From contig CP151667.1 of assembly GCA_038400315.1 (NCBI GenBank), positions 3,855,174-3,919,173 of the forward strand: a stretch of 64,000 bases of DNA, in the 5' to 3' direction. Below, piece after piece: positions 1-64,000 of the stretch. The DNA is from Isosphaeraceae bacterium EP7. GTDB lineage: Bacteria > Planctomycetota > Planctomycetia > Isosphaerales > Isosphaeraceae. Each line of letters starts with the position of its first letter. Within the stretch, counting starts at the first letter, position 1. The translations under genes were made by a program, and so were the position numbers. The notes beneath the pieces are model-generated. The model worked only from the letters and a program-made list of their open reading frames with translations. It had not been told where the DNA came from and did no database searches.

Positions 1-135
1 CAGGAGTGTCGCGACGTCGACCGATCGTGCACCCTGTCGGGGCAGCTTCGCGATCAGGATCAGGGCGATCGCGAAGGCCCCGAGGAAGGCGACGAGGCGC
101 CCGCATCCACCGGGCAGGGTGGATCGGAGTATCAT
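1..135 (-). CDS. N-terminal part of a membrane-anchored protein, cut by the window edge
   Basis: An ATG at 135 opens a frame that stays open to the window edge (45 codons). The peptide begins MILRSTLPGG and has one hydrophobic stretch at about residues 13-31 (LVAFLGAFAIALILIAKL), which looks like a membrane anchor or signal anchor. It starts 8 bases after the stop of the SGNH hydrolase gene on the same strand, so it is probably the next gene of that transcription unit and may be translationally coupled. There is no strong Shine-Dalgarno sequence; GAGTG lies close upstream. Function cannot be told from this fragment. Confidence 0.55.
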   Translation of the reverse strand, partial: MILRSTLPGGCGRLVAFLGAFAIALILIAKLPRQGARSVDVATLL

Positions 136-143
136 GATTTCAC

Positions 144-1250
144 TCAGCGTCGTCGGATTTCGAATCGCCAGCGAGTCTTGCCGATCTCTTCGAGCCGACG
201 ACCTTCCCAGAGATCCCTGGCGAGTGCGGTCCACGGGGCTTCCTGGCCGTCGTCGAGCAGGAGGGTGTTCAGGTTCAGGCCGTCGGACAGGGTCTCGGCA
301 GGGACGACGCCGATCTGCCGTCCTTCGCAGCGGATCTCGTAGTTGCCGGGAGACAACCCTTCGACTTGAAGGAGGTAGCGTGAGTGGGCTTCGAGCGGCG
401 CCGAGTGGCGAGGGGGGAGCGGCCCGGGGGGGAGGAGGGGCAGGACCTCGTCGATACGCGTGAATGCGAGGACACCGTCTTTCGACTCGGCCGCCTCGAT
501 GGCGCAATGCACGGTGGCAACGACCCTGCCATCGGCCGAGATGGCGGCTTCACTGCGGGCCAGGGGGAGGTTCAGGCGGTCGAAGAACAGGAAGCCCCAG
601 GCGACGTAGGCGGGGTCGGTCAGGTGGATCTTGTCCTTGAGGATCGAGTAGGACGGGTTGATCTTCTGGTTGGCCAGTTGCAGGGTTTCGAGCGGGTGGT
701 GGATGTCGACGACCGGCCAGCCGCGGAGGCGGCCCTGCTCGAGCATCGTCTCGGCATAGAGGGTCCGCTTCTTCGCCGCGGAGACGCCCGACTTGCGCGT
801 GTCGGCGGCCTGCGGGGTGACCAGGATCACGCGGGCGCCCGCCGCCCTGGCCTTATCGATGCACTTGCCCATCGTTTCCAGATAGTTGGCCAGACCCGCG
901 CGGCCGGCCCCGGCGTCATTGCCTCCGTAGTTGAAGACGACGAGCGTGGGGGGGAAGGCGTTCAGCCAGGCGTCGAGGTTGGCCAGCCCGGTGGCGAAGG
1001 TCCCCCCGCCGGTGCTGAACTTCTTGAATTCCAGCTTCAGCGAAGGGTGCCGCGTGCGCAGGAGGAACTCGACGGTCCGGGGCCAGACGCCGATGTTGGT
1101 CGAGGAACTGCCGATCCAGGCCACGCGATCGCCCGCCTTGACGGCGGCGGGCGGCGTAGGCGCGTCCTGAGCGACGGATGTGGCGGGCCGGGCGAGCAGC
1201 AGGGCGAGCAGGCCGGTAAGCTGCAACACGATGCGAAACTTGATGATCAC
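144..1250 (-). CDS. Exported SGNH/GDSL-type hydrolase
   Basis: The frame starts at a GTG (1250) preceded by AGGA and encodes 368 residues. Residues 1-28 form a cleavable signal peptide (hydrophobic LTGLLALLLA, then SVAQDA), so the enzyme acts outside the inner membrane. The SGNH blocks are visible: GSSSTNIG at about residues 47-54 carries the nucleophile serine in a variant of the GDS motif, YGGND at about 108-112 supplies the Gly/Asn block, and DKIHLTD near residue 205 supplies the catalytic Asp/His. The roughly 120 residues after this form an accessory C-terminal region with a beta-rich look. Family members are esterases or acetylhydrolases on carbohydrates or lipids; the substrate here is unknown. 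It lies downstream of other exported proteins on the same strand. Confidence 0.85.
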   Translation of the reverse strand: MIIKFRIVLQLTGLLALLLARPATSVAQDAPTPPAAVKAGDRVAWIGSSSTNIGVWPRTVEFLLRTRHPSLKLEFKKFSTGGGTFATGLANLDAWLNAFPPTLVVFNYGGNDAGAGRAGLANYLETMGKCIDKARAAGARVILVTPQAADTRKSGVSAAKKRTLYAETMLEQGRLRGWPVVDIHHPLETLQLANQKINPSYSILKDKIHLTDPAYVAWGFLFFDRLNLPLARSEAAISADGRVVATVHCAIEAAESKDGVLAFTRIDEVLPLLPPGPLPPRHSAPLEAHSRYLLQVEGLSPGNYEIRCEGRQIGVVPAETLSDGLNLNTLLLDDGQEAPWTALARDLWEGRRLEEIGKTRWRFEIRRR

Positions 1251-1303
1251 TGGGCGGATCCTGTCGCTCGGAGAACGCGATGGTTATGCAACGGGGATAC
1301 GGT

Positions 1304-1657
1304 TCAGAACCAGAAGAGGCCGTTGGCGAGCATTGAATTGAGACATGAGAGTAACCCGGCCACGACGAGGGTGCCGATCGCCAGGCGGCGTCCTTTCGAC
1401 AGAAGCAGGGCGACGAGTCCCAGGATGGAAACCGTGGCCAGCCCCATCGCCGAAAATCCGACCCAATCCGGCTGTCGGTGCACCGCCGGGATGACGCCAA
1501 CCAGCAGGCCCGGCAGAATCGGCCACATCTTGATCCAGTGGAGGCGGTAGGCGTCCAGCGGGTGCGACGTGAAGGCCAGCCAGGCGTAGGGGGCGTAGAG
1601 GCAGAGCAGGGCGGTAAAGATGCGCGGGGCGAGGCGATCGAATGCCCCGGGATTCAT
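1304..1657 (-). CDS. Small multi-spanning membrane protein, unknown function
   Basis: This 117-residue protein (MNPGAFDRLAPRI...) has four hydrophobic segments: about residues 9-25, 37-52, 65-83 and 88-108. It looks like a small inner-membrane protein. An in-frame ATG at 1669 would add four residues (MLDT). GGAGG lies 12 bases before the ATG at 1657 and directly abuts the one at 1669, so 1657 is preferred. The gene follows the NHL-repeat gene after a strong hairpin and precedes the SGNH hydrolase gene. I do not recognise a family. The membrane topology and the alternation of hydrophobic and basic segments support a real gene. Confidence 0.65.
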   Translation of the reverse strand: MNPGAFDRLAPRIFTALLCLYAPYAWLAFTSHPLDAYRLHWIKMWPILPGLLVGVIPAVHRQPDWVGFSAMGLATVSILGLVALLLSKGRRLAIGTLVVAGLLSCLNSMLANGLFWF

Positions 1658-1675
1658 GGTGTCGAGCATCCTCCG

Positions 1676-1714
1676 AGTCGGCCGGCCCCGCACTTAGTGG
1701 GAGGCCGGCCGACT
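1676..1714 (-). terminator. Strong 12-bp hairpin between the NHL and small membrane protein genes
   Basis: The arms 1676-1687 and 1703-1714 are perfectly complementary (AGTCGGCCGGCC and its complement) around a 15-base loop. In the direction of transcription it lies after the NHL gene stop, and its end is immediately followed by the GGAGG ribosome site of the next gene. No U-tract follows. It could be a terminator, a read-through attenuator, or an mRNA-stabilising structure. Confidence 0.5.
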
Positions 1715-1729
1715 GGATGGTTGTCCGGG

Positions 1730-2773
1730 TCAGCTCACCTTGCGGAGCTTGCTGACGCGGCCGGTGGTGACCCATTCGGTGACGAAGATGTTGCCGTCGC
1801 GGTCGAAACAGGCGTCGTGCGGGTGGACGAACTTGCCCGGCATCCAGGTCGAGGCGTCGCCGCGGATCTTGAACTTCTTGACCTCGGCGAGCCAGGCGGG
1901 GTCGTCGCCCAGGTGGACGATGACCTTGTTGTCCTTGTCGAAGAGGGAGACGCGTGCGTGAAGGTCGGGGACGAGGAGCACATCCCCTCGGATGTCGAGG
2001 TGGGCGGGGAAGAGGACCTCGCTCACGACAGAGAGGGGCTTGCCGTCGAGCGTGAAATACTGGAGGCGGGCGTTGGCCCGGTCGGCCACGACCAGCGAGG
2101 GCTCGCGACCTGGACGGTCGTCGAGCCAGAGGCCGTGCGGGGTCTTGAACTGGCCCGGCGCGTCGCCGGTGCCACCCCAGGTGCGGACCCACTTCGCGGC
2201 CTTGTCGTACTGATGGATATAGTTCGATCCGTAGCCGTCGGCCACGTAGAAACCGCCGTCGGGGGCGAAGGCGACGTTGGTGGGGCGGAAGCCATCTTCG
2301 CTCTTGTAGACGCCCGACTCCTCCGGGAAGCCCTTGGTCCAGACGACCGCGCCCTTGAGGTCGGTTTTCAGGACCTTGCGGTGGGCGACGTCGCAGAGAT
2401 AGAGATACTGCGTCCCCCCCTCGTCGCGGAGGTCAATGCCGTGGCCGCCCGGGTAAATTCCCTTGCCGAATGAGCGGACGTACTTGCCGTCGGGGTCGAA
2501 GACGACGATCGTGTCGACGGGCGTCTGGGCGTTACCCTGGTGCTTGATGTAGACGAATCCGTCTTTGTCGACGGTGACTCCGTGGGTGGTCTCCCACTTG
2601 ATCGAGTCGGGCAGGGTGCCCCAGCCGTGGTGGCATTCGTACTGATGCTCACCCTTGCCGATCACCGGGGTCTGGGTCCCGGCCTTGTCGGCGGCGTGGA
2701 TGAACGGGCCGGTGGCGAGCGAGGAGGCCGCCGCGGCGACGCCGGCTTGCTTGAGGAAGTCGCGGCGCTGCAT
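1730..2773 (-). CDS. Tat-exported NHL-repeat beta-propeller protein
   Basis: This 347-residue protein starts with MQRRDFLKQAG and an Ala-rich hydrophobic stretch, a classic twin-arginine signal (RRDFLK, residues 3-8), so it is exported folded. The remainder is a six-bladed NHL/6-phosphogluconolactonase-like propeller: repeated blocks such as GVTVDKDGFVYI, VAFAPDGGFYVADG and PHDACFDRDGNIFVTEW, each with the G-hydrophobic-Asp-Gly-x-hydrophobic-hydrophobic-Asp pattern. Planctomycete homologues are often annotated as peptidyl-alpha-hydroxyglycine alpha-amidating lyase-like, but no catalytic residues can be assigned here. GGAG sits 7 bases before the ATG. The gene lies between the DUF1501 gene and a small membrane protein gene, all on the same strand. 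Its role, perhaps binding or lyase activity in the periplasm, is inferred only from the fold. Confidence 0.85.
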   Translation of the reverse strand: MQRRDFLKQAGVAAAASSLATGPFIHAADKAGTQTPVIGKGEHQYECHHGWGTLPDSIKWETTHGVTVDKDGFVYIKHQGNAQTPVDTIVVFDPDGKYVRSFGKGIYPGGHGIDLRDEGGTQYLYLCDVAHRKVLKTDLKGAVVWTKGFPEESGVYKSEDGFRPTNVAFAPDGGFYVADGYGSNYIHQYDKAAKWVRTWGGTGDAPGQFKTPHGLWLDDRPGREPSLVVADRANARLQYFTLDGKPLSVVSEVLFPAHLDIRGDVLLVPDLHARVSLFDKDNKVIVHLGDDPAWLAEVKKFKIRGDASTWMPGKFVHPHDACFDRDGNIFVTEWVTTGRVSKLRKVS

Positions 2774-2892
2774 GGCAGGCTCCGTGTCGACGGGCGTTAG
2801 TCGAGTGATGGATTGGGCGCGAGGGGCGCGGGCCGGGCACGGCGCGGCGCACGCGGGGAAATGTAACGTGCACCGGGGCGCCGGGCCAGGGT

Positions 2893-4383
2893 TCAGGCGA
2901 TGATCTGGCGGATGGGCCGGCCGTAGTCGATCTCCAGCCGCTTCTGGCCGGGGATCTCCAGATTGCGGGGGTCGAGGCCGAGTTGGTGCAGGACGGTGGC
3001 GTGGATGTCGGTGACGTAGTGGCGATCTTCGACCGCGTGGTAGCCCAGCTCATCGGTGGCGCCGTGGACGACTCCCCCTTTGATGCCGCCGCCGGCCATC
3101 CAGGCGCTGAAGCCGAACGGGTGGTGGTCGCGGCCGTCGGCCCCCTCGCTGCCCGGGGTCCGGCCGAATTCGGTGGCCCAGACGACCATGGTGTCGTCGA
3201 GCATGCCCCGCCGCTTCAGGTCCTTGAGCAGGCCAGCGATGGGCCGGTCGACCTGGCCGCAGAGGGCCGAGTGCCCCGCTTTCAGGCCCGAGTGGCTGTC
3301 CCAGGCCCCTGCGCCGCCGTTGCCGCCGTGGAAGATCTGGACGAACCGAACGCCACGCTCGACGAGCCTGCGGGCGGCCAGGCACTGCTGGCCGAAGGTC
3401 TTGGTGGTGGCGTTGTCCAGGCCGTAAAGGGCCTGCGTCTGCGGGCTCTCCTCGGAGAAGCGGACCACGTCGGGCACGGCCATCTGCATCCGGAAGGCGA
3501 GCTCATAGGACTTGATCCGGGCGCGGAGCGCCGGGTCGTCCGGGTAGCGCACTGCGGACATCCGGTTGAGCTTGCCCAGCAGCTCGAACTCGTCGCGCTG
3601 CTCCTCGATGTAGACGTCCTTGCCGGGGGAGGCGAAGGGGAGTGGCGCGGCGGGGTCGATCTCGAGACGGATGCCGTCGTACTCGGGGCCGAGGTAGTTG
3701 GCCCCGTGGCCGTTGGCGCCCCCGCAGCAATCGGCGATGGGGTCGCCCAGGACGACGAATTGGGGGAGGTCGTCGTTGAGCGAACCCAGCCCGTAGCGCA
3801 CCCAGGACCCGATCGAAGGGAAGGGGCCTTCCAGGACGTGGCGGCCGGTGTGGAACTGGAGCTGCGCGCCGTGGTCGTTGTCGGTGGTCCAGAGCGAGCG
3901 GACGACGGCCATGTCGTCCACGCACGAGCCGACCTCGGGGAACCAGTCGCTGACCTCGATGCCCGACTGGCCGCGCGGCTTGTAGCCGACCTGGAGCGGG
4001 TAGAGGGTATGCCGCGTCTGGTGGCTGCCGTCCCCCTCGACGAACGAGCGCAGGTTCTTCAGGTGGGGGCTGGAGAGGACGTCCTTGTTCGGCGTCTCCA
4101 GGATCGTCTTGCCGGCATACTTGGTGAGCGCCGGCTTGGGGTCGAAGCTCTCCATGTGGCTGGTGCCGCCGATCATGAACAGCCAGATGACGTTCTTCGC
4201 CTTGGGGGCGAACTGGGGCAACCCCGAGGGGGGAGCCCAGGCCTCGACGTCCGAGTGGTCGGCCGCGCGAGCGACCCCGTCGCGGAAGAGCATCGCGCCC
4301 AACACCGCGCCAGTGAAGCCCATGCCCATGTCGGCCAGGAACGCGCGGCGATTGGGCTGGGCTGAGTGCAGGGGCGGTGTCAT
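2893..4383 (-). CDS. DUF1501 (sulfatase-like) Tat-exported protein
   Basis: The 496-residue protein has a twin-arginine signal ([10 protein letters not shown], residues 11-20) followed by a hydrophobic stretch. The body carries the DUF1501 hallmarks: [20 protein letters not shown] near the N-terminus, FHTGRH, and the C-terminal block [17 protein letters not shown] followed by GRDHHP. The family belongs to the alkaline-phosphatase/sulfatase superfamily but lacks a proven substrate. The start at 4383 is preferred over an ATG at 4422 because GGAG lies 10 bases upstream of it and the longer form puts extra residues before the Tat motif. The upstream PSD1 gene ends at 4430. Adjacent PSD1 and DUF1501 genes are a recurring planctomycete pair, presumed to work together outside the inner membrane. 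Confidence 0.92.
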
Positions 4384-4429
4384 CGGCGGGGCTCCGGTCC
4401 GGGTTGTGCGTGGGGCATGCATCCCGGCG

Positions 4430-7054
4430 TCAGCGGACGGTGACGAAGTCGTTGTGATTGAGCAGGACGAGGACGAGGTCTTGCCTGGCCCGCAGGTGGG
4501 GCTCGGCGGCGGCGGGCACGTCGCTCGGGGTGCCTTGCGGGAAGAGGGTCAGGCCGGATTGGTTCGCAAGCCGGGCCGTCTGATCGGCGAGGTAGGCGAC
4601 GCAGGCCGTGCGCTCGGCTTCCTCGGGCGGACGGCCCAGTAAACGGAGGAACGCGGCGTCGACGAACGCGGCGTGGTGGTCGGGCGTGGGCTCGTCGCCA
4701 ACTTCGCGGCTGATCGTCAGGCCGAGCCGACGCGCCGAGGCCAGGCCGAGCGGGCTGTTGGCCAGGGCGAGCGCCTGGTGGGGCATGACGGTCTCGTCGC
4801 GGCGGTAGCAGGCGGCGACGTTGGCCGAGTCGAAGATCTTGAGGAAGACCATCTGCTTCTCGGCGGCGTGGCGGTAATAGATACTCCGCCTGCGGGTCAC
4901 CAGGCCGGTGGCCTGGTCGAGGTCGGGGCCGCCCATGGTGGTGTCGAGGGTGCCGGCGACGTGCAGGAGGTTATCCCGGACGATCTCGGCCTCCATCCGC
5001 CTCGGGTTCATCCGCCAGAAGGCGAGGTTACCGGAGTCGATTGCGAGGTTGGGGTCATCGTGGGGGGCCCACGAACGCATCCGGTAGGCCCGGCTCGTGA
5101 CGATCAGGCGATGGAGCCGCTTGAGGCTCCAGCCGTGATCGGTTAGGTCGACGGCCAGCCAGTCGAGCAGGGCCTGGTCGCGCGGGGGCTTGCCGTTGAC
5201 GCCCAGGTCGGCCACGGAGTCGACGAGCGGGGCCCCGAAGTGGTGGAGCCAGACGTGGTTGACCGCGACCCGGGCCGCCAGCGGGTTGGCCTTGGCGGTG
5301 ATCCAGTTGGCCAGGGCCAGACGGCGGCCGGTGCTCGTCGTCGGGTAGGTCGGGCTCAGCGGGGTGTGGCCGGCCGAGGTCTTGGCGGCAGCAAGTCGCG
5401 CCTTGTCGCGGCCCGCGATCGCGGCGGCCAGCCTGGTCCGGGCCGCGGCCCGGTCGGGATCGGCCTTGGCCGAGGCCAACGCGTGCTCGGCGAGGTCGAG
5501 GGCGTCGTCGGCCTTCAGCCCCACGACCCGGCGCTCGGCCTGGCCCGCCAGGACCGAGGCGAAGAAGGCGGCCTTGGGGTCGGCGGACGCGTTGAGCTGG
5601 GCATCATCGGCGGCGATCCGGCGGCGAAGGGCCTCGCGGTCGCCCATGGCGATGGCCAGAGCACGCCAGGCGGCGGGCCTGCTGGCATCGGCGACCGTTT
5701 CGTAGGCTCGCTCGGCCGCCAGGACGGCCGCTTCGGCCCGGGCCAGTTCCTCAACTCGGACGAACGGCCGGAGGCCCGGTGCGGCGGCGGTCACCGGCAG
5801 GGTGATCGCCGAGATCGGCAGGTCGCCGGCAAGCACCGAGGGCGCTGCGGCGTTGATCGCCCGGCCGGTGTCTGGCTTCTTCTCATCGCCCTTGCGGAAG
5901 AGATACGTCGGCTTCTCGGCCCCGGCGTCATAGACCCGCGTCAGGCCGTCGAGGTCGGTGTTGGGTTGGCCCGGGATCCGGTCGGTGCGGACGTCGTGGG
6001 CCTCGAAGACGGCGCGGGCCTTGTAATAGTCGGCCTGCGAGAGCGGGTCATACTTATGATCGTGGCAACGGGCGCAGGCCAGTGTCAGGCCGAGGAAGGC
6101 CTTGAAGGTGTGGTCGACGGTGTTCTGCAACCAGCTATTGCGGTTGAACTTATACCAGCTGCGGGCGAGATAGCCGGTCGCACGTAGGGTGTCGGGGTCG
6201 TCGGGGGCCACCTCGTCGCCGGCGAGCATCTCGACGACCATCCGGTCGTAACCCTTGTCGCGGTTCAGGGATTCGACGATCCAGTCGCGCCAGCGCCAGA
6301 TGTGGGGGCGGCTCTCCCGGATCTCGGCGCCGAAGCCGGCCCAGTCGCTGTACCGCCAGGTGTCCATCCAGTGCCTGGCCCAGCGTTCCCCATGACGAGG
6401 GCTGGCCATCAAGGCTTCGACGGCCCGCTCGTAGGCGTCGGGCCGGGTGTCGGCCAGGAAGGCGGAGAGCTCAGCCGGGGTCGGGACCAGGCCGGTGAGG
6501 TCGACCGAGACTCGCCTGAGCAACTCGGAGGGGGTGGCCTCGGGGGCGGGCGTCAGCCCTTTTCGTTCGTGGCCGGAGGCGAGGAAGGCGTCGACGGGGT
6601 TCTCGGACCAGCCCGGGCGGGCGACCTTGGGGATGGGGGCCTGCACAGGAGGCTGGAACGACCAGTGGCGGCGCGGGTCGGCCATCGGCGGCTCGTCGCT
6701 CGGAGACTGACCGCCGCTGGCGATCCAGCCGGAGATCCGGTCGATCTCGACCTGTGTCAGGGCCTCGCCTTCACCCTCGGGGGGCATGCGCCGGTCGGTC
6801 GGGGCCTTGATCAGCTCGACGACGAGGCTCGATTCGGCGTCGCCGGGCTCGATGGCCGGCCCGCCATCTCCCCCTTTGAGGATCGCCTTGCCGGTGTCAA
6901 GCCGCAGGCCGCCCTTGGTCCGCAAGGCGCCATGGCAGGCGATGCAACGCTTGGTCAAGATCGGCTTGACGTCGCGGAGGTAGTCGACGGGAGAGGGAGC
7001 AGGGCCTGCGGTGAGGGCCGCGAATGCGAGGATCGAACTGATGCAGATCATCAC
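4430..7054 (-). CDS. PSD1 / DUF1549-DUF1553 planctomycete cytochrome c protein
   Basis: The 874-residue protein starts with a signal peptide ([17 protein letters not shown]). A c-type haem motif C-I-A-C-H lies at residues 37-41 inside a planctomycete cytochrome domain ([14 protein letters not shown]...). The DUF1549 (PSCyt2) region follows with [12 protein letters not shown] and [18 protein letters not shown], which contains a second CxxCH-like site. The C-terminal PSD1/DUF1553 region includes the blocks [26 protein letters not shown] and RRSIYYRHA. These proteins are probably exported redox proteins acting with DUF1501 partners; no substrate is established. The stretch between DUF1549 and DUF1553 (about residues 400-560) is Ala-rich and helical. 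It probably leads a transcription unit with the DUF1501 and NHL genes. Confidence 0.92.
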
Positions 7055-7196
7055 TCACCCCGGGGGTTGGGGGGCGGGGCGTCGGGCGGGTCGAACAAGG
7101 GGCGTTCGCATCGATGATGGAGGATTGTCGGATTTTACCCCGGCCCGAGCCCCCGGGCAATCGCCGAAGGCTCGGGCAAGGGGCCGAGTGAGCCGA

Positions 7197-7763
7197 TCAG
7201 GGGGCCTTCGGCGTTTCGGGGGCGGGGGTTACGGCCGGTGCGGGTTCGCTGGGCTTGAGTGCATCGAGGGCGTTCTTGCTCTTTTCTTTCAAGCTGTTGC
7301 CGGCGTCCTTCAGGACGTCGCCCGTCTTCTTGGTGAGGTCTTTGGCCTTCTCGCCGATGATCTTGGCTTCTTCTTCGGCCTTCTCCTTGAGCTCTCCGAG
7401 CTTCTCGCCGGCCTTGTCGACGGCGGCGCCGGCCTTGACGCCCAGCTCTTTCGTCGTGCTAGCGGCGGCGTCGAGGCCCCGGTCGATGGCGGCTCCGGTC
7501 TTCTCGGCGGCGTTGCCGGTGGCTTCCATCGCGCCCTTGACGGTCTCGCCGGTGGCCCCGCCGATCTTCTCACCGGCCTTGGCGGCGCCGGATTTTAGCG
7601 AGTCGCCCAGCGCGGCGCCGCCGCCTTCGATCTTGTCGCCGGTCTTGTCCAGGGCGTTGGCCGTGGCGTTGGCGCCCGTCTCGACCTGGTCGGAGTTGCA
7701 GCCGAGGCCCATCGTGCCGATCGAGGCACAAAGTACGATCGGCAGGAACAGATTCTTCCGCAT
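7197..7763 (-). CDS. Small alanine/lysine-rich lipoprotein with LEA-like amphipathic repeats
   Basis: The start at 7763 (MRKNLFLPIVLCASIG) is chosen because GGAG lies 8 bases upstream; it gives 188 residues. A lipoprotein signal ends in TMGLGC (lipobox Cys near residue 20). The mature part is almost wholly Ala, Lys, Gly, Glu and Asp in a quasi-repeat of about 11 residues (for example GEKIGGATGETVKG, KAGAAVDKAGEKLGELKEK, EKAKDLTKKTGDVLKD), like group 3 late-embryogenesis-abundant or apolipoprotein-like helices. The C-terminus is Pro-rich. It is expected to be a lipid-anchored amphipathic helical protein, perhaps stress-protective or a cell-envelope spacer; that role is inferred. It is followed at once by the upstream region of the PSD1 gene on the same strand. 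Confidence 0.8.
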   Translation of the reverse strand: MRKNLFLPIVLCASIGTMGLGCNSDQVETGANATANALDKTGDKIEGGGAALGDSLKSGAAKAGEKIGGATGETVKGAMEATGNAAEKTGAAIDRGLDAAASTTKELGVKAGAAVDKAGEKLGELKEKAEEEAKIIGEKAKDLTKKTGDVLKDAGNSLKEKSKNALDALKPSEPAPAVTPAPETPKAP

Positions 7764-7915
7764 CGAAGTCACTCCAGGGGAACGATCGCATCCTCGCGCC
7801 GGGCCATTCTGCACCGGTGTCGATCGCTTATCACGCCCCATTAGATCAGGCGACCGGGGCGGGCGAAAGGGGCGGACCGCGTGATCGCTCAAACGGCGGG
7901 TGGAGCGAGATGAGA

Positions 7916-7951
7916 ACGACCCCGCGTGCCGGGCTTGGCACGCGGGGTCGT
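7916..7951 (-). terminator. Perfect 15-bp terminator hairpin downstream of the FG-GAP gene
   Basis: Arms 7916-7930 and 7937-7951 are perfect complements (ACGACCCCGCGTGCC) around a 6-base loop. It lies 30 bases beyond the stop of the leftward FG-GAP gene. There is only a short T-containing tail, which is common for GC-rich genomes. Confidence 0.75.
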
Positions 7952-7981
7952 CGTTTCGTCGTCGGCCCCTTTCGGGGTCAA

Positions 7982-10687
7982 TTAGGACTTGCCGTGCTTC
8001 TGGGCGCTGATGTTGCTGTTCAAGTTGCGGAAGACCTGCCGCTGGGCGGTCGCGGGGATGACCGGCGTCTTGTGGGTGAACGTGATGGTCTGGTTGGCCT
8101 TGTAGCGGCTGCGGGTGAAGACCGACTTGCTCAGGGTGTTGGCCTTGCCCGCCTCGCCGTGCTTATAGAACTGCTGCTTGTTGGCGTTGACCCTACCGGT
8201 GAGCCTCGCCTGGAACCCGCCCTGCGGCAGGAACTGCTGGTAGGCCACCCGCAGCGGGATCGCCTTGTAACCGCCGAGCTTGGAGAGGGCGGCCACCGAG
8301 GGGACGAGCTTGCCGCCGTTGGGCGGGATGAAGGTCGTCGGGACGAAGGCGCCCGGGAGGACTGCGGCAGTCGCACCTCCGCCGCCGCCGCCACCGCCAC
8401 CACCACCGCCGCCGCCACTCGTGATGGTGACGCTCGTCGAGCCGACCCATCGCTGACTCGAGGCGGTCCCGGTGGCCAGGGTGCGGCCCGAAACCGTGAA
8501 GGTGGTGGCAGACCCGGCGACCAGATTCAAGGCCGACCGCGGGCTGATGGTGACGATCGCCTCGGGGATGCCGTCGCCATTACGGTCCGTGTCGGTCGTG
8601 ATTGTGGCCGTCGGGAACGCGACGCCGTTGACGATGATCGTCGTCGGGTCGATCTGGGTGGCCGGCGCGAACGGCGGGACGGCGGTGGCGACGCTGTAGA
8701 CGTAAATCTGCAGCTGGTCGGGCGTCGTGGCGGAGATCGAGAAGGGCGCCACGGGGCTGCCGACGCCGATCGTCGTCTGGATCGAGGTGTCGGTGGGTGT
8801 GCCGACGCCGAGCGAGGAGAATTGCAGGCCGAAGGCACCGCCCGCAAGCGCCCTGGAGGTGGTGAATCCCAGACCGGCGGAGCCGACGACCAGACTGTTG
8901 TTGAACGTGAGCAAGTTCGAGGCGGTCGTGATGGTGCCCAGCGGCGAGGCTGCGGACACAGCGGAGCCGAGGAACCCGGGCCCCTGGCTGTTGCTGTTGA
9001 CGAGTCTCTGGCCGGCCAGGATCGGGTTCGTGTCAACGTTGGCGAGCGAGAAGGTGCCCGTCAGGTTGAAGTTACCCGGCACGACGTAGACCACACCGCT
9101 TCCGTTGTTGAAGGAAGGCCCGCCGATGGCGATCGAGCTGCCGCTGATCAGGTTGTTGACGTTCCGCTGGGGAATGCCCGTCACCGAGGAGCCGGATCGA
9201 GAGCCAGCTTCGCCGGTGAACTGGACCCCGGTGATCCCGTTATTGAAGGCGGCCAACGAGACCTGGGCCACGATTCGAGTGGTCGTCGTGCCGCTGACGG
9301 TACCCCGAGTTCCGTAGATGAGCGAGGTGGTGCCGGCGTTTCCGCCGCCGCCAGGCGCTCCGATTAGGAGATCGCTCAGTCCGTCGACATTGAAGTCGCC
9401 GGCGGTCGCCAGTGCGAAGCCCGTCAGGTCGCCGTTGCCGGCCCCCTGGAAGACAATGCCCGGCACGGCCGTATCGACGCCCGACACCGGGGGCGGCGCG
9501 GCGACCCGGCTCAGGAGGACGACGGTCTGACCGTTGACGAGGAGCGACTGGCTCGTGAGCGTCGCGCTGCCGTAAACCATGAAGGCCCGGCCATTGCCGA
9601 TGCCGGTCTGCGGCGCGCCGATGATCAGGTCATTGATCGCCGCGCCGCCGGCGCGGACGTCGCCGTCGAAGTTGCCGGCGGAGGAGACGGCCAGGCCGGT
9701 CTGATCGCCGACGGCGGCGCCCACGAAGGTAATGCCGGGGACCGTCGTCCCCGTCGTCTGGCCGACGCCGGTCAGGTCGATCGTCCGGGTCGCGGTCGAG
9801 GTCAATGCCGCGCCTGAGACCAGGTAGACGGCCCCGGTGGCCCCCTGGCCGGCCACGCTGGCGCCCGGGGCACCGATGGCGATGTCGGGGATCCCGTCGG
9901 CGATCACGTCGCCGACTCCGGCCACAGAACGGCCGATCTGGGCACCGACACCCGTCCCGACAAAGGTCACGACGTTGATGCCGGTGGGGTTGTCCAGGTT
10001 GACCGTCTTGGACGCGGTCCCGGTCCGAAGCAGGGCCGTGGAACCGTACACGAGATAAGCACGGCCGACGCCGGCGACGCCGCCGGAGGAGTCGAATCCT
10101 CCGGGAGCCCCGATGAGGAAGTCGGAAAAGCCGTCATTGTTGACGTCGCCCGCGGCGGCGACAGACGCCCCCAGCAGCGAGTTGGAATCGTTCGACGTGA
10201 AGATGATCCCGTCGAAGTTCAGCGTGGCATTGCCGTTGGCGGGGTTCGTCTGCGCCGTGCCGCCCAGGTCGTTTTCGGGGTTGCCGACGACGCCGAGGTT
10301 GCCGATGCGCTGCTGCGCCGTCAGGCCAACAAACGGGGTCGGTCCGGTCACCGAGCGGTCACCGAAGACCAGGTAGGCGTTGCCGATTCCCCCGGTTCCA
10401 AGCGCCAGCGTGCCGCCGCTGTTCACGATCGTCGGGGCACCGATGAGCATGTCGTCCGACGTGGTCGCGGCTGCTCCATGGGTATTGCCCACCTGGGCGA
10501 TGGAGAAGCCGATGCCGGCGGTCGGCGTGGCCCCGGCGAGCTCGATGCCGAGCGGCGGCGTCGCCGTCGCCACTGTCGACAGGTCGACAGTGAGCAACTG
10601 GCGAGGTTCCAGCGTCTCGGCCTTCAGCGTATAGGATCCGCGACGACGCGCGGCCGGCGATCTCGGATCGCGATTGCCCCAGAGCAT
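7982..10687 (-). CDS. Large secreted FG-GAP (integrin-alpha-like) protein with a LEPR-XLL N-terminus
   Basis: The start at 10687 is supported by GGAGGAGGGAG just upstream and gives 901 residues. Residues 26-32 read LEPRQLL, the LEPR-XLL motif seen at the N-terminus of large planctomycete surface or secreted proteins. The body has at least four FG-GAP repeats with calcium-binding-loop patterns: GDVNNDGFSDFLIGAP, GDVIADGIPDIAIGAP, NDLIIGAPQ and GDFNVDGLSDLLIGAP. These form an integrin-alpha-type propeller. A later region (IVNGVAFPTATITTDTDRNG) resembles an Ig-like domain, followed by a run of 14 glycines and a basic C-terminal tail of about 100 residues. It is probably an extracellular adhesion or matrix protein. 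It is transcribed away from the TolC gene and ends in a strong hairpin. Confidence 0.85.
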   Translation of the reverse strand: MLWGNRDPRSPAARRRGSYTLKAETLEPRQLLTVDLSTVATATPPLGIELAGATPTAGIGFSIAQVGNTHGAAATTSDDMLIGAPTIVNSGGTLALGTGGIGNAYLVFGDRSVTGPTPFVGLTAQQRIGNLGVVGNPENDLGGTAQTNPANGNATLNFDGIIFTSNDSNSLLGASVAAAGDVNNDGFSDFLIGAPGGFDSSGGVAGVGRAYLVYGSTALLRTGTASKTVNLDNPTGINVVTFVGTGVGAQIGRSVAGVGDVIADGIPDIAIGAPGASVAGQGATGAVYLVSGAALTSTATRTIDLTGVGQTTGTTVPGITFVGAAVGDQTGLAVSSAGNFDGDVRAGGAAINDLIIGAPQTGIGNGRAFMVYGSATLTSQSLLVNGQTVVLLSRVAAPPPVSGVDTAVPGIVFQGAGNGDLTGFALATAGDFNVDGLSDLLIGAPGGGGNAGTTSLIYGTRGTVSGTTTTRIVAQVSLAAFNNGITGVQFTGEAGSRSGSSVTGIPQRNVNNLISGSSIAIGGPSFNNGSGVVYVVPGNFNLTGTFSLANVDTNPILAGQRLVNSNSQGPGFLGSAVSAASPLGTITTASNLLTFNNSLVVGSAGLGFTTSRALAGGAFGLQFSSLGVGTPTDTSIQTTIGVGSPVAPFSISATTPDQLQIYVYSVATAVPPFAPATQIDPTTIIVNGVAFPTATITTDTDRNGDGIPEAIVTISPRSALNLVAGSATTFTVSGRTLATGTASSQRWVGSTSVTITSGGGGGGGGGGGGGGATAAVLPGAFVPTTFIPPNGGKLVPSVAALSKLGGYKAIPLRVAYQQFLPQGGFQARLTGRVNANKQQFYKHGEAGKANTLSKSVFTRSRYKANQTITFTHKTPVIPATAQRQVFRNLNSNISAQKHGKS
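8375..8416. repeat. Trinucleotide tract encoding 14 consecutive glycines
   Basis: A GGN-codon tract (mostly GGC and GGT) inside the FG-GAP gene encodes an uninterrupted 14-glycine linker between the Ig-like region and the basic C-terminal tail. Such tracts can change length by slippage in steps of three, which would keep the frame. Confidence 0.8.
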
Positions 10688-11088
10688 CGGAGACTCCCTC
10701 CTCCAACCTTGTCGTCGCGCCGCAGCGACCCGCGGTCGCGTGCAGACTCCCACGAGCTGGTCGCCCCTCATCGCCCCTTCCGAGGGCGAGTTGGGCCGGC
10801 CTGGCGCCTACCGCGCCGTCCGCTCATGGAGCCCTTCATCGCTAGGAGTTTCGACCGGCGACACCTCCCGAATCCACCCAATCCGGCGAGGCATAGGCCG
10901 ACCCGTCGTTCTTTCGGAGATATTCGATTCAATCGGCAGAGTCGTTGCGGCCGATATCCTTCGCTGTGAGGGGAGACGGCGCAACGGACTGCGCCTTCAT
11001 CCCCAAAAGGTGAGGACCGCCGTCCCGCGTGACGGGCCGGACACTCGCCTCAGTCGCGAACTGGCACCCGCCCCGGAGGCCGAAGGCT
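10688..11088. other. Gene-less divergent intergenic region (FG-GAP / TolC)
   Basis: These 401 bases lie between two divergent starts and should hold both promoters. No coding frame is convincing on either strand. A 6-bp hairpin (GGCGCA / TGCGCC, 10978-10995) lies about 94 bases before the TolC start. No sigma-70 -35/-10 pair stands out. Confidence 0.5.
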
Positions 11089-13875
11089 ATGCCGTCGTCA
11101 AGGAATCGGAAGGCATCCCGATGCCGACCTCGCCGCAAGGCACTGGCCCTCGGCCTGCTCTCGCTCGCACTCGGCACCCAGGCCGGGTGCGGCCGCGAGT
11201 TCTTCCGCAACTGGGCCGACCAGGACGTTTCGGAGGCGGTCTTCGAGAAGAGCCGAGACCCTCGGTTCCGCATGGAACTCTTCTCCATCGAGCCGCCGGC
11301 CCTCTCGCGGTTCGGCGATCCCTACGACCCGGATCGCCCGCCGGCCCCCCCCGATGACCGGGCCGCCGAGGCACTCTCCCCGGTCCCGCAGTGGCCCAAC
11401 CACCGCCTGATCATCCCCGCGGAGGGGACCGGCTACCTCGACATGCTCGACGAATGGGCCAGGACCCAGACGAACGACGCCGCGAGGGAGACGGTCATCG
11501 GCAGTCCCGGCCGGGTCGGGCCGCCCCTGATCCCGCCGACGGTTCCTCCCGACTCCAGGCCTCCGCTGGCGCCCGACCTGCCGGCGACGCCGATGCCCCC
11601 TGGCGACCCGAATCCGGGGACGTCCGGCGCGTCGTTGTCGCCTACTCCCCTTAAGAGGCAGAGTGTCGCGCTCGGAGTCCCGCCGGTGATCAAGATGGCG
11701 GCCGCACCCCCCATCCGCCGCCCGAAGTATGACCTGGGTGTCCGCCTGGCGGCCTACCAGGACACCGGCCTACCCATGCCCGTGCCCGCCCAGGTTCCCG
11801 CCGCGGGCCAGCCCGGCACCCCCGACCAGCGTGACACCCAGGCCGGCCGCGAGGCCCCGACCAATTCCCCCGAATCGGCCAAGCCCACGGGCCCCATCCG
11901 CGTCGAGCCCCGCGTTCCGGGCGACCCGAACCCCGCCCCCGGGCCCGCCCTGGAGCCGGTGAAACCCAGACTCGACCAGACCCAAGATCAATACGAAGCC
12001 GCCGAGGCCGTCGCCTCGGAGATGGCCGGGATCCTCATCCCCGAGGCCATCACCTTCAACGAGGCCCAGGTCGCCGGGCTCGACCCCAATAGCCGGCCAT
12101 ATAAGGTGTCGATGGAGCAATCCTTCGCACTGGCGCTGATCAATAGCCGCGCTTACCAGTTCCAACTCGAGAACATCTACACCAACAGCCTGGCCGTGAC
12201 GCTCCAGCGTTTCGCCTTCCAGCCGCAGTTCATCGCCGGCCTCTCGCCGTTGACGGCCCCCGCGGGCGCCGGCCTGGCGGTCAACCCCGGCAACAACTTC
12301 CTCTACAGGACGGTCGAGGCCCCCGGGGGCCAGGCATCCGCCCTGACGCTGGGCCAGGTTGCGGGCATTGGCAAGCTGTTCACGACCGGCGGCCGCGTGC
12401 TGGCCAGCTTCGCCAGTCAGACGGTCTTCAACTTCACCGGGAGCAAGCCGACCCAGCCGACGGTGCAGTCGTTCCTGCCCATCTCCATCGTCCAGCCGTT
12501 CCTGCGGGGCGGCGGTCGCGCCGTCACGCTCGAGGCCCTGACGCTGGCCGAACGCAACCTGCTCTATGTCGTCCGCGGCTTCGCCAGGTTCCGCCAGGAG
12601 TTCTTCGCCAGCGTCATCGTCGGCACTCCGGTCACCAATCAGGGGACTGCGGTCGACCCGATCCAGGGCTACCTCGTCGTCCTCCAGGAACTCCAGCAGG
12701 TCGAGATCTCACGGAAAAACCTGGCGGCCTACGAACAATTGTATAAAGTCTATAAAGAGCTCGCGAAAGGCGAGCCCTCGGGCCTGACGCAGCTCCAGGT
12801 CGACCAGATTCAGTCCCAGGTGGAAAGTGCCCGTCAGCGATACCTGAACGACACTTTCGTCTACAAGACGAGTCTCGACCAGTTCAAGATGCAGCTCGGC
12901 CTGCCCCCCGACCTTCCCCTGATCCTCGACCGCTCCCTGCTCAAGGGCTTCCGCAGTGTCTTCGACGAGATCGACCTCTGGTTCATGAACCCCAGGCGGG
13001 ACATCAACGACCTGCCCTTGTTCGCCAACCGGCTCCCGAATCTCGAAGACGTGAACATCGACGGCCGGTCGGTCCTGGCAATGGTCCGGGCCGGCGAGGA
13101 ACGCCCCGAGCAGGAAGATGCGCTCCTTCAGATCGCGGTGAGGGTTGCCTTCGAAAACCGTCTCGACCTGATGAACGCCCGGGCCCAGCTTTACGACGCC
13201 TGGCGAAATATCCGGTTCACAGCCAACGCCTTGCAGGGCATCTTCAATGTCGCGGTGACCAACCAGATCCTCACCCCGCCAAATACAACCAACCCGTTCG
13301 GCTTCATCGACCAGGCCAAGCAGTTCTCGCTCGTGCTCAACGCCGAGCTCCCCTTGGTCCGCGTCGCGGAGCGTAATAACTTCCGAACCGCCCTGATCAC
13401 CTACCAGCGTCAGCGGCGAATCTTGCAGAACGCCGAGGACTCGATCAAGCAGCAGGTCCGCCAGGAGCTCCGTCAGCTCCAGCTCAATTACCAGAACTAC
13501 GAGATTGCCCGGATCAACCTGGTGCTCAATCTCAGGCAGAAGGACCAGGCTCAGGAGCAGATTATCGCCCCGCCGGCCGCTGGCGGAGCCAACACCGCCA
13601 ACGCCGCCGTCCAGACGACGAACGTCATCAGTGCCCAGGGCGGCGTGGCCAACGTCGAAGGCCAGCTCGTGAGCCTCTGGCTTGCCTATCAGACTCAGCG
13701 GTTGTCCCTGTATCGCGACCTCGGCATCATGCCTTACGACGAATGGGAGGCCTACAGTGAACTTTTCCCTCCAAAGCCAGCCGTCCCCGGGGGCGGCGAC
13801 GCCCCCGCCGGCGGCGGCCAACCTGCCGGAGGCAACCCGCCGGCCGCCGCCGCGGAAGGGCCGCCCGCTCGTTAA
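11089..13875 (+). CDS. TolC-family outer-membrane efflux lipoprotein with a long proline-rich N-terminal extension
   Basis: The ATG at 11089 has GGAGG 9 bases upstream; an upstream in-frame ATG at 11029 lacks one. The 928-residue product begins with a basic segment and a lipoprotein signal (LALGLLSLALGTQAGC), so the mature Cys is near residue 33. Some 300 residues of Pro/Gly/Ala-rich, poorly ordered sequence follow before the outer-membrane-efflux region begins near residue 340 (MEQSFALALINSRAYQFQ). That region shows two helical repeats with periodic Gln/Leu/Asn (for example LVVLQELQQVEISRKNLAAY and QQVRQELRQLQLNYQNYEI). Typical TolC proteins are 430-500 residues. It is the outer-membrane channel of the adjacent MacAB-like exporter and overlaps the adaptor gene by 119 bases. 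Confidence 0.88.
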   Translation: MPSSRNRKASRCRPRRKALALGLLSLALGTQAGCGREFFRNWADQDVSEAVFEKSRDPRFRMELFSIEPPALSRFGDPYDPDRPPAPPDDRAAEALSPVPQWPNHRLIIPAEGTGYLDMLDEWARTQTNDAARETVIGSPGRVGPPLIPPTVPPDSRPPLAPDLPATPMPPGDPNPGTSGASLSPTPLKRQSVALGVPPVIKMAAAPPIRRPKYDLGVRLAAYQDTGLPMPVPAQVPAAGQPGTPDQRDTQAGREAPTNSPESAKPTGPIRVEPRVPGDPNPAPGPALEPVKPRLDQTQDQYEAAEAVASEMAGILIPEAITFNEAQVAGLDPNSRPYKVSMEQSFALALINSRAYQFQLENIYTNSLAVTLQRFAFQPQFIAGLSPLTAPAGAGLAVNPGNNFLYRTVEAPGGQASALTLGQVAGIGKLFTTGGRVLASFASQTVFNFTGSKPTQPTVQSFLPISIVQPFLRGGGRAVTLEALTLAERNLLYVVRGFARFRQEFFASVIVGTPVTNQGTAVDPIQGYLVVLQELQQVEISRKNLAAYEQLYKVYKELAKGEPSGLTQLQVDQIQSQVESARQRYLNDTFVYKTSLDQFKMQLGLPPDLPLILDRSLLKGFRSVFDEIDLWFMNPRRDINDLPLFANRLPNLEDVNIDGRSVLAMVRAGEERPEQEDALLQIAVRVAFENRLDLMNARAQLYDAWRNIRFTANALQGIFNVAVTNQILTPPNTTNPFGFIDQAKQFSLVLNAELPLVRVAERNNFRTALITYQRQRRILQNAEDSIKQQVRQELRQLQLNYQNYEIARINLVLNLRQKDQAQEQIIAPPAAGGANTANAAVQTTNVISAQGGVANVEGQLVSLWLAYQTQRLSLYRDLGIMPYDEWEAYSELFPPKPAVPGGGDAPAGGGQPAGGNPPAAAAEGPPAR

Positions 13876-15637
13876 AGCCCTGGTGCTGCTCCTGGGCGTC
13901 GCCGGCCTCGCCGTCGGCGCCCTCGCCTACGGGATCCCCGGGGCCGGTCGGCCGTTCAATAACCTCTTCGCAGCCTCGGCCACCAACATCCCGCTCTGGG
14001 AGGTCAAGGTTGCCAACCTCCCCATCACCATCTCGGACAAGGGGAGCCTGGAGAGCTCGGACAACAAGGACGCCTTCTGCGAGGTCGAGGGCCAGGCCCA
14101 GATCATCAAGATCTTGCCCGAAGGCACCCGAGTGAAGAAGGGCGACCTGGTCGTCGAACTCGACAGCTCCTCGCTCCGCGACCAGCTCAGCACCCAGAAG
14201 ATCAACACCCAGCAGGCCGAGTCGTCCTACCGGCAGGCGACGCTCACCCGCGAGGTCGCCGAGACCGCGGTCATCGAGTACAAAGAAGGCACCTTCAAGC
14301 AGGACCAGGACACGGCCAAGGGCGAGATCGCCCTGGCCAATAGCGAGCTGACTCGCGCCGAGGACCGCCTGGCATGGTCCGACCGCATGGTCGGCGTCGG
14401 CTACGTCTCCAAGGCGCAGAACACCGCCGACCGCCTGTCCCTGGAGAAGGCCAAGTTCACCCTCGAGCAGTCGATGACCAAGCTCGACGTGCTCCAGAAG
14501 TACACCCAGAAGAAGACGATCAAGGAGCTCGAGGCCGAGGTCGAGAAGGCCAAGACCGACGAGAAGGCCAAGGAAGCCACGCTCGAGCTGGAGGTCATCA
14601 AGGAAAAGAAGCTGACCCGCCAGATCGAGAAGTGCATGATCCTGGCCCCGGGCGACGGGCTGATCGTCTACGCCAATGACCCCAACCGGTTCGGCGGCAA
14701 CAACCAGCCGCAGATCGAGGAAGGGGCCACCGTCCGCGAGCGGCAGAAGCTCTTCAGCCTGCCAGACGTCAGCAAGATGCGCGTGAACACCAAGGTCCAC
14801 GAGTCGATGATCGACAAGATCTCGACCGGCCTTCGCGCCCTGGTCCGGGTCGACGCCTTCCCCGGAGACGAGCTGAAAGGTCGCGTCGCCAGCGTGGCCC
14901 CGCTGCCCGACCCCAACAGCTTCTTCAGCTCCGACATCAAGGTCTACACCACCCAGATCCAGATCGAGAACGGCCCCCCGGGCATCCGCCCCGGCATGAC
15001 CGCCCAGGTGCAGATCCTGGTCACCGAGCTGGTGGACGTCCTGAGCATCCCGGTGACGGGGGTCCTGCCGTTCAAGGGGAAGAACTTCGCCTATGTCCGC
15101 CTGCCGCAGCAGCAGGGCTTCGACCGCCGCGAGATCACCCTGGGCCTGACCAATGACAAGCTCATCGAGATCAAGACCGGCCTGAAGGCGGGCGACATGG
15201 TCGTCCTCAACCCCTCCACGCTGCTCTCCGAGGACGAGAAGCGCGAGGCCGCCTCGGCCACCAACAAGGCCGGCACCAAGAAAGACTGGGGAGCGGACGG
15301 CAAGGGAGCGCCCGGCATCGGCGGACCCGGCACGCCCGGCGTCCCGGGGGCACCCGACGCTGGCGGACCCGGCGGTGAGCCCAAAGCCAAGGGCAAGGCC
15401 AAGGGGGCCCGCAAGGGGGCCGGCGGCGGGATGGCCGCCTTCGGCCAGAAGTTCCAGAATATTAGCGCGGACGACCGCGCCAAGATGAAGGACGCCAGCC
15501 CCGAGGACCGCAAGGCCATCCTGCTGAAGGCCGGCTTCACCGAGGAAGAGCTCCAGCAGATGGAGCAGATGCGTCGCGACGGCGGCGGAGCAGGTCCGGG
15601 CGGACCCGGCGGCGGCGGCCCCGGAGGTCCTTCGTAA
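13757..15637 (+). CDS. MacA/HlyD-like periplasmic adaptor of an ABC efflux system
   Basis: The GTG at 13757 is preceded by GGGAGG at 6 bases and gives 626 residues; the only later candidate GTG lies inside the membrane anchor. Residues 1-38 are a Pro/Ala/Arg-rich cytoplasmic tail, and about 39-58 form an N-terminal membrane anchor. The lipoyl half-motif EGTRVKKGDLVVELDSSSL, a long coiled-coil hairpin (about residues 150-300) and beta-barrel segments (VNTKVHESMIDKI, IRPGMTAQVQILV) follow in adaptor order. The C-terminal 100 residues are Gly/Lys-rich and then contain a small acidic helical segment (ADDRAKMKDASPEDRKAIL). The protein links the MacB-like pump to the TolC-like channel. Its stop overlaps the ATPase start by one base (TAATG). 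Confidence 0.9.
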   Translation: MNFSLQSQPSPGAATPPPAAANLPEATRRPPPRKGRPLVKALVLLLGVAGLAVGALAYGIPGAGRPFNNLFAASATNIPLWEVKVANLPITISDKGSLESSDNKDAFCEVEGQAQIIKILPEGTRVKKGDLVVELDSSSLRDQLSTQKINTQQAESSYRQATLTREVAETAVIEYKEGTFKQDQDTAKGEIALANSELTRAEDRLAWSDRMVGVGYVSKAQNTADRLSLEKAKFTLEQSMTKLDVLQKYTQKKTIKELEAEVEKAKTDEKAKEATLELEVIKEKKLTRQIEKCMILAPGDGLIVYANDPNRFGGNNQPQIEEGATVRERQKLFSLPDVSKMRVNTKVHESMIDKISTGLRALVRVDAFPGDELKGRVASVAPLPDPNSFFSSDIKVYTTQIQIENGPPGIRPGMTAQVQILVTELVDVLSIPVTGVLPFKGKNFAYVRLPQQQGFDRREITLGLTNDKLIEIKTGLKAGDMVVLNPSTLLSEDEKREAASATNKAGTKKDWGADGKGAPGIGGPGTPGVPGAPDAGGPGGEPKAKGKAKGARKGAGGGMAAFGQKFQNISADDRAKMKDASPEDRKAILLKAGFTEEELQQMEQMRRDGGGAGPGGPGGGGPGGPS

Positions 15638-16446
15638 TGGATTTCACCAACGCGTCCCGGCCCATCGTCAAGCTGGTCAACATCAAGAAGACCTATGTGA
15701 TGGGCCACGGGCCGAAGAAGGGCGGCTTCTTCGGCGGCAAGCGGGGCCCCGACCAGCGCGTGACCGTGCACGCGCTTCGGGGGGTCGATGTCGACATCTT
15801 CCCGGGCGAGTACGTGGCCATCATGGGCACGTCCGGCTCGGGCAAGAGCACGATGCTCAACCTGCTCGGCTGCCTGGACCGCCCTTCCAGCGGCCAGTAC
15901 CTGCTGGGCGACCGCGACGTGGCCCAGCTCTCCGACGACGAGCTGTCCGAGGTGCGCAGCCGCTACATCGGATTCATCTTCCAGTCGTACAACCTGATCC
16001 AGCAATACACCGTCGTGGAGAACATCCAGCTCCCCCTGACGTATCAGGGGGGGGGCGAGATCTCCGAGGCGCAGCAGGTACGCACCGAGGAGCTGGCCAA
16101 GCTGGTCGGGCTTCACGAGCGGCTCGACCACAGGCCAACCCAGCTCTCCGGCGGCCAGCAGCAGCGTGTGGCCATCGCCCGGTCGCTCATCAACGACCCC
16201 TATATCATCCTGGCCGACGAGGCGACGGGCAACCTCGACACCCAGACCAGCTACGAGATCATGGACATGCTCGGCAAGCTCAACGACGCGGGCAAGACCA
16301 TCATCATGGTCACCCACGAAGACGATATCGCCGAGCATGCCAAGCGCATCATCCGGATGCGCGACGGCCAGATCTACGACGACGGCCCCAGCCCCCGGAT
16401 GCTCCAGGGGACCGGGCCGGCATCGCGGGCCGTCGCCGCCCACTGA
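15637..16446 (+). CDS. MacB/LolD-type ABC transporter ATP-binding protein
   Basis: The 269-residue ATPase has Walker A GTSGSGKST at residues 64-72, the Q-loop in FIFQSYNLI, the signature LSGGQQQRVAIARSL, Walker B IILADEAT and the switch His in MVTHED. It powers the adjacent permease. Compared with typical MacB/LolD proteins there is an insertion of about 19 basic and Gly-rich residues (about 23-41, GHGPKKGGFFGGKRGP) between the first strand and VHALRGV, the A-loop region. The start overlaps the adaptor stop. A 167-base gap separates it from the permease gene, so in this organism ATPase and permease are separate polypeptides. Confidence 0.95.
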   Translation: MDFTNASRPIVKLVNIKKTYVMGHGPKKGGFFGGKRGPDQRVTVHALRGVDVDIFPGEYVAIMGTSGSGKSTMLNLLGCLDRPSSGQYLLGDRDVAQLSDDELSEVRSRYIGFIFQSYNLIQQYTVVENIQLPLTYQGGGEISEAQQVRTEELAKLVGLHERLDHRPTQLSGGQQQRVAIARSLINDPYIILADEATGNLDTQTSYEIMDMLGKLNDAGKTIIMVTHEDDIAEHAKRIIRMRDGQIYDDGPSPRMLQGTGPASRAVAAH

Positions 16447-16613
16447 GCGATCACGACCCGGGCGGGCGAACCGGCGACCCTGGTCACCTCCGCCCGCCTC
16501 ACGCCCCTCACGCTGCCCGCCTCTCACGCCATTGCCCCAATCCCCGCCCGACGAGTCGACCGCCGGGATGAACCAACGTGGTCCCGCCCCCTCTGGCGGG
16601 GAGTTGTCTTGCC

Positions 16614-17918
16614 ATGCGACGAATCCTCAAGAGCCTCGGCCTGGGCCTCAAGAGCCTCCTGCTGCACAAGCTGCGATCGGGCCTGACGGTCCTGGGCATC
16701 GTCTTCGGCGTCGCGGCGGTCATCTCGATGCTCGCCGTCGGCGAAGGGTCCAGCCGCGACGCGCAGGAGCGCATCGCCGCGCTGGGCGCCACGAATATCA
16801 TCTTCCGCTCGATCAAGCCGACCGAGGAGAGCCAGGCCAGCGGCGGTCGGCCCTCGCGCATCCTCAACTATGGCCTGAAGTACGACGATTACGAGCGGGC
16901 CATGGCCACCGTCCCGACCATCAAGCGGGCCCTGCCGATCCGCGAGATCCGCAAGCAGATCCGCTACCTCAACCGATTCCTCGACGGCAGTGTCGTCGGC
17001 ACCACGTCCGACTACCTCGAGTTCAACCGCCTGGAGATCGACAAGGGGCGGTTCCTCACCGAGAGCGACAACGAGAAGTACCAGAACTACGCGGTGCTCG
17101 CCTCCGACACGGCCAAGACCCTTTTCCCGTTCGAAGACCCGATCCGCAAGAGCGTCAAGCTTGGCGGCGACTACTACACCGTCGTCGGCGTGACCCGCGC
17201 CCGGGTCGCCTCGGCGGCCACCGGCGGCGGCATGTCGGGCAAGGACTACAACAAGGACGTCTACATCCCGATCAACACGTGCAAGCTCCGCTTCGGCGAG
17301 CGGATCATGGATAACCGCTCCGGGTCGATGTCGGTCGAGGAGACGCAGCTCTCGCAGATCACCTTCCAGGTCGCCACGACCGAGGACGTCAGCCCCACCG
17401 CCCCGCTCATCGAGGCGGCCATCCTGGGGGGGCAGGGCCTGAATGCCGACAAGCCGTTCCATCCCAAGAAGGACGTCACCATGACCGTCCCCTTCGAACT
17501 GCTGGAGGAGGCCAGGCGCACCGCCAGGCAGTTCAGCATCATCCTGGGGACGATTGCCAGCATCTCGCTGCTTGTCGGCGGCATTGGCATCATGAATATC
17601 ATGCTCGCCACGGTGACGGAACGGACCCGCGAGATCGGCATCCGCCGCGCCCTGGGGGCCAAACGCCGGGACATCGTCCAGCAGTTCCTCATCGAGACGA
17701 TCGTGCTCTCCGGCGTCGGCGGCATCCTGGGGGTCATGATCGGCTTCCTGATCCCGTTCCTGATCCGCTGGTTCCTGCCCGACCAGAAGACGATCGTGAC
17801 GACCAGCTCGGTGCTCCTGGCCTTCGGGATCTCCGTCGGCATCGGCATCCTGTTCGGGATCTATCCCGCCCGTCGCGCGGCGATGATGGACCCGATCGAC
17901 GCCCTGCGTCACGAGTGA
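16614..17918 (+). CDS. MacB-type ABC transporter permease (MacB_PCD + FtsX)
   Basis: The ATG at 16614 (MRRILKSLGLGLK) follows GGGGAG; a start at 16578 would add 12 residues before a typical permease N-terminus. The 434-residue protein has one N-terminal membrane helix (SGLTVLGIVFGVAAVISML, about 22-40), a large periplasmic domain (about 50-300), then three helices near the C-terminus. The FtsX signature is clear: GIGIMNIMLATVTERTREIG followed by RRALGAKRRDI. The protein is the mechanotransmission permease of the exporter formed with the preceding three genes. The substrate (macrolide, peptide, lipoprotein or other) cannot be deduced. A strong hairpin ends the operon six bases after the stop. 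Confidence 0.93.
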   Translation: MRRILKSLGLGLKSLLLHKLRSGLTVLGIVFGVAAVISMLAVGEGSSRDAQERIAALGATNIIFRSIKPTEESQASGGRPSRILNYGLKYDDYERAMATVPTIKRALPIREIRKQIRYLNRFLDGSVVGTTSDYLEFNRLEIDKGRFLTESDNEKYQNYAVLASDTAKTLFPFEDPIRKSVKLGGDYYTVVGVTRARVASAATGGGMSGKDYNKDVYIPINTCKLRFGERIMDNRSGSMSVEETQLSQITFQVATTEDVSPTAPLIEAAILGGQGLNADKPFHPKKDVTMTVPFELLEEARRTARQFSIILGTIASISLLVGGIGIMNIMLATVTERTREIGIRRALGAKRRDIVQQFLIETIVLSGVGGILGVMIGFLIPFLIRWFLPDQKTIVTTSSVLLAFGISVGIGILFGIYPARRAAMMDPIDALRHE

Positions 17919-17923
17919 CCCCC

Positions 17924-17956
17924 GACGCAGGGGGCCCCAGCCCGGCCCCCTGCGTC
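17924..17956 (+). terminator. Terminator of the efflux operon
   Basis: A perfect 13-bp stem (GACGCAGGGGGCC, 17924-17936, with 17944-17956) and a 7-base loop lie just after the permease stop and are followed by TGTCC. Confidence 0.8.
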
Positions 17957-18205
17957 TGTCCGAGTCGCCCCGGTCGAATGGCCTTGCAAGGCGGGCTGGC
18001 GGCGACTAGGCTGGACTTGCAGTGGACCGCGGCTCCGGGCTTCATCGACGCCCCGGGGTCGCGGCGTTTGCATTGAACGATGAGTCGTTTTCACACGATT
18101 CAATCTCAACGACAACTTTACGCCAGGCCACCCAGGCGCCCTCGGGCCCCGGACGGCCCGGTCGCACCCGCGGACCGACCCGCCCGATAGATGGAGCCGC
18201 CCGGA

Positions 18206-18685
18206 ATGTCCAGCGATCGCATCCCGATGACGAAGGAAGGGTACGAGAAGCTCAAGGCCCAGCTCGACGTGATGAAGAACGACGATATGTCTCGCATCGC
18301 CGAGCAGATCGCGCTGGCCCGAGGCTTCGGAGACCTCTCCGAGAATGCAGAGTTTGACGCCGCAGTCGAGGCCCAGGGGATGCTCCAGGCCCGCATCAAC
18401 GTGCGGCAGGATGAGCTCGCCCGCGCCATGATCGTCGACAAGTCGACGCTCCCCACCGACCGGGTCGTCTTCGGCTCCAGGGTCCGGGTCCTCGACCTCG
18501 GCCTCAATGAAGCGGAAGAATTCATCCTCGTCGGCCCCGGCGAGGAAGACTACGACCTGAACAAGATCCTGCTGACCTCCCCCATCGGTCAGGGACTCGT
18601 CGGCAAGAAGATCGGCGAGATCGTCGAGATCGCCATCCCCAAGGGGAGCCTCCGGCTGAAGATCGTCGAGATCCTTCCCGAGTGA
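18206..18685 (+). CDS. greA: Transcription elongation factor GreA
   Basis: The 159-residue product matches the usual GreA length (about 158). The N-terminal coiled coil begins IPMTKEGYEKLKAQL and contains the acidic tip region ARGFGDLSENAEFDAA that inserts into the RNA polymerase channel to stimulate transcript cleavage. The C-terminal FKBP-like domain has VVFGSRVRVLD and the SPIGQGLVGKKIGE block. The start at 18206 (MSSDR) is preferred over an ATG at 18191 because GGAG lies between them at good spacing. It stands alone, downstream of the efflux operon terminator, so it should have its own promoter in the 250 bases upstream. Confidence 0.96.
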   Translation: MSSDRIPMTKEGYEKLKAQLDVMKNDDMSRIAEQIALARGFGDLSENAEFDAAVEAQGMLQARINVRQDELARAMIVDKSTLPTDRVVFGSRVRVLDLGLNEAEEFILVGPGEEDYDLNKILLTSPIGQGLVGKKIGEIVEIAIPKGSLRLKIVEILPE

Positions 18686-18700
18686 CGAAGAGGCCCGCGA

Positions 18701-18726
18701 GCCCGGCCAGCAACGAGGGGCCGGGC
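18701..18726 (+). terminator. Hairpin after greA
   Basis: An 8-bp stem (GCCCGGCC / GGCCGGGC) with a 10-base loop lies 15 bases after the greA stop. A second inverted repeat (18733-18742 with 18766-18775, CGAGCCGTCA) lies between greA and the convergent pseudouridine synthase gene and may serve the other strand. Confidence 0.55.
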
Positions 18727-18781
18727 GACGATCGAGCCGTCACAGCGAAGCCGATCCCATGTGGTTGACGGCTCGGCCCGT

Positions 18782-19501
18782 CTACCCGGCCCAGTACTGG
18801 GGCGCCGGCGCCAGGATCGTGAGCGGCCGGCGCAGGATCGGATGCTCGACCGTCAGCGAGCGTGCGTGAAGCGCGATGCGGCCCGGCAACGTCCGCGTGG
18901 AGCCGTATGCCACATCGCCCATGATCGGCAGCCCGTGCGATGAGCACTGGACCCGGAGCTGGTGCGACCGGCCCGTCTCGGGCTTCAGCACAAGCCGGGT
19001 CAGGCCGTTACCCGGCCTCGGCCCCATGGCACGCTCGAACCGGGTGATCGCCCGCCTGGCTCCCGGCTCCCCCTCGGCCAGGACATGGGCAATATTGTTC
19101 GGGTCGGGCGGGCCCAGCCAGTCTTCCCAGACACCGAATGAATCTTTCGACTCCCCCTCGGCAATCGCCCAGTACTCCTTGACCACCCGCCTGGCCTCGA
19201 ACTGGCTGGCAAGCCTGCGGGCGGCCATCGGGGTCTTGGCCCAGAGGATGACCCCCGAAACCGGCTTGTCGAGCCGATGCACGGTGCCCAGGTAGGCCGC
19301 CGAAGGGTCATCGGGGCGCAGGTAGGCCCGGACGAGGTCAACCAGCGATTGCCGGCCCGCAGGCCCCTGGGTCAGCAGGCCCGCCGGCTTCGAGACCGCC
19401 AGGCAGTGCGCGTCCTCGAACAGGACCGGCGGCATCTCGAAAAGGGGGAAGACCACCTGCGCTGCCGGCTCGGCGGGATCGGGGCCCGGCTCGTCGGTCA
19501 T
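18782..19501 (-). CDS. RluA-family pseudouridine synthase
   Basis: The ATG at 19501 (MTDEPGPDPAEPA) has AAGGA 8 bases upstream and gives 239 residues. The RluA signature is YLGTVHRLDKPVSGVILWAKT, whose Asp is the catalytic residue of the family; GRSHQLRVQCSSHGLPI is the second conserved block. No N-terminal S4 domain is present, so it is the short RluA/TruC-like form. It isomerises uridine in rRNA or tRNA; the exact target cannot be predicted. It is convergent with greA. Confidence 0.9.
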   Translation of the reverse strand: MTDEPGPDPAEPAAQVVFPLFEMPPVLFEDAHCLAVSKPAGLLTQGPAGRQSLVDLVRAYLRPDDPSAAYLGTVHRLDKPVSGVILWAKTPMAARRLASQFEARRVVKEYWAIAEGESKDSFGVWEDWLGPPDPNNIAHVLAEGEPGARRAITRFERAMGPRPGNGLTRLVLKPETGRSHQLRVQCSSHGLPIMGDVAYGSTRTLPGRIALHARSLTVEHPILRRPLTILAPAPQYWAG

Positions 19502-19589
19502 TCTCGGCATCCTTGATCCGCGGCCTCGGCCGCCAAAGGGGCCGAGGATACGCGGTGAGCCCCCAGCCCCACAAGCCAGCCTCACTCGA

Positions 19590-21521
19590 TCAGCGAACGC
19601 CTTCGATCGCCGTCGCCGACACCTTCGGGGCCACGATCGGGTGGCCCCCCGGCCCGATCTCGATCTCGATCGGCTCGGCGTCCACATAATCGACGTAGCC
19701 GATCATCATCTCGTCGAAGGTCTGGTCACCCCAGTGCACCGCACGCTTGCGGTCGGGGTTGGCGGGGTTTCCGGCCGAGTTGTCGTAGTGGGCCTCGCAG
19801 TCGATTCGGGATCCGGCCGGCAAATCCATCGGCTCGGACAGGGTGTAATAGCTCTGCCAGGCGAAGTCATAGGCCGGCACGCTCAGCAGGGTTTTCGTCT
19901 CTCCGCCGGTGGTCAGCGAATACTTGAAGCTCTTGCCGCGCAAGTGCATGTGCGGCATGAAGCTGAGGAGCCTCACCGGCTTGTCGAGCGTATGCGTCGA
20001 GGTCACCGGATGATTCGCCGCATCGGGCGGTATCAGGAATTTATCCTGGGCGATGCCAATGATCCTGGCCTCGTGCCTGACAGTCCCTTTCGCCAGGACA
20101 AACCCGACTTTCGACCGGTCGACCTGACGCTTGCCGTTGGGGGTGTAATGAATCTCGAAGACCAAGTCGGAGCCGGCCGGAATCTTCTTGGCGATCCCCT
20201 CCGGAAATCTCGACGGCATGTCGCCCGGGGCGTAGCCGCAGAAGTGGAGCTTCTGGCCCTTGGGGTCGTCTACATAGACGATGATGTGGTGGACCACCGA
20301 TCGGGCCCCGGGGACGGCCTCGGCAGCCTGGACCCAGACGTCTTCCTTGAAATTCGTCGGCACCCGGAACCGGACGTAGGGAAGGGCCCCCTGCGCCGCA
20401 ACCTGATAATCTTCGGGAATCTGGAAGACGAGGTCGGGCGTGCCGATCGTCCAGCCCTCGGGGTACGTGCGCGGGGCCGGCACCTTGGCGGCGTCTCCCA
20501 GCGGCGCCCCCTGGTCGACCCAGGCGATCAGGGTCGACCGCTCGCGTGCGCTGAGCCGGCGGTCGTTGGAGAAGTGGCCGTAACGCGGGTCGGCATGCCA
20601 GGGGGGCATGCGCCGGTCGTCGACGACCTCCCGGATCGACGCGGCCCAGCGCCTGGCGTCGTCGTAGTTGTTCAGCGTGAAAGGGCCGACCTGGCCAGGG
20701 CGATGGCACGACTGGCAGCGATCCTGGATGATCGTCGCCACCTCGCCCGCGTACGTCACCTTCCCGACCTCGACCTCGGCATCTTCGCCGGTTTCCTTCA
20801 GGCCCTGGAGGATCTCGGCGGAGGCGGGGCGGACCAGCGTCCGGGTTGAGGCGACCCGGGGGGCGACCCGCTCGATCGGGCAGCCGGCCACCTCGGTCGA
20901 GGATACCCTGACCTTACGGCCGGCCAGCACATCTTCGATGGCGGCGACCAGAAACTCCTCCGAAGGCTTGGGCTTCCGGCTGGTCTGGGTGTACTGGTCG
21001 TCGATGGCCCCGCGATAGACGAGCTTCGCCGATCCATCCATCAGAAGGACCTCGCAGGTCCGTTCGGCCAGCAGCGAGTCGGCGACAATGTTGCCCGGGT
21101 CCTTCAGCACCGGGAACCCGACGCCGAACTCCTTGGCATGGGCCGCCACTCTCTCAGCCGACTCCGAGGCGTTGGAATTGATCGCCAGGAACCGGACCTT
21201 GCGGCTTGCGTAAGCTCGATTCAACTCGTCGAGCCTTGGCAGATAAGCATTGCCGACGGGGCACTCGACCCCGGTGAACACCAGGACGACGGCCTTGCTC
21301 CCCCTGTATCCGTAGAGGGAAAGCTGGCCATCGGTCGTGACGTCCCGTAGCGTGAAATTCGGAGCCCGCTGCCCGACCATCCTCGAGGCGGTCGAACCAG
21401 GGGGGGGCTCGGGCCCATCCTCGGCCACGACAGCGACCGAAAAGGCACCGATCAGCACGATGGACAGGGCAAAGGCCCGGGGCGACATCGCGCCGGGTCT
21501 GTTCGTGGGAATTTGACCCAT
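19590..21521 (-). CDS. Exported fusion: redoxin + cytochrome c + copper type II monooxygenase-like domain
   Basis: The start at 21521 (MGQIPTNRPGAM) gives 643 residues; a later ATG (MSPRAFAL) is possible. A signal peptide (ALSIVLIGAFSVAVVAED) directs export. Domain order: an AhpC/TSA-type redoxin (about 45-190, NFTLRDVTTDGQLSLYGYRG and GVECPVGNAYLPRL with one active-site-like Cys and no CxxC pair), a haem-binding CQSCHRPG segment (about 265-320), then a C-terminal region like copper type II ascorbate-dependent monooxygenases with SVVHHIIVYVDD and HMHLRGKSFKYSL as likely copper-ligand His clusters. Such fusions occur in planctomycetes and acidobacteria; the reaction is unknown. It is divergent from the lipoyl-like gene. 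Confidence 0.85.
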   Translation of the reverse strand: MGQIPTNRPGAMSPRAFALSIVLIGAFSVAVVAEDGPEPPPGSTASRMVGQRAPNFTLRDVTTDGQLSLYGYRGSKAVVLVFTGVECPVGNAYLPRLDELNRAYASRKVRFLAINSNASESAERVAAHAKEFGVGFPVLKDPGNIVADSLLAERTCEVLLMDGSAKLVYRGAIDDQYTQTSRKPKPSEEFLVAAIEDVLAGRKVRVSSTEVAGCPIERVAPRVASTRTLVRPASAEILQGLKETGEDAEVEVGKVTYAGEVATIIQDRCQSCHRPGQVGPFTLNNYDDARRWAASIREVVDDRRMPPWHADPRYGHFSNDRRLSARERSTLIAWVDQGAPLGDAAKVPAPRTYPEGWTIGTPDLVFQIPEDYQVAAQGALPYVRFRVPTNFKEDVWVQAAEAVPGARSVVHHIIVYVDDPKGQKLHFCGYAPGDMPSRFPEGIAKKIPAGSDLVFEIHYTPNGKRQVDRSKVGFVLAKGTVRHEARIIGIAQDKFLIPPDAANHPVTSTHTLDKPVRLLSFMPHMHLRGKSFKYSLTTGGETKTLLSVPAYDFAWQSYYTLSEPMDLPAGSRIDCEAHYDNSAGNPANPDRKRAVHWGDQTFDEMMIGYVDYVDAEPIEIEIGPGGHPIVAPKVSATAIEGVR

Positions 21522-21783
21522 GGCGCAGAAGGCTCCGGGCGAAGGAGTTGGATCACCGAGAATGTAACCCGGCGTTGGTGGTCGAAGTTTCGGATTTTCG
21601 CGAAGTGATGTCAAACCGAGCGTCGAGAGGCCGGGCATGTTGCCGGCACGCCCCGATGACCCGAAACGACTGGCCAAGAATGTCTCCTGCGGTTAAGCTA
21701 ATTGGCGAAGCGATCGGCGCCTTGCACCCGATGGGGGGCGTCGCATCCGAATCTGAGAGTCGGGCCGACAGACGGGGTTCACC

Positions 21784-22086
21784 ATGCGTTTGGAGGCAGT
21801 GATCCTGCCCGACCTGGGGACCGGTCCGGACGAGCCGATCGTCGTCAGTTCCTGGTTCGCCTGCCGGGGAGACGTCATTTTCGAAGGCGATCGCCTGGTC
21901 GAGGTCCTCGTCGGTCCGGCCACGTTCGACGTCCACGCGCCCCGCTCGGGACGCCTGGCCGAGATCCGCGGGCTGGAAGACGACCGGGTCGAGCCCGGCT
22001 CCATCCTCGGCTTCATGGCCGTTGGCGACGATGTTGACCTCGATTCCGACGGCGAGCCGCCGAGAAGGGGCCATCACGCCCCATGA
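21784..22086 (+). CDS. Lipoyl/biotinyl-like domain protein lacking the modified lysine
   Basis: This 100-residue protein is a single lipoyl-type hammerhead: VILPDLGTGPDEPIVVSSWF, CRGDVIFEGDRLVEVLV, then FDVHAPRSGRLAEI and EPGSILGFM. The order matches 2-oxo-acid dehydrogenase lipoyl domains, but where those have the D-K-A turn (modified Lys) this protein has GPA (residues about 44-46). It can therefore not be lipoylated or biotinylated at the usual site. Its stop overlaps the NUDIX start (ATGA), so the two are translationally coupled. It could be a binding or scaffolding domain; its function is unknown. Confidence 0.75.
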   Translation: MRLEAVILPDLGTGPDEPIVVSSWFACRGDVIFEGDRLVEVLVGPATFDVHAPRSGRLAEIRGLEDDRVEPGSILGFMAVGDDVDLDSDGEPPRRGHHAP

Positions 22087-22604
22087 CGCTCATCCAGGAA
22101 CGATCCGCCGGCGTCATTCCCTTCCGCCGAGAGCCCGAGCGGGGCCTGCTCTACCTGGTCCTCCACTCGGCCACGGTCCGGAACCCGCGCGCCAAGTGGG
22201 AATTCCCCAAAGGGGGGATGGAAGCCGGCGAGACCCAGCGCGAGACCGCCGCACGCGAGTTCTCCGAAGAGACGAGCCTGGCCCTCTGGGACTTCGTCGA
22301 AGGGTTCGAGCGCAGCCTTTCCTACACCTACGTCCGCCGCGGCCGCAAGGTGCTCAAGACCGTCACGTATTTCCTCGTCGAGGTCAGCGATCCCGGGCCC
22401 CCGACCCGGTCAATCGAGCATGTCGAAGACCCGTTCGGGCACTGGTATTACTGGGGTACCTTCGATCAGGTCACTCACCTGCTGTACCACGCCAAGATCC
22501 GACAGGTCTTCGCCGAGGCCGATGCCTGGCTCCGAGGGGTCGCCCCGGCCCATCCAGGCCAGGATACTGCGGCCACCGAGCCCCCCGAACACCTGGGAGC
22601 TTAG
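22083..22604 (+). CDS. NUDIX hydrolase, Ap4A-type
   Basis: The 173-residue protein contains the NUDIX box GGMEAGETQRETAAREFSEE (about residues 42-61), matching GX5EX7REUXEE with Ser in place of the later Gly. The start SAGVIPFRRE and the strand FPKGGME are typical of bis(5'-nucleosyl)-tetraphosphatase-like members, which hydrolyse nucleoside diphosphates linked to another group using Mg ions. The ATG overlaps the stop of the lipoyl-like gene. The C-terminus after residue 150 is Ala/Pro-rich. A bidirectional hairpin follows. Confidence 0.88.
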   Translation: MTLIQERSAGVIPFRREPERGLLYLVLHSATVRNPRAKWEFPKGGMEAGETQRETAAREFSEETSLALWDFVEGFERSLSYTYVRRGRKVLKTVTYFLVEVSDPGPPTRSIEHVEDPFGHWYYWGTFDQVTHLLYHAKIRQVFAEADAWLRGVAPAHPGQDTAATEPPEHLGA

Positions 22605-22608
22605 CCCA

Positions 22609-22640
22609 ACCCCGCGAGGCCTTGGATTGCCTCGCGGGGT
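22609..22640. terminator. Bidirectional terminator between NUDIX and HlyD genes
   Basis: A perfect 12-bp stem (ACCCCGCGAGGC, 22609-22620, with 22629-22640) and an 8-base loop lie between two convergent genes. Confidence 0.75.
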
Positions 22641-22652
22641 CGCTGCGTTTCC

Positions 22653-24647
22653 TCAGCCGGCCGCGGGCGACGTCGAGCGGGCGATCGCGCGGTCGGCCTT
22701 CGCGGGAACCGGGGCGGGCAGGTTCTCGGGATGGGCGACGACACGCTGGCCGTCCTTCAGCCCCGAGACCACCTCGGCGAACGATGAGTTGGAAACGCCC
22801 AGTTCCAGGCGATTCCAGGTCCAGGAACCGCCCCGGCCGTCGTTCGAGGCGATCGCCGCGTAGGGGACATTGGAGATCCAGCGGACCGCTTCCAGGGGGA
22901 CGCGGGTGGCTTCCTTGCGAGCGTCGACCAGGAAGGTGACCTCCGCGCTGAGGCCCGGCCTCAGCCCCTCGAAGACGCCGCCGTCGATCTCGACGTTGGC
23001 GTAATAGATTCGGGTATCGGAGAAGGGGCCGTTGGCCGGCGCAGGGATCTGGGTGATCTCGCCGACGACACCCATCAGCGGCCGATCGGGGAAGGCATCA
23101 ATCTGGATGGATGCTCGCTGCCCGGTCTGGATCTGGGCGACCTTCGACTCGTTGATCCGGGCGCGGACTCGCATGCGCGACGGGTCGGGTAGGTTAAAGA
23201 TCGCCTGCCCCTCGCGGACTGTGACCCCTTCCTGGATCTCCTGGCCTTCCTTGCGCCCCCAGGGGTTCGTCGAGGCGGCGTAGACGACCACGCCGTCGCG
23301 GGGGGCCCTCATCGTGCAGTTGTCCACGGTCTTCTTGAGCCGCTCCAGCCGGTTCAGGTCGATATCGTAGGCCGATTGTTGGGCCAGCATGTCAGACTTG
23401 CTGGCCTGAATCTTGGCTTCCAACGCCTTGATCAGCCGGATATTGGTGTATTTCTGGAGGCGACCGTCCATCCCTTCGGCCTCACGCAAGGCGATCTCGG
23501 CCTGCTCCAGGCCCTGCTTGTCGGCCCGCACCAGCGACTTCGATCGCATCCCCTTGGCTGAGGCCTCGAGCGACCAGGCGACGTTTTGTTTTGCACGGTC
23601 GTATTCCACCTGGCAGGTGGTGAGGTACTGGCGGATGAGCTGGGTGTCCTGGGGGAAAACGCCGTCGCGATACTCTTGCAGGTTAATCTCATTGACTTCG
23701 AGAATTGACCTGGCCTGGTTAACCCATGCCTCGGACTGGGCCACCTTGATTTCCTGGGCCTGGACCGCGTCGCGGAAGCTGGCGCTGTCGAGTTCGCAGA
23801 CGATGTCGCCGGCTTTGACGTGCGTCCCTTCGGGCAAGATGGAGATGATGCGGGTCGCCCCCTGCTTCTCATCGCCCATCCCGCCGCCTCCACCTCCGCC
23901 GCCGCCTCCACCACCCCGGCTGCCTCCGCTCCGTCCCCCACCCCCGCCCCCGGCTGCGCCCGCCTGTCCCTGTCCGTTCGTCTGCGAGTTGGAAGTTTGC
24001 CGGGCCTGATTCGCACGCAGTCCGACGTGCGTCGGGACGGTCATCGTGAAGCTGCGAATCGTCGGTCGCTTCACAGCGGTCCCCCCACCCGAGGCGTCCG
24101 AGCCGAACGATGACCCCCCACTCGCACCGGCGGATGAGGCCGACGCCCCTGCCTTTGTCGCCCCGCCGGACCCCGCCTTGGCTGTTGCGGAGCCCGCCTT
24201 GGTCATCCCCTTCGTCGCGCCGGAGGCCGACTTGGTGGTCGTGGTCGCGGGGACGGTTCCCGCCGCGCCGCCGCTGTTGTTGGTACGGTTGCCCCCCTGC
24301 TGGGTCGTCGTCCCGCCGACGGTCCCGATCAGGGCCTCGACACGGCACTTGACCGTCTCGTTATTCGAGCTTTCCAGGGTGCCGGTCTCGACGACCAGCA
24401 TCTGCATCTCGCCCCGATCGATGGCGAGCGTCTCGAGCGCCGCCACCTGAGTCCCCAGCATCCGATTCAGGCTCACGCCGGTCTCCCAGGCCCGCAAGCC
24501 CGCGGCACCGGCGAGGAGCAGTAGCACCGTCAGCGGCACGAGCATGAGCCTGGAAATCCCGCGGGATTTCGGCGGCGGGATGACGACCCGAGCGATGGGC
24601 GGGGGCAACTCGCTGGGACCTGGCAGGGGTGCGGCTTCGATGGACAT
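22653..24647 (-). CDS. HlyD/MacA-type periplasmic adaptor with a large low-complexity insertion
   Basis: The ATG at 24647 has GGAGAGGAGAG upstream and gives 664 residues. A Pro-rich N-terminal tail is followed by a membrane anchor (LMLVPLTVLLLLAGAAGLRA, about 34-53). The lipoyl domain begins with MLVVETGTLESSNNETVKCRVEAL and resumes with ILPEGTHVKAGDIVCELDSASF near residue 270; between them lie about 155 residues of Gly/Ala/Ser/Thr-rich sequence (about 107-262). A conserved-looking island, PTIRSFTMTVPTHVGLR, sits inside this insertion at about 195-211. A coiled-coil hairpin and barrel segments (MRVRARINESKVAQI, LRPGLSAEVTFLV) follow. No transporter gene adjoins it, so its pump must be encoded elsewhere. 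Confidence 0.85.
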   Translation of the reverse strand: MSIEAAPLPGPSELPPPIARVVIPPPKSRGISRLMLVPLTVLLLLAGAAGLRAWETGVSLNRMLGTQVAALETLAIDRGEMQMLVVETGTLESSNNETVKCRVEALIGTVGGTTTQQGGNRTNNSGGAAGTVPATTTTKSASGATKGMTKAGSATAKAGSGGATKAGASASSAGASGGSSFGSDASGGGTAVKRPTIRSFTMTVPTHVGLRANQARQTSNSQTNGQGQAGAAGGGGGGRSGGSRGGGGGGGGGGGGMGDEKQGATRIISILPEGTHVKAGDIVCELDSASFRDAVQAQEIKVAQSEAWVNQARSILEVNEINLQEYRDGVFPQDTQLIRQYLTTCQVEYDRAKQNVAWSLEASAKGMRSKSLVRADKQGLEQAEIALREAEGMDGRLQKYTNIRLIKALEAKIQASKSDMLAQQSAYDIDLNRLERLKKTVDNCTMRAPRDGVVVYAASTNPWGRKEGQEIQEGVTVREGQAIFNLPDPSRMRVRARINESKVAQIQTGQRASIQIDAFPDRPLMGVVGEITQIPAPANGPFSDTRIYYANVEIDGGVFEGLRPGLSAEVTFLVDARKEATRVPLEAVRWISNVPYAAIASNDGRGGSWTWNRLELGVSNSSFAEVVSGLKDGQRVVAHPENLPAPVPAKADRAIARSTSPAAG

Positions 24648-25007
24648 CGCTCTCCTCTCCCGACGCTTCGATGTGCGATGGGTCCGGCTCAATCTGGGCG
24701 AGACTCAATCGGGCGGCCAGGACCGGTCCGAGGCCGAAGGAGCGAACGGAGTTATAGAAGGGAAGGCCGGGGCCGACCTCATCGTGCGTCATCGTTCGAC
24801 CGAACGGACGTCCCGGGATGAGGCCTCGATATGAAGTCGCTGGGCCGATCCGATTATGTTCAAACCGTCGGGGCGATTCAAGTCCGACAGAAGTCCCACT
24901 CCCGGCATGTGAGCCGGTTCGGGATGTTCCACCTGATATCGGCGTCGGCCCGCGTGCATCCGTCCCAAAAACCCGGAAAAATCCCCGAACTTTGCCGGGC
25001 AGGTCGG
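24648..25007. other. Gene-less region between the adaptor start and the esterase end
   Basis: No convincing gene lies in these 360 bases. They should contain the promoter of the HlyD-like gene and, at the right end, the terminator of the esterase gene. No clear sigma-70 promoter was seen. Confidence 0.5.
24967..24999 (-). terminator. Possible intrinsic terminator of the esterase gene
   Basis: Reading leftward after the esterase stop there is CCCGG, an 18-base loop, CCGGG and then five T residues. The stem is short (5 bp), but this is one of the few hairpins in the window with a true T-run. Confidence 0.45.
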
Positions 25008-26999
25008 TCATGAGGTCGTGATTTCGAGCTTCCCCGCAGCCTCATACAGCCCGTATATGTCTCGGGTGTAGGCAAAAACCTCCGACAGCCGACCAGCCGA
25101 GGCGGGCCGACCCGTCGGCTCGACCGCGCCGACAATCCGCAGCGGCCGAGGCGCGACCAGTGCCGCGATCCGGCCGACATCCGCCACGTCGAGGATCCTC
25201 GGGACGAGCAACCCCATCGGGACGCCGGACCACTCACCTGGCCCTTCCGCGACGTAGCTCGCCAGGACTCCCTCCAACCGGACCGAGGCGGGCCGGTCGT
25301 CGAGGGCGGCGGCCCCCAGGGCCATCAAGGCCGCCCCCCCCATCCCGATGATTGTATAAGGTCGCCGCAGCCCGGCGATCTGATCGAGCGCATCGAGCCA
25401 GGCGATCGCGTCCCTGATCCAGAGGCCGAGGAGGGGCTTGTCCACCCAGAGCGACCACTCCGTCTCGTTGTGATCGACCACCCCCCTGACGGCTGAGGTC
25501 GGCGGCTTGCCCAACCCGATGGCGCGCAAGTCGACCGTCAGCACGTCCTGGCCTGAATTCAGAAGGGCGCGGATCGCGGGATCGTCGGCTGCGGCCATCC
25601 CGTCGGGCCTGAGCAGCAGGGTTGTGCCGGCCGGGTTCGCCCCTGCGGCTCGGATTAGGCGGCCCGTCAGGGTGATCCCACGTTCGGGCTCGATCTCCAG
25701 GCGTTCGCCGCCTGCGTCCTTGATCACCCGGACTGGCCCGGCTTTGAGGGCGGGACGTCCATGGCCGTCGAGGATCTCGGCGAGGCTGGCCTTGAGCTGA
25801 TCGGACTCGGCCTCCCAGCGAGGGGCATGGTCGGGAGCGGGGGGCAACGCCGCCAGCCTCGCCCGACCTTCGGCGAGGGCGAACACCGGGATCGTCGCCA
25901 CCGAATCGGGTCGCGGCGTCCCTTCGGGGTAACACCTCAGCGTTTCGACCTCTTCCAGGACGATCGCGGGCTCGGGGACGGGCGAGCCGTCCCCCTTGCC
26001 GTGCAACCAGCGTTCCAGCCAGCCGTACATGGCCTCGCGCATGGCCTGGTTGTAGTCATGCCCGCTGTCGACGACCACATGCGCAACCTTTTCGGGCACG
26101 CCCAGCTGCGTGAATCGCTCGCGGGCGTAATCGAGGCTTTTCTTCGCCTCGCCCGGGCTGAACTGGATGGCGTCCTTGCTGGCATTGATGACAAGCAGGG
26201 GCCTGGGTGCGACCATCGCCAGCAGGTCGCCGGTCGTGGCGTAGGCAAGTCCGCCGGGCAAGACCTCGCAGACGCAGCAGGCGGTCTCTGTGTAGGCCTC
26301 GTACGTCCCCACGCCACAGACCGGCACCACCGCGGTAATCCGCTCGTCGAGCGCCCCGGCGTAGAGCGACTGATTACCACCGCCCGATGCACCGGTAATC
26401 GCCAGTTTCGTCGCGTCGACCTCGGGCCTCGAGATCAGATAGTCGATGGCACGGCGGTTGTCGTAAACCTGAAGACCGATCAGCGGGACACCCGCCGGCC
26501 AGAGCGAGCCGCCGGTCAATGCGCCATGGTAGGTGCCCGACGCGGGCTCGATGGCACGTTCCCCCGCGCCGAAGGCGTCTACGCAGAGCACGACATAGCC
26601 CAGCCTGGCCAGGGCGATGCATCGGGGCTGGACGTGTACATCCATCCGTGCCCATGCCCAATGGCCGTGCACGCTCAGGACCGCGGGGCAGCTCCCGGCT
26701 AGTTTCGGCTCGGGCCGATAGAGGTTGGCCGTCACCCGCACTCCGGGCCGGCTCTGGAATGTCAGCCGCTCGATCGCATAGCCATCGCGGTTGATCACAC
26801 CGAGGATCTCGGGGGCCAAGTCGCAGGCCTCCTTCGGCATATGCCCAAGCGAACGCGAGAGCCCCTCCTTGACCCGACTCAGTCTCGCGTTCCACGCCTC
26901 GGGAGAGGCCGGGGCCACGACCGGCCCGCGGCTGCTCGGCAAGCTGGATTTGATGAACTTCGAGAAGGCGGCATTCGTTGGTTCGGTGGGCTGCCTCAT
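25008..26999 (-). CDS. Two-domain alpha/beta hydrolase (acetyl xylan esterase-like)
   Basis: The start at 26999 (MRQPTEPTNAAF) gives 663 residues; an upstream frame extension lacks support. The N-terminal hydrolase has the sugar-esterase features: VLSVHGHWAWARMDV, the nucleophile elbow ITGASGGGNQSLYAG (GxSxG), the Asp in LLVINASKDAIQFSPGE and the His in VVVDSGHDYNQAMR. A linker leads to a second alpha/beta fold (about 440-660) whose elbow reads IGMGGAALMAL, so the Ser is replaced by Gly and this domain is probably non-catalytic. No signal peptide is evident. Homologues are esterases acting on acetylated sugars or other acyl esters; the true substrate is not known. The gene is followed leftward by a T-run hairpin. 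Confidence 0.8.
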   Translation of the reverse strand: MRQPTEPTNAAFSKFIKSSLPSSRGPVVAPASPEAWNARLSRVKEGLSRSLGHMPKEACDLAPEILGVINRDGYAIERLTFQSRPGVRVTANLYRPEPKLAGSCPAVLSVHGHWAWARMDVHVQPRCIALARLGYVVLCVDAFGAGERAIEPASGTYHGALTGGSLWPAGVPLIGLQVYDNRRAIDYLISRPEVDATKLAITGASGGGNQSLYAGALDERITAVVPVCGVGTYEAYTETACCVCEVLPGGLAYATTGDLLAMVAPRPLLVINASKDAIQFSPGEAKKSLDYARERFTQLGVPEKVAHVVVDSGHDYNQAMREAMYGWLERWLHGKGDGSPVPEPAIVLEEVETLRCYPEGTPRPDSVATIPVFALAEGRARLAALPPAPDHAPRWEAESDQLKASLAEILDGHGRPALKAGPVRVIKDAGGERLEIEPERGITLTGRLIRAAGANPAGTTLLLRPDGMAAADDPAIRALLNSGQDVLTVDLRAIGLGKPPTSAVRGVVDHNETEWSLWVDKPLLGLWIRDAIAWLDALDQIAGLRRPYTIIGMGGAALMALGAAALDDRPASVRLEGVLASYVAEGPGEWSGVPMGLLVPRILDVADVGRIAALVAPRPLRIVGAVEPTGRPASAGRLSEVFAYTRDIYGLYEAAGKLEITTS

Positions 27000-27556
27000 G
27001 GCGAGACCCTCGGGGACTCTTGGGGCGGGGTCAATCTTCGGACGAAATTTCGTCAGGGCTCTCACCGTAGCCAGGCCGCCCATCACGGGCAAGCGCCCGG
27101 GCGCTTGGTCTGTCTATGGCGAGGGTTGCGGCGAGGGTCCACGGGTCTAAGCATGGAAAACGAACCTGAGGATCGTGGCGATTATGGGGATTGAGTTGAG
27201 AATAAGGGCTAATTGGGGGCTTTGCGGTGCTTGAAATAAATTTCGGTTCCTGGAAGATGGGCTAAAGTTCGAGTGTGCTTCGGCCGAGAGGTCGGGGCGT
27301 CGTGCTGTCTCCGGCCCCAAAAACGTCTCCGGCGCAACTCCGGGCCGGACTTCTTCTCTCGACCTGATTCGATCCAGACGGATCGCCTCGCACCGGTCTG
27401 ATGGCGGGCCCTTGAAGGGTCTTTGCCGCGTCCGGCTCCCCAAGGATGGCTCCGGTGGCTTGCGTCGTCCCGCTTGTGGCGGGCCCTCGCGGGTTGCCGC
27501 TCCGTGCCTCCGACGATCGACCGACACCAACGAGACGAGCGGGAGCCGTCACCATC
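27000..27556. other. Gene-less divergent region between esterase and matrixin genes
   Basis: This 557-base region separates two divergent genes. It holds an 18-bp perfect palindrome at 27090-27107 and a relatively A+T-rich stretch at 27150-27270 that could carry promoters. Frames on both strands are short or show no coding character. No tRNA or riboswitch was recognised. Confidence 0.5.
27090..27107. promoter_or_regulatory. 18-bp perfect palindrome, possible operator
   Basis: CAAGCGCCCGGGCGCTTG is its own reverse complement. It lies 90 bases upstream of the esterase start and about 450 bases upstream of the matrixin start. The placement fits a dimeric-repressor site, though it may be chance in a GC-rich region. 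Confidence 0.35.
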
Positions 27557-29146
27557 ATGACGCGACAGGGAATCCTCGCGCCGGCCCCGGCCAGGCGACG
27601 ATCGTCGAAGTTCCGCCCTCAGTGCGAGGCGCTGGACGTGCGTGCCTTGATGACGGTCGTCCCCGGCTATGATTATGTGCTGAGCGGCCTGTCCTGGGCC
27701 AACCCGGCGAAGATCACCTACAGCGTGGCCCCCGACGGCGTGTTCTGGGACCGGGCGACGAACAATCTGGCCGCCGAACTTGACGCCAAGATCGGGCCCA
27801 ATGTCTGGCGCAGGGAGCTTGCCAGGTCGCTCCAGACCTGGGCGTCGGTGGCCAACATCAACATCGTCGCGGTCAACGACGGGGCTTACGCCCAGAACGC
27901 CACGGGCGCCGCGCAGGGCGATCCCAGGTTCGGCGATATCCGCTTCGGCGGCTTCGGCTTCGCCTCATCGGGCGTGCTGGCGCAGACCTACTTCCCGCCG
28001 CCAAATCTGAGCACGGCGGGCGGAGATGTCGAGGTCAACACCTCGCAAGCCTGGCAGATGGGCAAGGGGCTCGACCTCTTCAGCGTGATGCTCCATGAGA
28101 CCGGCCACTCGTTGGGCCTGGACCATGTGAAGGACACTCAGGAGGTGATGCGGCCCGTCTACGGGGGCGTCCTGAGCGGCCTTTCCGAGGGCGATATCGC
28201 CGGGATTCGGGCGATTTACGGTGCAAGAACGGCCGACGCCATGACCCTTGGTGGAAAGGGGACGGCACCCTCCAACGCACTGGACGTGACGCCTGGCCTG
28301 AACTCGGCCTACGCCGCCGTGCTGGGGGGATACAGCCTGGCGACCATCGGTCAGGTCGAATACTTCTCCGTCGTCGCGCCGTCGAACGCCACGGGAGCGT
28401 CGCTGGTCGCCTCGGCGGTGGCTTCCGGGTCGAGCCTGTTGAGCCCCTCGATCACCGTCTACGACGCCTCGATGCGCCCCATCTCGTCCGCCGCGAATCC
28501 CGCTTCATGGGGCAATGATGTGACGGCGGGCGCGGCCGGAGTGGTCGCGGGAAATCGCTACATCATCGGCGTGAAGGGTGCCACCAACGACGTCTTCGCC
28601 GTCGGCGCCTACCAACTCGCCCTCTCCTTCCAGGGGATCAAGGCCTCGGCCCCCGTGCCGGTCGCGCCCATCCCCGTGCCGGTCGCGCCCACTCCTCCGG
28701 CGATCGTCCAGGTTGTGCCCCCGGCCACCCCCATCTCGCCTGTCGGGCCGGCGGGGACCCAGATCGAAGCGATTGCGGCCGACCGGTTCGAGGCGAATAA
28801 CACGTCCAGGGTGGCGACCCGCCTGGGCATCGTCAATCGAATTAGCGTCGGGGGCCTGAGCCTCCATACGCCCTCGGACGTCGACTTCTACACCTTCCGT
28901 GCGGCGAAGTCGGGGGCCTTCTCCGTGCAGGCCCCCGGTCAGAGCCTGGTCGTGCTCGACACCGCCGGCCGGGTCCTGGCCCGAGGCGTCGGCACGGTCA
29001 CGTTCAAAACGGCCCGCGCCGGGTCGCTCTACAACGTGGCCGTCGGCTCGTCCAATGGCGCGGCCGTGGCGAATTACACGCTGACGATCGCCTCCCAGCC
29101 CAAGGCCCAGGTCGTCGTCCAGGCCGGTCGCAAGGTCAAGCGTTGA
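27557..29146 (+). CDS. Secreted matrixin-type zinc metalloprotease with two pre-peptidase C-terminal domains
   Basis: The ATG at 27557 follows GGGAG and gives 529 residues. The zinc site HETGHSLGLDH (about residues 180-190) is the full metzincin HExxHxxGxxH motif, with a Met-turn in EVMRPVYG. The N-terminus has no classical signal peptide; instead CEALDVRALMTV resembles a weakened LEPR-XLL motif, so export may use the same route as the FG-GAP protein. Two PPC-like beta domains follow (VEYFSVVAPSN at about 300; DVDFYTFRAAKSGAFSV at about 445), joined by a Pro/Val linker. It is expected to be an extracellular endopeptidase with substrate or surface-binding modules. Confidence 0.85.
   Translation: MTRQGILAPAPARRRSSKFRPQCEALDVRALMTVVPGYDYVLSGLSWANPAKITYSVAPDGVFWDRATNNLAAELDAKIGPNVWRRELARSLQTWASVANINIVAVNDGAYAQNATGAAQGDPRFGDIRFGGFGFASSGVLAQTYFPPPNLSTAGGDVEVNTSQAWQMGKGLDLFSVMLHETGHSLGLDHVKDTQEVMRPVYGGVLSGLSEGDIAGIRAIYGARTADAMTLGGKGTAPSNALDVTPGLNSAYAAVLGGYSLATIGQVEYFSVVAPSNATGASLVASAVASGSSLLSPSITVYDASMRPISSAANPASWGNDVTAGAAGVVAGNRYIIGVKGATNDVFAVGAYQLALSFQGIKASAPVPVAPIPVPVAPTPPAIVQVVPPATPISPVGPAGTQIEAIAADRFEANNTSRVATRLGIVNRISVGGLSLHTPSDVDFYTFRAAKSGAFSVQAPGQSLVVLDTAGRVLARGVGTVTFKTARAGSLYNVAVGSSNGAAVANYTLTIASQPKAQVVVQAGRKVKR
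28652..28691 (+). repeat. Tandem 19-bp direct repeat encoding the proline-rich linker
   Basis: CCCGTGCCGGTCGCGCCCA occurs at 28652-28670 and again at 28673-28691. It encodes the PVPVAPIPVPVAPTP linker between the two PPC-like domains of the metalloprotease and could vary in copy number. Confidence 0.7.
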
Positions 29147-29330
29147 GCGAGCCCTTCGCGGTCTGCGGGCCCGGTCCGCAGGCCGACCCGGCGGGTTTGA
29201 ACCGGCGTCCCGGGGTATGGTAGCTTGACGTGGTCGACGGCCCCTTCAGGCGCCAACTTTGGCTTCGGAAGGGGCCCCACCCGACCCGCCCTCCCGCGGG
29301 CCGGGGCACCCCAGCCGCTAGGAGCGACCC

Positions 29331-29945
29331 GTGGCCGAGTACACCCTGCCCCCCTTGCCGTACGACTTCAGCGCCCTGGAACCCTCCATCGATGCCAAGA
29401 CGATGGAAATCCACCACGACAAGCACCATCAGGCCTATATCACCAACCTGAACAACGCCCTGAAGGATCACCCCGATCACCAGGGTAAGACGATCGAAGA
29501 CCTGATCTCCAACCTCGACGCCCTGCCCGAGGCGATCCGCACCGCGGTCCGCAACAACGGCGGCGGGCATGCCAATCATTCCCTGTTCTGGCTGATCATG
29601 AAGCCGGGCGGCGGCGGCGAGCCCACCGGCGCGATCGGCGACGCCATCACCGCCGAGCTCGGCGGCTTCGCGGCCTTCAAAGAGGCCGTCAACAAGGCCG
29701 GCGCTACTCGCTTCGGCTCGGGCTGGGCCTGGCTGGTCAAGGGCAAGGACGGCAAGCTTGCCGTCACCTCGACCCCCAACCAGGACAGCCCCCTCATGGA
29801 GGGGAAGACCCCGCTGCTGGGCGTCGACGTCTGGGAGCACGCTTACTACCTGAAGTATCAGAACCGCCGTCCCGACTACCTCGCCGCCTGGTGGAACACC
29901 GTGAATTGGGACGAGGTCAACCGCCGCTACCAGGCCGGCAAGTAA
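29331..29945 (+). CDS. sodA: Superoxide dismutase, Mn/Fe family, Mn-type signature
   Basis: The start is GTG at 29331 with AGGAG upstream, giving 204 residues, the normal family length. Metal ligands are visible: [22 protein letters not shown] and [25 protein letters not shown] carries the Gln typical of manganese-type enzymes, and GGH rather than AAQ in the second block also points to Mn. It dismutates superoxide to peroxide and oxygen; no signal peptide is present, so it is cytoplasmic. It has its own terminator and is separated from the metalloprotease by 184 bases. A glutathione peroxidase and MsrA elsewhere in the window are consistent with oxidative-stress defence but are not in one operon. 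Confidence 0.95.
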
Positions 29946-29983
29946 AGTCCGGAACAGCTAGCCCATCTCAGGTCGAGAGTGAC

Positions 29984-30029
29984 AGGCCGCCCGTGCCCCG
30001 GCTCGATTGCCGGGGTGTCGGGGCGGCCT
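29984..30029 (+). terminator. Two-part terminator hairpin after sodA
   Basis: An outer 9-bp stem (AGGCCGCCC, 29984-29992, with 30021-30029) encloses an inner 7-bp stem (CCCCGGC / GCCGGGG). TCTTCGC follows. It lies 38 bases after the sodA stop, within the 308-base gene-less stretch 29946-30253. Confidence 0.7.
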
Positions 30030-30253
30030 TCTTCGCTGAACTTGACCCTTTCTCGGCGTCTTGTATGATGCCGCCGTCGACGGGCGGGTTCGAGGGTTCG
30101 AGCCCGGCTGTCCGGACCGGCCCCCTCGGTGCCCGCTTCGATCCGTCGACCCGAGGGGCAGGCCCAGGCCGGCCTCGGCCGCCTGCTTTCCTTGGGCAAC
30201 GCCCCGAATGCGGGTCGTTCGCCCGCCGAGAGATCACAGAGGAGTGCTTGCCG

Positions 30254-30832
30254 ATGGATCGGCTCAATCGAACGCTGGCCGCATGCGGCCTCGGCCTGTT
30301 GGTCGCGACGTCGGCGACGGGCTGCCGGAGCACCAAGTCTGAAGTCCCGCCGGGCCGCCCTTACCTGGGCGACGGCCGCCAGGCACCCCCCGCGGTCGGT
30401 TTCAGCACTGACCCGAGCACCCCCACCGGGGCCATGGCCGGCATGCCCGACCCGAACAATCCCGCCCGAAGCGCGCCCACGTTCGGCCCGCTGGGCAATA
30501 CCCCGAACGCGATGGCCGGTTACGGCAACCCGACCGGCGGCCGATACGGCCCGCCTGGCACCTCGGGCACGACCGATCAGGCACCGCCCCCGGCCAACCT
30601 GACGCCGGAATACAACGTCGTTCCCGCGTCGACCTCTGCACCGCTGCCTGCCGCCGCGCCGGCCCCCGCCGTTGCCGCGCTGCCCCCGCTCGACCCGGCT
30701 CCCGCCGTCGCCGCCCCGACGACGGCGCCGGCGACTGGCTCGACGCTGCCCGCGGTCGAGCCCGAGCCGCCGGTCTCGCTGCCGTCCGCGCCTCCCGGCT
30801 CGGAAGAGTCCACCGCACCCTCCCCGAACTGA
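30254..30832 (+). CDS. Small Pro/Ala-rich lipoprotein, unknown function
   Basis: The ATG at 30254 has GAGGAG about 10 bases upstream; longer in-frame extensions have no support. The 192-residue product has a lipoprotein signal (LAACGLGLLVATSATGC, mature Cys near residue 23). The rest is Pro, Ala, Gly and Thr-rich with no repeat of fixed length and no recognised domain, suggesting an extended, disordered envelope protein. A very strong hairpin ends the gene. Function unknown. Confidence 0.7.
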   Translation: MDRLNRTLAACGLGLLVATSATGCRSTKSEVPPGRPYLGDGRQAPPAVGFSTDPSTPTGAMAGMPDPNNPARSAPTFGPLGNTPNAMAGYGNPTGGRYGPPGTSGTTDQAPPPANLTPEYNVVPASTSAPLPAAAPAPAVAALPPLDPAPAVAAPTTAPATGSTLPAVEPEPPVSLPSAPPGSEESTAPSPN

Positions 30833-30854
30833 TCAAGGTTCGCGGTCGATCAAT

Positions 30855-30898
30855 CGACGAGCTCGCCCCCCGACATGATGCGGGGGGCGAGCTCGTCG
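30855..30898. terminator. 18-bp bidirectional terminator
   Basis: Arms 30855-30872 and 30881-30898 are perfect complements (CGACGAGCTCGCCCCCCG) with an 8-base loop, between a rightward and a leftward gene. It is the longest perfect stem noticed in the window. Confidence 0.8.
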
Positions 30899-30916
30899 TC
30901 GTTCAAGGGCGTCCTA

Positions 30917-31264
30917 TCAAGCTTCGCCGAGCTCATGCTCCATCGCCCGCACGACCTCGCGGAACGCCTCGTCGTCGATCACCAAGAGGTCGACGGGATT
31001 CCTATCGAGGTCGAGGAGCGTTAGCATCTCGGCGGTCCCCGAGGGGAGCCCGAGGCCACGGCTCCTCACCTCCAGGGCGCGGGCCAGAATCTCGTCAACG
31101 CTGAACGCGACGGAGGCCCTCGCAAGCCTGGACGCGAACTCGGCCAGGTCGGACGCTGGGAATGGCCCCTTGCCGGCGAGCCTTGCACCCTCGGCGATGT
31201 TTGTCAGCGAGCCGGCAAAGAGGTCGCAGGCGCGTTCTTGTTGTCTGGTCGGTTTGGTGGCCAT
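30917..31264 (-). CDS. Hypothetical protein coupled to msrA
   Basis: The 115-residue product ([18 protein letters not shown]...) is soluble and mostly helical, with acidic C-terminal VIDDEAFREVVRAMEHELGEA. Its ATG overlaps the msrA stop by one base (TGATG), a strong sign of coupled translation. No family was recognised, and the only functional hint is its tie to msrA. Confidence 0.65.
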   Translation of the reverse strand: MATKPTRQQERACDLFAGSLTNIAEGARLAGKGPFPASDLAEFASRLARASVAFSVDEILARALEVRSRGLGLPSGTAEMLTLLDLDRNPVDLLVIDDEAFREVVRAMEHELGEA

Positions 31265-31734
31265 CAGATGTGGCAGCTTTCCTGCCCGCGCTTCTTGAGG
31301 TAGCCCTGGTGGTACTCCTCGGCCCGGTAGAACGGCGGGGCCGGCGAGATCTCGGTGACGACGGGACGCCTCAGCTTGCCGCTGGCGTCGAGCGCTTGCT
31401 TGCTGGACTCGGCCGCCAGGCGCTGGTCCTCGTCCTGGTAGAAGATGGCCGAACGATACTGCGAGCCGACGTCCGGCCCCTGCCGGTTGAGGGTCGTCGG
31501 GTCGTGCGACTGCCAGAAGACGTTCAGGAGCTGGTCGTAGCTCACCAGGCTGGGGTCGTATTCCACCTCGACGACCTCCGCATGCCCGGTGCGGTCGGTG
31601 CAAACCTGCTGGTACGTCGGGTTGTCAACGTGCCCCCCCGCATACCCGACGGCCGTGGCGGTCACGCCAGGCATGCGGCGAAACGTCTCCTCGATGCCCC
31701 AGAAACAGCCGGCGCCGAATGTCGCCTTGGCCAT
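31264..31734 (-). CDS. msrA: Peptide-methionine (S)-S-oxide reductase
   Basis: The 156-residue protein has the MsrA active site GCFWG at residues 9-13 (catalytic Cys10) and the substrate-binding blocks [30 protein letters not shown] and GSQYRSAIF. The C-terminal GQESCHI provides a likely resolving Cys. It reduces methionine-S-sulfoxide in proteins, repairing oxidative damage. There is no signal peptide, so it is cytoplasmic. It is the first gene of a two-gene unit with the 115-residue protein and is divergent from the phosphatase-like pair, with about 220 bases between starts. Confidence 0.96.
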
Positions 31735-31954
31735 GGTGTCGATCTCCTTCGGGGATGGAACTGGCGGCCCGCGGGATCAAGCCGCCCCGGGCTCGCATGC
31801 CCATATTGTAGGCGTCGCCGGGCCGACGGGAATGCCCCAGGCCCCGCCCCTCGGCCGTGCTTGGGGTTGTCGACATGCCCCCCGTCGCTACAATCCGCCG
31901 CGCCTGCGCGCCCTCGACGCGCGGGAACTGGCCCGGACGGAGAAGCCGCTGCCG

Positions 31955-32533
31955 ATGAATTCACGCATGCGTCGCCTGGCCTGGATCGTCGCGGCCTCGG
32001 CGTGCCTGCTGGGCCTCTGCGCGTGCCTGGCCTGGATTTGGGACGACCTCTTCGCCAAGCGGTTGGCCGTTGTCGAGCCCGGCCGGATCGTCCGAGGGGC
32101 CTGGCAGCGTCCGGGCCCGCTCAGGCGGATCGTCCGCCACGAGAAGATCAGGACCATCGTCACGCTCACGGCGATCAACCGCGACGACCCCAAGTATGTC
32201 GACCAGGCAGCCGTCGTCGCGCAGACGGGCGTCGACTGGGTGATCGTGCCGATGCGAGGTTCACGCGGGACCGTCGAGCAGATGGCCGAGGCGGCCGACC
32301 TGATGGCCGATCCCGGGCGCCAGCCCGTCTACATTCATTGCGTCGCGGGCCACCACCGGACCAGTCTGGCGCATGCCGCCTACCTGATTCGACACAAAGG
32401 GTACTCGGCCGACGCCGCATGGGGTGCCCTGGCCGCGTTGTCCTGGACCCGGCCCGACGCCGCCCCAGACCGCGGCGACCGGGCATTGATCGAATCCTTT
32501 GCCGCCTCCCAGGCGAACGGAACTCTCCGATGA
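31955..32533 (+). CDS. Membrane-anchored dual-specificity/tyrosine phosphatase-like protein (first of pair)
   Basis: The ATG at 31955 (a second in-frame ATG is 12 bases on) gives 192 residues. Residues 8-30 form a single hydrophobic anchor (LAWIVAASACLLGLCACLAWIW). The catalytic loop HCVAGHHRT fits the HCX5R(S/T) signature of protein tyrosine/dual-specificity phosphatases. LAVVEPGRIVRGA and EKIRTIVTL match the beginning of the same fold. The anchor at the N-terminus predicts a periplasmic or paryphoplasmic catalytic domain. The stop overlaps the ATG of a paralogue (ATGA). Substrate unknown: a phosphoprotein, phosphoinositide or phosphoglycan are all possible. Confidence 0.85.
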   Translation: MNSRMRRLAWIVAASACLLGLCACLAWIWDDLFAKRLAVVEPGRIVRGAWQRPGPLRRIVRHEKIRTIVTLTAINRDDPKYVDQAAVVAQTGVDWVIVPMRGSRGTVEQMAEAADLMADPGRQPVYIHCVAGHHRTSLAHAAYLIRHKGYSADAAWGALAALSWTRPDAAPDRGDRALIESFAASQANGTLR

Positions 32534-33282
32534 CCGACCGGCCAACCTCCCTCTTCCGGGTCCGTGTGCGCAGAGCGGCGCTGGCCCTGTTCGTGGCTGT
32601 CTCGCCCCCATCCGGCTACTTCGCCTATCGCATGTTCACGGGGAATCTCGCCGTCGTTGAGCCTGGCCGCATCTATCGGTCCGCCCAGATGAATGCCGGA
32701 CAATTGACCGCCACGATCCGCGACCAGGGCATCCGTACGGTAATCAACCTACGCGGCCGCAACCCGTCGAACTCCTGGTACAACCAGGAACTGGACGCAA
32801 CCCTCAAGGCCAGGGCGACGCACGTCGACCTGCCGATGGCCAGCGACCAGTGGCTCGCCCGCTCGCAGATCAGGACCCTGGTCGAGACCCTCGACACGTC
32901 CGAGTATCCGATCCTGATCCACTGCCAGTTCGGCGCCGAGCGCACCGGTCTGGTCTCGGCCTACAGCGTCCTGCTGCGGCCCGGGGGGACGATGGAGGAG
33001 GCCCGCGGCCAGTTCTCGGCCGCCTATCTGTTCCTGCCGATCAAGGACGGGGCGACCATGATTGCGCAGCTCGATGCCTACGCGAGCTGGCTTGGCAACC
33101 AGAAAATCGCCCATGCGCCGGAGCACTTCCGCCGCTGGCTGGCCGACGAGTACCGGCCGGGCTCTCCCAGCCGCGAGTTCTGGCCCTATGATCCCTACCC
33201 GCTGCGAGTCGTGATCTGGCCCGAAGGGGCCGGGCCCTACGCCAAGACCGCAGGTGTGAATCCCGCGGCCCGCGTCCGTTGA
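32530..33282 (+). CDS. Membrane-anchored tyrosine phosphatase-like protein (second of pair)
   Basis: The ATG at 32530 overlaps the preceding stop. The 250-residue protein has an N-terminal hydrophobic segment (about 17-35), the shared LAVVEPGRIYRSAQMN block, IRTVINLRGRN, and the catalytic loop HCQFGAERTG (HCX5RT). The likely general-acid Asp lies in HVDLPMASDQW. It is a paralogue of the upstream gene, with about 50 extra C-terminal residues (HFRRWLADEYRPG onward). A tandem duplication that kept both active sites suggests two related but distinct substrates. Confidence 0.87.
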   Translation: MTDRPTSLFRVRVRRAALALFVAVSPPSGYFAYRMFTGNLAVVEPGRIYRSAQMNAGQLTATIRDQGIRTVINLRGRNPSNSWYNQELDATLKARATHVDLPMASDQWLARSQIRTLVETLDTSEYPILIHCQFGAERTGLVSAYSVLLRPGGTMEEARGQFSAAYLFLPIKDGATMIAQLDAYASWLGNQKIAHAPEHFRRWLADEYRPGSPSREFWPYDPYPLRVVIWPEGAGPYAKTAGVNPAARVR

Positions 33283-33323
33283 GCCAAACGAACCCGACCG
33301 AACAACCCGGGAGCTCGCCCGCC

Positions 33324-33704
33324 ATGGCCGAGACCGACGAGATCCTCATCCGGGTCCGCTATGCGGAGACCGATCGGATGGGCCTGCTGCACCATGCCAA
33401 TTACATCGTCTACTTCGAGCAGGGGCGTACCGAGCTGCTGCGTAAACGCGGCCTGTCTTACAAGGATGTTGAGGACGCCGGCCACTTCCTCGTGATCGTC
33501 GACCTGACATGCAAATACAAGCGGCCGGCGCGGTACGACGACGTGCTGACCCTTCGCACCACGGTGTCCAGGATCACGCACGTCAAGATCGTCCACACCT
33601 ATGCGTTATTGCGCGATGGACTGCTGCTGGCCGAAGGGCAGTCGACTCTCGCCTGCGTCGACCGCGAAGGTCGTCCGCAGGCGTTGCCCAAGTCGCTCAC
33701 CTGA
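33324..33704 (+). CDS. 4HBT-family acyl-CoA thioesterase (YbgC-like)
   Basis: The ATG at 33324 (MAETDEILIRVRY) follows GGGAG and gives 126 residues; a TTG at 33279 would overlap the upstream stop but lacks a ribosome site. The hotdog-fold active site is YAETDRMGLLHHANYIVYFE with the catalytic Asp, then RTELLRKRGLSY. It hydrolyses acyl-CoA or acyl-ACP esters. It follows the phosphatase-like pair by about 40 bases and ends convergent with cysI: the two stop codons are only 5 bases apart. Confidence 0.9.
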   Translation: MAETDEILIRVRYAETDRMGLLHHANYIVYFEQGRTELLRKRGLSYKDVEDAGHFLVIVDLTCKYKRPARYDDVLTLRTTVSRITHVKIVHTYALLRDGLLLAEGQSTLACVDREGRPQALPKSLT

Positions 33705-33714
33705 TCAGATCAGG
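33700..33714. terminator. Palindrome carrying both convergent stop codons
   Basis: CCTGATCAGATCAGG (7-bp arms around a single A) spans the stop codon of the thioesterase gene and the stop codon of cysI. With no other space between the genes it may act as a weak terminator or merely reflect the sequence of two TGA stops. Confidence 0.3.
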
Positions 33715-35482
33715 CGAGTTCGGCGACCTCCGCAGGGACGAGCTGATCGACACCGATCCTGTGGCAGAAATCGCCCAGGGCCTCGCCCGGCAGGTGCTCG
33801 GCCTTGAAGCGGGTCAGCACCGGTGTCAGCTCTGAGACGACCTGTCCGTAAGGGATGTAGTCGCGGAACTCGACGTTCAGGCGATCCCCTTCGGTCCGGC
33901 CGCCGAGGAAGATGGTGTAGGTGCCGGCGCCAGGCGTGCCGTCGGCATTTTTCACAGCCGAGCGGCCGACGAGGCCGATGTCCGAGTTATACGGCCGGGC
34001 GCAGCCGTTGGGGCAGCCGGTCATGCGGACGGTGAAGACCTCGTCCTGCAAGTCGAGCCGCTTCAGCTCCGCTTCCAGCTCGTCGATGAGCGCCGGCAGG
34101 GCACGCTCGGCCTCGGTGACGGCCAGTCCGCAGGTGGGCAGGGCGGGGCAGGCCATCGACCATCGACGGACGTTCGAGACGTCCTCGACCTTGGCGATGC
34201 CGTACTCTTCGAGCAGCGATTCGATCTCGGCCTTCTTCGAAGGCTCGACCTCGCTGAGGATGATCGACTGCTGGCAGGTCAGCCGCGCGGGGGTGCCGTA
34301 CTTCTGGAAGTAGGCCCGCAGGCCGCTGGCCAGCCGCAGGCTCCCGGCGTCCTTGATCCGGCCGTTCTCGACCGGGATGCCCAGGAACAGCTTGCCATCG
34401 CCTTGCTCGTGCCAGCCCAGGTGGTCGTCGACCTTGGTCACGACCACGTTCCTGGGGTCTTCCAGGGGGCGGCCGAGGTATTCCTCGACCTTGGCGCGGA
34501 AGGCGGGCAGGCCCAGATCGTAGATGATGTACTTCAGCCGCGCCCGCTTGCGGTCGGCGCGGTTGCCCAGGTCGCGGAAGACCTTGAGGATCGCCTCGCC
34601 GACCTTGAGCACGTCCTCGCGGGGGATGAAGCCGAGGTGGTGAGCCAGCGCGGGGAAGGTCTTGTCCGCGCTGGGGGTCGTCCCGAGGCCGCCGCCCGTC
34701 AGGACGTCGTAGCCGACGATCTTGCCGTCCTCGACGATGGCCAGGTAGCCGAGGTCATTGGCGTAGATGTCGGTGCAGTTGTCGTCGGGCAGGGCGAAGG
34801 CGACCTTGAACTTGCGGGGGAGGTAGGCGGCGCCGTAGAGCGGCTCGACGGAGTCGTCGCCGGCGGTGGCAATTTTCTTGGGGCCTTGCTCGGGCAGCAA
34901 CGGGTTCTTGATCGGCTCGCCGTCGAGCCAGAGGTCGACGTAGCTCGACGACCGGGGGGCGAAGTGGACGGCCAGGGCGTCGACGTCGGCCTGCATCTGG
35001 TCGCGGACGCCGTCGCGGATGGGGGCCGGGCAGCAGAGGACGTTGCGATTCACGTCGCCGCAGGCGGCCAGGGTCGAGAAGAGGGTCTCGTTGACGATCT
35101 TGATCGTCGAGGCGAGGTCGCGCTTCAGGACGCCGTGGAGCTGGAATTCCTGCCGTGTGGTGATGCGCAGGGTGCCGTTGCCGACGGTGCTCGCTAGCTC
35201 GTCGATCGCCAGGTACTGGGCGGCCGAATGGATCTTGCCGCCGGGGATCCGCACCCGGATCATCACCGAGTAGGCCTTGTCCAGCCCTTCTCTCTTGCGC
35301 TGGGTGCGCTGGTCGCGATCGTCCTGCTGGTAAGAACCGTGGAACTTGAGGATCGAGGTCGCATCCTCGGTGAACTGGGGCAGGCCGTTGCGGGCCTCCT
35401 GCTCCATGTGGACCCGGAGGTACTGGCTGGCGATCTTGATCGCCTCGACCTTTGTGGGCTTGCCACCCCGATTCGGATCCAT
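33710..35482 (-). CDS. cysI: Sulfite reductase, haemoprotein subunit (siroheme / 4Fe-4S)
   Basis: The ATG at 35482 is preceded by GGAGG and gives 590 residues. CysI features: KIASQYLRVHMEQEARNG, the substrate-binding RITTRQEFQLHGV, NRNVLCCPAP, and the cluster-ligand Cys pairs CPALPTCGLAVTEAE and TGCPNGCARPYNSDIGLVG that hold the 4Fe-4S centre bridged to siroheme. The enzyme reduces sulfite to sulfide for cysteine synthesis. The reductase partner (CysJ or ferredoxin) is not in the window. It stands alone on its strand. Confidence 0.95.
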   Translation of the reverse strand: MDPNRGGKPTKVEAIKIASQYLRVHMEQEARNGLPQFTEDATSILKFHGSYQQDDRDQRTQRKREGLDKAYSVMIRVRIPGGKIHSAAQYLAIDELASTVGNGTLRITTRQEFQLHGVLKRDLASTIKIVNETLFSTLAACGDVNRNVLCCPAPIRDGVRDQMQADVDALAVHFAPRSSSYVDLWLDGEPIKNPLLPEQGPKKIATAGDDSVEPLYGAAYLPRKFKVAFALPDDNCTDIYANDLGYLAIVEDGKIVGYDVLTGGGLGTTPSADKTFPALAHHLGFIPREDVLKVGEAILKVFRDLGNRADRKRARLKYIIYDLGLPAFRAKVEEYLGRPLEDPRNVVVTKVDDHLGWHEQGDGKLFLGIPVENGRIKDAGSLRLASGLRAYFQKYGTPARLTCQQSIILSEVEPSKKAEIESLLEEYGIAKVEDVSNVRRWSMACPALPTCGLAVTEAERALPALIDELEAELKRLDLQDEVFTVRMTGCPNGCARPYNSDIGLVGRSAVKNADGTPGAGTYTIFLGGRTEGDRLNVEFRDYIPYGQVVSELTPVLTRFKAEHLPGEALGDFCHRIGVDQLVPAEVAELA

Positions 35483-35672
35483 ACCGCAACCTCCGCCCGC
35501 CGCCCGCGTCATGCCGGCGCCGACCTGTTTGATGAGACCTGGAGCAACCTCGCTCGACGTTCGATTCTAGGGAAGCACCCCCCGCGATGCAACCGAACCC
35601 GACCTGTACGTCGACACCGCGGCCCCTCCCGAAGTTCACGCGAGACCCCGTTGATGGGCACAGGCCGCGCTC

Positions 35673-37154
<1,482 letters not shown>

Positions 37155-37194
37155 CCGGGGGGAGACTCCTTGCTTGGGGTGGCGGGCGTACGGT

Positions 37195-38181
37195 TCAGTC
37201 GACCAGCTTCCGCACCTGACGGGCATTGGCCAGGTAGACGAATGCGCCCACGATGCCGCCGCCGTACATCAGGACGCGGAAGGCCAGCATCGCGAGCGCC
37301 CCGTTGGGATGCTTGACGAGGTCGAAGAGGCGCTCGCTGACCTGCTCGCTCAGGCCGAGCGAGCCGAACGGCAGCGGCGCGGCGGTGGTGAACAGGGTCA
37401 GCGGCACCATCAGGAAGTGGTCTACCAGGCTGGGGACCCCCGCGGGGAAGAGGGTCCGGCCCATCAGGTAGAAGGCGGTGACGTTCAGCGAGTGATTGCC
37501 CATCGACATCACGATGGCGGCGCCCACGACGCCGAGCCGCCCCCTGTAGGCGGCCGCCATCTCCTTCAGCTCATTGAAGACGACGGAGAACTTGCCCTCG
37601 CGCTTGCCCGCGTTGGGGAAGAACCTGGTGACCAACTGGCCGAAGATGACGACCAGGCCGACGAACCCTGCACCGACGGCGCACCAGGCCAACACGATGA
37701 GGCGCTTGACCTCGGGGCCGGTCCCCGGGCGGTTCCAGGCGAAGGCGCCCGCGATCGCGGCCAGCAGGAACAGGCCGAGCAGGCCGACGATCCGGTCGAC
37801 GATCATCGACGAGATGGCCAGGGTCTTGCGGGACTGCTCCCGGCTGAGATAGGCCGCCTTGACGAGGTCTCCGCCGACGGCGCCGGGGATGACCAGGTTG
37901 AAGACGTTACCGATGAAGCCCAGGCGAAGGGCATCGCGGAACGGGAACGGCAGGCCGAGCGCCCGCACGAGGGTCCACCAGCGGTAGAAGGTCCAGACCA
38001 GGCCGAGCATGTAGATGCCGAAGGCCACCGCGATGGGCCCCGGATCGAGCGGCCTGTTCAGGACCTTGCGCAGCTCAACGCGGTTGCCGTAGAGTGTCCA
38101 GGCCAGCAGGGCGAACGCGACGAGCGCCAGGGCGACGTTCACCGCGGTGCTGCGGCGGGCGGGGCGGGCGACTTGCGACAT
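37195..38181 (-). CDS. Lysylphosphatidylglycerol synthase-type flippase-like membrane protein (UPF0104)
   Basis: The ATG at 38181 (MSQVARPARRST) gives 328 residues with about 8 hydrophobic segments. The blocks FYRWWTLVRALGLPFPFRDA, IGNVFNLVIPGAVGGDLVKA and SLGLSEQVSERLF match the membrane domain family shared with MprF, where it moves aminoacyl-lipids, and with glycan-lipid proteins of unknown role. Neither a soluble synthase domain nor a nearby lipid enzyme is present. Upstream hisB and downstream permease genes are 49 and 40 bases away. Confidence 0.85.
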   Translation of the reverse strand: MSQVARPARRSTAVNVALALVAFALLAWTLYGNRVELRKVLNRPLDPGPIAVAFGIYMLGLVWTFYRWWTLVRALGLPFPFRDALRLGFIGNVFNLVIPGAVGGDLVKAAYLSREQSRKTLAISSMIVDRIVGLLGLFLLAAIAGAFAWNRPGTGPEVKRLIVLAWCAVGAGFVGLVVIFGQLVTRFFPNAGKREGKFSVVFNELKEMAAAYRGRLGVVGAAIVMSMGNHSLNVTAFYLMGRTLFPAGVPSLVDHFLMVPLTLFTTAAPLPFGSLGLSEQVSERLFDLVKHPNGALAMLAFRVLMYGGGIVGAFVYLANARQVRKLVD

Positions 38182-38230
38182 GCGGGGTGGACTCGCGGGG
38201 GAATGAAGACGGCGTCCCTTGCCCTCGGGC

Positions 38231-38821
38231 TCAGAGGGAGCCTTTGGTGGAGGGGACGCCCTGGCCGCGCGGGTCGATCTCGGAGGCGGCACGCAGGGCC
38301 TTGGCGAGACCTTTGAAGATGGCCTCGCTGATGTGATGGGTGTTGCGGCCGTAATGCAGCAGGACGTGGAGATTCATCCGCCCCTGAGTCGCGAACGCCT
38401 GCCAGAAGTCGGCGACAAGCTCGCTGTCGAATGTGCCGATCTTGGGAGAGGGCATCGGCGCGTCCCAGGCCCAGTAGGGACGGCCTCCGAGGTCGACCGC
38501 ACAGGTGACCAGTGTCTCGTCCATCGGCAGGACGCAGTGGCCGTAGCGGCGGATCGACTCCTTGGTCCCGAGCGCCTTGTCGAAGGCCTGGCCCAGGCAG
38601 ATGCCGATGTCTTCGGTCGTGTGGTGGTCGTCGATCTGCACGTCGCCGTTGCATGCGACGGTGAGGTCGAACAGGCCATGGCGGGCGAACAGTTCCAGCA
38701 TATGGTCGAGGAAGCCTACGCCGGACTTCACCTCCGAGCGGCCGGAGCCGTCGAGGTCGAGCGTCAGGCGGATATCGGTCTCGCGGGTGGCGCGGAGGAT
38801 CTCTGATGTGCGGCTGGCCAC
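38231..38821 (-). CDS. hisB: Imidazoleglycerol-phosphate dehydratase
   Basis: The 196-residue protein carries the metal-binding motif [16 protein letters not shown] and its C-terminal duplicate [18 protein letters not shown], as well as [16 protein letters not shown]. It performs the dehydration of imidazole glycerol phosphate in histidine biosynthesis with two Mn ions. It is the monofunctional form (no histidinol-phosphatase domain). It begins a short run with two membrane protein genes rather than with other his genes. Confidence 0.97.
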
Positions 38822-39384
38822 GGCATCGGGCTCGGAAGGTCGTCTGGGCTCGTCGGGATTGGCCGGAACGCGAGTGGGGCCGCGAGCCCCGGCGGCGTCC
38901 CGGCCGCAAGGCTATCAGATCGGCCAATCTGTTGCATCAGGGGCAAGCCCGAACCGCACGGTTCTTCTGAGCCGACCCACAGAGGCAGGCGGAATGCCGG
39001 CCTGCCTCCTTGAGCCCGCCCATGCCTCTATGTTTCAGTGGAGAAGTTCACCGTTTTCGCATGTTCAATCAGGCTGCATCGCGAGCGATTCTTGCCAGGC
39101 TAGGCGGTCGCAAGATTCGAGTCGAGCGACTGGGCTGCTTAAAGAAGACTGGCAAGAATTAGGGTTGTCGGAACGTGCGTCACCCGCGTGATCATTTTCC
39201 GGATGAGTTCGCTCTGGGAGATGGAGGTGCAGGGTGGCAAAGGACCTCAGGGTGAGGGGCAGGCCTCCCAGCTTGACGGGCACTCAACGTTTGCTACGCT
39301 GAGATCGACGATTTGCCGGACCGGCCGGTTCGCAACCCCCGGTGCGGCCAGGTCTACGGCAGCGGAACAAGAAGGCAGGCTGCG
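38822..39384. other. 563-base gene-less region with a potential RNA structure
   Basis: No credible gene is present. An inverted repeat of 11-bp arms (39088-39098, ATTCTTGCCAG; 39149-39159, complement) encloses a smaller stem (GTCGC / GCGAC at about 39108-39130). This might be a structured leader or small RNA. The region should also hold the promoters of hisB and of the TPR gene. Confidence 0.45.
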
Positions 39385-40782
39385 ATGTCCTCGGAGCACG
39401 ATCTCGATCAGAAGAAGATCCGGGCGCAGTCCCTCTTCGCCTACGGCAACGACGCCGCGATGAAGGGGAATCTCGATTACGCGATCGACATGTATCGCAA
39501 TGCCTGCAAGCTCGTGCCCGATGAGCTGATCTTCCGCCAGGCCTTGCGCGGGGTCGAGCGGCGGAAATATTCCAACGAGCCGAAGAATGTCGGCCGGATG
39601 GTGGGCGCCAAAATCCAGCCGATCCGCTTGAAGATCAAGGCGGCGAGGGCCAAGAGCCATTGGGGTTCGATGCTGGAGGCCTGCGAGGAGGTCTTCGTCC
39701 AGAGCCCCTGGGATATCTCCACCACGCGCGACGCGGCCGAGGCCGCCGAGGAACTGGGGTTCCTCAGGACCGCCCAGTGGCTCTTCGAGTCGGTGCAGGC
39801 GCAGGTCGAGAAGGACGCCGGCTTCTTCCGCGCCGCGGCGGCCATCCACCAGAAGAACGAAGACTGGCAGAAGGCGATCTTCTGCTGGGAACGAGTCAAG
39901 CAGATCGACCCGACCGACGAGACGGCCAACCGCCAGGTCAACTCCCTGTCGGCCAGCGCCACCATCAAGAGGTCGGGCCTGGGAGAGGCGATCAAGAAGC
40001 GCGAAGACGAGGGAGCGTCCATCGGTCCCGACCAGGCCGAGCTCGACGAGTTGAAGAAGCCGAAGACAACGCCCGAGGATCGCTACCTGGCCGAGATCCG
40101 CGAGGATCCCACGCGAGTCGGCCCGTATCTCCACCTGGCCGAGCACTACAAGAGCAAGGACCTGCTCGACGAGGCGGAGAAGATCCTCTCGCAGGGCCTG
40201 AAGGCGGCCCCGACCGACGAATTCTTGCGCGGGGCGCACGCCGAAGTGCAGCTGACGCGGCTGCGAAGGGCCGTCGAGGGATGGGCCCGGCGGGTCAGGA
40301 AGCTGCCGGATGATGCCGAGGCGAAGGCAAAGCACCTGCAACTCTCGCAGATGCTCAACGAATACGAGCGGAAGGACCTGAAGCGTCGGATCGTCGCCAG
40401 GCCCGATGACATGAACCTCCAGTTCCAGATGGGCCAGCTCCTCGCCAGGGTCGGCCGGCACGATGACGCGATCGCCGCGTTCCAGCAGGCACGCAACACA
40501 CCCAACCTGAAGGTGCAGGCCCTTTACGCGATGGGCCAGTCGTTCGAGGCCAATGGCGCCTCGAAGTTAGCCGAACGCACCTATCAGGAGGCGATCAAGG
40601 CCGCCGAGCCCGGCGACCGGACGACGCTCAACGCGCTGCACTACCGGCTGGGGCGGGTCGCGGAGTCCAATGGTCATCTGGAGATGGCCGAAGAGCATTA
40701 TAACGAGGTCGCTGCCAGCGATTACACGTATCTGGACGTGGCAACGAGACTCAAGAACTTGAACCAGAAGCCCTCTCTGTGA
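39385..40782 (+). CDS. Tetratricopeptide-repeat protein
   Basis: The ATG at 39385 (MSSEHDLDQKKIRAQS) gives 465 residues after a GAAGG-like ribosome site; a longer frame back to 39313 lacks support. The protein is almost all helical with TPR units: AYGNDAAMKGNLDYAIDMYRNA, AAAIHQKNEDWQKAIFCWERV, PYLHLAEHYKSKDLLDEAEKIL, GQLLARVGRHDDAIAAFQQA and LHYRLGRVAESNGHLEMAEEHY. A charged linker (ATIKRSGLGEAIKKRED) lies in the middle. No signal peptide is visible. It is a likely protein-protein interaction scaffold of unknown partner. rpsT follows 170 bases later. Confidence 0.85.
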   Translation: MSSEHDLDQKKIRAQSLFAYGNDAAMKGNLDYAIDMYRNACKLVPDELIFRQALRGVERRKYSNEPKNVGRMVGAKIQPIRLKIKAARAKSHWGSMLEACEEVFVQSPWDISTTRDAAEAAEELGFLRTAQWLFESVQAQVEKDAGFFRAAAAIHQKNEDWQKAIFCWERVKQIDPTDETANRQVNSLSASATIKRSGLGEAIKKREDEGASIGPDQAELDELKKPKTTPEDRYLAEIREDPTRVGPYLHLAEHYKSKDLLDEAEKILSQGLKAAPTDEFLRGAHAEVQLTRLRRAVEGWARRVRKLPDDAEAKAKHLQLSQMLNEYERKDLKRRIVARPDDMNLQFQMGQLLARVGRHDDAIAAFQQARNTPNLKVQALYAMGQSFEANGASKLAERTYQEAIKAAEPGDRTTLNALHYRLGRVAESNGHLEMAEEHYNEVAASDYTYLDVATRLKNLNQKPSL

Positions 40783-40954
40783 TATCCTGTCCGGTTCTTC
40801 GCCCCGTCGTCGTGCCGTCGGTTGCTGCCCGATGTCACGCCGGGGTGTTGCCATTGCCCCAAGCGTCGGGGCCGGGTCTCGCCGGACCCATCCCATCCCG
40901 AACGATCGCGGGACGCCCTGGCCGGCGTCCTGCCCCGGAGAGTGCTGACCAGCC

Positions 40955-41233
40955 ATGCCGAATACCCCGTCCGCGATCAAGAGCCTGAAGCAGAGCCAGA
41001 AGCGTCGTCTGCATAACCGGATCACGAAGAAGGTGATCAAGACCCTGTCGAAGCGCACCTTCGCCAGCCTGGTCGCCAAGGATTTCGACAAGGCCCAGGT
41101 CGACTTCCGCGCGGCCACCGCCAAGATCGACAAGGCCGGCGTCCGCCGCGTCTTGCACCCGAACACCGCAGCCCGCCGCAAGAGCAAGCTTGCCCGCGAC
41201 TACGCGGCCGCCCTGGCCAAGGCCAAGGCCTGA
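40955..41233 (+). CDS. rpsT: 30S ribosomal protein S20
   Basis: The 92-residue basic protein (MPNTPSAIKSLKQSQKRR...) shows the S20 pattern: KR-rich three-helix bundle, LHNRITKKVIKT, the helix AQVDFRAATAKIDKAGVRRVLH, and the closing block HPNTAARRKSKLARD. It binds 16S rRNA early in assembly of the small subunit. A GC-rich hairpin lies after it. Confidence 0.97.
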   Translation: MPNTPSAIKSLKQSQKRRLHNRITKKVIKTLSKRTFASLVAKDFDKAQVDFRAATAKIDKAGVRRVLHPNTAARRKSKLARDYAAALAKAKA

Positions 41234-41275
41234 GCCGCGGAGAATCGCCCCTTGCGGCGATGAAATCCTAGCCTT

Positions 41276-41302
41276 CCGGCCCGCGGCCTCGTCGCGGGCC
41301 GG
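41276..41302. terminator. Terminator between rpsT and the convergent glycosylase gene
   Basis: A perfect 10-bp stem (CCGGCCCGCG, 41276-41285, with 41293-41302) and a 7-base loop. Confidence 0.7.
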
Positions 41303-41332
41303 GCGAGCTAGTTGGTCCTGCTCAATCCCGGC

Positions 41333-42010
41333 TTATTCCTCGCCCTCGGACCCGCACGGCCCGCCCTCGGGCAGGAACCGGCTCAGGGGACAGGGAACAC
41401 AATTCGGCCTGCCAGCCCGGCAGAACTCGCGGCCGATGCGATCTAGCGTGATGCTCAGCCGGATCAGCTCGGCGGGGTCGTCGGTTCGCATGAGCGTCGA
41501 GCGAGCTTCTTCGTAATCGGCCGACTCGTCGATCCAGCCGTGGCGGACGAGGATCCTGTACGAAGCGCGGTCGACGGGATAGGTCGCCAGCCCAAGGGCG
41601 TGCAAGGCGATGGCGTCGGCCGTGTTGGGGCCAATTCCCGCGATGGCGGCGAGTTCCTCGCGGACTGACTCGGCCGAGCGGGCGGAGGCGAGCCAATCCT
41701 CGTCGACCGATTGCTTGTCCAGGAGCCAGGCGGCGAGCCGCTTCAGGACGGCGCGAAGCTTGGCGAACGGCTTGATCCCGGCGACTCGGAGGATTTCCTC
41801 GATTTCCTCGTCGTCGGCTTCGGAAAAGGCCACGAGGTCGTCCAGCCCTCGGTCAGCCCATCCGGCCAGGATCGACCGAACGGTCACGGCCTTGAGGGTC
41901 CGACCCAGGATGATGGCCGCGGCGGCCATGAACGGGGAATCGCCGCCCAGCGCGAGGGTTCGCGGGGCAAGCTCGACCAGAGTTGGGTAGGCTTCGGCGA
42001 AGCTTGGCAT
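41333..42010 (-). CDS. Endonuclease III-like (HhH-GPD) DNA glycosylase lacking the catalytic Lys
   Basis: The 225-residue protein has a helix-hairpin-helix AIAGIGPNTADAIALHALG followed by PVDRASYRIL with the conserved catalytic Asp. In E. coli Nth the hairpin is GVGRKTA, whose Lys forms the Schiff base for lyase action; here Asn occupies that position, so only glycosylase activity is expected, as in MagIII-type 3-methyladenine glycosylases. Four Cys near the C-terminus (CRAGRPNCVPC and a Cys 11 residues later) could bind a 4Fe-4S cluster, but the last spacing is longer than the standard Cys-X5-Cys. A base-excision repair role is inferred. Confidence 0.8.
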   Translation of the reverse strand: MPSFAEAYPTLVELAPRTLALGGDSPFMAAAAIILGRTLKAVTVRSILAGWADRGLDDLVAFSEADDEEIEEILRVAGIKPFAKLRAVLKRLAAWLLDKQSVDEDWLASARSAESVREELAAIAGIGPNTADAIALHALGLATYPVDRASYRILVRHGWIDESADYEEARSTLMRTDDPAELIRLSITLDRIGREFCRAGRPNCVPCPLSRFLPEGGPCGSEGEE

Positions 42011-42120
42011 GCGACGGCTCGTGTTCGCAGTCGGCCAGGTCGTCGTCTCTGGGAGTATTGCCCCCTCGCCCGATCGCCGTGGGATCAGATCAGGTCGAGG
42101 GGGCTGCGTCGCAATCCGGC

Positions 42121-43260
42121 TCAGCGGGGAGCGGCGGGCGTGGCAGGGGCCGGCGAGAATGGCTTTGCGAGCGGGAAGCCGGCGGCCCCTTCGGTGGTCT
42201 TGGGAAGTTCGAGGCCTTCGTTCAGCAGCGGGGCGCCCTTGGCCGCCTCCTGCTTCGCCTGCTCGGCCTGGGCCCGGATCATCTCGTCGAGGCGTCCGAC
42301 CAACTCCTGGGTCGAGTCAGCGACAGGTGTTCCCGGGAGTGCCTGGAAGGCAAAGTTGTCGGGGGGCAGCTCGGGGTTGAACTTGACGTTGGAGTAGACC
42401 AGCTCGATCTTGCTGGGCGTGACCTTCAGCGGCTTGGCCTGCTTGCCGATCACGCGGCCATTCTGGTCGCGTGGGCTATTGTCCGCGGGCGAGGCGAGGA
42501 CCGAAGGGACCTGGCCGATCAGTTCGAGCTGGTAGGGCCAGCCGTCTTCCTTGCCAACCCAGACGGTGACGATGCTGGGGATATAGGCGGGCAGGGGGAT
42601 CGACGGCGGCAAGGGCTGGCCGTTCGCGGTCGTCAGTCCGTCGCGGCTGATCCAGGTCCCTCGGAAGATGTAGACCGGCTTGCCGTCGAGGGTCGCTTCT
42701 TCCTTCTGGTCGAAGCGGACGACTTTGCGCAGGCCCGAAAGCAAGGTGTCGGGCCCGGTGAAGCCGAGCGAACCGATGATCTGGTCGCGGAGCTTGGGGT
42801 CCACGCCCGGTGTGTTGAGCTTCTGGAAGATGGGGATGATGTCGAGCTTGCTGTAGCTCTGACTCTCGAGGACCTGGCGGAAATCCCAGAGCGTCTTGCC
42901 GTCGCAGACCTGGAGCAAGGTTCCCGTGGAGTTGCCCAGGCCGCTGACGGAAAGTTTCATGTAGAGTCGGTTGTCGACGTCCTTGAGATACTTGCCGTTC
43001 AGCATGAACTTCTGGCCAAGCATCTGGACCGACTGGCGGATATCCGCGGAGACGCTCTTCAGCCCTACAATCTTGAGGATTGCGGCGTCGATGAGTGCCT
43101 CCGCCTCGGTCGGCGGGGCGACGATGGCAGCAGATCCGGGCTCAACGGCCGCCGCGGGGGCGGGGGTCTGGGCGGGATCGGCGGGGGTCGCCTGGGCCTG
43201 GACGAGCACCGGCCAGAGACCGACGAAGGCCAGGGTCAGGATGGTCCGGTTCGTGGGCAT
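42121..43260 (-). CDS. LolA-like exported protein
   Basis: The ATG at 43260 (MPTNRTILTLAFVGLW) gives 379 residues with a signal peptide ending LVQAQA. After a Pro/Ala stretch, residues about 60-260 have the pattern of LolA-like proteins: VSADIRQSVQMLGQKFMLNGKYLKD, RLYMKLSVSG, LLQVCDGKTLWDFRQV, SYSKLDIIP. These are unclosed beta barrels that bind lipids or lipoproteins in the periplasm. The C-terminal Gln/Ala-rich part is probably disordered. The gene is divergent from the first of two paralogous exported proteins. A role in envelope biogenesis is inferred from the fold only. Confidence 0.7.
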   Translation of the reverse strand: MPTNRTILTLAFVGLWPVLVQAQATPADPAQTPAPAAAVEPGSAAIVAPPTEAEALIDAAILKIVGLKSVSADIRQSVQMLGQKFMLNGKYLKDVDNRLYMKLSVSGLGNSTGTLLQVCDGKTLWDFRQVLESQSYSKLDIIPIFQKLNTPGVDPKLRDQIIGSLGFTGPDTLLSGLRKVVRFDQKEEATLDGKPVYIFRGTWISRDGLTTANGQPLPPSIPLPAYIPSIVTVWVGKEDGWPYQLELIGQVPSVLASPADNSPRDQNGRVIGKQAKPLKVTPSKIELVYSNVKFNPELPPDNFAFQALPGTPVADSTQELVGRLDEMIRAQAEQAKQEAAKGAPLLNEGLELPKTTEGAAGFPLAKPFSPAPATPAAPR

Positions 43261-43538
43261 AGTGGGGTGACGCCGCATAGACTCAAGGAACGGGTGGGAA
43301 CGCCCGATCTTATCGCTAGACGTCGCGACGGACAACCCCGGCCGAGCGATCCGACCGGGCTAGGTCGCCGCGAAAGCCGGCCGGGATGGAGCCTGCAAAT
43401 GGCCCCGTCCTGGGCGACGCATCGTTCGAGACCAGGATGGCGAATCTCCCCGTGGACCGAGGCCCGTGGTGGGGGCGGATGAGCACTCATCCGCACCACC
43501 GCACGAAGGCCGAAGTCGCGGGGTCGGGAGGAGTTCCG

Positions 43539-44576
43539 ATGCAGATGATCGGTGTGTTGCTCCTGGCGGCGGCCACCGCCGGTGCCGGGTTTGGAAAACC
43601 CGGTGTTGGCGGCAAGAAGCTGCTGCGTCACCACGCGGTGGTGAGCGGCGAAGCCCCTCCGGGCGGGCCGATCCAGCCCCCCATGGGTGGTGGCGGTCCT
43701 GGTGGCCCCGGGCAGGCCGGCCGGCGGTTCCCCAGCGTCCGCAGCCAGATTTATTTCCTCGATCCCGATGGGATGAAGATCGGCTGGCAGACCTCGGGCG
43801 GCCCCAATGGCGAGAAGGCCTACCTTCCCGCACAGCTGGAAGTGCCCGCTCGCTATAACTTCATGCAGGGATTCATTTACCGCCTGAAGATCACCGACAT
43901 CCCCAACCGCCCGAACACGGCGCTCTACCCGACGCTGGAGGTCGCACCCTCGACCCCCGCGACCGACGCCTACCTGACGCACAACCCGATCCCGGTCCAG
44001 TTCACGGCCGAGGACTTCGAGCAGGTGGTCGACGGCGGAAACTTCGTCACCAAGGTCATCTACCTGCCGGATCCCAAGTACCAAGAGCTGGCGATCGCCG
44101 GCGTCGAGACCCTGGTCTCCACGCGGCTCGAGCCGGGCGTCGATCCCATCCTCGAGGCGGACAAGCGGGGGACCATCCTCCTGATCGTCCGGCTCGGCCA
44201 GATCGACCTTGAGATGCAGCAGGGCGGGGCCCCGATCATCGGCGGTCCGGTCAACTCGGCCCCCGGCATCGTGAGCACTCCCGGCACGCTCCCCCCCGGC
44301 GTCATCTCCAGCACTCCGATCGAGAGTGCCCCGGTGAGCCCGGCCTCGCCGATCGAGTCGTCGGTCCCGGCCGACGCCCCGGCTCCTGCTCCGGCCCCGG
44401 CTTCACCCGAAGCGGCGACCCTGCCGCCGGTGCCGTCGGCCCCTTCGCCCTCGATCCCCGAGGTCGAAGCCCCCGCCGTCGCCCCCGCGCCGACTCCCGA
44501 GTCGGAGGCGTTCCTGGCCCCGCCGTCGGCCCCGGCTCTCGCCGAGGTCCCGGTGCCCGTTCCCGCCCCGAACTGA
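43539..44576 (+). CDS. Exported protein, paralogue of the DUF11 protein downstream
   Basis: The ATG at 43539 ([15 protein letters not shown]) is preceded by GGGAGG and gives 345 residues with a short signal peptide. A Gly/Pro-rich stretch follows, then a beta-rich domain of about 130 residues: [50 protein letters not shown] and [11 protein letters not shown]. The same domain is present in the next gene (YRLKLTNLPNRPGAEIYPVIEVV, VTHVIYLEEP). The last 100 residues are Pro/Ala/Ser/Thr-rich and probably extracytoplasmic linker. No known family was recognised. Confidence 0.75.
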
Positions 44577-44626
44577 TCGTTTGATCCGAGCGGGCCGGTC
44601 TTCAGGTCCGCACGCCGGTCACGGCT

Positions 44627-44670
44627 CGACCCCGGCGGGACGCGCCACCAGTGGCGCCCCGCCGGGGTCG
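44627..44670 (+). terminator. Hairpin after the first paralogue
   Basis: A 13-bp outer stem (CGACCCCGGCGGG with its complement at 44658-44670) continues, after a 2-base bulge, into a 7-bp inner stem (GCGCCAC / GTGGCGC). Confidence 0.65.
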
Positions 44671-44784
44671 TCGCGCGACACGCCGGCGAGCCCGATTGTC
44701 GCCAACGTGTCCGCGCGGTCGACGTTGCCAAGCGAGTCTTAAGGGGCGCCGCCACACTGAGGCGGGCCCGACGGGGACGAAGCC

Positions 44785-46563
44785 ATGATCCGAATCGGAA
44801 GGAAACGACGCGCCGGGCGGCTCGCCCCGACCTTGCTGGCCGGCCTCGCCATCGCCGCCGCGTCTGCTAGCGCCAAGGCGCAACAATACATCCCGCCGTC
44901 TCCCCCGGAGACGACCCTGCCGCTGCCGACGATTGGAGCCGCCGAGGCGCCCGGAACGGCGGTCGTCGGCGGGGCACCCGCGTCGGCCCCAGCACCGGCC
45001 CCGCTGCTGGCGCCCGAGGTCCAGGTCGTCCGCTTCTCCCTGCCCGAAGGGGTCCGGGTCGAGATGCTGGCGCCCGCCACCGAAGCCCTGCCGCCCAGCG
45101 ATCGGGCCGACGAATACACGTTCGCCCTGAAGATGGGGACCGGCTACAGGCTCAAGCTGACGAACCTGCCCAATCGCCCGGGTGCCGAGATCTACCCGGT
45201 CATCGAGGTCGTCGGCCACCTCCACAGGCCGGTCGACATCGACCCCGTCAAGTTCCCGATCCGCGTGCTCCTGCGGCTCGAAGACATCGAGGACGTGGTC
45301 GACACCGGCCGCTTGGTGACGCACGTCATCTATCTGGAAGAGCCCGAGAACGCCATCCCGGTCGACCTCAAGCGGGACGAGATCCCGGTGGCCACGCTCA
45401 ACGCCGCCGAAGACCCCCTGAAGGTCGCCTCGGCGCTGGGCCGCGTGATGGCGGTCATCCGGCTGGGTGGTCGCCGCCCGACGCCCGACGAGCTCTCGGT
45501 CGAGGCCAATGGCGGGGCGACATTCCTGCCCGTCGGCAACACCCCATGCCCGTTCACGGTCAATGGCGGCGATCAGTGCAATGTCCCTTGCGGACCCGTG
45601 CGCGGCACCCCGCCCCCTCGTGATCGCCCCTGGCTTCCCGGCGATGAGTACCTCTGCGACGGCGGCGACGGCGGCACCCCGGTCCACTTCGGCGGCGACG
45701 GCGGCCTGCGTGGGATCGACCCCCGCGACGCGGTGATCAAGTTCCGCGCCGAGCCCAAGGCAAACTTCTTCCCCGATCGACCGAGGGTCCTCCCCACCAA
45801 CCGGGTCTGCATCTACGCGCCCAGGTTCGCCGCGGTCCGGATGGGGACCGGCCTGAACGAAAATAAGGCGGTCGTCGGCCTGCGCAACGCCGAGTATGTG
45901 GCCCGGATGGACACGGCGACCCTGAAGCAGGGGCCGATCCGGGTCGACCAGAACCAGACGGCCGAGATGAATCGCCACCGGCTGCGGGCCTCGGGCGTGC
46001 TCGGACGCGTTTATGTCGGCGAGCACTCTGAGCTGCGTGTTCTGAGCGGCTACGACACCCCGACCTCGATCTCCGGGTACCGGATCCGCCAACTGGCCGA
46101 GATCAGCAAGACCCGCCAGAAGGTCGAGGCGAACACCACCCGCATTGCCGCGGTGACGTTCAACAAGCCCGAGAGCGTCAACGTCACCGGCATCGTCGAA
46201 GGTGCCGGCCAGATGGTGATGAACTGGAAGCCACGCGAGACGGTGGGGGTCGAGGAACCCCCGGCCAAGCCCGGCCTGGCGGTCATCAAGCGGGTTGACG
46301 CCACCACGGCCGAGCCCGGCGACACCGTCACGTTCTCGATCACCTATCGCAACATGGGCAACACGCCGATCGGATCGGTCTCGATTGTTGACAGCCTGCT
46401 CCCCCGCCTGAAGTACGTGGCCAATAGCGGCCAGGGACCGAAGGGGGCCGTCTTCACCGCCGAAGAGAACCGGGTCGGCTCGACTGAGCTGCGCTGGGAC
46501 CTGCCGGGCAAGGTCGCTCCGGGCGAGGAAGGGGCCGTCATGTTCAAGGCCATTGTCCGCTGA
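44785..46563 (+). CDS. Exported protein with paralogous beta domain and C-terminal DUF11 repeat
   Basis: The 592-residue protein begins with a signal peptide (LAPTLLAGLAIAAASASAKAQ). Residues about 105-230 repeat the domain of the preceding gene (GYRLKLTNLPNRPGAEIYPV, VTHVIYLEEP). A Cys-containing region (FTVNGGDQCNVPCGPVRG), a long segment (FAAVRMGTGLNENKAVVG), and a C-terminal DUF11/CARDB-like Ig domain follow: IKRVDATTAEPGDTVTFSI, YRNMGNTPIGSVSIVDSLL and LRWDLPGKVAPGEEG. DUF11 domains occur in bacterial surface proteins. It is probably a cell-surface or paryphoplasm structural protein working with its paralogue. Confidence 0.8.
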   Translation: MIRIGRKRRAGRLAPTLLAGLAIAAASASAKAQQYIPPSPPETTLPLPTIGAAEAPGTAVVGGAPASAPAPAPLLAPEVQVVRFSLPEGVRVEMLAPATEALPPSDRADEYTFALKMGTGYRLKLTNLPNRPGAEIYPVIEVVGHLHRPVDIDPVKFPIRVLLRLEDIEDVVDTGRLVTHVIYLEEPENAIPVDLKRDEIPVATLNAAEDPLKVASALGRVMAVIRLGGRRPTPDELSVEANGGATFLPVGNTPCPFTVNGGDQCNVPCGPVRGTPPPRDRPWLPGDEYLCDGGDGGTPVHFGGDGGLRGIDPRDAVIKFRAEPKANFFPDRPRVLPTNRVCIYAPRFAAVRMGTGLNENKAVVGLRNAEYVARMDTATLKQGPIRVDQNQTAEMNRHRLRASGVLGRVYVGEHSELRVLSGYDTPTSISGYRIRQLAEISKTRQKVEANTTRIAAVTFNKPESVNVTGIVEGAGQMVMNWKPRETVGVEEPPAKPGLAVIKRVDATTAEPGDTVTFSITYRNMGNTPIGSVSIVDSLLPRLKYVANSGQGPKGAVFTAEENRVGSTELRWDLPGKVAPGEEGAVMFKAIVR

Positions 46564-46596
46564 GGATTCGTGACGGAAATTGATCCGAGCCATCGA

Positions 46597-46630
46597 AGGG
46601 CGGGGTGCTCGATCCAGGGCACCCCGCCCT
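46597..46630 (+). terminator. Terminator after the DUF11 gene
   Basis: A perfect 12-bp stem (AGGGCGGGGTGC with complement at 46619-46630) with a 10-base loop; CGCGTTTGATT follows. Confidence 0.75.
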
Positions 46631-46716
46631 CGCGTTTGATTGCGGCGTAGCAGCCGGGCTAGGCCGAGGGTAAGCTCGGGGGTCTGACACACATTTCGGG
46701 ATGAGGAGACGGCTTC

Positions 46717-47352
46717 TTGGCTCGGACAGGCTTCTTCCTCTCCCTGGACGGCCCCGACGGCGGCGGCAAGACGACGCAGCTCGCGGGCCTGGTCGACTGG
46801 CTACGCGGGCTGGGGCACGAGGTCGTCACCTGCCGCGATCCCGGCGGCACGCCCCTGGGCGACTCGATCCGGTCAATCCTGCTGGACAGGGCGACCGTGG
46901 GCCTGGACATCCGCGCCGAGATGTTCCTGTACATGGCGAGCCGGGCGCAGCTCGTCGCCCAGGTCATCGTGCCGGCGCTCGACGCGGGCAAGGTGGTCGT
47001 CTGCGACCGCTTCCTGCTGGCTAATGTCGTCTATCAGGGGTATGCCGGCGGCATGCCGGTGGACCTGCTCTGGAAGGTGGGCGAGGTTGCCACCCACGGC
47101 CTGATGCCTGACCTGACGGTGGTGCTCGACGTGGACCCCGACGTGGCCGCCGCGCGGGTGGGCCGGCCCCGCGACAGGATGGAAGACCGTACCGAAGAAT
47201 CAAGGGCCCGGGTCCGCGATGGGTTCTTGCGGGCTGCCGAGAATTATCCCGGCCTGATCGCCGTGATCGACGCGGGGGCCGAGCCCGAGGTCGTCGCCCG
47301 TCGACTGAGAGATGAGGTGGCTCGTGCCCTGGCACTCAATCCGCGGACATGA
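46717..47352 (+). CDS. tmk: Thymidylate kinase
   Basis: The start is TTG at 46717 with GAGGAG upstream; 211 residues. P-loop LDGPDGGGKTT (Lys near residue 18), the DR-x motif VVVCDRFLLANVVYQG (Ser of the usual DRYxxSxxAYQG replaced), and the LID region GRPRDRMEDRTEESRARVRDGF. It phosphorylates dTMP to dTDP for DNA synthesis. The holB frame overlaps its end, the usual bacterial order tmk-holB. Confidence 0.95.
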   Translation: MARTGFFLSLDGPDGGGKTTQLAGLVDWLRGLGHEVVTCRDPGGTPLGDSIRSILLDRATVGLDIRAEMFLYMASRAQLVAQVIVPALDAGKVVVCDRFLLANVVYQGYAGGMPVDLLWKVGEVATHGLMPDLTVVLDVDPDVAAARVGRPRDRMEDRTEESRARVRDGFLRAAENYPGLIAVIDAGAEPEVVARRLRDEVARALALNPRT

Positions 47353-48367
47353 TCGGGTCGTCGAGATGCTCCGGCTGAGCCTGGAAGCGGGCCGGCTGCC
47401 GCACGCGCTGCTATTCGTCGGCCTGGAAGGGATCGGCAAGAAGGCGTTCGCCCTCAAGCTGGCCCAGACCCTGCTCTGCGAGCGCAGGCCCGAGGCGGCG
47501 CTCGACCCTTGCGAGCAATGCGCCGCCTGCGTGCAGGTCAAGGGGGGGACCCATCCCGACCTGCTCCAGGTGGCCCGCCCCGATGAGAAGCACGACCTTC
47601 CCATCAAAGTCATCCGCGACCTCTGCATCGACCTGGGCATGAAGCCCGCCCGCGGCGCGCGCAAGGTGGCGATCGTCGACGATGCCGACGACCTGAACGA
47701 CGAGGCGGCCAACGCGTTCCTGAAGACCCTGGAAGAGCCGCCGCCGGGAACGACCTTGATCCTCATCGGTACGTCGTCCGAGGTGCAGCTCGACACGATC
47801 GTCTCGCGCTGCCGCGTCGTCCGATTCGACCCACTGCCCGAGGCCGAGTTGGCCGAAGTCCTTCGCGAGCAGGGGGTCTCATCCGACCCCGACGAGATCG
47901 CCCGTCTCGCCAGGCTCGGCGAAGGGAGCCCTGGCCGCGCCAAAGGGTTGGCAAGCCCCGACCTGGCCGGTTTCCGTCGCGCGATGCTCGAAGACGTCTC
48001 CAACCCGCATGGGTTCGATCCGTCGGCCCTGGCCAGGCGTATCGAGGAGTTCAGCAAGGCCGCCGGCAAGGAGAGCATCGACCAGCGCAATCGGGCGAGC
48101 CTCCTGATCGGCGAGCTTGCCCGCTTCTTCCGCGGTGTCCTCTGGCAGACCGCCGGGTTGGAGCCCCCTTCGGTCGACCCCGCCGACCTCGAAGCCGTGC
48201 GGACGCTGGCCCCCGTGCTTGAGCCCGAGGACGTCTTCCTCCTGGCCGACCGCTGCCTGACGGCCGATTACCATGTGGCCCGGAAGGCGAATTTGGGCCT
48301 GCTCCTGGACTCGCTCACCCACGATCTCGCGGCGATCATCCACCCGCAATCGGGCCGGGGTCGCTGA
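47312..48367 (+). CDS. holB: DNA polymerase III delta' subunit
   Basis: The 351-residue protein is an AAA+ clamp-loader subunit. IRGHDRVVEMLRLSLEAGRLPHALLF is the start of the fold, GLEGIGKKAFA is a Walker A variant, and VAIVDDADDLNDEAANAFLKTLEEPP contains Walker B and the sensor-like region. Zinc-type Cys are seen in CEQCAAC. LDTIVSRCRVVRF carries the SRC motif of the clamp-loader family. A GTG at 47324 with AGGTGG upstream is an alternative start (VPWHSIRGHD). The gene overlaps tmk by 41 bases. It takes part in loading the beta clamp. Confidence 0.92.
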   Translation: MRWLVPWHSIRGHDRVVEMLRLSLEAGRLPHALLFVGLEGIGKKAFALKLAQTLLCERRPEAALDPCEQCAACVQVKGGTHPDLLQVARPDEKHDLPIKVIRDLCIDLGMKPARGARKVAIVDDADDLNDEAANAFLKTLEEPPPGTTLILIGTSSEVQLDTIVSRCRVVRFDPLPEAELAEVLREQGVSSDPDEIARLARLGEGSPGRAKGLASPDLAGFRRAMLEDVSNPHGFDPSALARRIEEFSKAAGKESIDQRNRASLLIGELARFFRGVLWQTAGLEPPSVDPADLEAVRTLAPVLEPEDVFLLADRCLTADYHVARKANLGLLLDSLTHDLAAIIHPQSGRGR

Positions 48368-48393
48368 CATCCAGGATAGTCAGCGGCCCCGGC
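48354..48393. terminator. Bidirectional terminator overlapping the holB stop
   Basis: A 15-bp stem (GCCGGGGTCGCTGAC with 48379-48393, one G.T wobble) and a 10-base loop contain the holB stop codon and lie between convergent holB and the peroxidase gene. Confidence 0.75.
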
Positions 48394-48419
48394 GTTGGTT
48401 CGTTAATCCGGCAGTTAGG

Positions 48420-48992
48420 TCACTTGCTGTCGTCGGCCAGGGCGGCCTCGATGGCCTTGGTCACTTCCTCGGAATCGGGCTCGACCTTGGGGTCGAAGCG
48501 GGCGACGACTTCGCCCTTGCGATTGACCAGGAACTTGGTGAAGTTCCAGGGGATGGGGCCGGCGAAGGAGCCGTTGGTGTCCTTGCTGGTCAGGTACTGG
48601 TAGAGCGGGTGGATGCCCTCGCCCTTGACGACGATCTTGGAGAAGACGGGGAACGTGACCCCGTAATTCTTGGAGCAGAACTCCTTGATCTCCGAATCGG
48701 TGCCGGGCTCCTGCTTGCCGAACTCGTTGGCGGGGAAGGCCAGGACGCTGAAGCCCTTGTCCTTGAACTTGGCCTGGGCGGCCTCGAGGCCCTCGTATTG
48801 CGGGGTCAGGCCGCACTTGCTGGCCGTGTTGACCAGCAAGAGCACCTTCCCCTTATACTGGGTCAGGTCGACGTCCTTGCCTTCGATGCTCTTGAGGTGG
48901 AAGTCGAGCACGTTCTTGGCGTCCTTGGCCAGGGCCGGGGCGGCCAGGGCGGTGGTGGCGGCGAGGGCGACGGCGATCATTCGGATGCTCAC
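48420..48992 (-). CDS. Exported Cys-type glutathione peroxidase
   Basis: The 190-residue protein starts with a signal peptide (MSIRMIAVALAATTALAAPALAKD). The peroxidase site is VNTASKCGLTPQY with peroxidatic Cys60; the catalytic Gln lies in FPANEFGKQEPG and the Trp in PIPWNFTKFLV. An additional Cys in FCSKNYGV may be the resolving Cys of a thioredoxin-dependent enzyme. It reduces hydroperoxides in the periplasm/paryphoplasm. It is convergent with holB and divergent from the thiE fusion gene, with no obvious operon. Confidence 0.93.
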   Translation of the reverse strand: MSIRMIAVALAATTALAAPALAKDAKNVLDFHLKSIEGKDVDLTQYKGKVLLLVNTASKCGLTPQYEGLEAAQAKFKDKGFSVLAFPANEFGKQEPGTDSEIKEFCSKNYGVTFPVFSKIVVKGEGIHPLYQYLTSKDTNGSFAGPIPWNFTKFLVNRKGEVVARFDPKVEPDSEEVTKAIEAALADDSK

Positions 48993-49155
48993 GTTGCGGA
49001 TCCTTTGGGGTGCTCTGGGGCGAGGGCGAGGCCTGTCGGCCCGGAACGCCGCCGCGCCCGCAGCCCGACAAAACCGTCGGGCCGATCGATCTATTTAATG
49101 ACAAGGTATGGGCGAAGCAATAGGCCCCGCCCCCGGCGGAGGTCGGAGACGGGCC

Positions 49156-50694
49156 ATGACCGAGGGATTCACCGCAGGCGCCGACAGGGCCCTCAGACGC
49201 GCCGGCGCGCGGGCCAGCCGCAGGGGCAACGGCCTGGTCACGCCCGCCGACCTGCTCGCAGCGCTTGCCGATGAGGAAGAGAGCCGGGCCGTCTCCTGGC
49301 TCAGTGAGGCCGGCATTGCGCCGACGCAACTCCTGGATCTTCTGGGAGTTGAGGGGGAACCCGGGTCGGACGCGCCCGAGGAGGAATCGGCCCTCCCGCA
49401 CGCCCTCGATCTCCGCGCCGTGCTATCCGACGCCACATCGAGGGCCCGCCAGCTCGACCGGACCGTCCAGGTTGGCACCGAGCACCTTCTGGTCGCGATC
49501 CTCGCCAGCGTCCCCGAATTGTCACGGCAGATCGAGGGACTTGGGGTCGACCCGATCCTCTGGATTGATCGACTCCGGGACGAGTCCACGGGCGATTCGA
49601 GCCCGATCCCCCTGGACTCCGATATCCCGCCCCTCGACCTGGGCGAGCCGGGCCTGAGCACCGACCTGTTGCGCCTGGTTGACGCCTCGGCCAACCGCGT
49701 CCGCGAAGGCCTTCGCGTGGTCGAAGACTACGTCCGGTTCGTGCTCGACGACGCGTCGCTCTCGCGCCGGCTGAAGGAGATCCGCCATCGCTTCGCCGAG
49801 GCCTGCCGGGGCCTCGATGCCGAGGGGCTCACCGCCGCGCGCGACACCACCGGCGACGTCGGCACGCACATCATGACGGCCTCGGAGCAGTCGCGCGAGA
49901 GCCCCAGGGCCGTGCTTACCGCCAACTTCAAACGCATCCAGGAGGCGTTGCGCACGCTTGAGGAATACTCCAAGCTGGCCGACGTCTGGCTCGCCGGCCG
50001 GTTCGAGGTCCTGCGCTACGACGCCTACACCCTGGAGAAGCGGACCATCGCCGCCGTCGTCGCCCATCGCGAATTGGGCGAAGCTTGCTTGATGGTTCTC
50101 GTCGGCGGCCTGCCCACGCTGGGCGACCTGACCTGGGTGGTCGGCGAGGCCCTCGCCGGCGGCGCGGACGTGATCCAGCTCCGCGAGAAGGACCTGTCCG
50201 ATCGCGAGTGGCTGACTCGGGCGCGAGAGGTCCGGATCCTCACGGCCAAGGCACGGGCCAGGCTCATCGTCAATGACCGACCCGACCTCGCCCGCCTGTC
50301 CGGCGCCGATGGCGTTCATCTGGGGCAGGACGACGTGACCGTCCGCGACGCCCGACGCGTCTTCGGAACCGCCGGCCTGGTGGGCGTGTCGACGCACGAG
50401 ATCGCCGACGTCGAGCGTGCCCTGCTCGATGGCGCGAGTTACCTGGGAGTCGGCCCCGTGTTTGATTCCGGGACCAAGTCGTTCGACAGCTTCGCCGGCC
50501 TGGAATTCGTCCGGCAGGTGGCCGAGACGACGACGGTCCCCTGGTTCGCGATCGGCGGGATCGACGAGGAGAACGTCGGAGCGGTGATCGAGGCCGGGGC
50601 CCGGCGCATCGCCGTCAGCGGTGCCGTCGTCCGCGCCGAGTATCCCCGCAAGGCCGTCGCCACGCTCCGGGCCGCCCTGGACGCGGCCCGCTGA
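49156..50694 (+). CDS. thiE: Clp_N - ThiD2-like - ThiE fusion (thiamine phosphate synthase)
   Basis: The ATG at 49156 (MTEGFTAGADRALRRA) has GGAG 9 bases upstream and gives 512 residues. Residues about 1-135 resemble two Clp_N repeats (RGNGLVTPADLLAALADEEE; LDRTVQVGTEHLLVAILASV). Residues about 170-300 are the ThiD2-like helical domain (VDASANRVREGLRVVEDYVR, ANFKRIQEALRTLEEYSKLA). Residues about 305-512 are ThiE: GGADVIQLREKDLSDREW, LIVNDRPDLA, GADGVHLGQDD, GVSTHEIADV and YLGVGPVFDSGTK. It joins the thiazole and pyrimidine moieties into thiamine phosphate. The Clp_N part is unexpected for this enzyme. No TPP riboswitch was found upstream. Confidence 0.9.
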   Translation: MTEGFTAGADRALRRAGARASRRGNGLVTPADLLAALADEEESRAVSWLSEAGIAPTQLLDLLGVEGEPGSDAPEEESALPHALDLRAVLSDATSRARQLDRTVQVGTEHLLVAILASVPELSRQIEGLGVDPILWIDRLRDESTGDSSPIPLDSDIPPLDLGEPGLSTDLLRLVDASANRVREGLRVVEDYVRFVLDDASLSRRLKEIRHRFAEACRGLDAEGLTAARDTTGDVGTHIMTASEQSRESPRAVLTANFKRIQEALRTLEEYSKLADVWLAGRFEVLRYDAYTLEKRTIAAVVAHRELGEACLMVLVGGLPTLGDLTWVVGEALAGGADVIQLREKDLSDREWLTRAREVRILTAKARARLIVNDRPDLARLSGADGVHLGQDDVTVRDARRVFGTAGLVGVSTHEIADVERALLDGASYLGVGPVFDSGTKSFDSFAGLEFVRQVAETTTVPWFAIGGIDEENVGAVIEAGARRIAVSGAVVRAEYPRKAVATLRAALDAAR

Positions 50695-50709
50695 GCGTGC
50701 GAGCGTGGC

Positions 50710-51123
50710 TTACAGCAAGACGTCGTCGAGGATCATGACGTAGTTCTGCCTCAGCCCCGCCTCGAACTCGTAGACGTCGTCGAAGTCGGTCCTGGAGTCG
50801 TTGGGAGTCTTCTCCAGGTCGCCCGAGGCGATGAGATTGTAGACGATCTCGCCGATGTCGGAGGTGGAGCGGATGCCCCAGCGAGCGAGTACGGCCAAGG
50901 CCATCAGCCCGTAATCTCGCAGGGCCAGCTTGCGGGCCCCCTCGCAGAGCTCCCGACCCGAGACGTGTCGGGCCCGCTTGCGCGACTTCAGCTTCGACTT
51001 CGCGCGGGCCTTGGCCTTGAGGACCTTGGTATATTCCAGGGCCTCGAAGACGAAGAAGTAGGCGTGGATCGTGTACCGGGCGTCTCGCGCGACCACCCGG
51101 GCCAGGTCATCTCGAAGGCTCAT
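50710..51123 (-). CDS. Minf_1886 family (Verrucomicrobia/Planctomycetes) protein
   Basis: The ATG at 51123 (MSLRDDLARVVARDARYT) gives 137 residues. The hallmark blocks are YTIHAYFFVFEALEYT, HVSGRELCEGARKLALRDYG, VLARWGIRSTSDIGEIVYN and the acidic C-terminal FDDVYEFEAGLRQN. The family is almost restricted to planctomycetes and verrucomicrobia (TIGR04138) and has no known function. A basic segment (KAKARAKSKLKSRKRAR) is a variable insertion here. It lies 36 bases downstream of the RicT-like gene, so the two probably share a transcript. Confidence 0.9.
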   Translation of the reverse strand: MSLRDDLARVVARDARYTIHAYFFVFEALEYTKVLKAKARAKSKLKSRKRARHVSGRELCEGARKLALRDYGLMALAVLARWGIRSTSDIGEIVYNLIASGDLEKTPNDSRTDFDDVYEFEAGLRQNYVMILDDVLL

Positions 51124-51159
51124 CGGACATTCCCCCGCGGCCATGCCGGCGCCGGACGC

Positions 51160-52023
51160 TCACGGTTCGGCGCGATCATCGTCCTCTTCCCTGGACGTCG
51201 TACGCGACTTCGAATGCTCGACGCCGAGGATCTCGCCCGGCTGGACGACGACCCTCCGCCGATCCTCATATTCCACGATCATCGTGCGAGCGAGGATCTC
51301 AAGCGCCAGCACACGCCCCTGTCCGCGCTCGGTGATGACCCGGGCGCCGACCGGCGGCAGCTCACGCTCGTGGGCCTGATAGGTGTCGAACTCGTAGCGG
51401 AGGCAGCACTTCAGCCGCCCGCACCGCCCCGAGATCTTCGACGGGTCGAGCGTCGTCTTCTGGATCTTGGCCATCCGCATCGAGACCGGCGGCATCCGTG
51501 ACAGATGCGTGTTGCAGCAGACCGGCTTGCCGCAGTCGCCGTAGTCGGCCAGCAGCTTCGCCTCGTCTCGCACGCCGATCTGCCGCATCTCGATCCGGGT
51601 CTGGAAGCTCCGCGCCAGGTTCTTGACCAGCTCGCGGAAGTCGACCCGCTTCTCGGCCAGATAATAGAAAACCAGCCGCTCGCCGCCGAGGATTGCCTCG
51701 ACGTCGACCAGGTCCATCTGGAGCCTGGCCTGGGCGATCATCTCGCGTCCCGTCTCCATCGCCCTGGCCTGAACCTCGAGCAGCCGCCTCGACGCGGCGA
51801 GATCGCCCTCGGTGGCCGCCCTGGACACCTGCCCAGCGATCGGGTTCTGCAGGAAGAAGGCCGTCCGGTCCGTGGCCGGGCAGAGCACCTCGCCCAGCTC
51901 CGTCCCCCGGTCGGTCTCGATGACCACCTGCTGCCCGCGAGGATGCTCCTGGCCTTCGACCCCGTGGAACTCGCCGAGCACTCGCATCTGGCCATACCGG
52001 ACGACGTACGTATTCGCCATCAA
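51160..52023 (-). CDS. PSP1 C-terminal domain protein, RicT/YaaT-like
   Basis: The 287-residue protein (MMANTYVVRYGQMR; the second Met is an alternative start) contains the PSP1 region with VDVEAILGGERLVFYYLAEKRVDFR and the Cys pairs DYGDCGKPVCCNTHLS and GRCGRLKCCLRYE that form the Fe-S or zinc-binding part of RicT. In Bacillus the protein joins RicA and RicF in regulating mRNA processing and sporulation. In planctomycetes its partners are unknown. In Bacillus the order is tmk-yaaQ-yaaR-holB-yaaT; here tmk-holB lie 2.8 kb away, so this could be a broken remnant of that neighbourhood. A variable acidic C-terminus ends the protein. Confidence 0.9.
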   Translation of the reverse strand: MMANTYVVRYGQMRVLGEFHGVEGQEHPRGQQVVIETDRGTELGEVLCPATDRTAFFLQNPIAGQVSRAATEGDLAASRRLLEVQARAMETGREMIAQARLQMDLVDVEAILGGERLVFYYLAEKRVDFRELVKNLARSFQTRIEMRQIGVRDEAKLLADYGDCGKPVCCNTHLSRMPPVSMRMAKIQKTTLDPSKISGRCGRLKCCLRYEFDTYQAHERELPPVGARVITERGQGRVLALEILARTMIVEYEDRRRVVVQPGEILGVEHSKSRTTSREEDDDRAEP

Positions 52024-52265
52024 CGTCGCCCTCCGCCTGGTTGATGCGTCCCGGTCATCACGACGATTGCCGCCTATCTTCAGACTCTCCAGTATAGCGA
52101 ACCTCTCCGAAGAGGATAGGCCGGGTCTGGAGACGGTTGCCGAGAGGGTAGATCGATTGCTGGAATGCGTGCGGACAAGTGAAATCGAACGGCAGACAAC
52201 ATGCTATCATCGGAAGATGGCCGGTTCCTTTTCTGTCGGGCTTGGGATCGAAGAGGATTGGCCAC

Positions 52266-52619
52266 TTGCGAATTCCTGACGAAGCGTTGGTGGTTCGCTG
52301 TGGTCAGCCACCTTACTCGCTCCCCAAGCCCCTACACGAACGCTGCGACGAGCATGAAGGGGTGTATGGATTCTCAGTTCAGTCAATACCCGGAGCAGGT
52401 TTCATTCAACTTGCAGCGTGGTGCTTGAACAATCGTGTTGGACTGACGACTGTCGGCGAGATTCGTTGTCTGGGATATGATGTAGTGGTGACATCGGGCA
52501 GGGGACGTCATGCCACGGTCGTTGTCCCTCGGAATTGGGATGCGGCGGCGGCCCGTCTGTTGGGGGCACTCTTTCAGGACGTCGTGAATCCAGTTCCCAA
52601 GGCAGAGAGGCTGCGATGA
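52266..52619 (+). CDS. Hypothetical protein, first gene of an A+T-richer two-gene unit
   Basis: A TTG at 52266 follows GAGG at about 10 bases and gives about 117 residues; a GTG at 52179 would add 29 residues. The sequence begins RIPDEALVVRCGQPPYSLP and contains FSVQSIPGAGFIQLAAWCLNN, GEIRCLGYDVVVTSGRGRHA and NWDAAAARLLGALFQ. It is a compact alpha/beta-like protein without signal or membrane helix and has no family I know. Codon use is less GC-biased than neighbouring genes. The stop overlaps the next ATG (ATGA), so the two genes are coupled. 242 bases without genes separate it from the RicT-like gene start. Confidence 0.6.
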   Translation: MRIPDEALVVRCGQPPYSLPKPLHERCDEHEGVYGFSVQSIPGAGFIQLAAWCLNNRVGLTTVGEIRCLGYDVVVTSGRGRHATVVVPRNWDAAAARLLGALFQDVVNPVPKAERLR

Positions 52620-53545
52620 AGACGGTCTTCGCCGATTTCAACGCGATGACGGAAGCGGGCGATCTTCGGCTTGAATTGAATGGTTCAACGCGAGATCGAC
52701 GAGAACAGAACATCAAGATCGGCGACTGGGTATGGTTGAGCGACGGCGAACTCTTCGTCGGTGCCCTAGTCCGAGCCGATGAACAGGAAGGTGTCGTAGG
52801 AACACCCCGCTGGCGGACACTGGTCCATCTCGATGATGACGATGCGAAAGATTACTCCCGAATCGCCATCCAACTTAATCGAATCCAAAGTCAGCCCTCA
52901 CTCGATGTGGATGCCGCCGCCCAATCCTTTCGACTGCTGACGATTCTCGGATCCCTCGACGCACCAGAGGGTGTTCCTAGGATCCCGCGTGGTGTCTTCC
53001 ATTACTGCCGGGCAGTGGACTTGTCACTCCTGGATGAGCCGCAACTTGCATTGGTCGAGATTGTCGCGGCCAGGAATGGTCAATCAGGCAATCCGTATTA
53101 CGATCTTACATATTTGGACATCCTGTCTCGAGTTTCCCCTGCCCTTGCTGCCGAAGTGTCGCTCACCCTCGCGGCGGACCCCAACGCCACGGCGAAGGTT
53201 CTAGCCGCTTGCATCAATGTCCGATCTCAATTGACTCTCTTCGGATCAGATCAACGGTTCGAGACTGCCGGTCAGGAAATCCTCGGATGGATCGGACGAT
53301 TCGACCGGTTGCCGGACCGGGGGGATGTTCCTGCTTCGATCGTCGCATTGGTCTATCTTGTCCGTGGCCTTGTCTTGCTCCGCTCGGGCCGCCGGGACGA
53401 AGCGCACCATGTCTTGAGGATTGCGCAACAGATCGATCCGAGTAATCCGTCTATCGCGGAATCGGTTGGACTCGAGTCCTTCGATGACCAAGCTCGGGAT
53501 ATCGTTGCAAGACTCCGTGACCGGGCCTCGCTCCATGCTGCCTGA
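52616..53545 (+). CDS. Hypothetical protein with SH3-like start and TPR-like C-terminus, second gene of the unit
   Basis: The ATG at 52616 overlaps the preceding stop and gives 309 residues. Residues about 1-90 contain a beta-rich segment (IGDWVWLSDGELFVGALV, GTPRWRTLVHLDDDD) that could form an SH3-like barrel. Residues about 140-309 are helical: LDEPQLALVEIVAAR, AEVSLTLAADPNATAKVLAA, and a TPR-like stretch LRSGRRDEAHHVLRIAQQIDPSNPSIAESVG. No catalytic motif is evident. The gene is visibly lower in GC than both flanks. I do not recognise the family. The pairing with the 117-residue protein suggests a joint function. Confidence 0.65.
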   Translation: MKTVFADFNAMTEAGDLRLELNGSTRDRREQNIKIGDWVWLSDGELFVGALVRADEQEGVVGTPRWRTLVHLDDDDAKDYSRIAIQLNRIQSQPSLDVDAAAQSFRLLTILGSLDAPEGVPRIPRGVFHYCRAVDLSLLDEPQLALVEIVAARNGQSGNPYYDLTYLDILSRVSPALAAEVSLTLAADPNATAKVLAACINVRSQLTLFGSDQRFETAGQEILGWIGRFDRLPDRGDVPASIVALVYLVRGLVLLRSGRRDEAHHVLRIAQQIDPSNPSIAESVGLESFDDQARDIVARLRDRASLHAA

Positions 53546-53595
53546 CGCGTTTCGACTTCCAGTTGAACAAGGTTCTCCCAGCCGATCGTCCTCGG

Positions 53596-55227
53596 TCACT
53601 GCCCCTTGTTCAGCCGGTCGAAGTAGCCTTTGACCTGCTTCTCGACTCGCCTCGGAACTCTCTGGTTGGTGAGGGCTTCGGCGGCGAGGCCGGTGGCGGT
53701 CTCGAGGTCTCCCTGGACCTGGATCTGGCTCTCGCCCTTCATCTGGCGGCTTGGCGGGGCGAAGCCTTCGAAGATGGCCTTGCCCTTGGTGGGGTCGATC
53801 TTGACCTTGGTGGTGTAGGACGCGGTGTCGTCCTTGGCCTCATCTCGGTCCCCCTCGCCCTGGCCTTTCCCTCGTCCCTGGCCTTGCCCTCGGTTCTGGC
53901 GGCCGTTCATCATGTTGGCCATGCTCTCGCCGAGCTGGTTGACCCCGTCGCCCCCGGTCATCCCGCTCTTGGCGTCCTGGAGGTCGGCGAGGGCGTCGTC
54001 GAGGGTTTCCAGCTCCTGCATGTTCTTGGCCATCTCGGCGAGCTGCTTCTCGGTGGTGCCCAGTTGCTCGGCGGCCTTCTTCATGTCGCCCTTGGCCATC
54101 TGCTCCTCGGCCTTGGCCAGGGTCTCGGCCAGCTTCTTCAGGCCTTCCAGGTTCTTTGTCTGGTCCTGGAGCTTGGCCATCTCCTTGTTGAACTGCTCCT
54201 TGGTCAGTCCGCCGTTCTTGACGGCCTCTTCGAGCTGCTTCTTGCGCTGATCCATGTTGGCGAGCTTCTGGAGCTGCTGCTTCATCTCGCCGACCTGCTC
54301 TTTCAGCGCCTTCTTCTCGGCCTCGTTCATCTTGCCCGAGGCCATCTTCTCCTGGAGCTTCTTGATCTCGACGGCGGCCTTCTGGAAGTCGGCGTTGGCC
54401 AGGGCCTTCTTGAAGTCGTCGGCGGGGCCGTCGCTGGACATTTCTTTGAGCTGCTGGAGCTGGCGATTCACCTGCTCGGGGGAGCCAAGCTGCTTCTGGC
54501 GGTCCTTCACGGCGTCGGTCAGCTTGTTCAGCTCGACCAGGGCCTGGTCCTTCTTCGCGAGGGGGGCCTTGGCGATCTGGTCGGCGGCCTTCTCGATCTC
54601 GGCGAGGATCTTCTGGGCTTCGGAGAAGTCTTCCTTGTTCATCGCCTTGCGCTGGCTGGCGATGCGCTTGGCCAGGGCCTTGGACTGGGCCTCGACCACC
54701 TTGGCATCGAGCTTCGTGGCGGCGTCCTTCCCTTTGGCCGTCCTGGGGCCGGGCCACTGCGGGGCGTAGAGCAGGCCGATGGCCACGAGAGCGGGTAGGA
54801 GCGGGACCCAGGATCGGCCGGGCGGGCGGATCCCGAACTTCTCGGGGATTGCCAGCTCCTTGACGTGACGCACGGTGTCGGCGATCAAGGCACGGCCGGC
54901 CGGGGTCTCGTGGAGGTCGGCGGGCAGCGTCAGCGCGGTGCCCAGGCGCTCGTTCAACTCGAACGCACGGTCGATGGCGATCGCGGCGTCGACCCGGCTC
55001 GGGCCGCGGAAGACGGCGTATGCCAACGCCCCGACGAAGCCCAATCCCAGGGCGATCGCCAGCGGGGCCCATGCGGGGCCGGGCAGCGGCCGGCTGAATT
55101 TGCCGGCGCCGATGGCGATGGCGGCCAGGGCCAGCGTGATCGCCGTGCACCAGACGAGCGCGGTGAGGAACCTCCGGATGCGCAGGCGCCGCCAGACTTG
55201 CCCGATCGGCCTGTCCAACTCTTGCAT
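53596..55227 (-). CDS. Membrane-anchored coiled-coil protein (DUF4175-like)
   Basis: The 543-residue protein has two N-terminal hydrophobic segments (about 20-41, 53-70) and a third near 145-158 (LLPALVAIGLLYAPQW). Residues about 170-440 are a highly charged, Lys/Gln/Ala-rich coiled coil (for example KKQLEEAVKNGGLTKEQ, MAKLQDQTKNLEGLKKLAET). A Gln/Gly-rich linker (GRQNRGQGQGRGKGQGEGD) follows and ends in a short basic domain (TNQRVPRRVEKQVKGYFDRL). The layout matches large planctomycete and proteobacterial DUF4175-like proteins. An envelope-spanning or structural role is inferred. The gene is convergent with the A+T-rich unit. Confidence 0.75.
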   Translation of the reverse strand: MQELDRPIGQVWRRLRIRRFLTALVWCTAITLALAAIAIGAGKFSRPLPGPAWAPLAIALGLGFVGALAYAVFRGPSRVDAAIAIDRAFELNERLGTALTLPADLHETPAGRALIADTVRHVKELAIPEKFGIRPPGRSWVPLLPALVAIGLLYAPQWPGPRTAKGKDAATKLDAKVVEAQSKALAKRIASQRKAMNKEDFSEAQKILAEIEKAADQIAKAPLAKKDQALVELNKLTDAVKDRQKQLGSPEQVNRQLQQLKEMSSDGPADDFKKALANADFQKAAVEIKKLQEKMASGKMNEAEKKALKEQVGEMKQQLQKLANMDQRKKQLEEAVKNGGLTKEQFNKEMAKLQDQTKNLEGLKKLAETLAKAEEQMAKGDMKKAAEQLGTTEKQLAEMAKNMQELETLDDALADLQDAKSGMTGGDGVNQLGESMANMMNGRQNRGQGQGRGKGQGEGDRDEAKDDTASYTTKVKIDPTKGKAIFEGFAPPSRQMKGESQIQVQGDLETATGLAAEALTNQRVPRRVEKQVKGYFDRLNKGQ

Positions 55228-55345
55228 GGCTCGGCTCTCCTGAGCAGGGGGCGTCTGGCGGAGTTCGATCGACCGAGGAGGGCTCCTCCGACAGCCGTCA
55301 TATCAACCAGTGTAGGCGACCCATCGGCGGGGAGCAAGCCGTCCC

Positions 55346-55372
55346 CGGCCCCGGAGGCAGGTCCCGGGGCCG
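55346..55372 (-). terminator. Hairpin after the aminotransferase gene
   Basis: A perfect 9-bp stem (CGGCCCCGG, 55346-55354, with 55364-55372) and a 9-base loop lie just after the leftward aminotransferase stop, before the coiled-coil gene start. Confidence 0.55.
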
Positions 55373-55381
55373 AGGTTGAAA

Positions 55382-56587
55382 TCAGGGCTGCTTGTAGACC
55401 GATTCGGCGGCGGCGGCGGCCTCGTCGGGGCTCGCCTTGTGGCCCAGGTCGTTCAGGCAGGTGGCCAGGGCTCGCAGCACGAGGTCGACGTTCTCGGGCC
55501 TCGACCCGTAGCCCATCAGGCCGATCCGCCAGGCCTGCCCCTTCAACGAACCGAGACCGCCGCCGATCTCGATGCCCCAGTCGGCCAGGAGCCGCTTGCG
55601 CACGGCCAGGTCGTCGATTCCGGCGGGAATCCGGACGCAGTTGAGCTGCGGCAGTTGGTGGCCTTCGACCGTGACGTAGGGGATCCCGATCGCGGCGAGG
55701 CCGGCCTTCAAGGCCAGGTGGTTGGTCTTGTGGCGGGCGATCCGTGCGTCGAGGCCTTCTTCCAGGACGACGGCCAGGGCCTCGCGCAGGGCGTAGTTCA
55801 TGCTGATGGGGGCCGTGTGGTGGTAGAAGCGGTCGCTTCCCCAGTAGCGCTGGATCATCGACATGTCCAGGTACCAGCTCTGCACCTTCGTTTTGCGGTT
55901 GGCGATGACCTCGGCGGCCCTGGCGTTGAACGAGACGGGGGCCAGGCCCGGCGGGCAGCTCAAGCACTTCTGGGTGCCCGAGTAGATCGCGTCGATGCCC
56001 CAGGCGTCGACCTCGACGGGGATGCCCCCCAGGCTGGTCACGGCGTCGACGGCGATCATCGCGCCGGCCTCGTGAGCGATCTTGGCGATCTCCTCGATCG
56101 GCTGCCAGGCGCCGGTGGACGTCTCGGCCTGGACGATGCCGACGACCTTGGGGGAGAATTCCTTGACGGCCTTGCGGACTTCCTCGGGGTCGAAAATCTC
56201 GCCATAAGGCCGCTCGATCGACTTGACCTCGGCGCGGCTCCGCTCGGCGACGTCGACCATCCGCCCGCCGAAGACGCCGTTGACGCAGACGAGCATCCGG
56301 TCGCCGGGCTCGATCAGGTTGACGACGACCGCCTCCATCCCCGCCGAGCCGGTGCCCGAGATGGCCATCGTCAGGCGATTCTCGGTGCGGAAGACCTGGC
56401 GCAAGAACCCCTGGGTCTCGTCCATCAGGGCGATGAACTCGGGGTCGAGGTGGCCGAGCAGGGGCATGCCCAGGGCTTCGAGCACGCGCGGATGGGCCTC
56501 GCTGGGCCCGGGGCCGAGCAGGACCCGTGGCGAGGGGTGGAACCGGGGGATCGACGTCTTCGAGGTCGGCTGGTCGGCGATGGCCAA
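55382..56587 (-). CDS. Class V aminotransferase (alanine-glyoxylate / serine-pyruvate type)
   Basis: The 401-residue PLP enzyme has LLGPGPSEAHPRVLEAL, AISGTGSAGMEAVVVNLIEPGD, the Asp-containing AMIAVDAVTSLGGIPVEVD and the Schiff-base Lys in SGTQKCLSCPPGLAPVSF. RIGLMGYGSRPENV closes the fold. These match serine-pyruvate/alanine-glyoxylate aminotransferases (AGXT type) that interconvert serine or alanine with glyoxylate or pyruvate. The second substrate is not certain. It precedes an isochorismatase-like gene on the same strand by about 73 bases. Confidence 0.93.
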   Translation of the reverse strand: MAIADQPTSKTSIPRFHPSPRVLLGPGPSEAHPRVLEALGMPLLGHLDPEFIALMDETQGFLRQVFRTENRLTMAISGTGSAGMEAVVVNLIEPGDRMLVCVNGVFGGRMVDVAERSRAEVKSIERPYGEIFDPEEVRKAVKEFSPKVVGIVQAETSTGAWQPIEEIAKIAHEAGAMIAVDAVTSLGGIPVEVDAWGIDAIYSGTQKCLSCPPGLAPVSFNARAAEVIANRKTKVQSWYLDMSMIQRYWGSDRFYHHTAPISMNYALREALAVVLEEGLDARIARHKTNHLALKAGLAAIGIPYVTVEGHQLPQLNCVRIPAGIDDLAVRKRLLADWGIEIGGGLGSLKGQAWRIGLMGYGSRPENVDLVLRALATCLNDLGHKASPDEAAAAAESVYKQP

Positions 56588-56660
56588 GGTTCGGCTCCTG
56601 GAACGGACGCGGGGGCGGGGCAGGGGGGAGGCCGTCCGTGCGTCCGTCTCTCTCGGGTCG

Positions 56661-57257
56661 TCAGTCTCGGGCTTGCGAGGAAACTTCCATGTTAGCGGCG
56701 GCCCCGCGGTCTTTCACCAGGGCGCTGATCGCCTTGAAATTGGGATGCCTCGAAGACTCGGTCCATTCGAAGAGGATCGCCTCGGTGGTGGAGACGACGA
56801 CGCCGGCCCGCTCCAGGCGGCGCAGGGCGAATTCGTAGTCGACCTGGTGACGCGATGCGACGGCGTCGGCGGCGACCTGGACGGTCAGGCCGAGTCTCAT
56901 CAGTTCCAGGGCGGTCTGGGCCACGCAGATATGGGCCTCGATGCCCGCGAGCGTGATGTGGCGTAACGACCGTTCCGCGATCAGGAGGACCAGCTCGGGG
57001 ACTTCCCCGCAGTGGAAATTCGTCTTGGAAAGCCGGTGGGCCACGCGATCGGCGATGGCCGCCACCGACGGGCCGAGGCCCTGGGGGTATTGCTCGGTGG
57101 CGACGACCGGAATCTCGAGCAGGCCGGCCCCGTCGATCAGCCGGGCCGCGTTACCGACGACCTCGTCGCGAGCCGGGATCTTCGCCAGCAACTTGCCTTG
57201 GAGGTCGACGATGAGCAAGGCCGCGTGCTGGTGAGTGAGCCGTTCAAAGGACGTCAA
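56661..57257 (-). CDS. Isochorismatase-family hydrolase
   Basis: The 198-residue protein shows the cysteine-hydrolase triad of the family: Asp in LLIVDLQGKLL, Lys in LSKTNFHCGEV and Cys in LAGIEAHICVAQTALEL. VVATEQYPQGLG is also typical. It is closest in style to nicotinamidase/YcaC-like or ISOC-domain proteins whose substrates vary. There is no signal peptide. The adjacent aminotransferase gene starts about 73 bases downstream and may be co-transcribed. The 287 bases upstream are A+T-richer and should hold the promoter. Confidence 0.88.
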   Translation of the reverse strand: MTSFERLTHQHAALLIVDLQGKLLAKIPARDEVVGNAARLIDGAGLLEIPVVATEQYPQGLGPSVAAIADRVAHRLSKTNFHCGEVPELVLLIAERSLRHITLAGIEAHICVAQTALELMRLGLTVQVAADAVASRHQVDYEFALRRLERAGVVVSTTEAILFEWTESSRHPNFKAISALVKDRGAAANMEVSSQARD

Positions 57258-57544
57258 TGCAAGGCCTCCAAAATCGACCGAGAACCGTCGCGGGATGCCG
57301 AGAACGATCGCGGGATGCTATGGGCGGGGGCCGCCGTTGGTCAAGTCTGGGGAAGACGTTCAATTTGACTCGTTGGAGCCTATTTTTGGTTGATAAGACT
57401 TTGCTTTTGTGCAAAGGTAATCCACACAGTTTGTCCTAATCCGACGTCTTTTTTGCCCGCCACGCGATCGAGCTTGGCGGCGTCGGGGTATGCGCGGGAT
57501 GAGCTAACTCTCTCCTCCATTCCGTCCTGCCGGGAGGCATTTCG

Positions 57545-58480
57545 ATGAGACTTCGGGCATCCGTCCGTCGGGGATTCACCCTGATCGAGCTGCTGGTGGT
57601 GATCTCCATCATCGCCGTCCTGATCGCTCTTTTACTGCCAGCGGTCCAGTCGGCACGCGAGGCGGCCCGCCGCGCGCAATGCATCAACAACCTGAAGCAA
57701 ATCGGCCTGGCGTGCCACAATTATGGCGACATCAATGGGATCTTCCCGTCGCAGGTCGGCGGAATTCCGACCTGGTTCCTCCAGTCGGACTACCGGACGA
57801 GCTGGATGGTCCAGATCCTGCCGATGATCGAGCAGACGAACCTGTTCAACGCCTACAACTTCGCGGCGGACCGGGCGGCGTACTCGGCCACCAACACGAC
57901 GGTGATGGCCACCCCGATCAACGGCTACGTCTGCCCGAGCTACCCCGGCCCGGTCCTCCAGCAGGGGCAGTCCGACTGGAATGGCTATGCGGGGACGATC
58001 GGGACGGCCCCGGCCACCTGGTTCATCGCGGGTACCTGCTACAAGGGGAACCTGGGCGACAACACGACGGGACCATTCCCGGGCTCGAATAATGCCTACG
58101 GCGACCTGAACGGCACCCAGCCGACGGCCACCGGCATCTTCTGGCGTGCCCAGATGGTGGTGAGCATCCCCTCGATCACCGACGGGACTAGCAACACTCT
58201 CCTGACCGGCGAGGCCCTGCCCAACACCTGCAACTGGAACGCCTGGTCGGAGAGCAACTCGTCGGTCGCCACGACCTCGATCCCGATCAATCAGAAGGTC
58301 AACAAAGATCGGGGGAACCCCGGCTACTGCTACGGGTTCCGCAGCCAGCACCCCGGCGGGATGAACGTCGGCATGTGCGACGGCTCGGTCAGGTTCCTCA
58401 AGGAGACGATCAGCCCGCTCGTCTACCGGGGGATCAGCACCCGCGCCGGCGGCGAGGTCCTGAGCTCGGATGCGTACTGA
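57545..58480 (+). CDS. DUF1559 pseudopilin-like protein
   Basis: The 311-residue protein begins with a prepilin signal: VRRG then FTLIELLVVISII, with the cleavage site after Gly10 and Glu at mature +5. The DUF1559 body follows: AREAARRAQCINNLKQIGLA, a Trp/Tyr-rich region, SITDGTSNTLLTGE and the closing block SQHPGGMNVGMCDGSVRFL. Planctomycetes have many of these, and their function is not established. GGGAGG precedes the ATG. A small lipoprotein gene follows 25 bases on, a common pairing. Confidence 0.95.
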   Translation: MRLRASVRRGFTLIELLVVISIIAVLIALLLPAVQSAREAARRAQCINNLKQIGLACHNYGDINGIFPSQVGGIPTWFLQSDYRTSWMVQILPMIEQTNLFNAYNFAADRAAYSATNTTVMATPINGYVCPSYPGPVLQQGQSDWNGYAGTIGTAPATWFIAGTCYKGNLGDNTTGPFPGSNNAYGDLNGTQPTATGIFWRAQMVVSIPSITDGTSNTLLTGEALPNTCNWNAWSESNSSVATTSIPINQKVNKDRGNPGYCYGFRSQHPGGMNVGMCDGSVRFLKETISPLVYRGISTRAGGEVLSSDAY

Positions 58481-58505
58481 ACACCTCGCTGCGGAGCCTC
58501 AACTC

Positions 58506-58937
58506 ATGACGATGCAGACCGTTCGGGTCCAGTTCCTCGCGGCGGCCGTCGGCCTGGGGCTTGGGCTGGGATGCCAGGCCAAGTCGGACTACCCCGAGAC
58601 CGTGCCCGTCTCCGGGAAGGTGAGTTACCGCGGGCAGGCGCTGCCCAAGGGGACGATTACGTTCCAGTCGGACGAAGGTCACGCGGCCACGGGCCAGATC
58701 GGCGAGGGGGGGCAGTATCACCTGTCCACGTTCGGCGAGGGCGATGGGGCAGTTCCGGGCCATCATCGGGTGATCGTCATCGCCAATGACGGCGACGAGC
58801 ACCTGATGCCGGGGTCGTCTCCGGGATACAAGAAGCCGACGGATCTCGTGCCCAAGAAGTACGGCAAGGTCGAGACCTCTGGGCTGGAAGAAGTCGTCTC
58901 GAAGGACAAGACGTCCTACGACATCGACATCAAGTGA
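58506..58937 (+). CDS. Small lipoprotein next to the pseudopilin
   Basis: The ATG at 58506 (MTMQTVRVQFLAAAVG) gives 143 residues. A lipoprotein signal ends GLGLGC. The mature part (VPVSGKVSYRGQALPKGTITF, SGLEEVVSKDKTSYDIDIK) resembles a carboxypeptidase-regulatory-like or transthyretin-like beta sandwich, typical of planctomycete lipoproteins following DUF1559 genes. The two are probably co-transcribed and end in one hairpin. Function unknown. Confidence 0.85.
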   Translation: MTMQTVRVQFLAAAVGLGLGLGCQAKSDYPETVPVSGKVSYRGQALPKGTITFQSDEGHAATGQIGEGGQYHLSTFGEGDGAVPGHHRVIVIANDGDEHLMPGSSPGYKKPTDLVPKKYGKVETSGLEEVVSKDKTSYDIDIK

Positions 58938-58944
58938 GCATCGG

Positions 58945-58979
58945 CGGCGGCCCGCGCCCCGACCGGGGCCGGGCCGCCG
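58945..58979 (+). terminator. Terminator after the pseudopilin/lipoprotein pair
   Basis: A 10-bp stem (CGGCGGCCCG with its complement at 58970-58979) extends by GCCCC/GGGGC after a one-base bulge and has a 4-base loop. Confidence 0.75.
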
Positions 58980-59166
58980 CAGGCCTCCCAACTTCCCCTT
59001 CCCGGCCTGGGGCCCGGGACACGGCGTGATCGGCGACCTTGCTCGCCGCAGCCGTGGGGATTAAGATGGAACGGTCGAGTCGTGGGCCCAACCTTACGGC
59101 CCGCGTCCGGCGTCCATTCGGGTGCCTTCTTCGGGCTCCCCCGATCACTCCTGAGTCGGCCGCTCC

Positions 59167-60975
59167 GTGACCGATCGTCCGATCGAAAAACCCCGGCTCC
59201 TCGTCATCGAGCGAGATTCCCGAGCCGGGGCTTCGGCCCGCGACCGCCTCTCCGACGAGTTTCAGATCACCGTCGCGCGGAGCATGGCCCGTGCGCTGGT
59301 CTTGCTGCGAGAACGCGAGTTCTCCGGCGTCTACGTCGACTCGACTCAATTGTCCGCGGTCCGATGGGCGGGCGTCATGATCCAGGCCGATGAGATCCTC
59401 GAGGCCATCGCCGACGGGGTCGCGGTGGTCGACACTGACCTGAACATCGTCTGGGTCAACCCCGAGTTCCACCTGCTGGTGCCGCCGGAGAACGACCCGA
59501 TCGGCCGGCAGTTCTACCGGGCGCTGGGGTCTCCCGAGATCGTCGGCACCGAGCCCTGCCCGTTCACCACGGCGGTTGCCTCTCGCACCACGTCGGCCAC
59601 CGAGCTGCGGGTGAACGCGAACCGGTTCCTGCGGGTGACGGTCACTCCGGTCTTCGACCGATCCGGGACGCTGACGCACCACATCGCCCTGACGCGTGAC
59701 ATCACGAGCGAGACGCTCCAGCAGCAGAAGATCGACGCCATCCACAAGGCGGGCGACGAGCTGGCCGACCTCAAGCCCGAAGAACTCGCCGAGATGGGGG
59801 TCGAGGAGCGCACCGACCTCCTGAAGTACAACATCGCCCGCCACATGCGCGACCTCCTGGGCCTCGACTTCATCGAGATCCGCCTGCTCGACCGGACCAA
59901 CGACCGGCTGGTCCCCCTGCTGACCGAGGGGATGACCCCGCGCGCCGCGACCCGCGAGCTGTTCGCCCGCAAGGAGGGCAACGGAGTCACCGGCTTCGTC
60001 GCGGCTACCGGCCTGAGCTATCTCTGCACCGACACGGCCAACGACCCGCTCTACCTGGAAGGGGCCGCCGGGGCCCGCAGCTCGCTGACGGTCCCGCTGA
60101 ACTATCACGGGACGGTCATCGGCACGCTGAACGTCGAGAATGGCCAGCCCAACGCGTTCGACGAGAAAGATCGGCAGTTCCTGGAGATTTACGCCCGCAA
60201 TATCGCCGCGGCCATCAACACGCTGGAACTCCTCCAGGCCGAGAAGATCGGCGCCGCCAGCGCCTCGGTCGAGGCGATCAGCCGCGAGCTGGCGCTGCCG
60301 CTCGACGAGATCATCTCCGACGCCACCACGGCGCTCGACCGCTACGCGGGGCACGATGAGGACATCATCGCTCGGCTGAAGCACCTGCTTTATCGGGCCC
60401 GCGAGATCCGGGGCCTGATCCACAAGGCGGGCTCTGAGGTGGCCTCCGAGGGCAAGCCCCCCGGAGAGCGCGTGCTGCCGAAGCTCGCCGGCTCCCGGGT
60501 GCTGGTCGTCGACGCCGACGAGGCGGTCCGCCGCGCCGCCCACCAGCTTCTGGGGCGCCACGGTGCGATCGTCGAGACGGCCCAGAACGCCCACGAGGCC
60601 ATCGCCCTGGCGAGGCAGACCCCTTACTCGGCGGCGATGACCGACATCCGCCTTCCCGACCTGGACGGCTACGAGATCTTCCGCCGGTTGCGCGAGGTCC
60701 AGCCCGGCATGCCGATCATCATGATGACCGGGTTCGGCTACGACCCGGCCCACGCCATCGTCAAGGCCCGGCGCGAGGGGATGCAGTCGGTCCTCTACAA
60801 GCCGTTCCGCGTGGACCGTCTGATCGAAGCCATCGAGCTGGCGGTCCGCCCGCCCGCTCGCCCGGAAGAACCCCCGCCCGCTCCCCCGGAAACGCCTCCG
60901 CCCGGCGGCGAAGGCGACGCGAAGGATTCGCCCCCGTCCCCGCCTCCTTCCTCGCCCGAGCCCACTTCCCTATGA
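59167..60975 (+). CDS. PAS-GAF signalling protein with degenerate kinase core and C-terminal receiver
   Basis: The start is GTG at 59167; 602 residues. Residues 1-60 (LLVIERDSRAGASARDRL ... VYVDS) look like the first half of a receiver domain. A PAS-like domain (about 75-200, ILEAIADGVAVVDTDLN), a GAF domain (about 220-365, DLLGLDFIEIRLLDRT, ARSSLTVPLNYHG) and a helical segment (ISRELALPLDEIISDA) follow. That segment resembles a histidine-kinase DHp helix but has Arg where the phosphorylated His should be, and no ATP-binding domain follows. The C-terminal receiver (about 445-575) is intact: DADE, the phospho-Asp in MTDIRLPDLDGYE, the Thr of MMTG and the Lys of YKPF. A Pro-rich tail ends it. 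The stop overlaps the next ATG. Confidence 0.88.
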   Translation: MTDRPIEKPRLLVIERDSRAGASARDRLSDEFQITVARSMARALVLLREREFSGVYVDSTQLSAVRWAGVMIQADEILEAIADGVAVVDTDLNIVWVNPEFHLLVPPENDPIGRQFYRALGSPEIVGTEPCPFTTAVASRTTSATELRVNANRFLRVTVTPVFDRSGTLTHHIALTRDITSETLQQQKIDAIHKAGDELADLKPEELAEMGVEERTDLLKYNIARHMRDLLGLDFIEIRLLDRTNDRLVPLLTEGMTPRAATRELFARKEGNGVTGFVAATGLSYLCTDTANDPLYLEGAAGARSSLTVPLNYHGTVIGTLNVENGQPNAFDEKDRQFLEIYARNIAAAINTLELLQAEKIGAASASVEAISRELALPLDEIISDATTALDRYAGHDEDIIARLKHLLYRAREIRGLIHKAGSEVASEGKPPGERVLPKLAGSRVLVVDADEAVRRAAHQLLGRHGAIVETAQNAHEAIALARQTPYSAAMTDIRLPDLDGYEIFRRLREVQPGMPIIMMTGFGYDPAHAIVKARREGMQSVLYKPFRVDRLIEAIELAVRPPARPEEPPPAPPETPPPGGEGDAKDSPPSPPPSSPEPTSL

Positions 60976-62168
60976 CCTCATCCCTCGCCTTGCTGACGGA
61001 CGCGCTGGCCCTCGTCGGCCACGGGTCCGTTATCATCTGGACGATGAACGTCACCGACGGCATGGGCTACGATCGCCCGGGCTCTCGGTTCTGGCCTCGC
61101 GTCGCACTGCTCGGCCTCGTCGCGGTCGGCCTGGCTCTCCTCGGTGCCATGCTCGCCGGCTGGCCCGGCTGGGCCTTGCCGTTGCGGGTCTACTCGTATG
61201 CCTGCGTCGTCCTTGCGGCGCTGGTCATCCCCGGCCTCGCCCTGGTCCGTGGGCTGCGGCGCAAGCCGGCCGGGATTCGCGGCCGCACCGAGACACTCGA
61301 CTTCGCCCGGCTCGACGGCCGCGACACGCTCATTGGCCCGGGCAAGCGGGCCTGGATGCTCCGGTTGCCGGCCAACGAGGCGCTGCAACTCGACGTCCGT
61401 GAGTGGGACCTCCACGTGCCGGGCCTGCCCCGGGCGCTCGACGGCCTGGCAATTACTCACCTGACCGACCTGCACTTCTCGCCGACCTACACCAGACGCT
61501 ACTTCGACCGGGTGATTGATCAGGTCGCGGGCTGGGACGCCGACCTCGTCCTGTTCACCGGCGACCTGGCCGACGACGACTCGGCTGTCGACTGGGTCGT
61601 GCCGGTGCTGGGCCGGCTGGAGGGCCGATTCGGTCAATTCTCGATCCTGGGCAATCACGACCGTCGCCACCACCCGGCGCGGCTGCGGCGGTCGCTCAAG
61701 GCGGCCGGATACGTCGACCTCGAAGGGACCTGGACCACGCTCGACGTGCGAGGCCAGGCCCTGGCAGTCGGCGGATCGTCATTCCCCTGGGGCCGGATGC
61801 CCACCGGCCGCTGGCCGGTTGACGCCGACTTCAGGCTCCTGATGAGCCATTCCCCCGACCTCTTCCCCTGGGCCGCCTCCCGCGAAGTCGACCTCATCCT
61901 GGCCGGCCACAACCACGGAGGCCAGGTCCGGCTGCCGCTGCTCGGCCCGATCCTGATGCCCAGCCGATTCGGCCGCAGGTACGACCGAGGATTCTTCGCC
62001 AGCGGGCGGACCCGGATGTACGTCAGCCAGGGGATCGGGGCCAAAGACCCGCTGCGCTACGGCGGCTGCCGCCCCGAGGTCGCCCGGATCGTCCTGCGAG
62101 CCTCGGGCATGCCGGCGGCAGGTCGGACGTTGCTCCATGAGCAGCTCGATGAGTCGACGATCTCTTGA
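60972..62168 (+). CDS. Membrane-anchored calcineurin-like metallophosphoesterase
   Basis: The 398-residue protein starts at 60972, overlapping the preceding stop (ATGA); a second ATG at 61044 is possible. Two hydrophobic segments (LGLVAVGLALLGAMLAGW; LAALVIPGLALVRGL) lead to a metallophosphoesterase with all ligand motifs: LTDLHF, LFTGDLADDD, ILGNHDRRHH, LLMSHSPD and LAGHNHGGQVRLP. GGSSFPWG is a further conserved block. It resembles YkuE-like UDP-diacylglucosamine or phosphatase family proteins. The substrate is unknown. Coupling with the PAS-GAF-receiver gene suggests a joint signal-responsive function. Confidence 0.9.
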   Translation: MTSSLALLTDALALVGHGSVIIWTMNVTDGMGYDRPGSRFWPRVALLGLVAVGLALLGAMLAGWPGWALPLRVYSYACVVLAALVIPGLALVRGLRRKPAGIRGRTETLDFARLDGRDTLIGPGKRAWMLRLPANEALQLDVREWDLHVPGLPRALDGLAITHLTDLHFSPTYTRRYFDRVIDQVAGWDADLVLFTGDLADDDSAVDWVVPVLGRLEGRFGQFSILGNHDRRHHPARLRRSLKAAGYVDLEGTWTTLDVRGQALAVGGSSFPWGRMPTGRWPVDADFRLLMSHSPDLFPWAASREVDLILAGHNHGGQVRLPLLGPILMPSRFGRRYDRGFFASGRTRMYVSQGIGAKDPLRYGGCRPEVARIVLRASGMPAAGRTLLHEQLDESTIS

Positions 62169-62176
62169 ACCCTGCC

Positions 62177-62204
62177 GCCGGACCCCCTCCACGCGGGGCC
62201 CGGC
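62177..62204. terminator. Imperfect hairpin between convergent genes
   Basis: GCCGGACCCC pairs with GGGGCCCGGC with one mismatch around an 8-base loop, between the phosphoesterase and oxidoreductase stops. Confidence 0.4.
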
Positions 62205-62219
62205 GCGGTCGTTCCCGCC

Positions 62220-63548
62220 TCAGACCGTGGGGTAGACCCAAGGGGCCCGATAGTCGCGGCGGAGCAGGGCGTTGGCCTCGTCGTCGCCGATGACCCGCTC
62301 TTTCGCGCCGTCCCAGGCCAGGGATCGGCCGAGCTTCATCGAGATGTTGCCGAGGTGGCAGATCGTCGTCGAGACGTGCCCCTCTTCGATGTCGGCGACG
62401 GGCCTCGATCGGGCCTCGATCGCCTCCAGGAAGTTCCGCCAGTGGGCGCGGTTGCCCGGGATGATGTTGGCGTCGCCCTCCTCGTGAGGCTTGACCGTCT
62501 CGCGGACGAAGTCCATGTGGACTGGCTTGCCGTCGCCTTCGGGGATGAAGTCCCACTCGTCGATGGAAACCTTCAAGGTCCCCTTGTCGCCGTAGAAATT
62601 CACGCCCCAGCCGTACTTGGGGTCGTCCTGCTTGCCCCAGGTCCGATGCTCCCAGATGGCGGTCAGGTCGCCGTAGTCGAGCGTGATCGTCTGGGTGTCT
62701 GTCGTGTTGGCCTTCCCCTTCTTCTCGACGTAAATCCCGCCGCTGGAGCTGACCGACCTCGGGTAGCGGACGCCCATCAGGTAGCGTGCGGCGTCGAGCA
62801 TGTGCACGGCCATGTCGCCGGTGATGCCGCTGCAATATTCGGTGAACTTGCGCCACTGGCGGGGGTGGGTCAGCACGCTGTAGGGACGCATGGGCGCGGG
62901 GCCGGTCCACATCTCGTAGTCGAGGTTGGCCGGTGGCGCGGAATCGGGCGGGTTGGCGTCGCCTCGCATGTGCCAGTAGCAGTACGCCTTGACCAGCCCG
63001 ACCTTGCCCAGGTGCCCTTCCTTCAGGAAGTCGCGGGCCTTGACGATGTGCGGCGTGCTCCGGCGCTGGGTGCCCACCTGCACCACCCGCCCGGTGCGCC
63101 TGGCGGCGGCGACCATCGCCTTGCCTTCGTCGACGGTGTGCGAGATCGGCTTCTCGACGTAAACATCGGCCCCCGAATCGACCGCGGCGATCATCGTCAG
63201 GGCGTGCCAGTGGTCGGGCGTCGCCACGATGACGATGTCCAGCTCGCGCGGCTTGAGCATCTCGCGGAAGTCGGCGTAGGTCTTGGGCCGCTTGCCCTGC
63301 GCCGCGTTCATCCGGTCGGCGCTCTCATTGAGCAGGTTCGAGTCGACGTCGCACATCGAGACGACCTCGACGTCGGCCACATCGCGCAGCCGGTCGAGGT
63401 CGTAATTGCCGAACCAGCCGCAGCCGATCACGCCGACCTTGTACTTCTTGCCGGCGACCATCGCCCGAGCCCGGCTTTCCGCCGCGCCCAGCGCCAGACT
63501 CCCCGCCGCCGAAGTCTGAAGGAACCGTCTCCGGTCGATCATCGTCAT
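62220..63548 (-). CDS. Tat-exported Gfo/Idh/MocA oxidoreductase
   Basis: The 442-residue protein has a twin-arginine signal (MTMIDRRRFLQTSAAGS). The Rossmann start KVGVIGCGWFGNYDLDRL, the substrate-domain block DIVIVATPDHWHALTMIA and the EKP motif VYVEKPISHTVDEG are typical of NAD(P)-dependent Gfo/Idh/MocA enzymes. The C-terminal domain includes DMAVHMLDAARYL. Being exported through Tat, it is likely folded with its bound cofactor and acts on sugars or inositols outside the inner membrane. Planctomycetes have many such genes. It ends near the convergent phosphoesterase gene. Confidence 0.92.
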   Translation of the reverse strand: MTMIDRRRFLQTSAAGSLALGAAESRARAMVAGKKYKVGVIGCGWFGNYDLDRLRDVADVEVVSMCDVDSNLLNESADRMNAAQGKRPKTYADFREMLKPRELDIVIVATPDHWHALTMIAAVDSGADVYVEKPISHTVDEGKAMVAAARRTGRVVQVGTQRRSTPHIVKARDFLKEGHLGKVGLVKAYCYWHMRGDANPPDSAPPANLDYEMWTGPAPMRPYSVLTHPRQWRKFTEYCSGITGDMAVHMLDAARYLMGVRYPRSVSSSGGIYVEKKGKANTTDTQTITLDYGDLTAIWEHRTWGKQDDPKYGWGVNFYGDKGTLKVSIDEWDFIPEGDGKPVHMDFVRETVKPHEEGDANIIPGNRAHWRNFLEAIEARSRPVADIEEGHVSTTICHLGNISMKLGRSLAWDGAKERVIGDDEANALLRRDYRAPWVYPTV

Positions 63549-63953
63549 GCCTCATCTCAAGGTTGGAGCCGACCCAGGGCGAGTTGGAGTGAAGTCCATC
63601 ACCCTAACGAATCCCGACGTGTCGGCCAAGCCTCCGAAGAGCCGCGTAGGGTGAGTGTCGACCCGTGTACGAGACCCTGTTACGGAACCTGTGGCTCCGG
63701 GATTCGAAGCGACACAGACCCTTTTAATCATTGAAGTTACATATGCTAGGGGCGGTCTCGAGGAGCCGATCCCAGGTGCCTTCCGCAGGGCTAGGTCCAG
63801 GGATTTGATCTCCCGAGTGTTCGATTGATTGCGTGCGGAATCCGATCTTATAAGTTTCATTATGATGTTGAATCGGCCAAGTTACTCTGCAATGATCTGC
63901 AATCCAACCCTCCCGCCAAATTCCGGCATGCTGTCTAAAAAGGAGAATCCTTC
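63549..63953. other. Gene-less, A+T-richer region with a candidate promoter
   Basis: 405 bases without a credible gene, upstream of the oxidoreductase (leftward) and the partial gene at the right edge (rightward). The right half is clearly lower in GC than the rest of the window. Confidence 0.5.
63825..63854 (+). promoter_or_regulatory. Candidate sigma-70-like promoter
   Basis: TTGATT (63825-63830) and TATAAG (63849-63854) are separated by 18 bases, close to the standard consensus. The nearest rightward start is at 63954, so the leader would be about 90 bases. Confidence 0.45.
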
Positions 63954-64000
63954 ATGCCGAGCCGCGGTTCGCTTCCATTTCGCGGATTGCACGCAGTCTT
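63954..64000 (+). CDS. First codons of a gene cut by the right edge
   Basis: An ATG at 63954 has AAGGAG 8 bases upstream, one of the best ribosome sites in the window. The frame (MPSRGSLPFRGLHAV) is open to the edge. Only 15 residues are visible, so no function can be given. Confidence 0.55.
   Translation, partial: MPSRGSLPFRGLHAV

Follow-up and report, generated by a model that had tools for sequence, protein, structure and literature searches.

A Predicted Clp N-Domain of Two Clp_N Repeats Tethered to a Putative ThiD2-ThiE Thiamine Enzyme in an Isosphaeraceae Bacterium

The window (i.e., the whole 64,000-nucleotide stretch of DNA that was analyzed) contains a gene for a thiamine synthesis protein, thiDE, that begins with a domain otherwise carried by Clp chaperones. 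The gene is a complete open frame of 512 residues at 49156-50694 (+), with the start ATG at 49156 and the stop codon at 50692-50694. Profile comparisons and structural models confirm residues 1 to 145 as a Clp N-domain of two Clp_N repeats, tethered flexibly ahead of ThiD2-ThiE. We consider it probable, although by no means certain, that the N-domain is derived from ClpC, has drifted, and now equips the enzyme with an accessory module for binding another protein or a peptide. The features of the gene are as follows.

49138..49142, + strand: Shine-Dalgarno-like GGAGG, read from the sequence, 13 bases 5' of ATG 49156
49156..49590, + strand: predicted Clp N-domain with two Clp_N repeats, residues 1-145 (Pfam, PDB profile search, AlphaFold2, VIA-align, hhalign)
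49591..49653, + strand: flexible proline-containing linker, residues 146-166 (low pLDDT in the AlphaFold2 full model)
49672..50040, + strand: ThiD2 domain, HMP-phosphate kinase family, residues 173-295 (PF17792, 142 bits)
50125..50628, + strand: ThiE domain, thiamine phosphate synthase TIM barrel, residues 324-491 (PF02581, 185 bits; Foldseek)

A second in-frame ATG lies further 5', at 49108. A 144-residue frame at 50710-51144 (-), 3' of thiDE, has no Pfam match at E ≤ 0.001. No known RNA in the window scored above its Rfam gathering score, and no TPP riboswitch was found at that threshold.

In Pfam, Clp_N (PF02861) matched the whole protein with 36.0 bits and residues 1 to 165 with 38.6 bits, in two stretches (gathering cut-off, 20.7 bits). 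When residues 1 to 165 were compared with PDB sequences by phmmer, the top chain was 3fes_A (Clp endopeptidase, with C. difficile ClpC in its title; E = 8.5e-4), and a profile of 22 N-domains had 6emw_F (ClpC) as its top chain (E = 4.8e-23) and matched 71 distinct PDB sequences at E ≤ 0.001. Aligned by hhalign with the N-domains of 17 planctomycete ClpC proteins, the domain obtained a probability of 96.9% across 141 columns. A local N-domain profile selected the 86 fused proteins of our alignment; 79 of them score E ≤ 0.01 with Pfam Clp_N and 7 do not, so that the resemblance goes beyond chance. A Pfam scan of the window protein at E ≤ 5 detected no AAA family that would indicate AAA+ ATPase rings.

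Because the ThiE barrel filled the list of the fold search with the whole model, the N-domain was modeled and searched separately. The AlphaFold2 model of the domain alone (pLDDT, 91.3; pTM, 0.87) comprises two groups with four helices each (residues 7-22, 30-39, 44-51, and 56-63, followed by 84-100, 108-118, 120-127, and 133-144). Eight confident helices are also present in the model of the whole protein (pTM, 0.69), in which the 10-residue blocks spanning residues 141 to 170 have pLDDT values of 65, 52, and 66, and residues 147 to 152 fall below 50. Most of the 50 Foldseek matches listed for the N-domain model are ClpC proteins; ClpC2, plant ClpC/ClpD, and malarial proteostasis proteins are also listed. 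VIA-align, which here re-examined Foldseek's own matches, gave Z values of 17 to 18 to the N-domains of ClpC, ClpB, and ClpC2 and to the malarial relatives. The structure alignment left out 27 of the 80 wide-flank loci (inserts, partial genes, ThiE-only matches, and redundancy). A preliminary description of this DNA had assigned the N terminus to Clp_N and proposed a profile search against PF02861 and a structure prediction; profile, profile-profile, and structure comparisons confirm the assignment, with a score above the cut-off and an eight-helix, pseudo-symmetric Clp N-domain fold in the model.

The ThiD2 domain (PF17792) scored 142 bits against a cut-off of 23.5, and the ThiE portion scored 185 bits with TMP-TENI (PF02581) and 360 bits with NCBIfam NF002727 ("thiamine phosphate synthase"; cut-off, 335), such that PF02581, NF002727, and TIGR00693 were all above their cut-offs. 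In the full model, Foldseek matched the ThiE barrel to the thiamin phosphate synthases 1g4t and 3o63. The residues invariant in the 86 fused proteins include D176, N180, R181, E184, and R187 of ThiD2 and R343, K345, N373, D374, H388, Q391, S412, and K441 of ThiE, the latter of which we take to be the active-site and catalytic residues. On the basis of this invariance in ThiE, both enzyme domains look intact. The frame and the complete ThiD2 and ThiE portions that had been read from the DNA are thus borne out, and the product would be a putative bifunctional enzyme in which ThiD2 phosphorylates HMP phosphate and ThiE joins HMP diphosphate and thiazole phosphate. An ordinary ThiD is also encoded in the genome to which the window belongs.

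The survey of Isosphaeraceae proposed in the preliminary description detected the fusion in 43 of 45 genomes. A single match spans nearly the whole protein in 39 of the 45; G011 has two adjoining match pieces within one 587-residue frame, and the N-terminal part is present in broken or contig-edge genes of G013, G036, and G043. The exceptions are G018, with the 3' part only, and G012, without a ThiD2 match. For the wider survey, 150 loci (30 from Isosphaeraceae, 112 from other members of the class, and 8 from outside the class) were chosen among the matches listed, drawing on an evenly drawn class sample of 297 genomes. A Clp_N-like N-region was found in 86 of the 150 loci with the local profile and in 87 with a broader one, a fraction that is not a prevalence because the loci were hand-picked for spread. 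The locus added by the broader profile, L150 (G207), is a fused gene whose N-domain is split over two frames and whose relatives are intact, which indicates either decay or an assembly error. The 64 surveyed ThiD2-ThiE genes without an N-domain match include the 8 from outside the class and this frame-broken gene. A search for a split-off N-domain beside the 64 genes returned a match within about 750 bases in only 4, all explained otherwise: L095, L138, and L140 by a neighboring clpC and L150 by its broken frame.

Within the class, the fusion occurs in 13 of the 20 sampled families, 3 of which are mixed, and was seen in none of the members sampled from the other 7. Outside it, Clp_N was detected at E ≤ 5 in 0 of 28 ThiD2-ThiE genes from other classes of the phylum, which include every frame of at least 480 residues among the outside-class matches listed, and the domain was not found in the non-planctomycete ThiD2-ThiE records among the 80 wide-flank loci. 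The ThiD2-ThiE tree requires at least 16 changes in the state of the N-domain, at least 5 of which are forced by well-supported branches; for example, L123 has the fusion and its close sister L140 does not. An ancient gain followed by repeated loss fits this distribution, and the change count does not separate gain from loss. The thiDE genes of L180, L189, and, less so, L182 have about 250 to 370 residues ahead of ThiD2, and inspection by eye places a long low-complexity stretch between the two Clp_N-like repeats of L180 and L189. No paper on a Clp_N-ThiD2-ThiE fusion was found by title or start of abstract among the open-licence literature.

The fused domains have diverged far more than the corresponding domains of ClpC. 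The mean identity is 94% among the N-domains of 24 ClpC proteins adjoining thiDE, 26% among 26 fused domains, and 20% between the two kinds. In the three closest Isosphaeraceae pairs, the domain has dN/dS values of 0.13, 0.28, and 0.21, compared with 0.06, 0.06, and 0.08 in ThiD2-ThiE; the medians over 238 pairs, for which saturation is likely, are 0.52 and 0.23. Across the 25 pairs listed, the dN/dS of the domain exceeds that of ThiD2-ThiE by a factor of approximately 1.5 to 5. Values below 1 in the closest pairs, yet above those of the enzyme, suggest that the fused domain is kept, but loosely, and this ratio, together with the identity of about 26%, points to weak constraint on its surface. 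Passages of PMC10149685 describe the N-domains of ClpB and ClpI as less conserved than their ATPase modules and that of ClpC as highly conserved; given the variable ClpB and ClpI domains described there, fast evolution of a Clp N-domain alone would be no sign of lost function.

Several positions are nonetheless retained among the 86 fused domains, i.e., T/S at residue 6 (86/86), R11 (83/86), E42 (78/86), T/S at residue 108 (82/86), and G130 (78/86). The phosphoarginine pockets of Staphylococcus aureus ClpC contain, according to part of PMC12583610, the glutamates E32 (site 1) and E106 (site 2). The site 1 glutamate is gone in the window protein (A31) and in nearly all fused proteins (2 of the 86 have E there and another 2 have D), whereas the site 2 glutamate is mostly kept (E109 in the window protein; 65 of the 86 have E and 12 have D). 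One fused protein, that of L068, keeps both glutamates as judged by eye. The N-domain of planctomycete ClpC has a mean column identity of 97% (17 sequences), and its conserved surface is lost in the fused domains.

The gene clpC lies upstream of thiDE in 34 of the 120 wide-flank loci, always divergently transcribed, beside both fused and unfused genes (12/80 in the main set, 12/20 in the unfused set, and 10/20 in the fused set). The loci are as follows.

Divergent clpC/thiDE, part 1: L162, L165, L171, L174, L175, L177, L178, L181, L183, L184, L188, L192
Divergent clpC/thiDE, part 2: L245-L247, L254-L256, L259-L264, L266-L268, L272-L276, L280, L281

A recount that required E ≤ 1e-20 to full ClpC or ClpB gave 35 Clp matches in 34 loci, each of which is ClpC-like and lies upstream of thiDE on the other strand. 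The surplus match comes from an additional frame in L171 (4915-5805, -), a Clp_N-like frame of 297 residues between clpC and fused thiDE with no room for an ATPase. The remaining 86 of the 120 loci, some with short flanks, have no clpC neighbor (the upstream flank is at least 3 kb in 66 of the 80 main-set loci), and the adjacency is about equally frequent with and without the fusion. In many loci the gap between clpC and thiDE holds a frame of approximately 200 to 300 residues reading with clpC; that of L254, the only one scanned, has TPR matches, and the rest resemble it on visual inspection. In the genome of the window, clpC is about 177 kb from the fused gene.

The likely source of one fused domain is apparent. 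The domain of L068 (G154, family f16) is 57.7% identical to the N-domain of the adjoining ClpC and groups with ClpC, apart from the other fused domains, on an N-domain tree in which long branches meet. Since this identity is still 58%, copying from clpC is likely in the L068 lineage, where the domain would be a later copy or replacement. For the other fused domains, sequence comparison makes copying from clpC plausible. Against the window's genome, the fused-domain profile scored 89 bits with ClpC, 70 with ClpB, and 68 with a free Clp_N protein, and 74.5, 67.1, and 60.1 bits, respectively, when L068 was removed. The remaining preference of about 7 bits for ClpC may be caused, at least partly, by ClpC's slow evolution. 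ClpB was also considered as a source, on account of two hints (the top NCBIfam Clp match is ClpB, and one secondary match of the window protein is the ClpB of its own genome); the profile's preference for ClpC sets ClpB back, but it stays a candidate because the gap narrows to 74.5 versus 67.1 bits without the ClpC-like L068. Whether clpC and thiDE still undergo gene conversion was examined by comparing same-locus pairs (mean identity, 20.4%; n = 7) with different-locus pairs (20.1%; n = 161); these values leave conversion unsupported outside the L068 lineage, in which it perhaps occurs. The free Clp_N protein of the window's genome is a free-standing protein of 154 residues (L242:2893-3357, +; C1, at about 408.9 kb) with a PF02861 score of 92.9 bits.

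Given that 64 of the 150 surveyed ThiD2-ThiE genes have no N-domain match, we infer that the domain is not catalytic and would be dispensable for catalysis. In the reading that we favor, the N-domain would have begun as a copy of part of a clpC gene and would have drifted from ClpC's own surface; as an accessory module with its own specificity, it would then bind a protein or peptide partner, and this binding would localize or regulate the thiamine enzyme. The preliminary description had suggested a protein-binding module, and the predicted intact fold and flexible tether are compatible with that suggestion. Proteins of the ClpC system would be the first candidate partners. If the domain does bind ClpC partners, vitamin B1 synthesis would be linked to regulated proteolysis in bacteria with the McsB arginine kinase.

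The main rival to partner binding is that the domain is a passenger or structural part that binds nothing specific and whose fold is kept for solubility or assembly. The low identity among the fused domains (about 26%), the relaxed dN/dS, the presence and absence of the domain among close relatives, and the loss of one phosphoarginine-site glutamate are as such a passenger would have them. However, a fold of 145 residues has been kept in 13 of the 20 sampled families, the residues at positions 6, 11, 42, and 108 are retained in 78 to 86 of the 86 proteins, and the closest pairs have dN/dS values well under 1; we regard this explanation as rather unlikely, albeit a serious one.

The preliminary description had also suggested a coupling of thiamine synthesis to Clp proteolysis, which could proceed via phosphoarginine proteins or Clp adaptors or via delivery of ThiDE to ClpCP. 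The machinery for arginine phosphorylation and Clp proteolysis is present in the window's genome, in that ClpC (top PDB match, ClpC1 of 8a8u), ClpS, McsB, and McsA-like proteins are all encoded. The McsB passes NF002194 (439 versus 385 bits) and is below the stricter NF053707 (378 versus 500 bits). Its gene is followed upstream by two genes for UVR-motif McsA-like proteins (L243:3850-6109, -), and a frame that is trpE-like by eye reads away from these genes. The recurrent clpC neighbor and the mostly kept glutamate of the second repeat would also suit a coupling. Against it, the glutamate of the first repeat is almost always lost, the surface conserved in planctomycete ClpC is missing from the fused domains (identity to ClpC, about 20%), the fusion is absent in close sisters that still have the enzyme, and in Clp machines the domain sits on the unfoldase, so that its carrier would not thereby be a substrate. 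The machinery is thus encoded, but the coupling itself appears improbable.

Another view, drawn by analogy, is that ThiDE influences the ClpC system in trans, be it as a moonlighting Clp regulator, a sponge for toxins aimed at ClpC, or a conditional ClpC client. Its ClpC-derived domain would compete with or contact ClpC, as mycobacterial ClpC2 does, and recurrent copying from the head-to-head clpC neighbor would be the route. We keep this view open, as a doubtful one, because ClpC2 is an ATPase-free Clp N-domain that acts on the Clp system, according to part of PMC10030653. If it is true, vitamin B1 synthesis and regulated proteolysis would sense each other. Finally, an annotation artefact, with the true start at ThiD2 and the upstream frame open by chance, would agree with the relatives that lack the N-domain and start at ThiD2, but is extremely improbable given the Clp_N homology above cut-off, the 85 fused homologues that align with the window protein, the dN/dS below 1 in the N-domain, and the GGAGG that precedes ATG 49156.

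Among known systems, the N-domain of ClpC (B. subtilis ClpC, M. tuberculosis ClpC1, and others) shares the two-repeat, eight-helix fold (Z = 17 to 18), the flexible linker behind the domain, and one T-E-H motif. Unlike ClpC, the fused protein has no AAA+ rings and no site 1 glutamate, is approximately 20% identical to planctomycete ClpC, and carries the domain on a metabolic enzyme. The mycobacterial ClpC2, a partial ClpC1 homologue, likewise has a ClpC-type N-domain (8b9o, Z = 17.3; 8ad9, Z = 16.7); as described in part of PMC10030653, it binds its own promoter, acts as a cyclomarin sponge, and has the Clp domain at its C terminus. In the window protein, by contrast, the Clp N-domain is N-terminal, and its partner domains are ThiD2 and ThiE. 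The plant proteins ClpT1 and ClpT2 (4y0b and 4y0c; Z = 15.8 and 16.4) are accessory proteins with this fold, and we know of no enzyme fused to them. According to part of PMC4243950, they associate with the chloroplast protease. The enzyme part has the same domain pair and order as ThiD2-ThiE of the PRK02615 type, with family scores above the cut-offs (for ThiD2, see Thamm et al. 2017, as cited in part of PMC12345177). Unlike the window protein, the ThiD2-ThiE relatives sampled outside the class have no Clp_N domain (0/28). To our knowledge, few ATPase-free carriers of a Clp N-domain are known (i.e., ClpC2 and ClpT), to which the fusion adds a metabolic enzyme. Related genes that carry or lack the domain, some adjoining clpC and others remote from it, form a natural series that could serve to probe the role of a free Clp N-domain.
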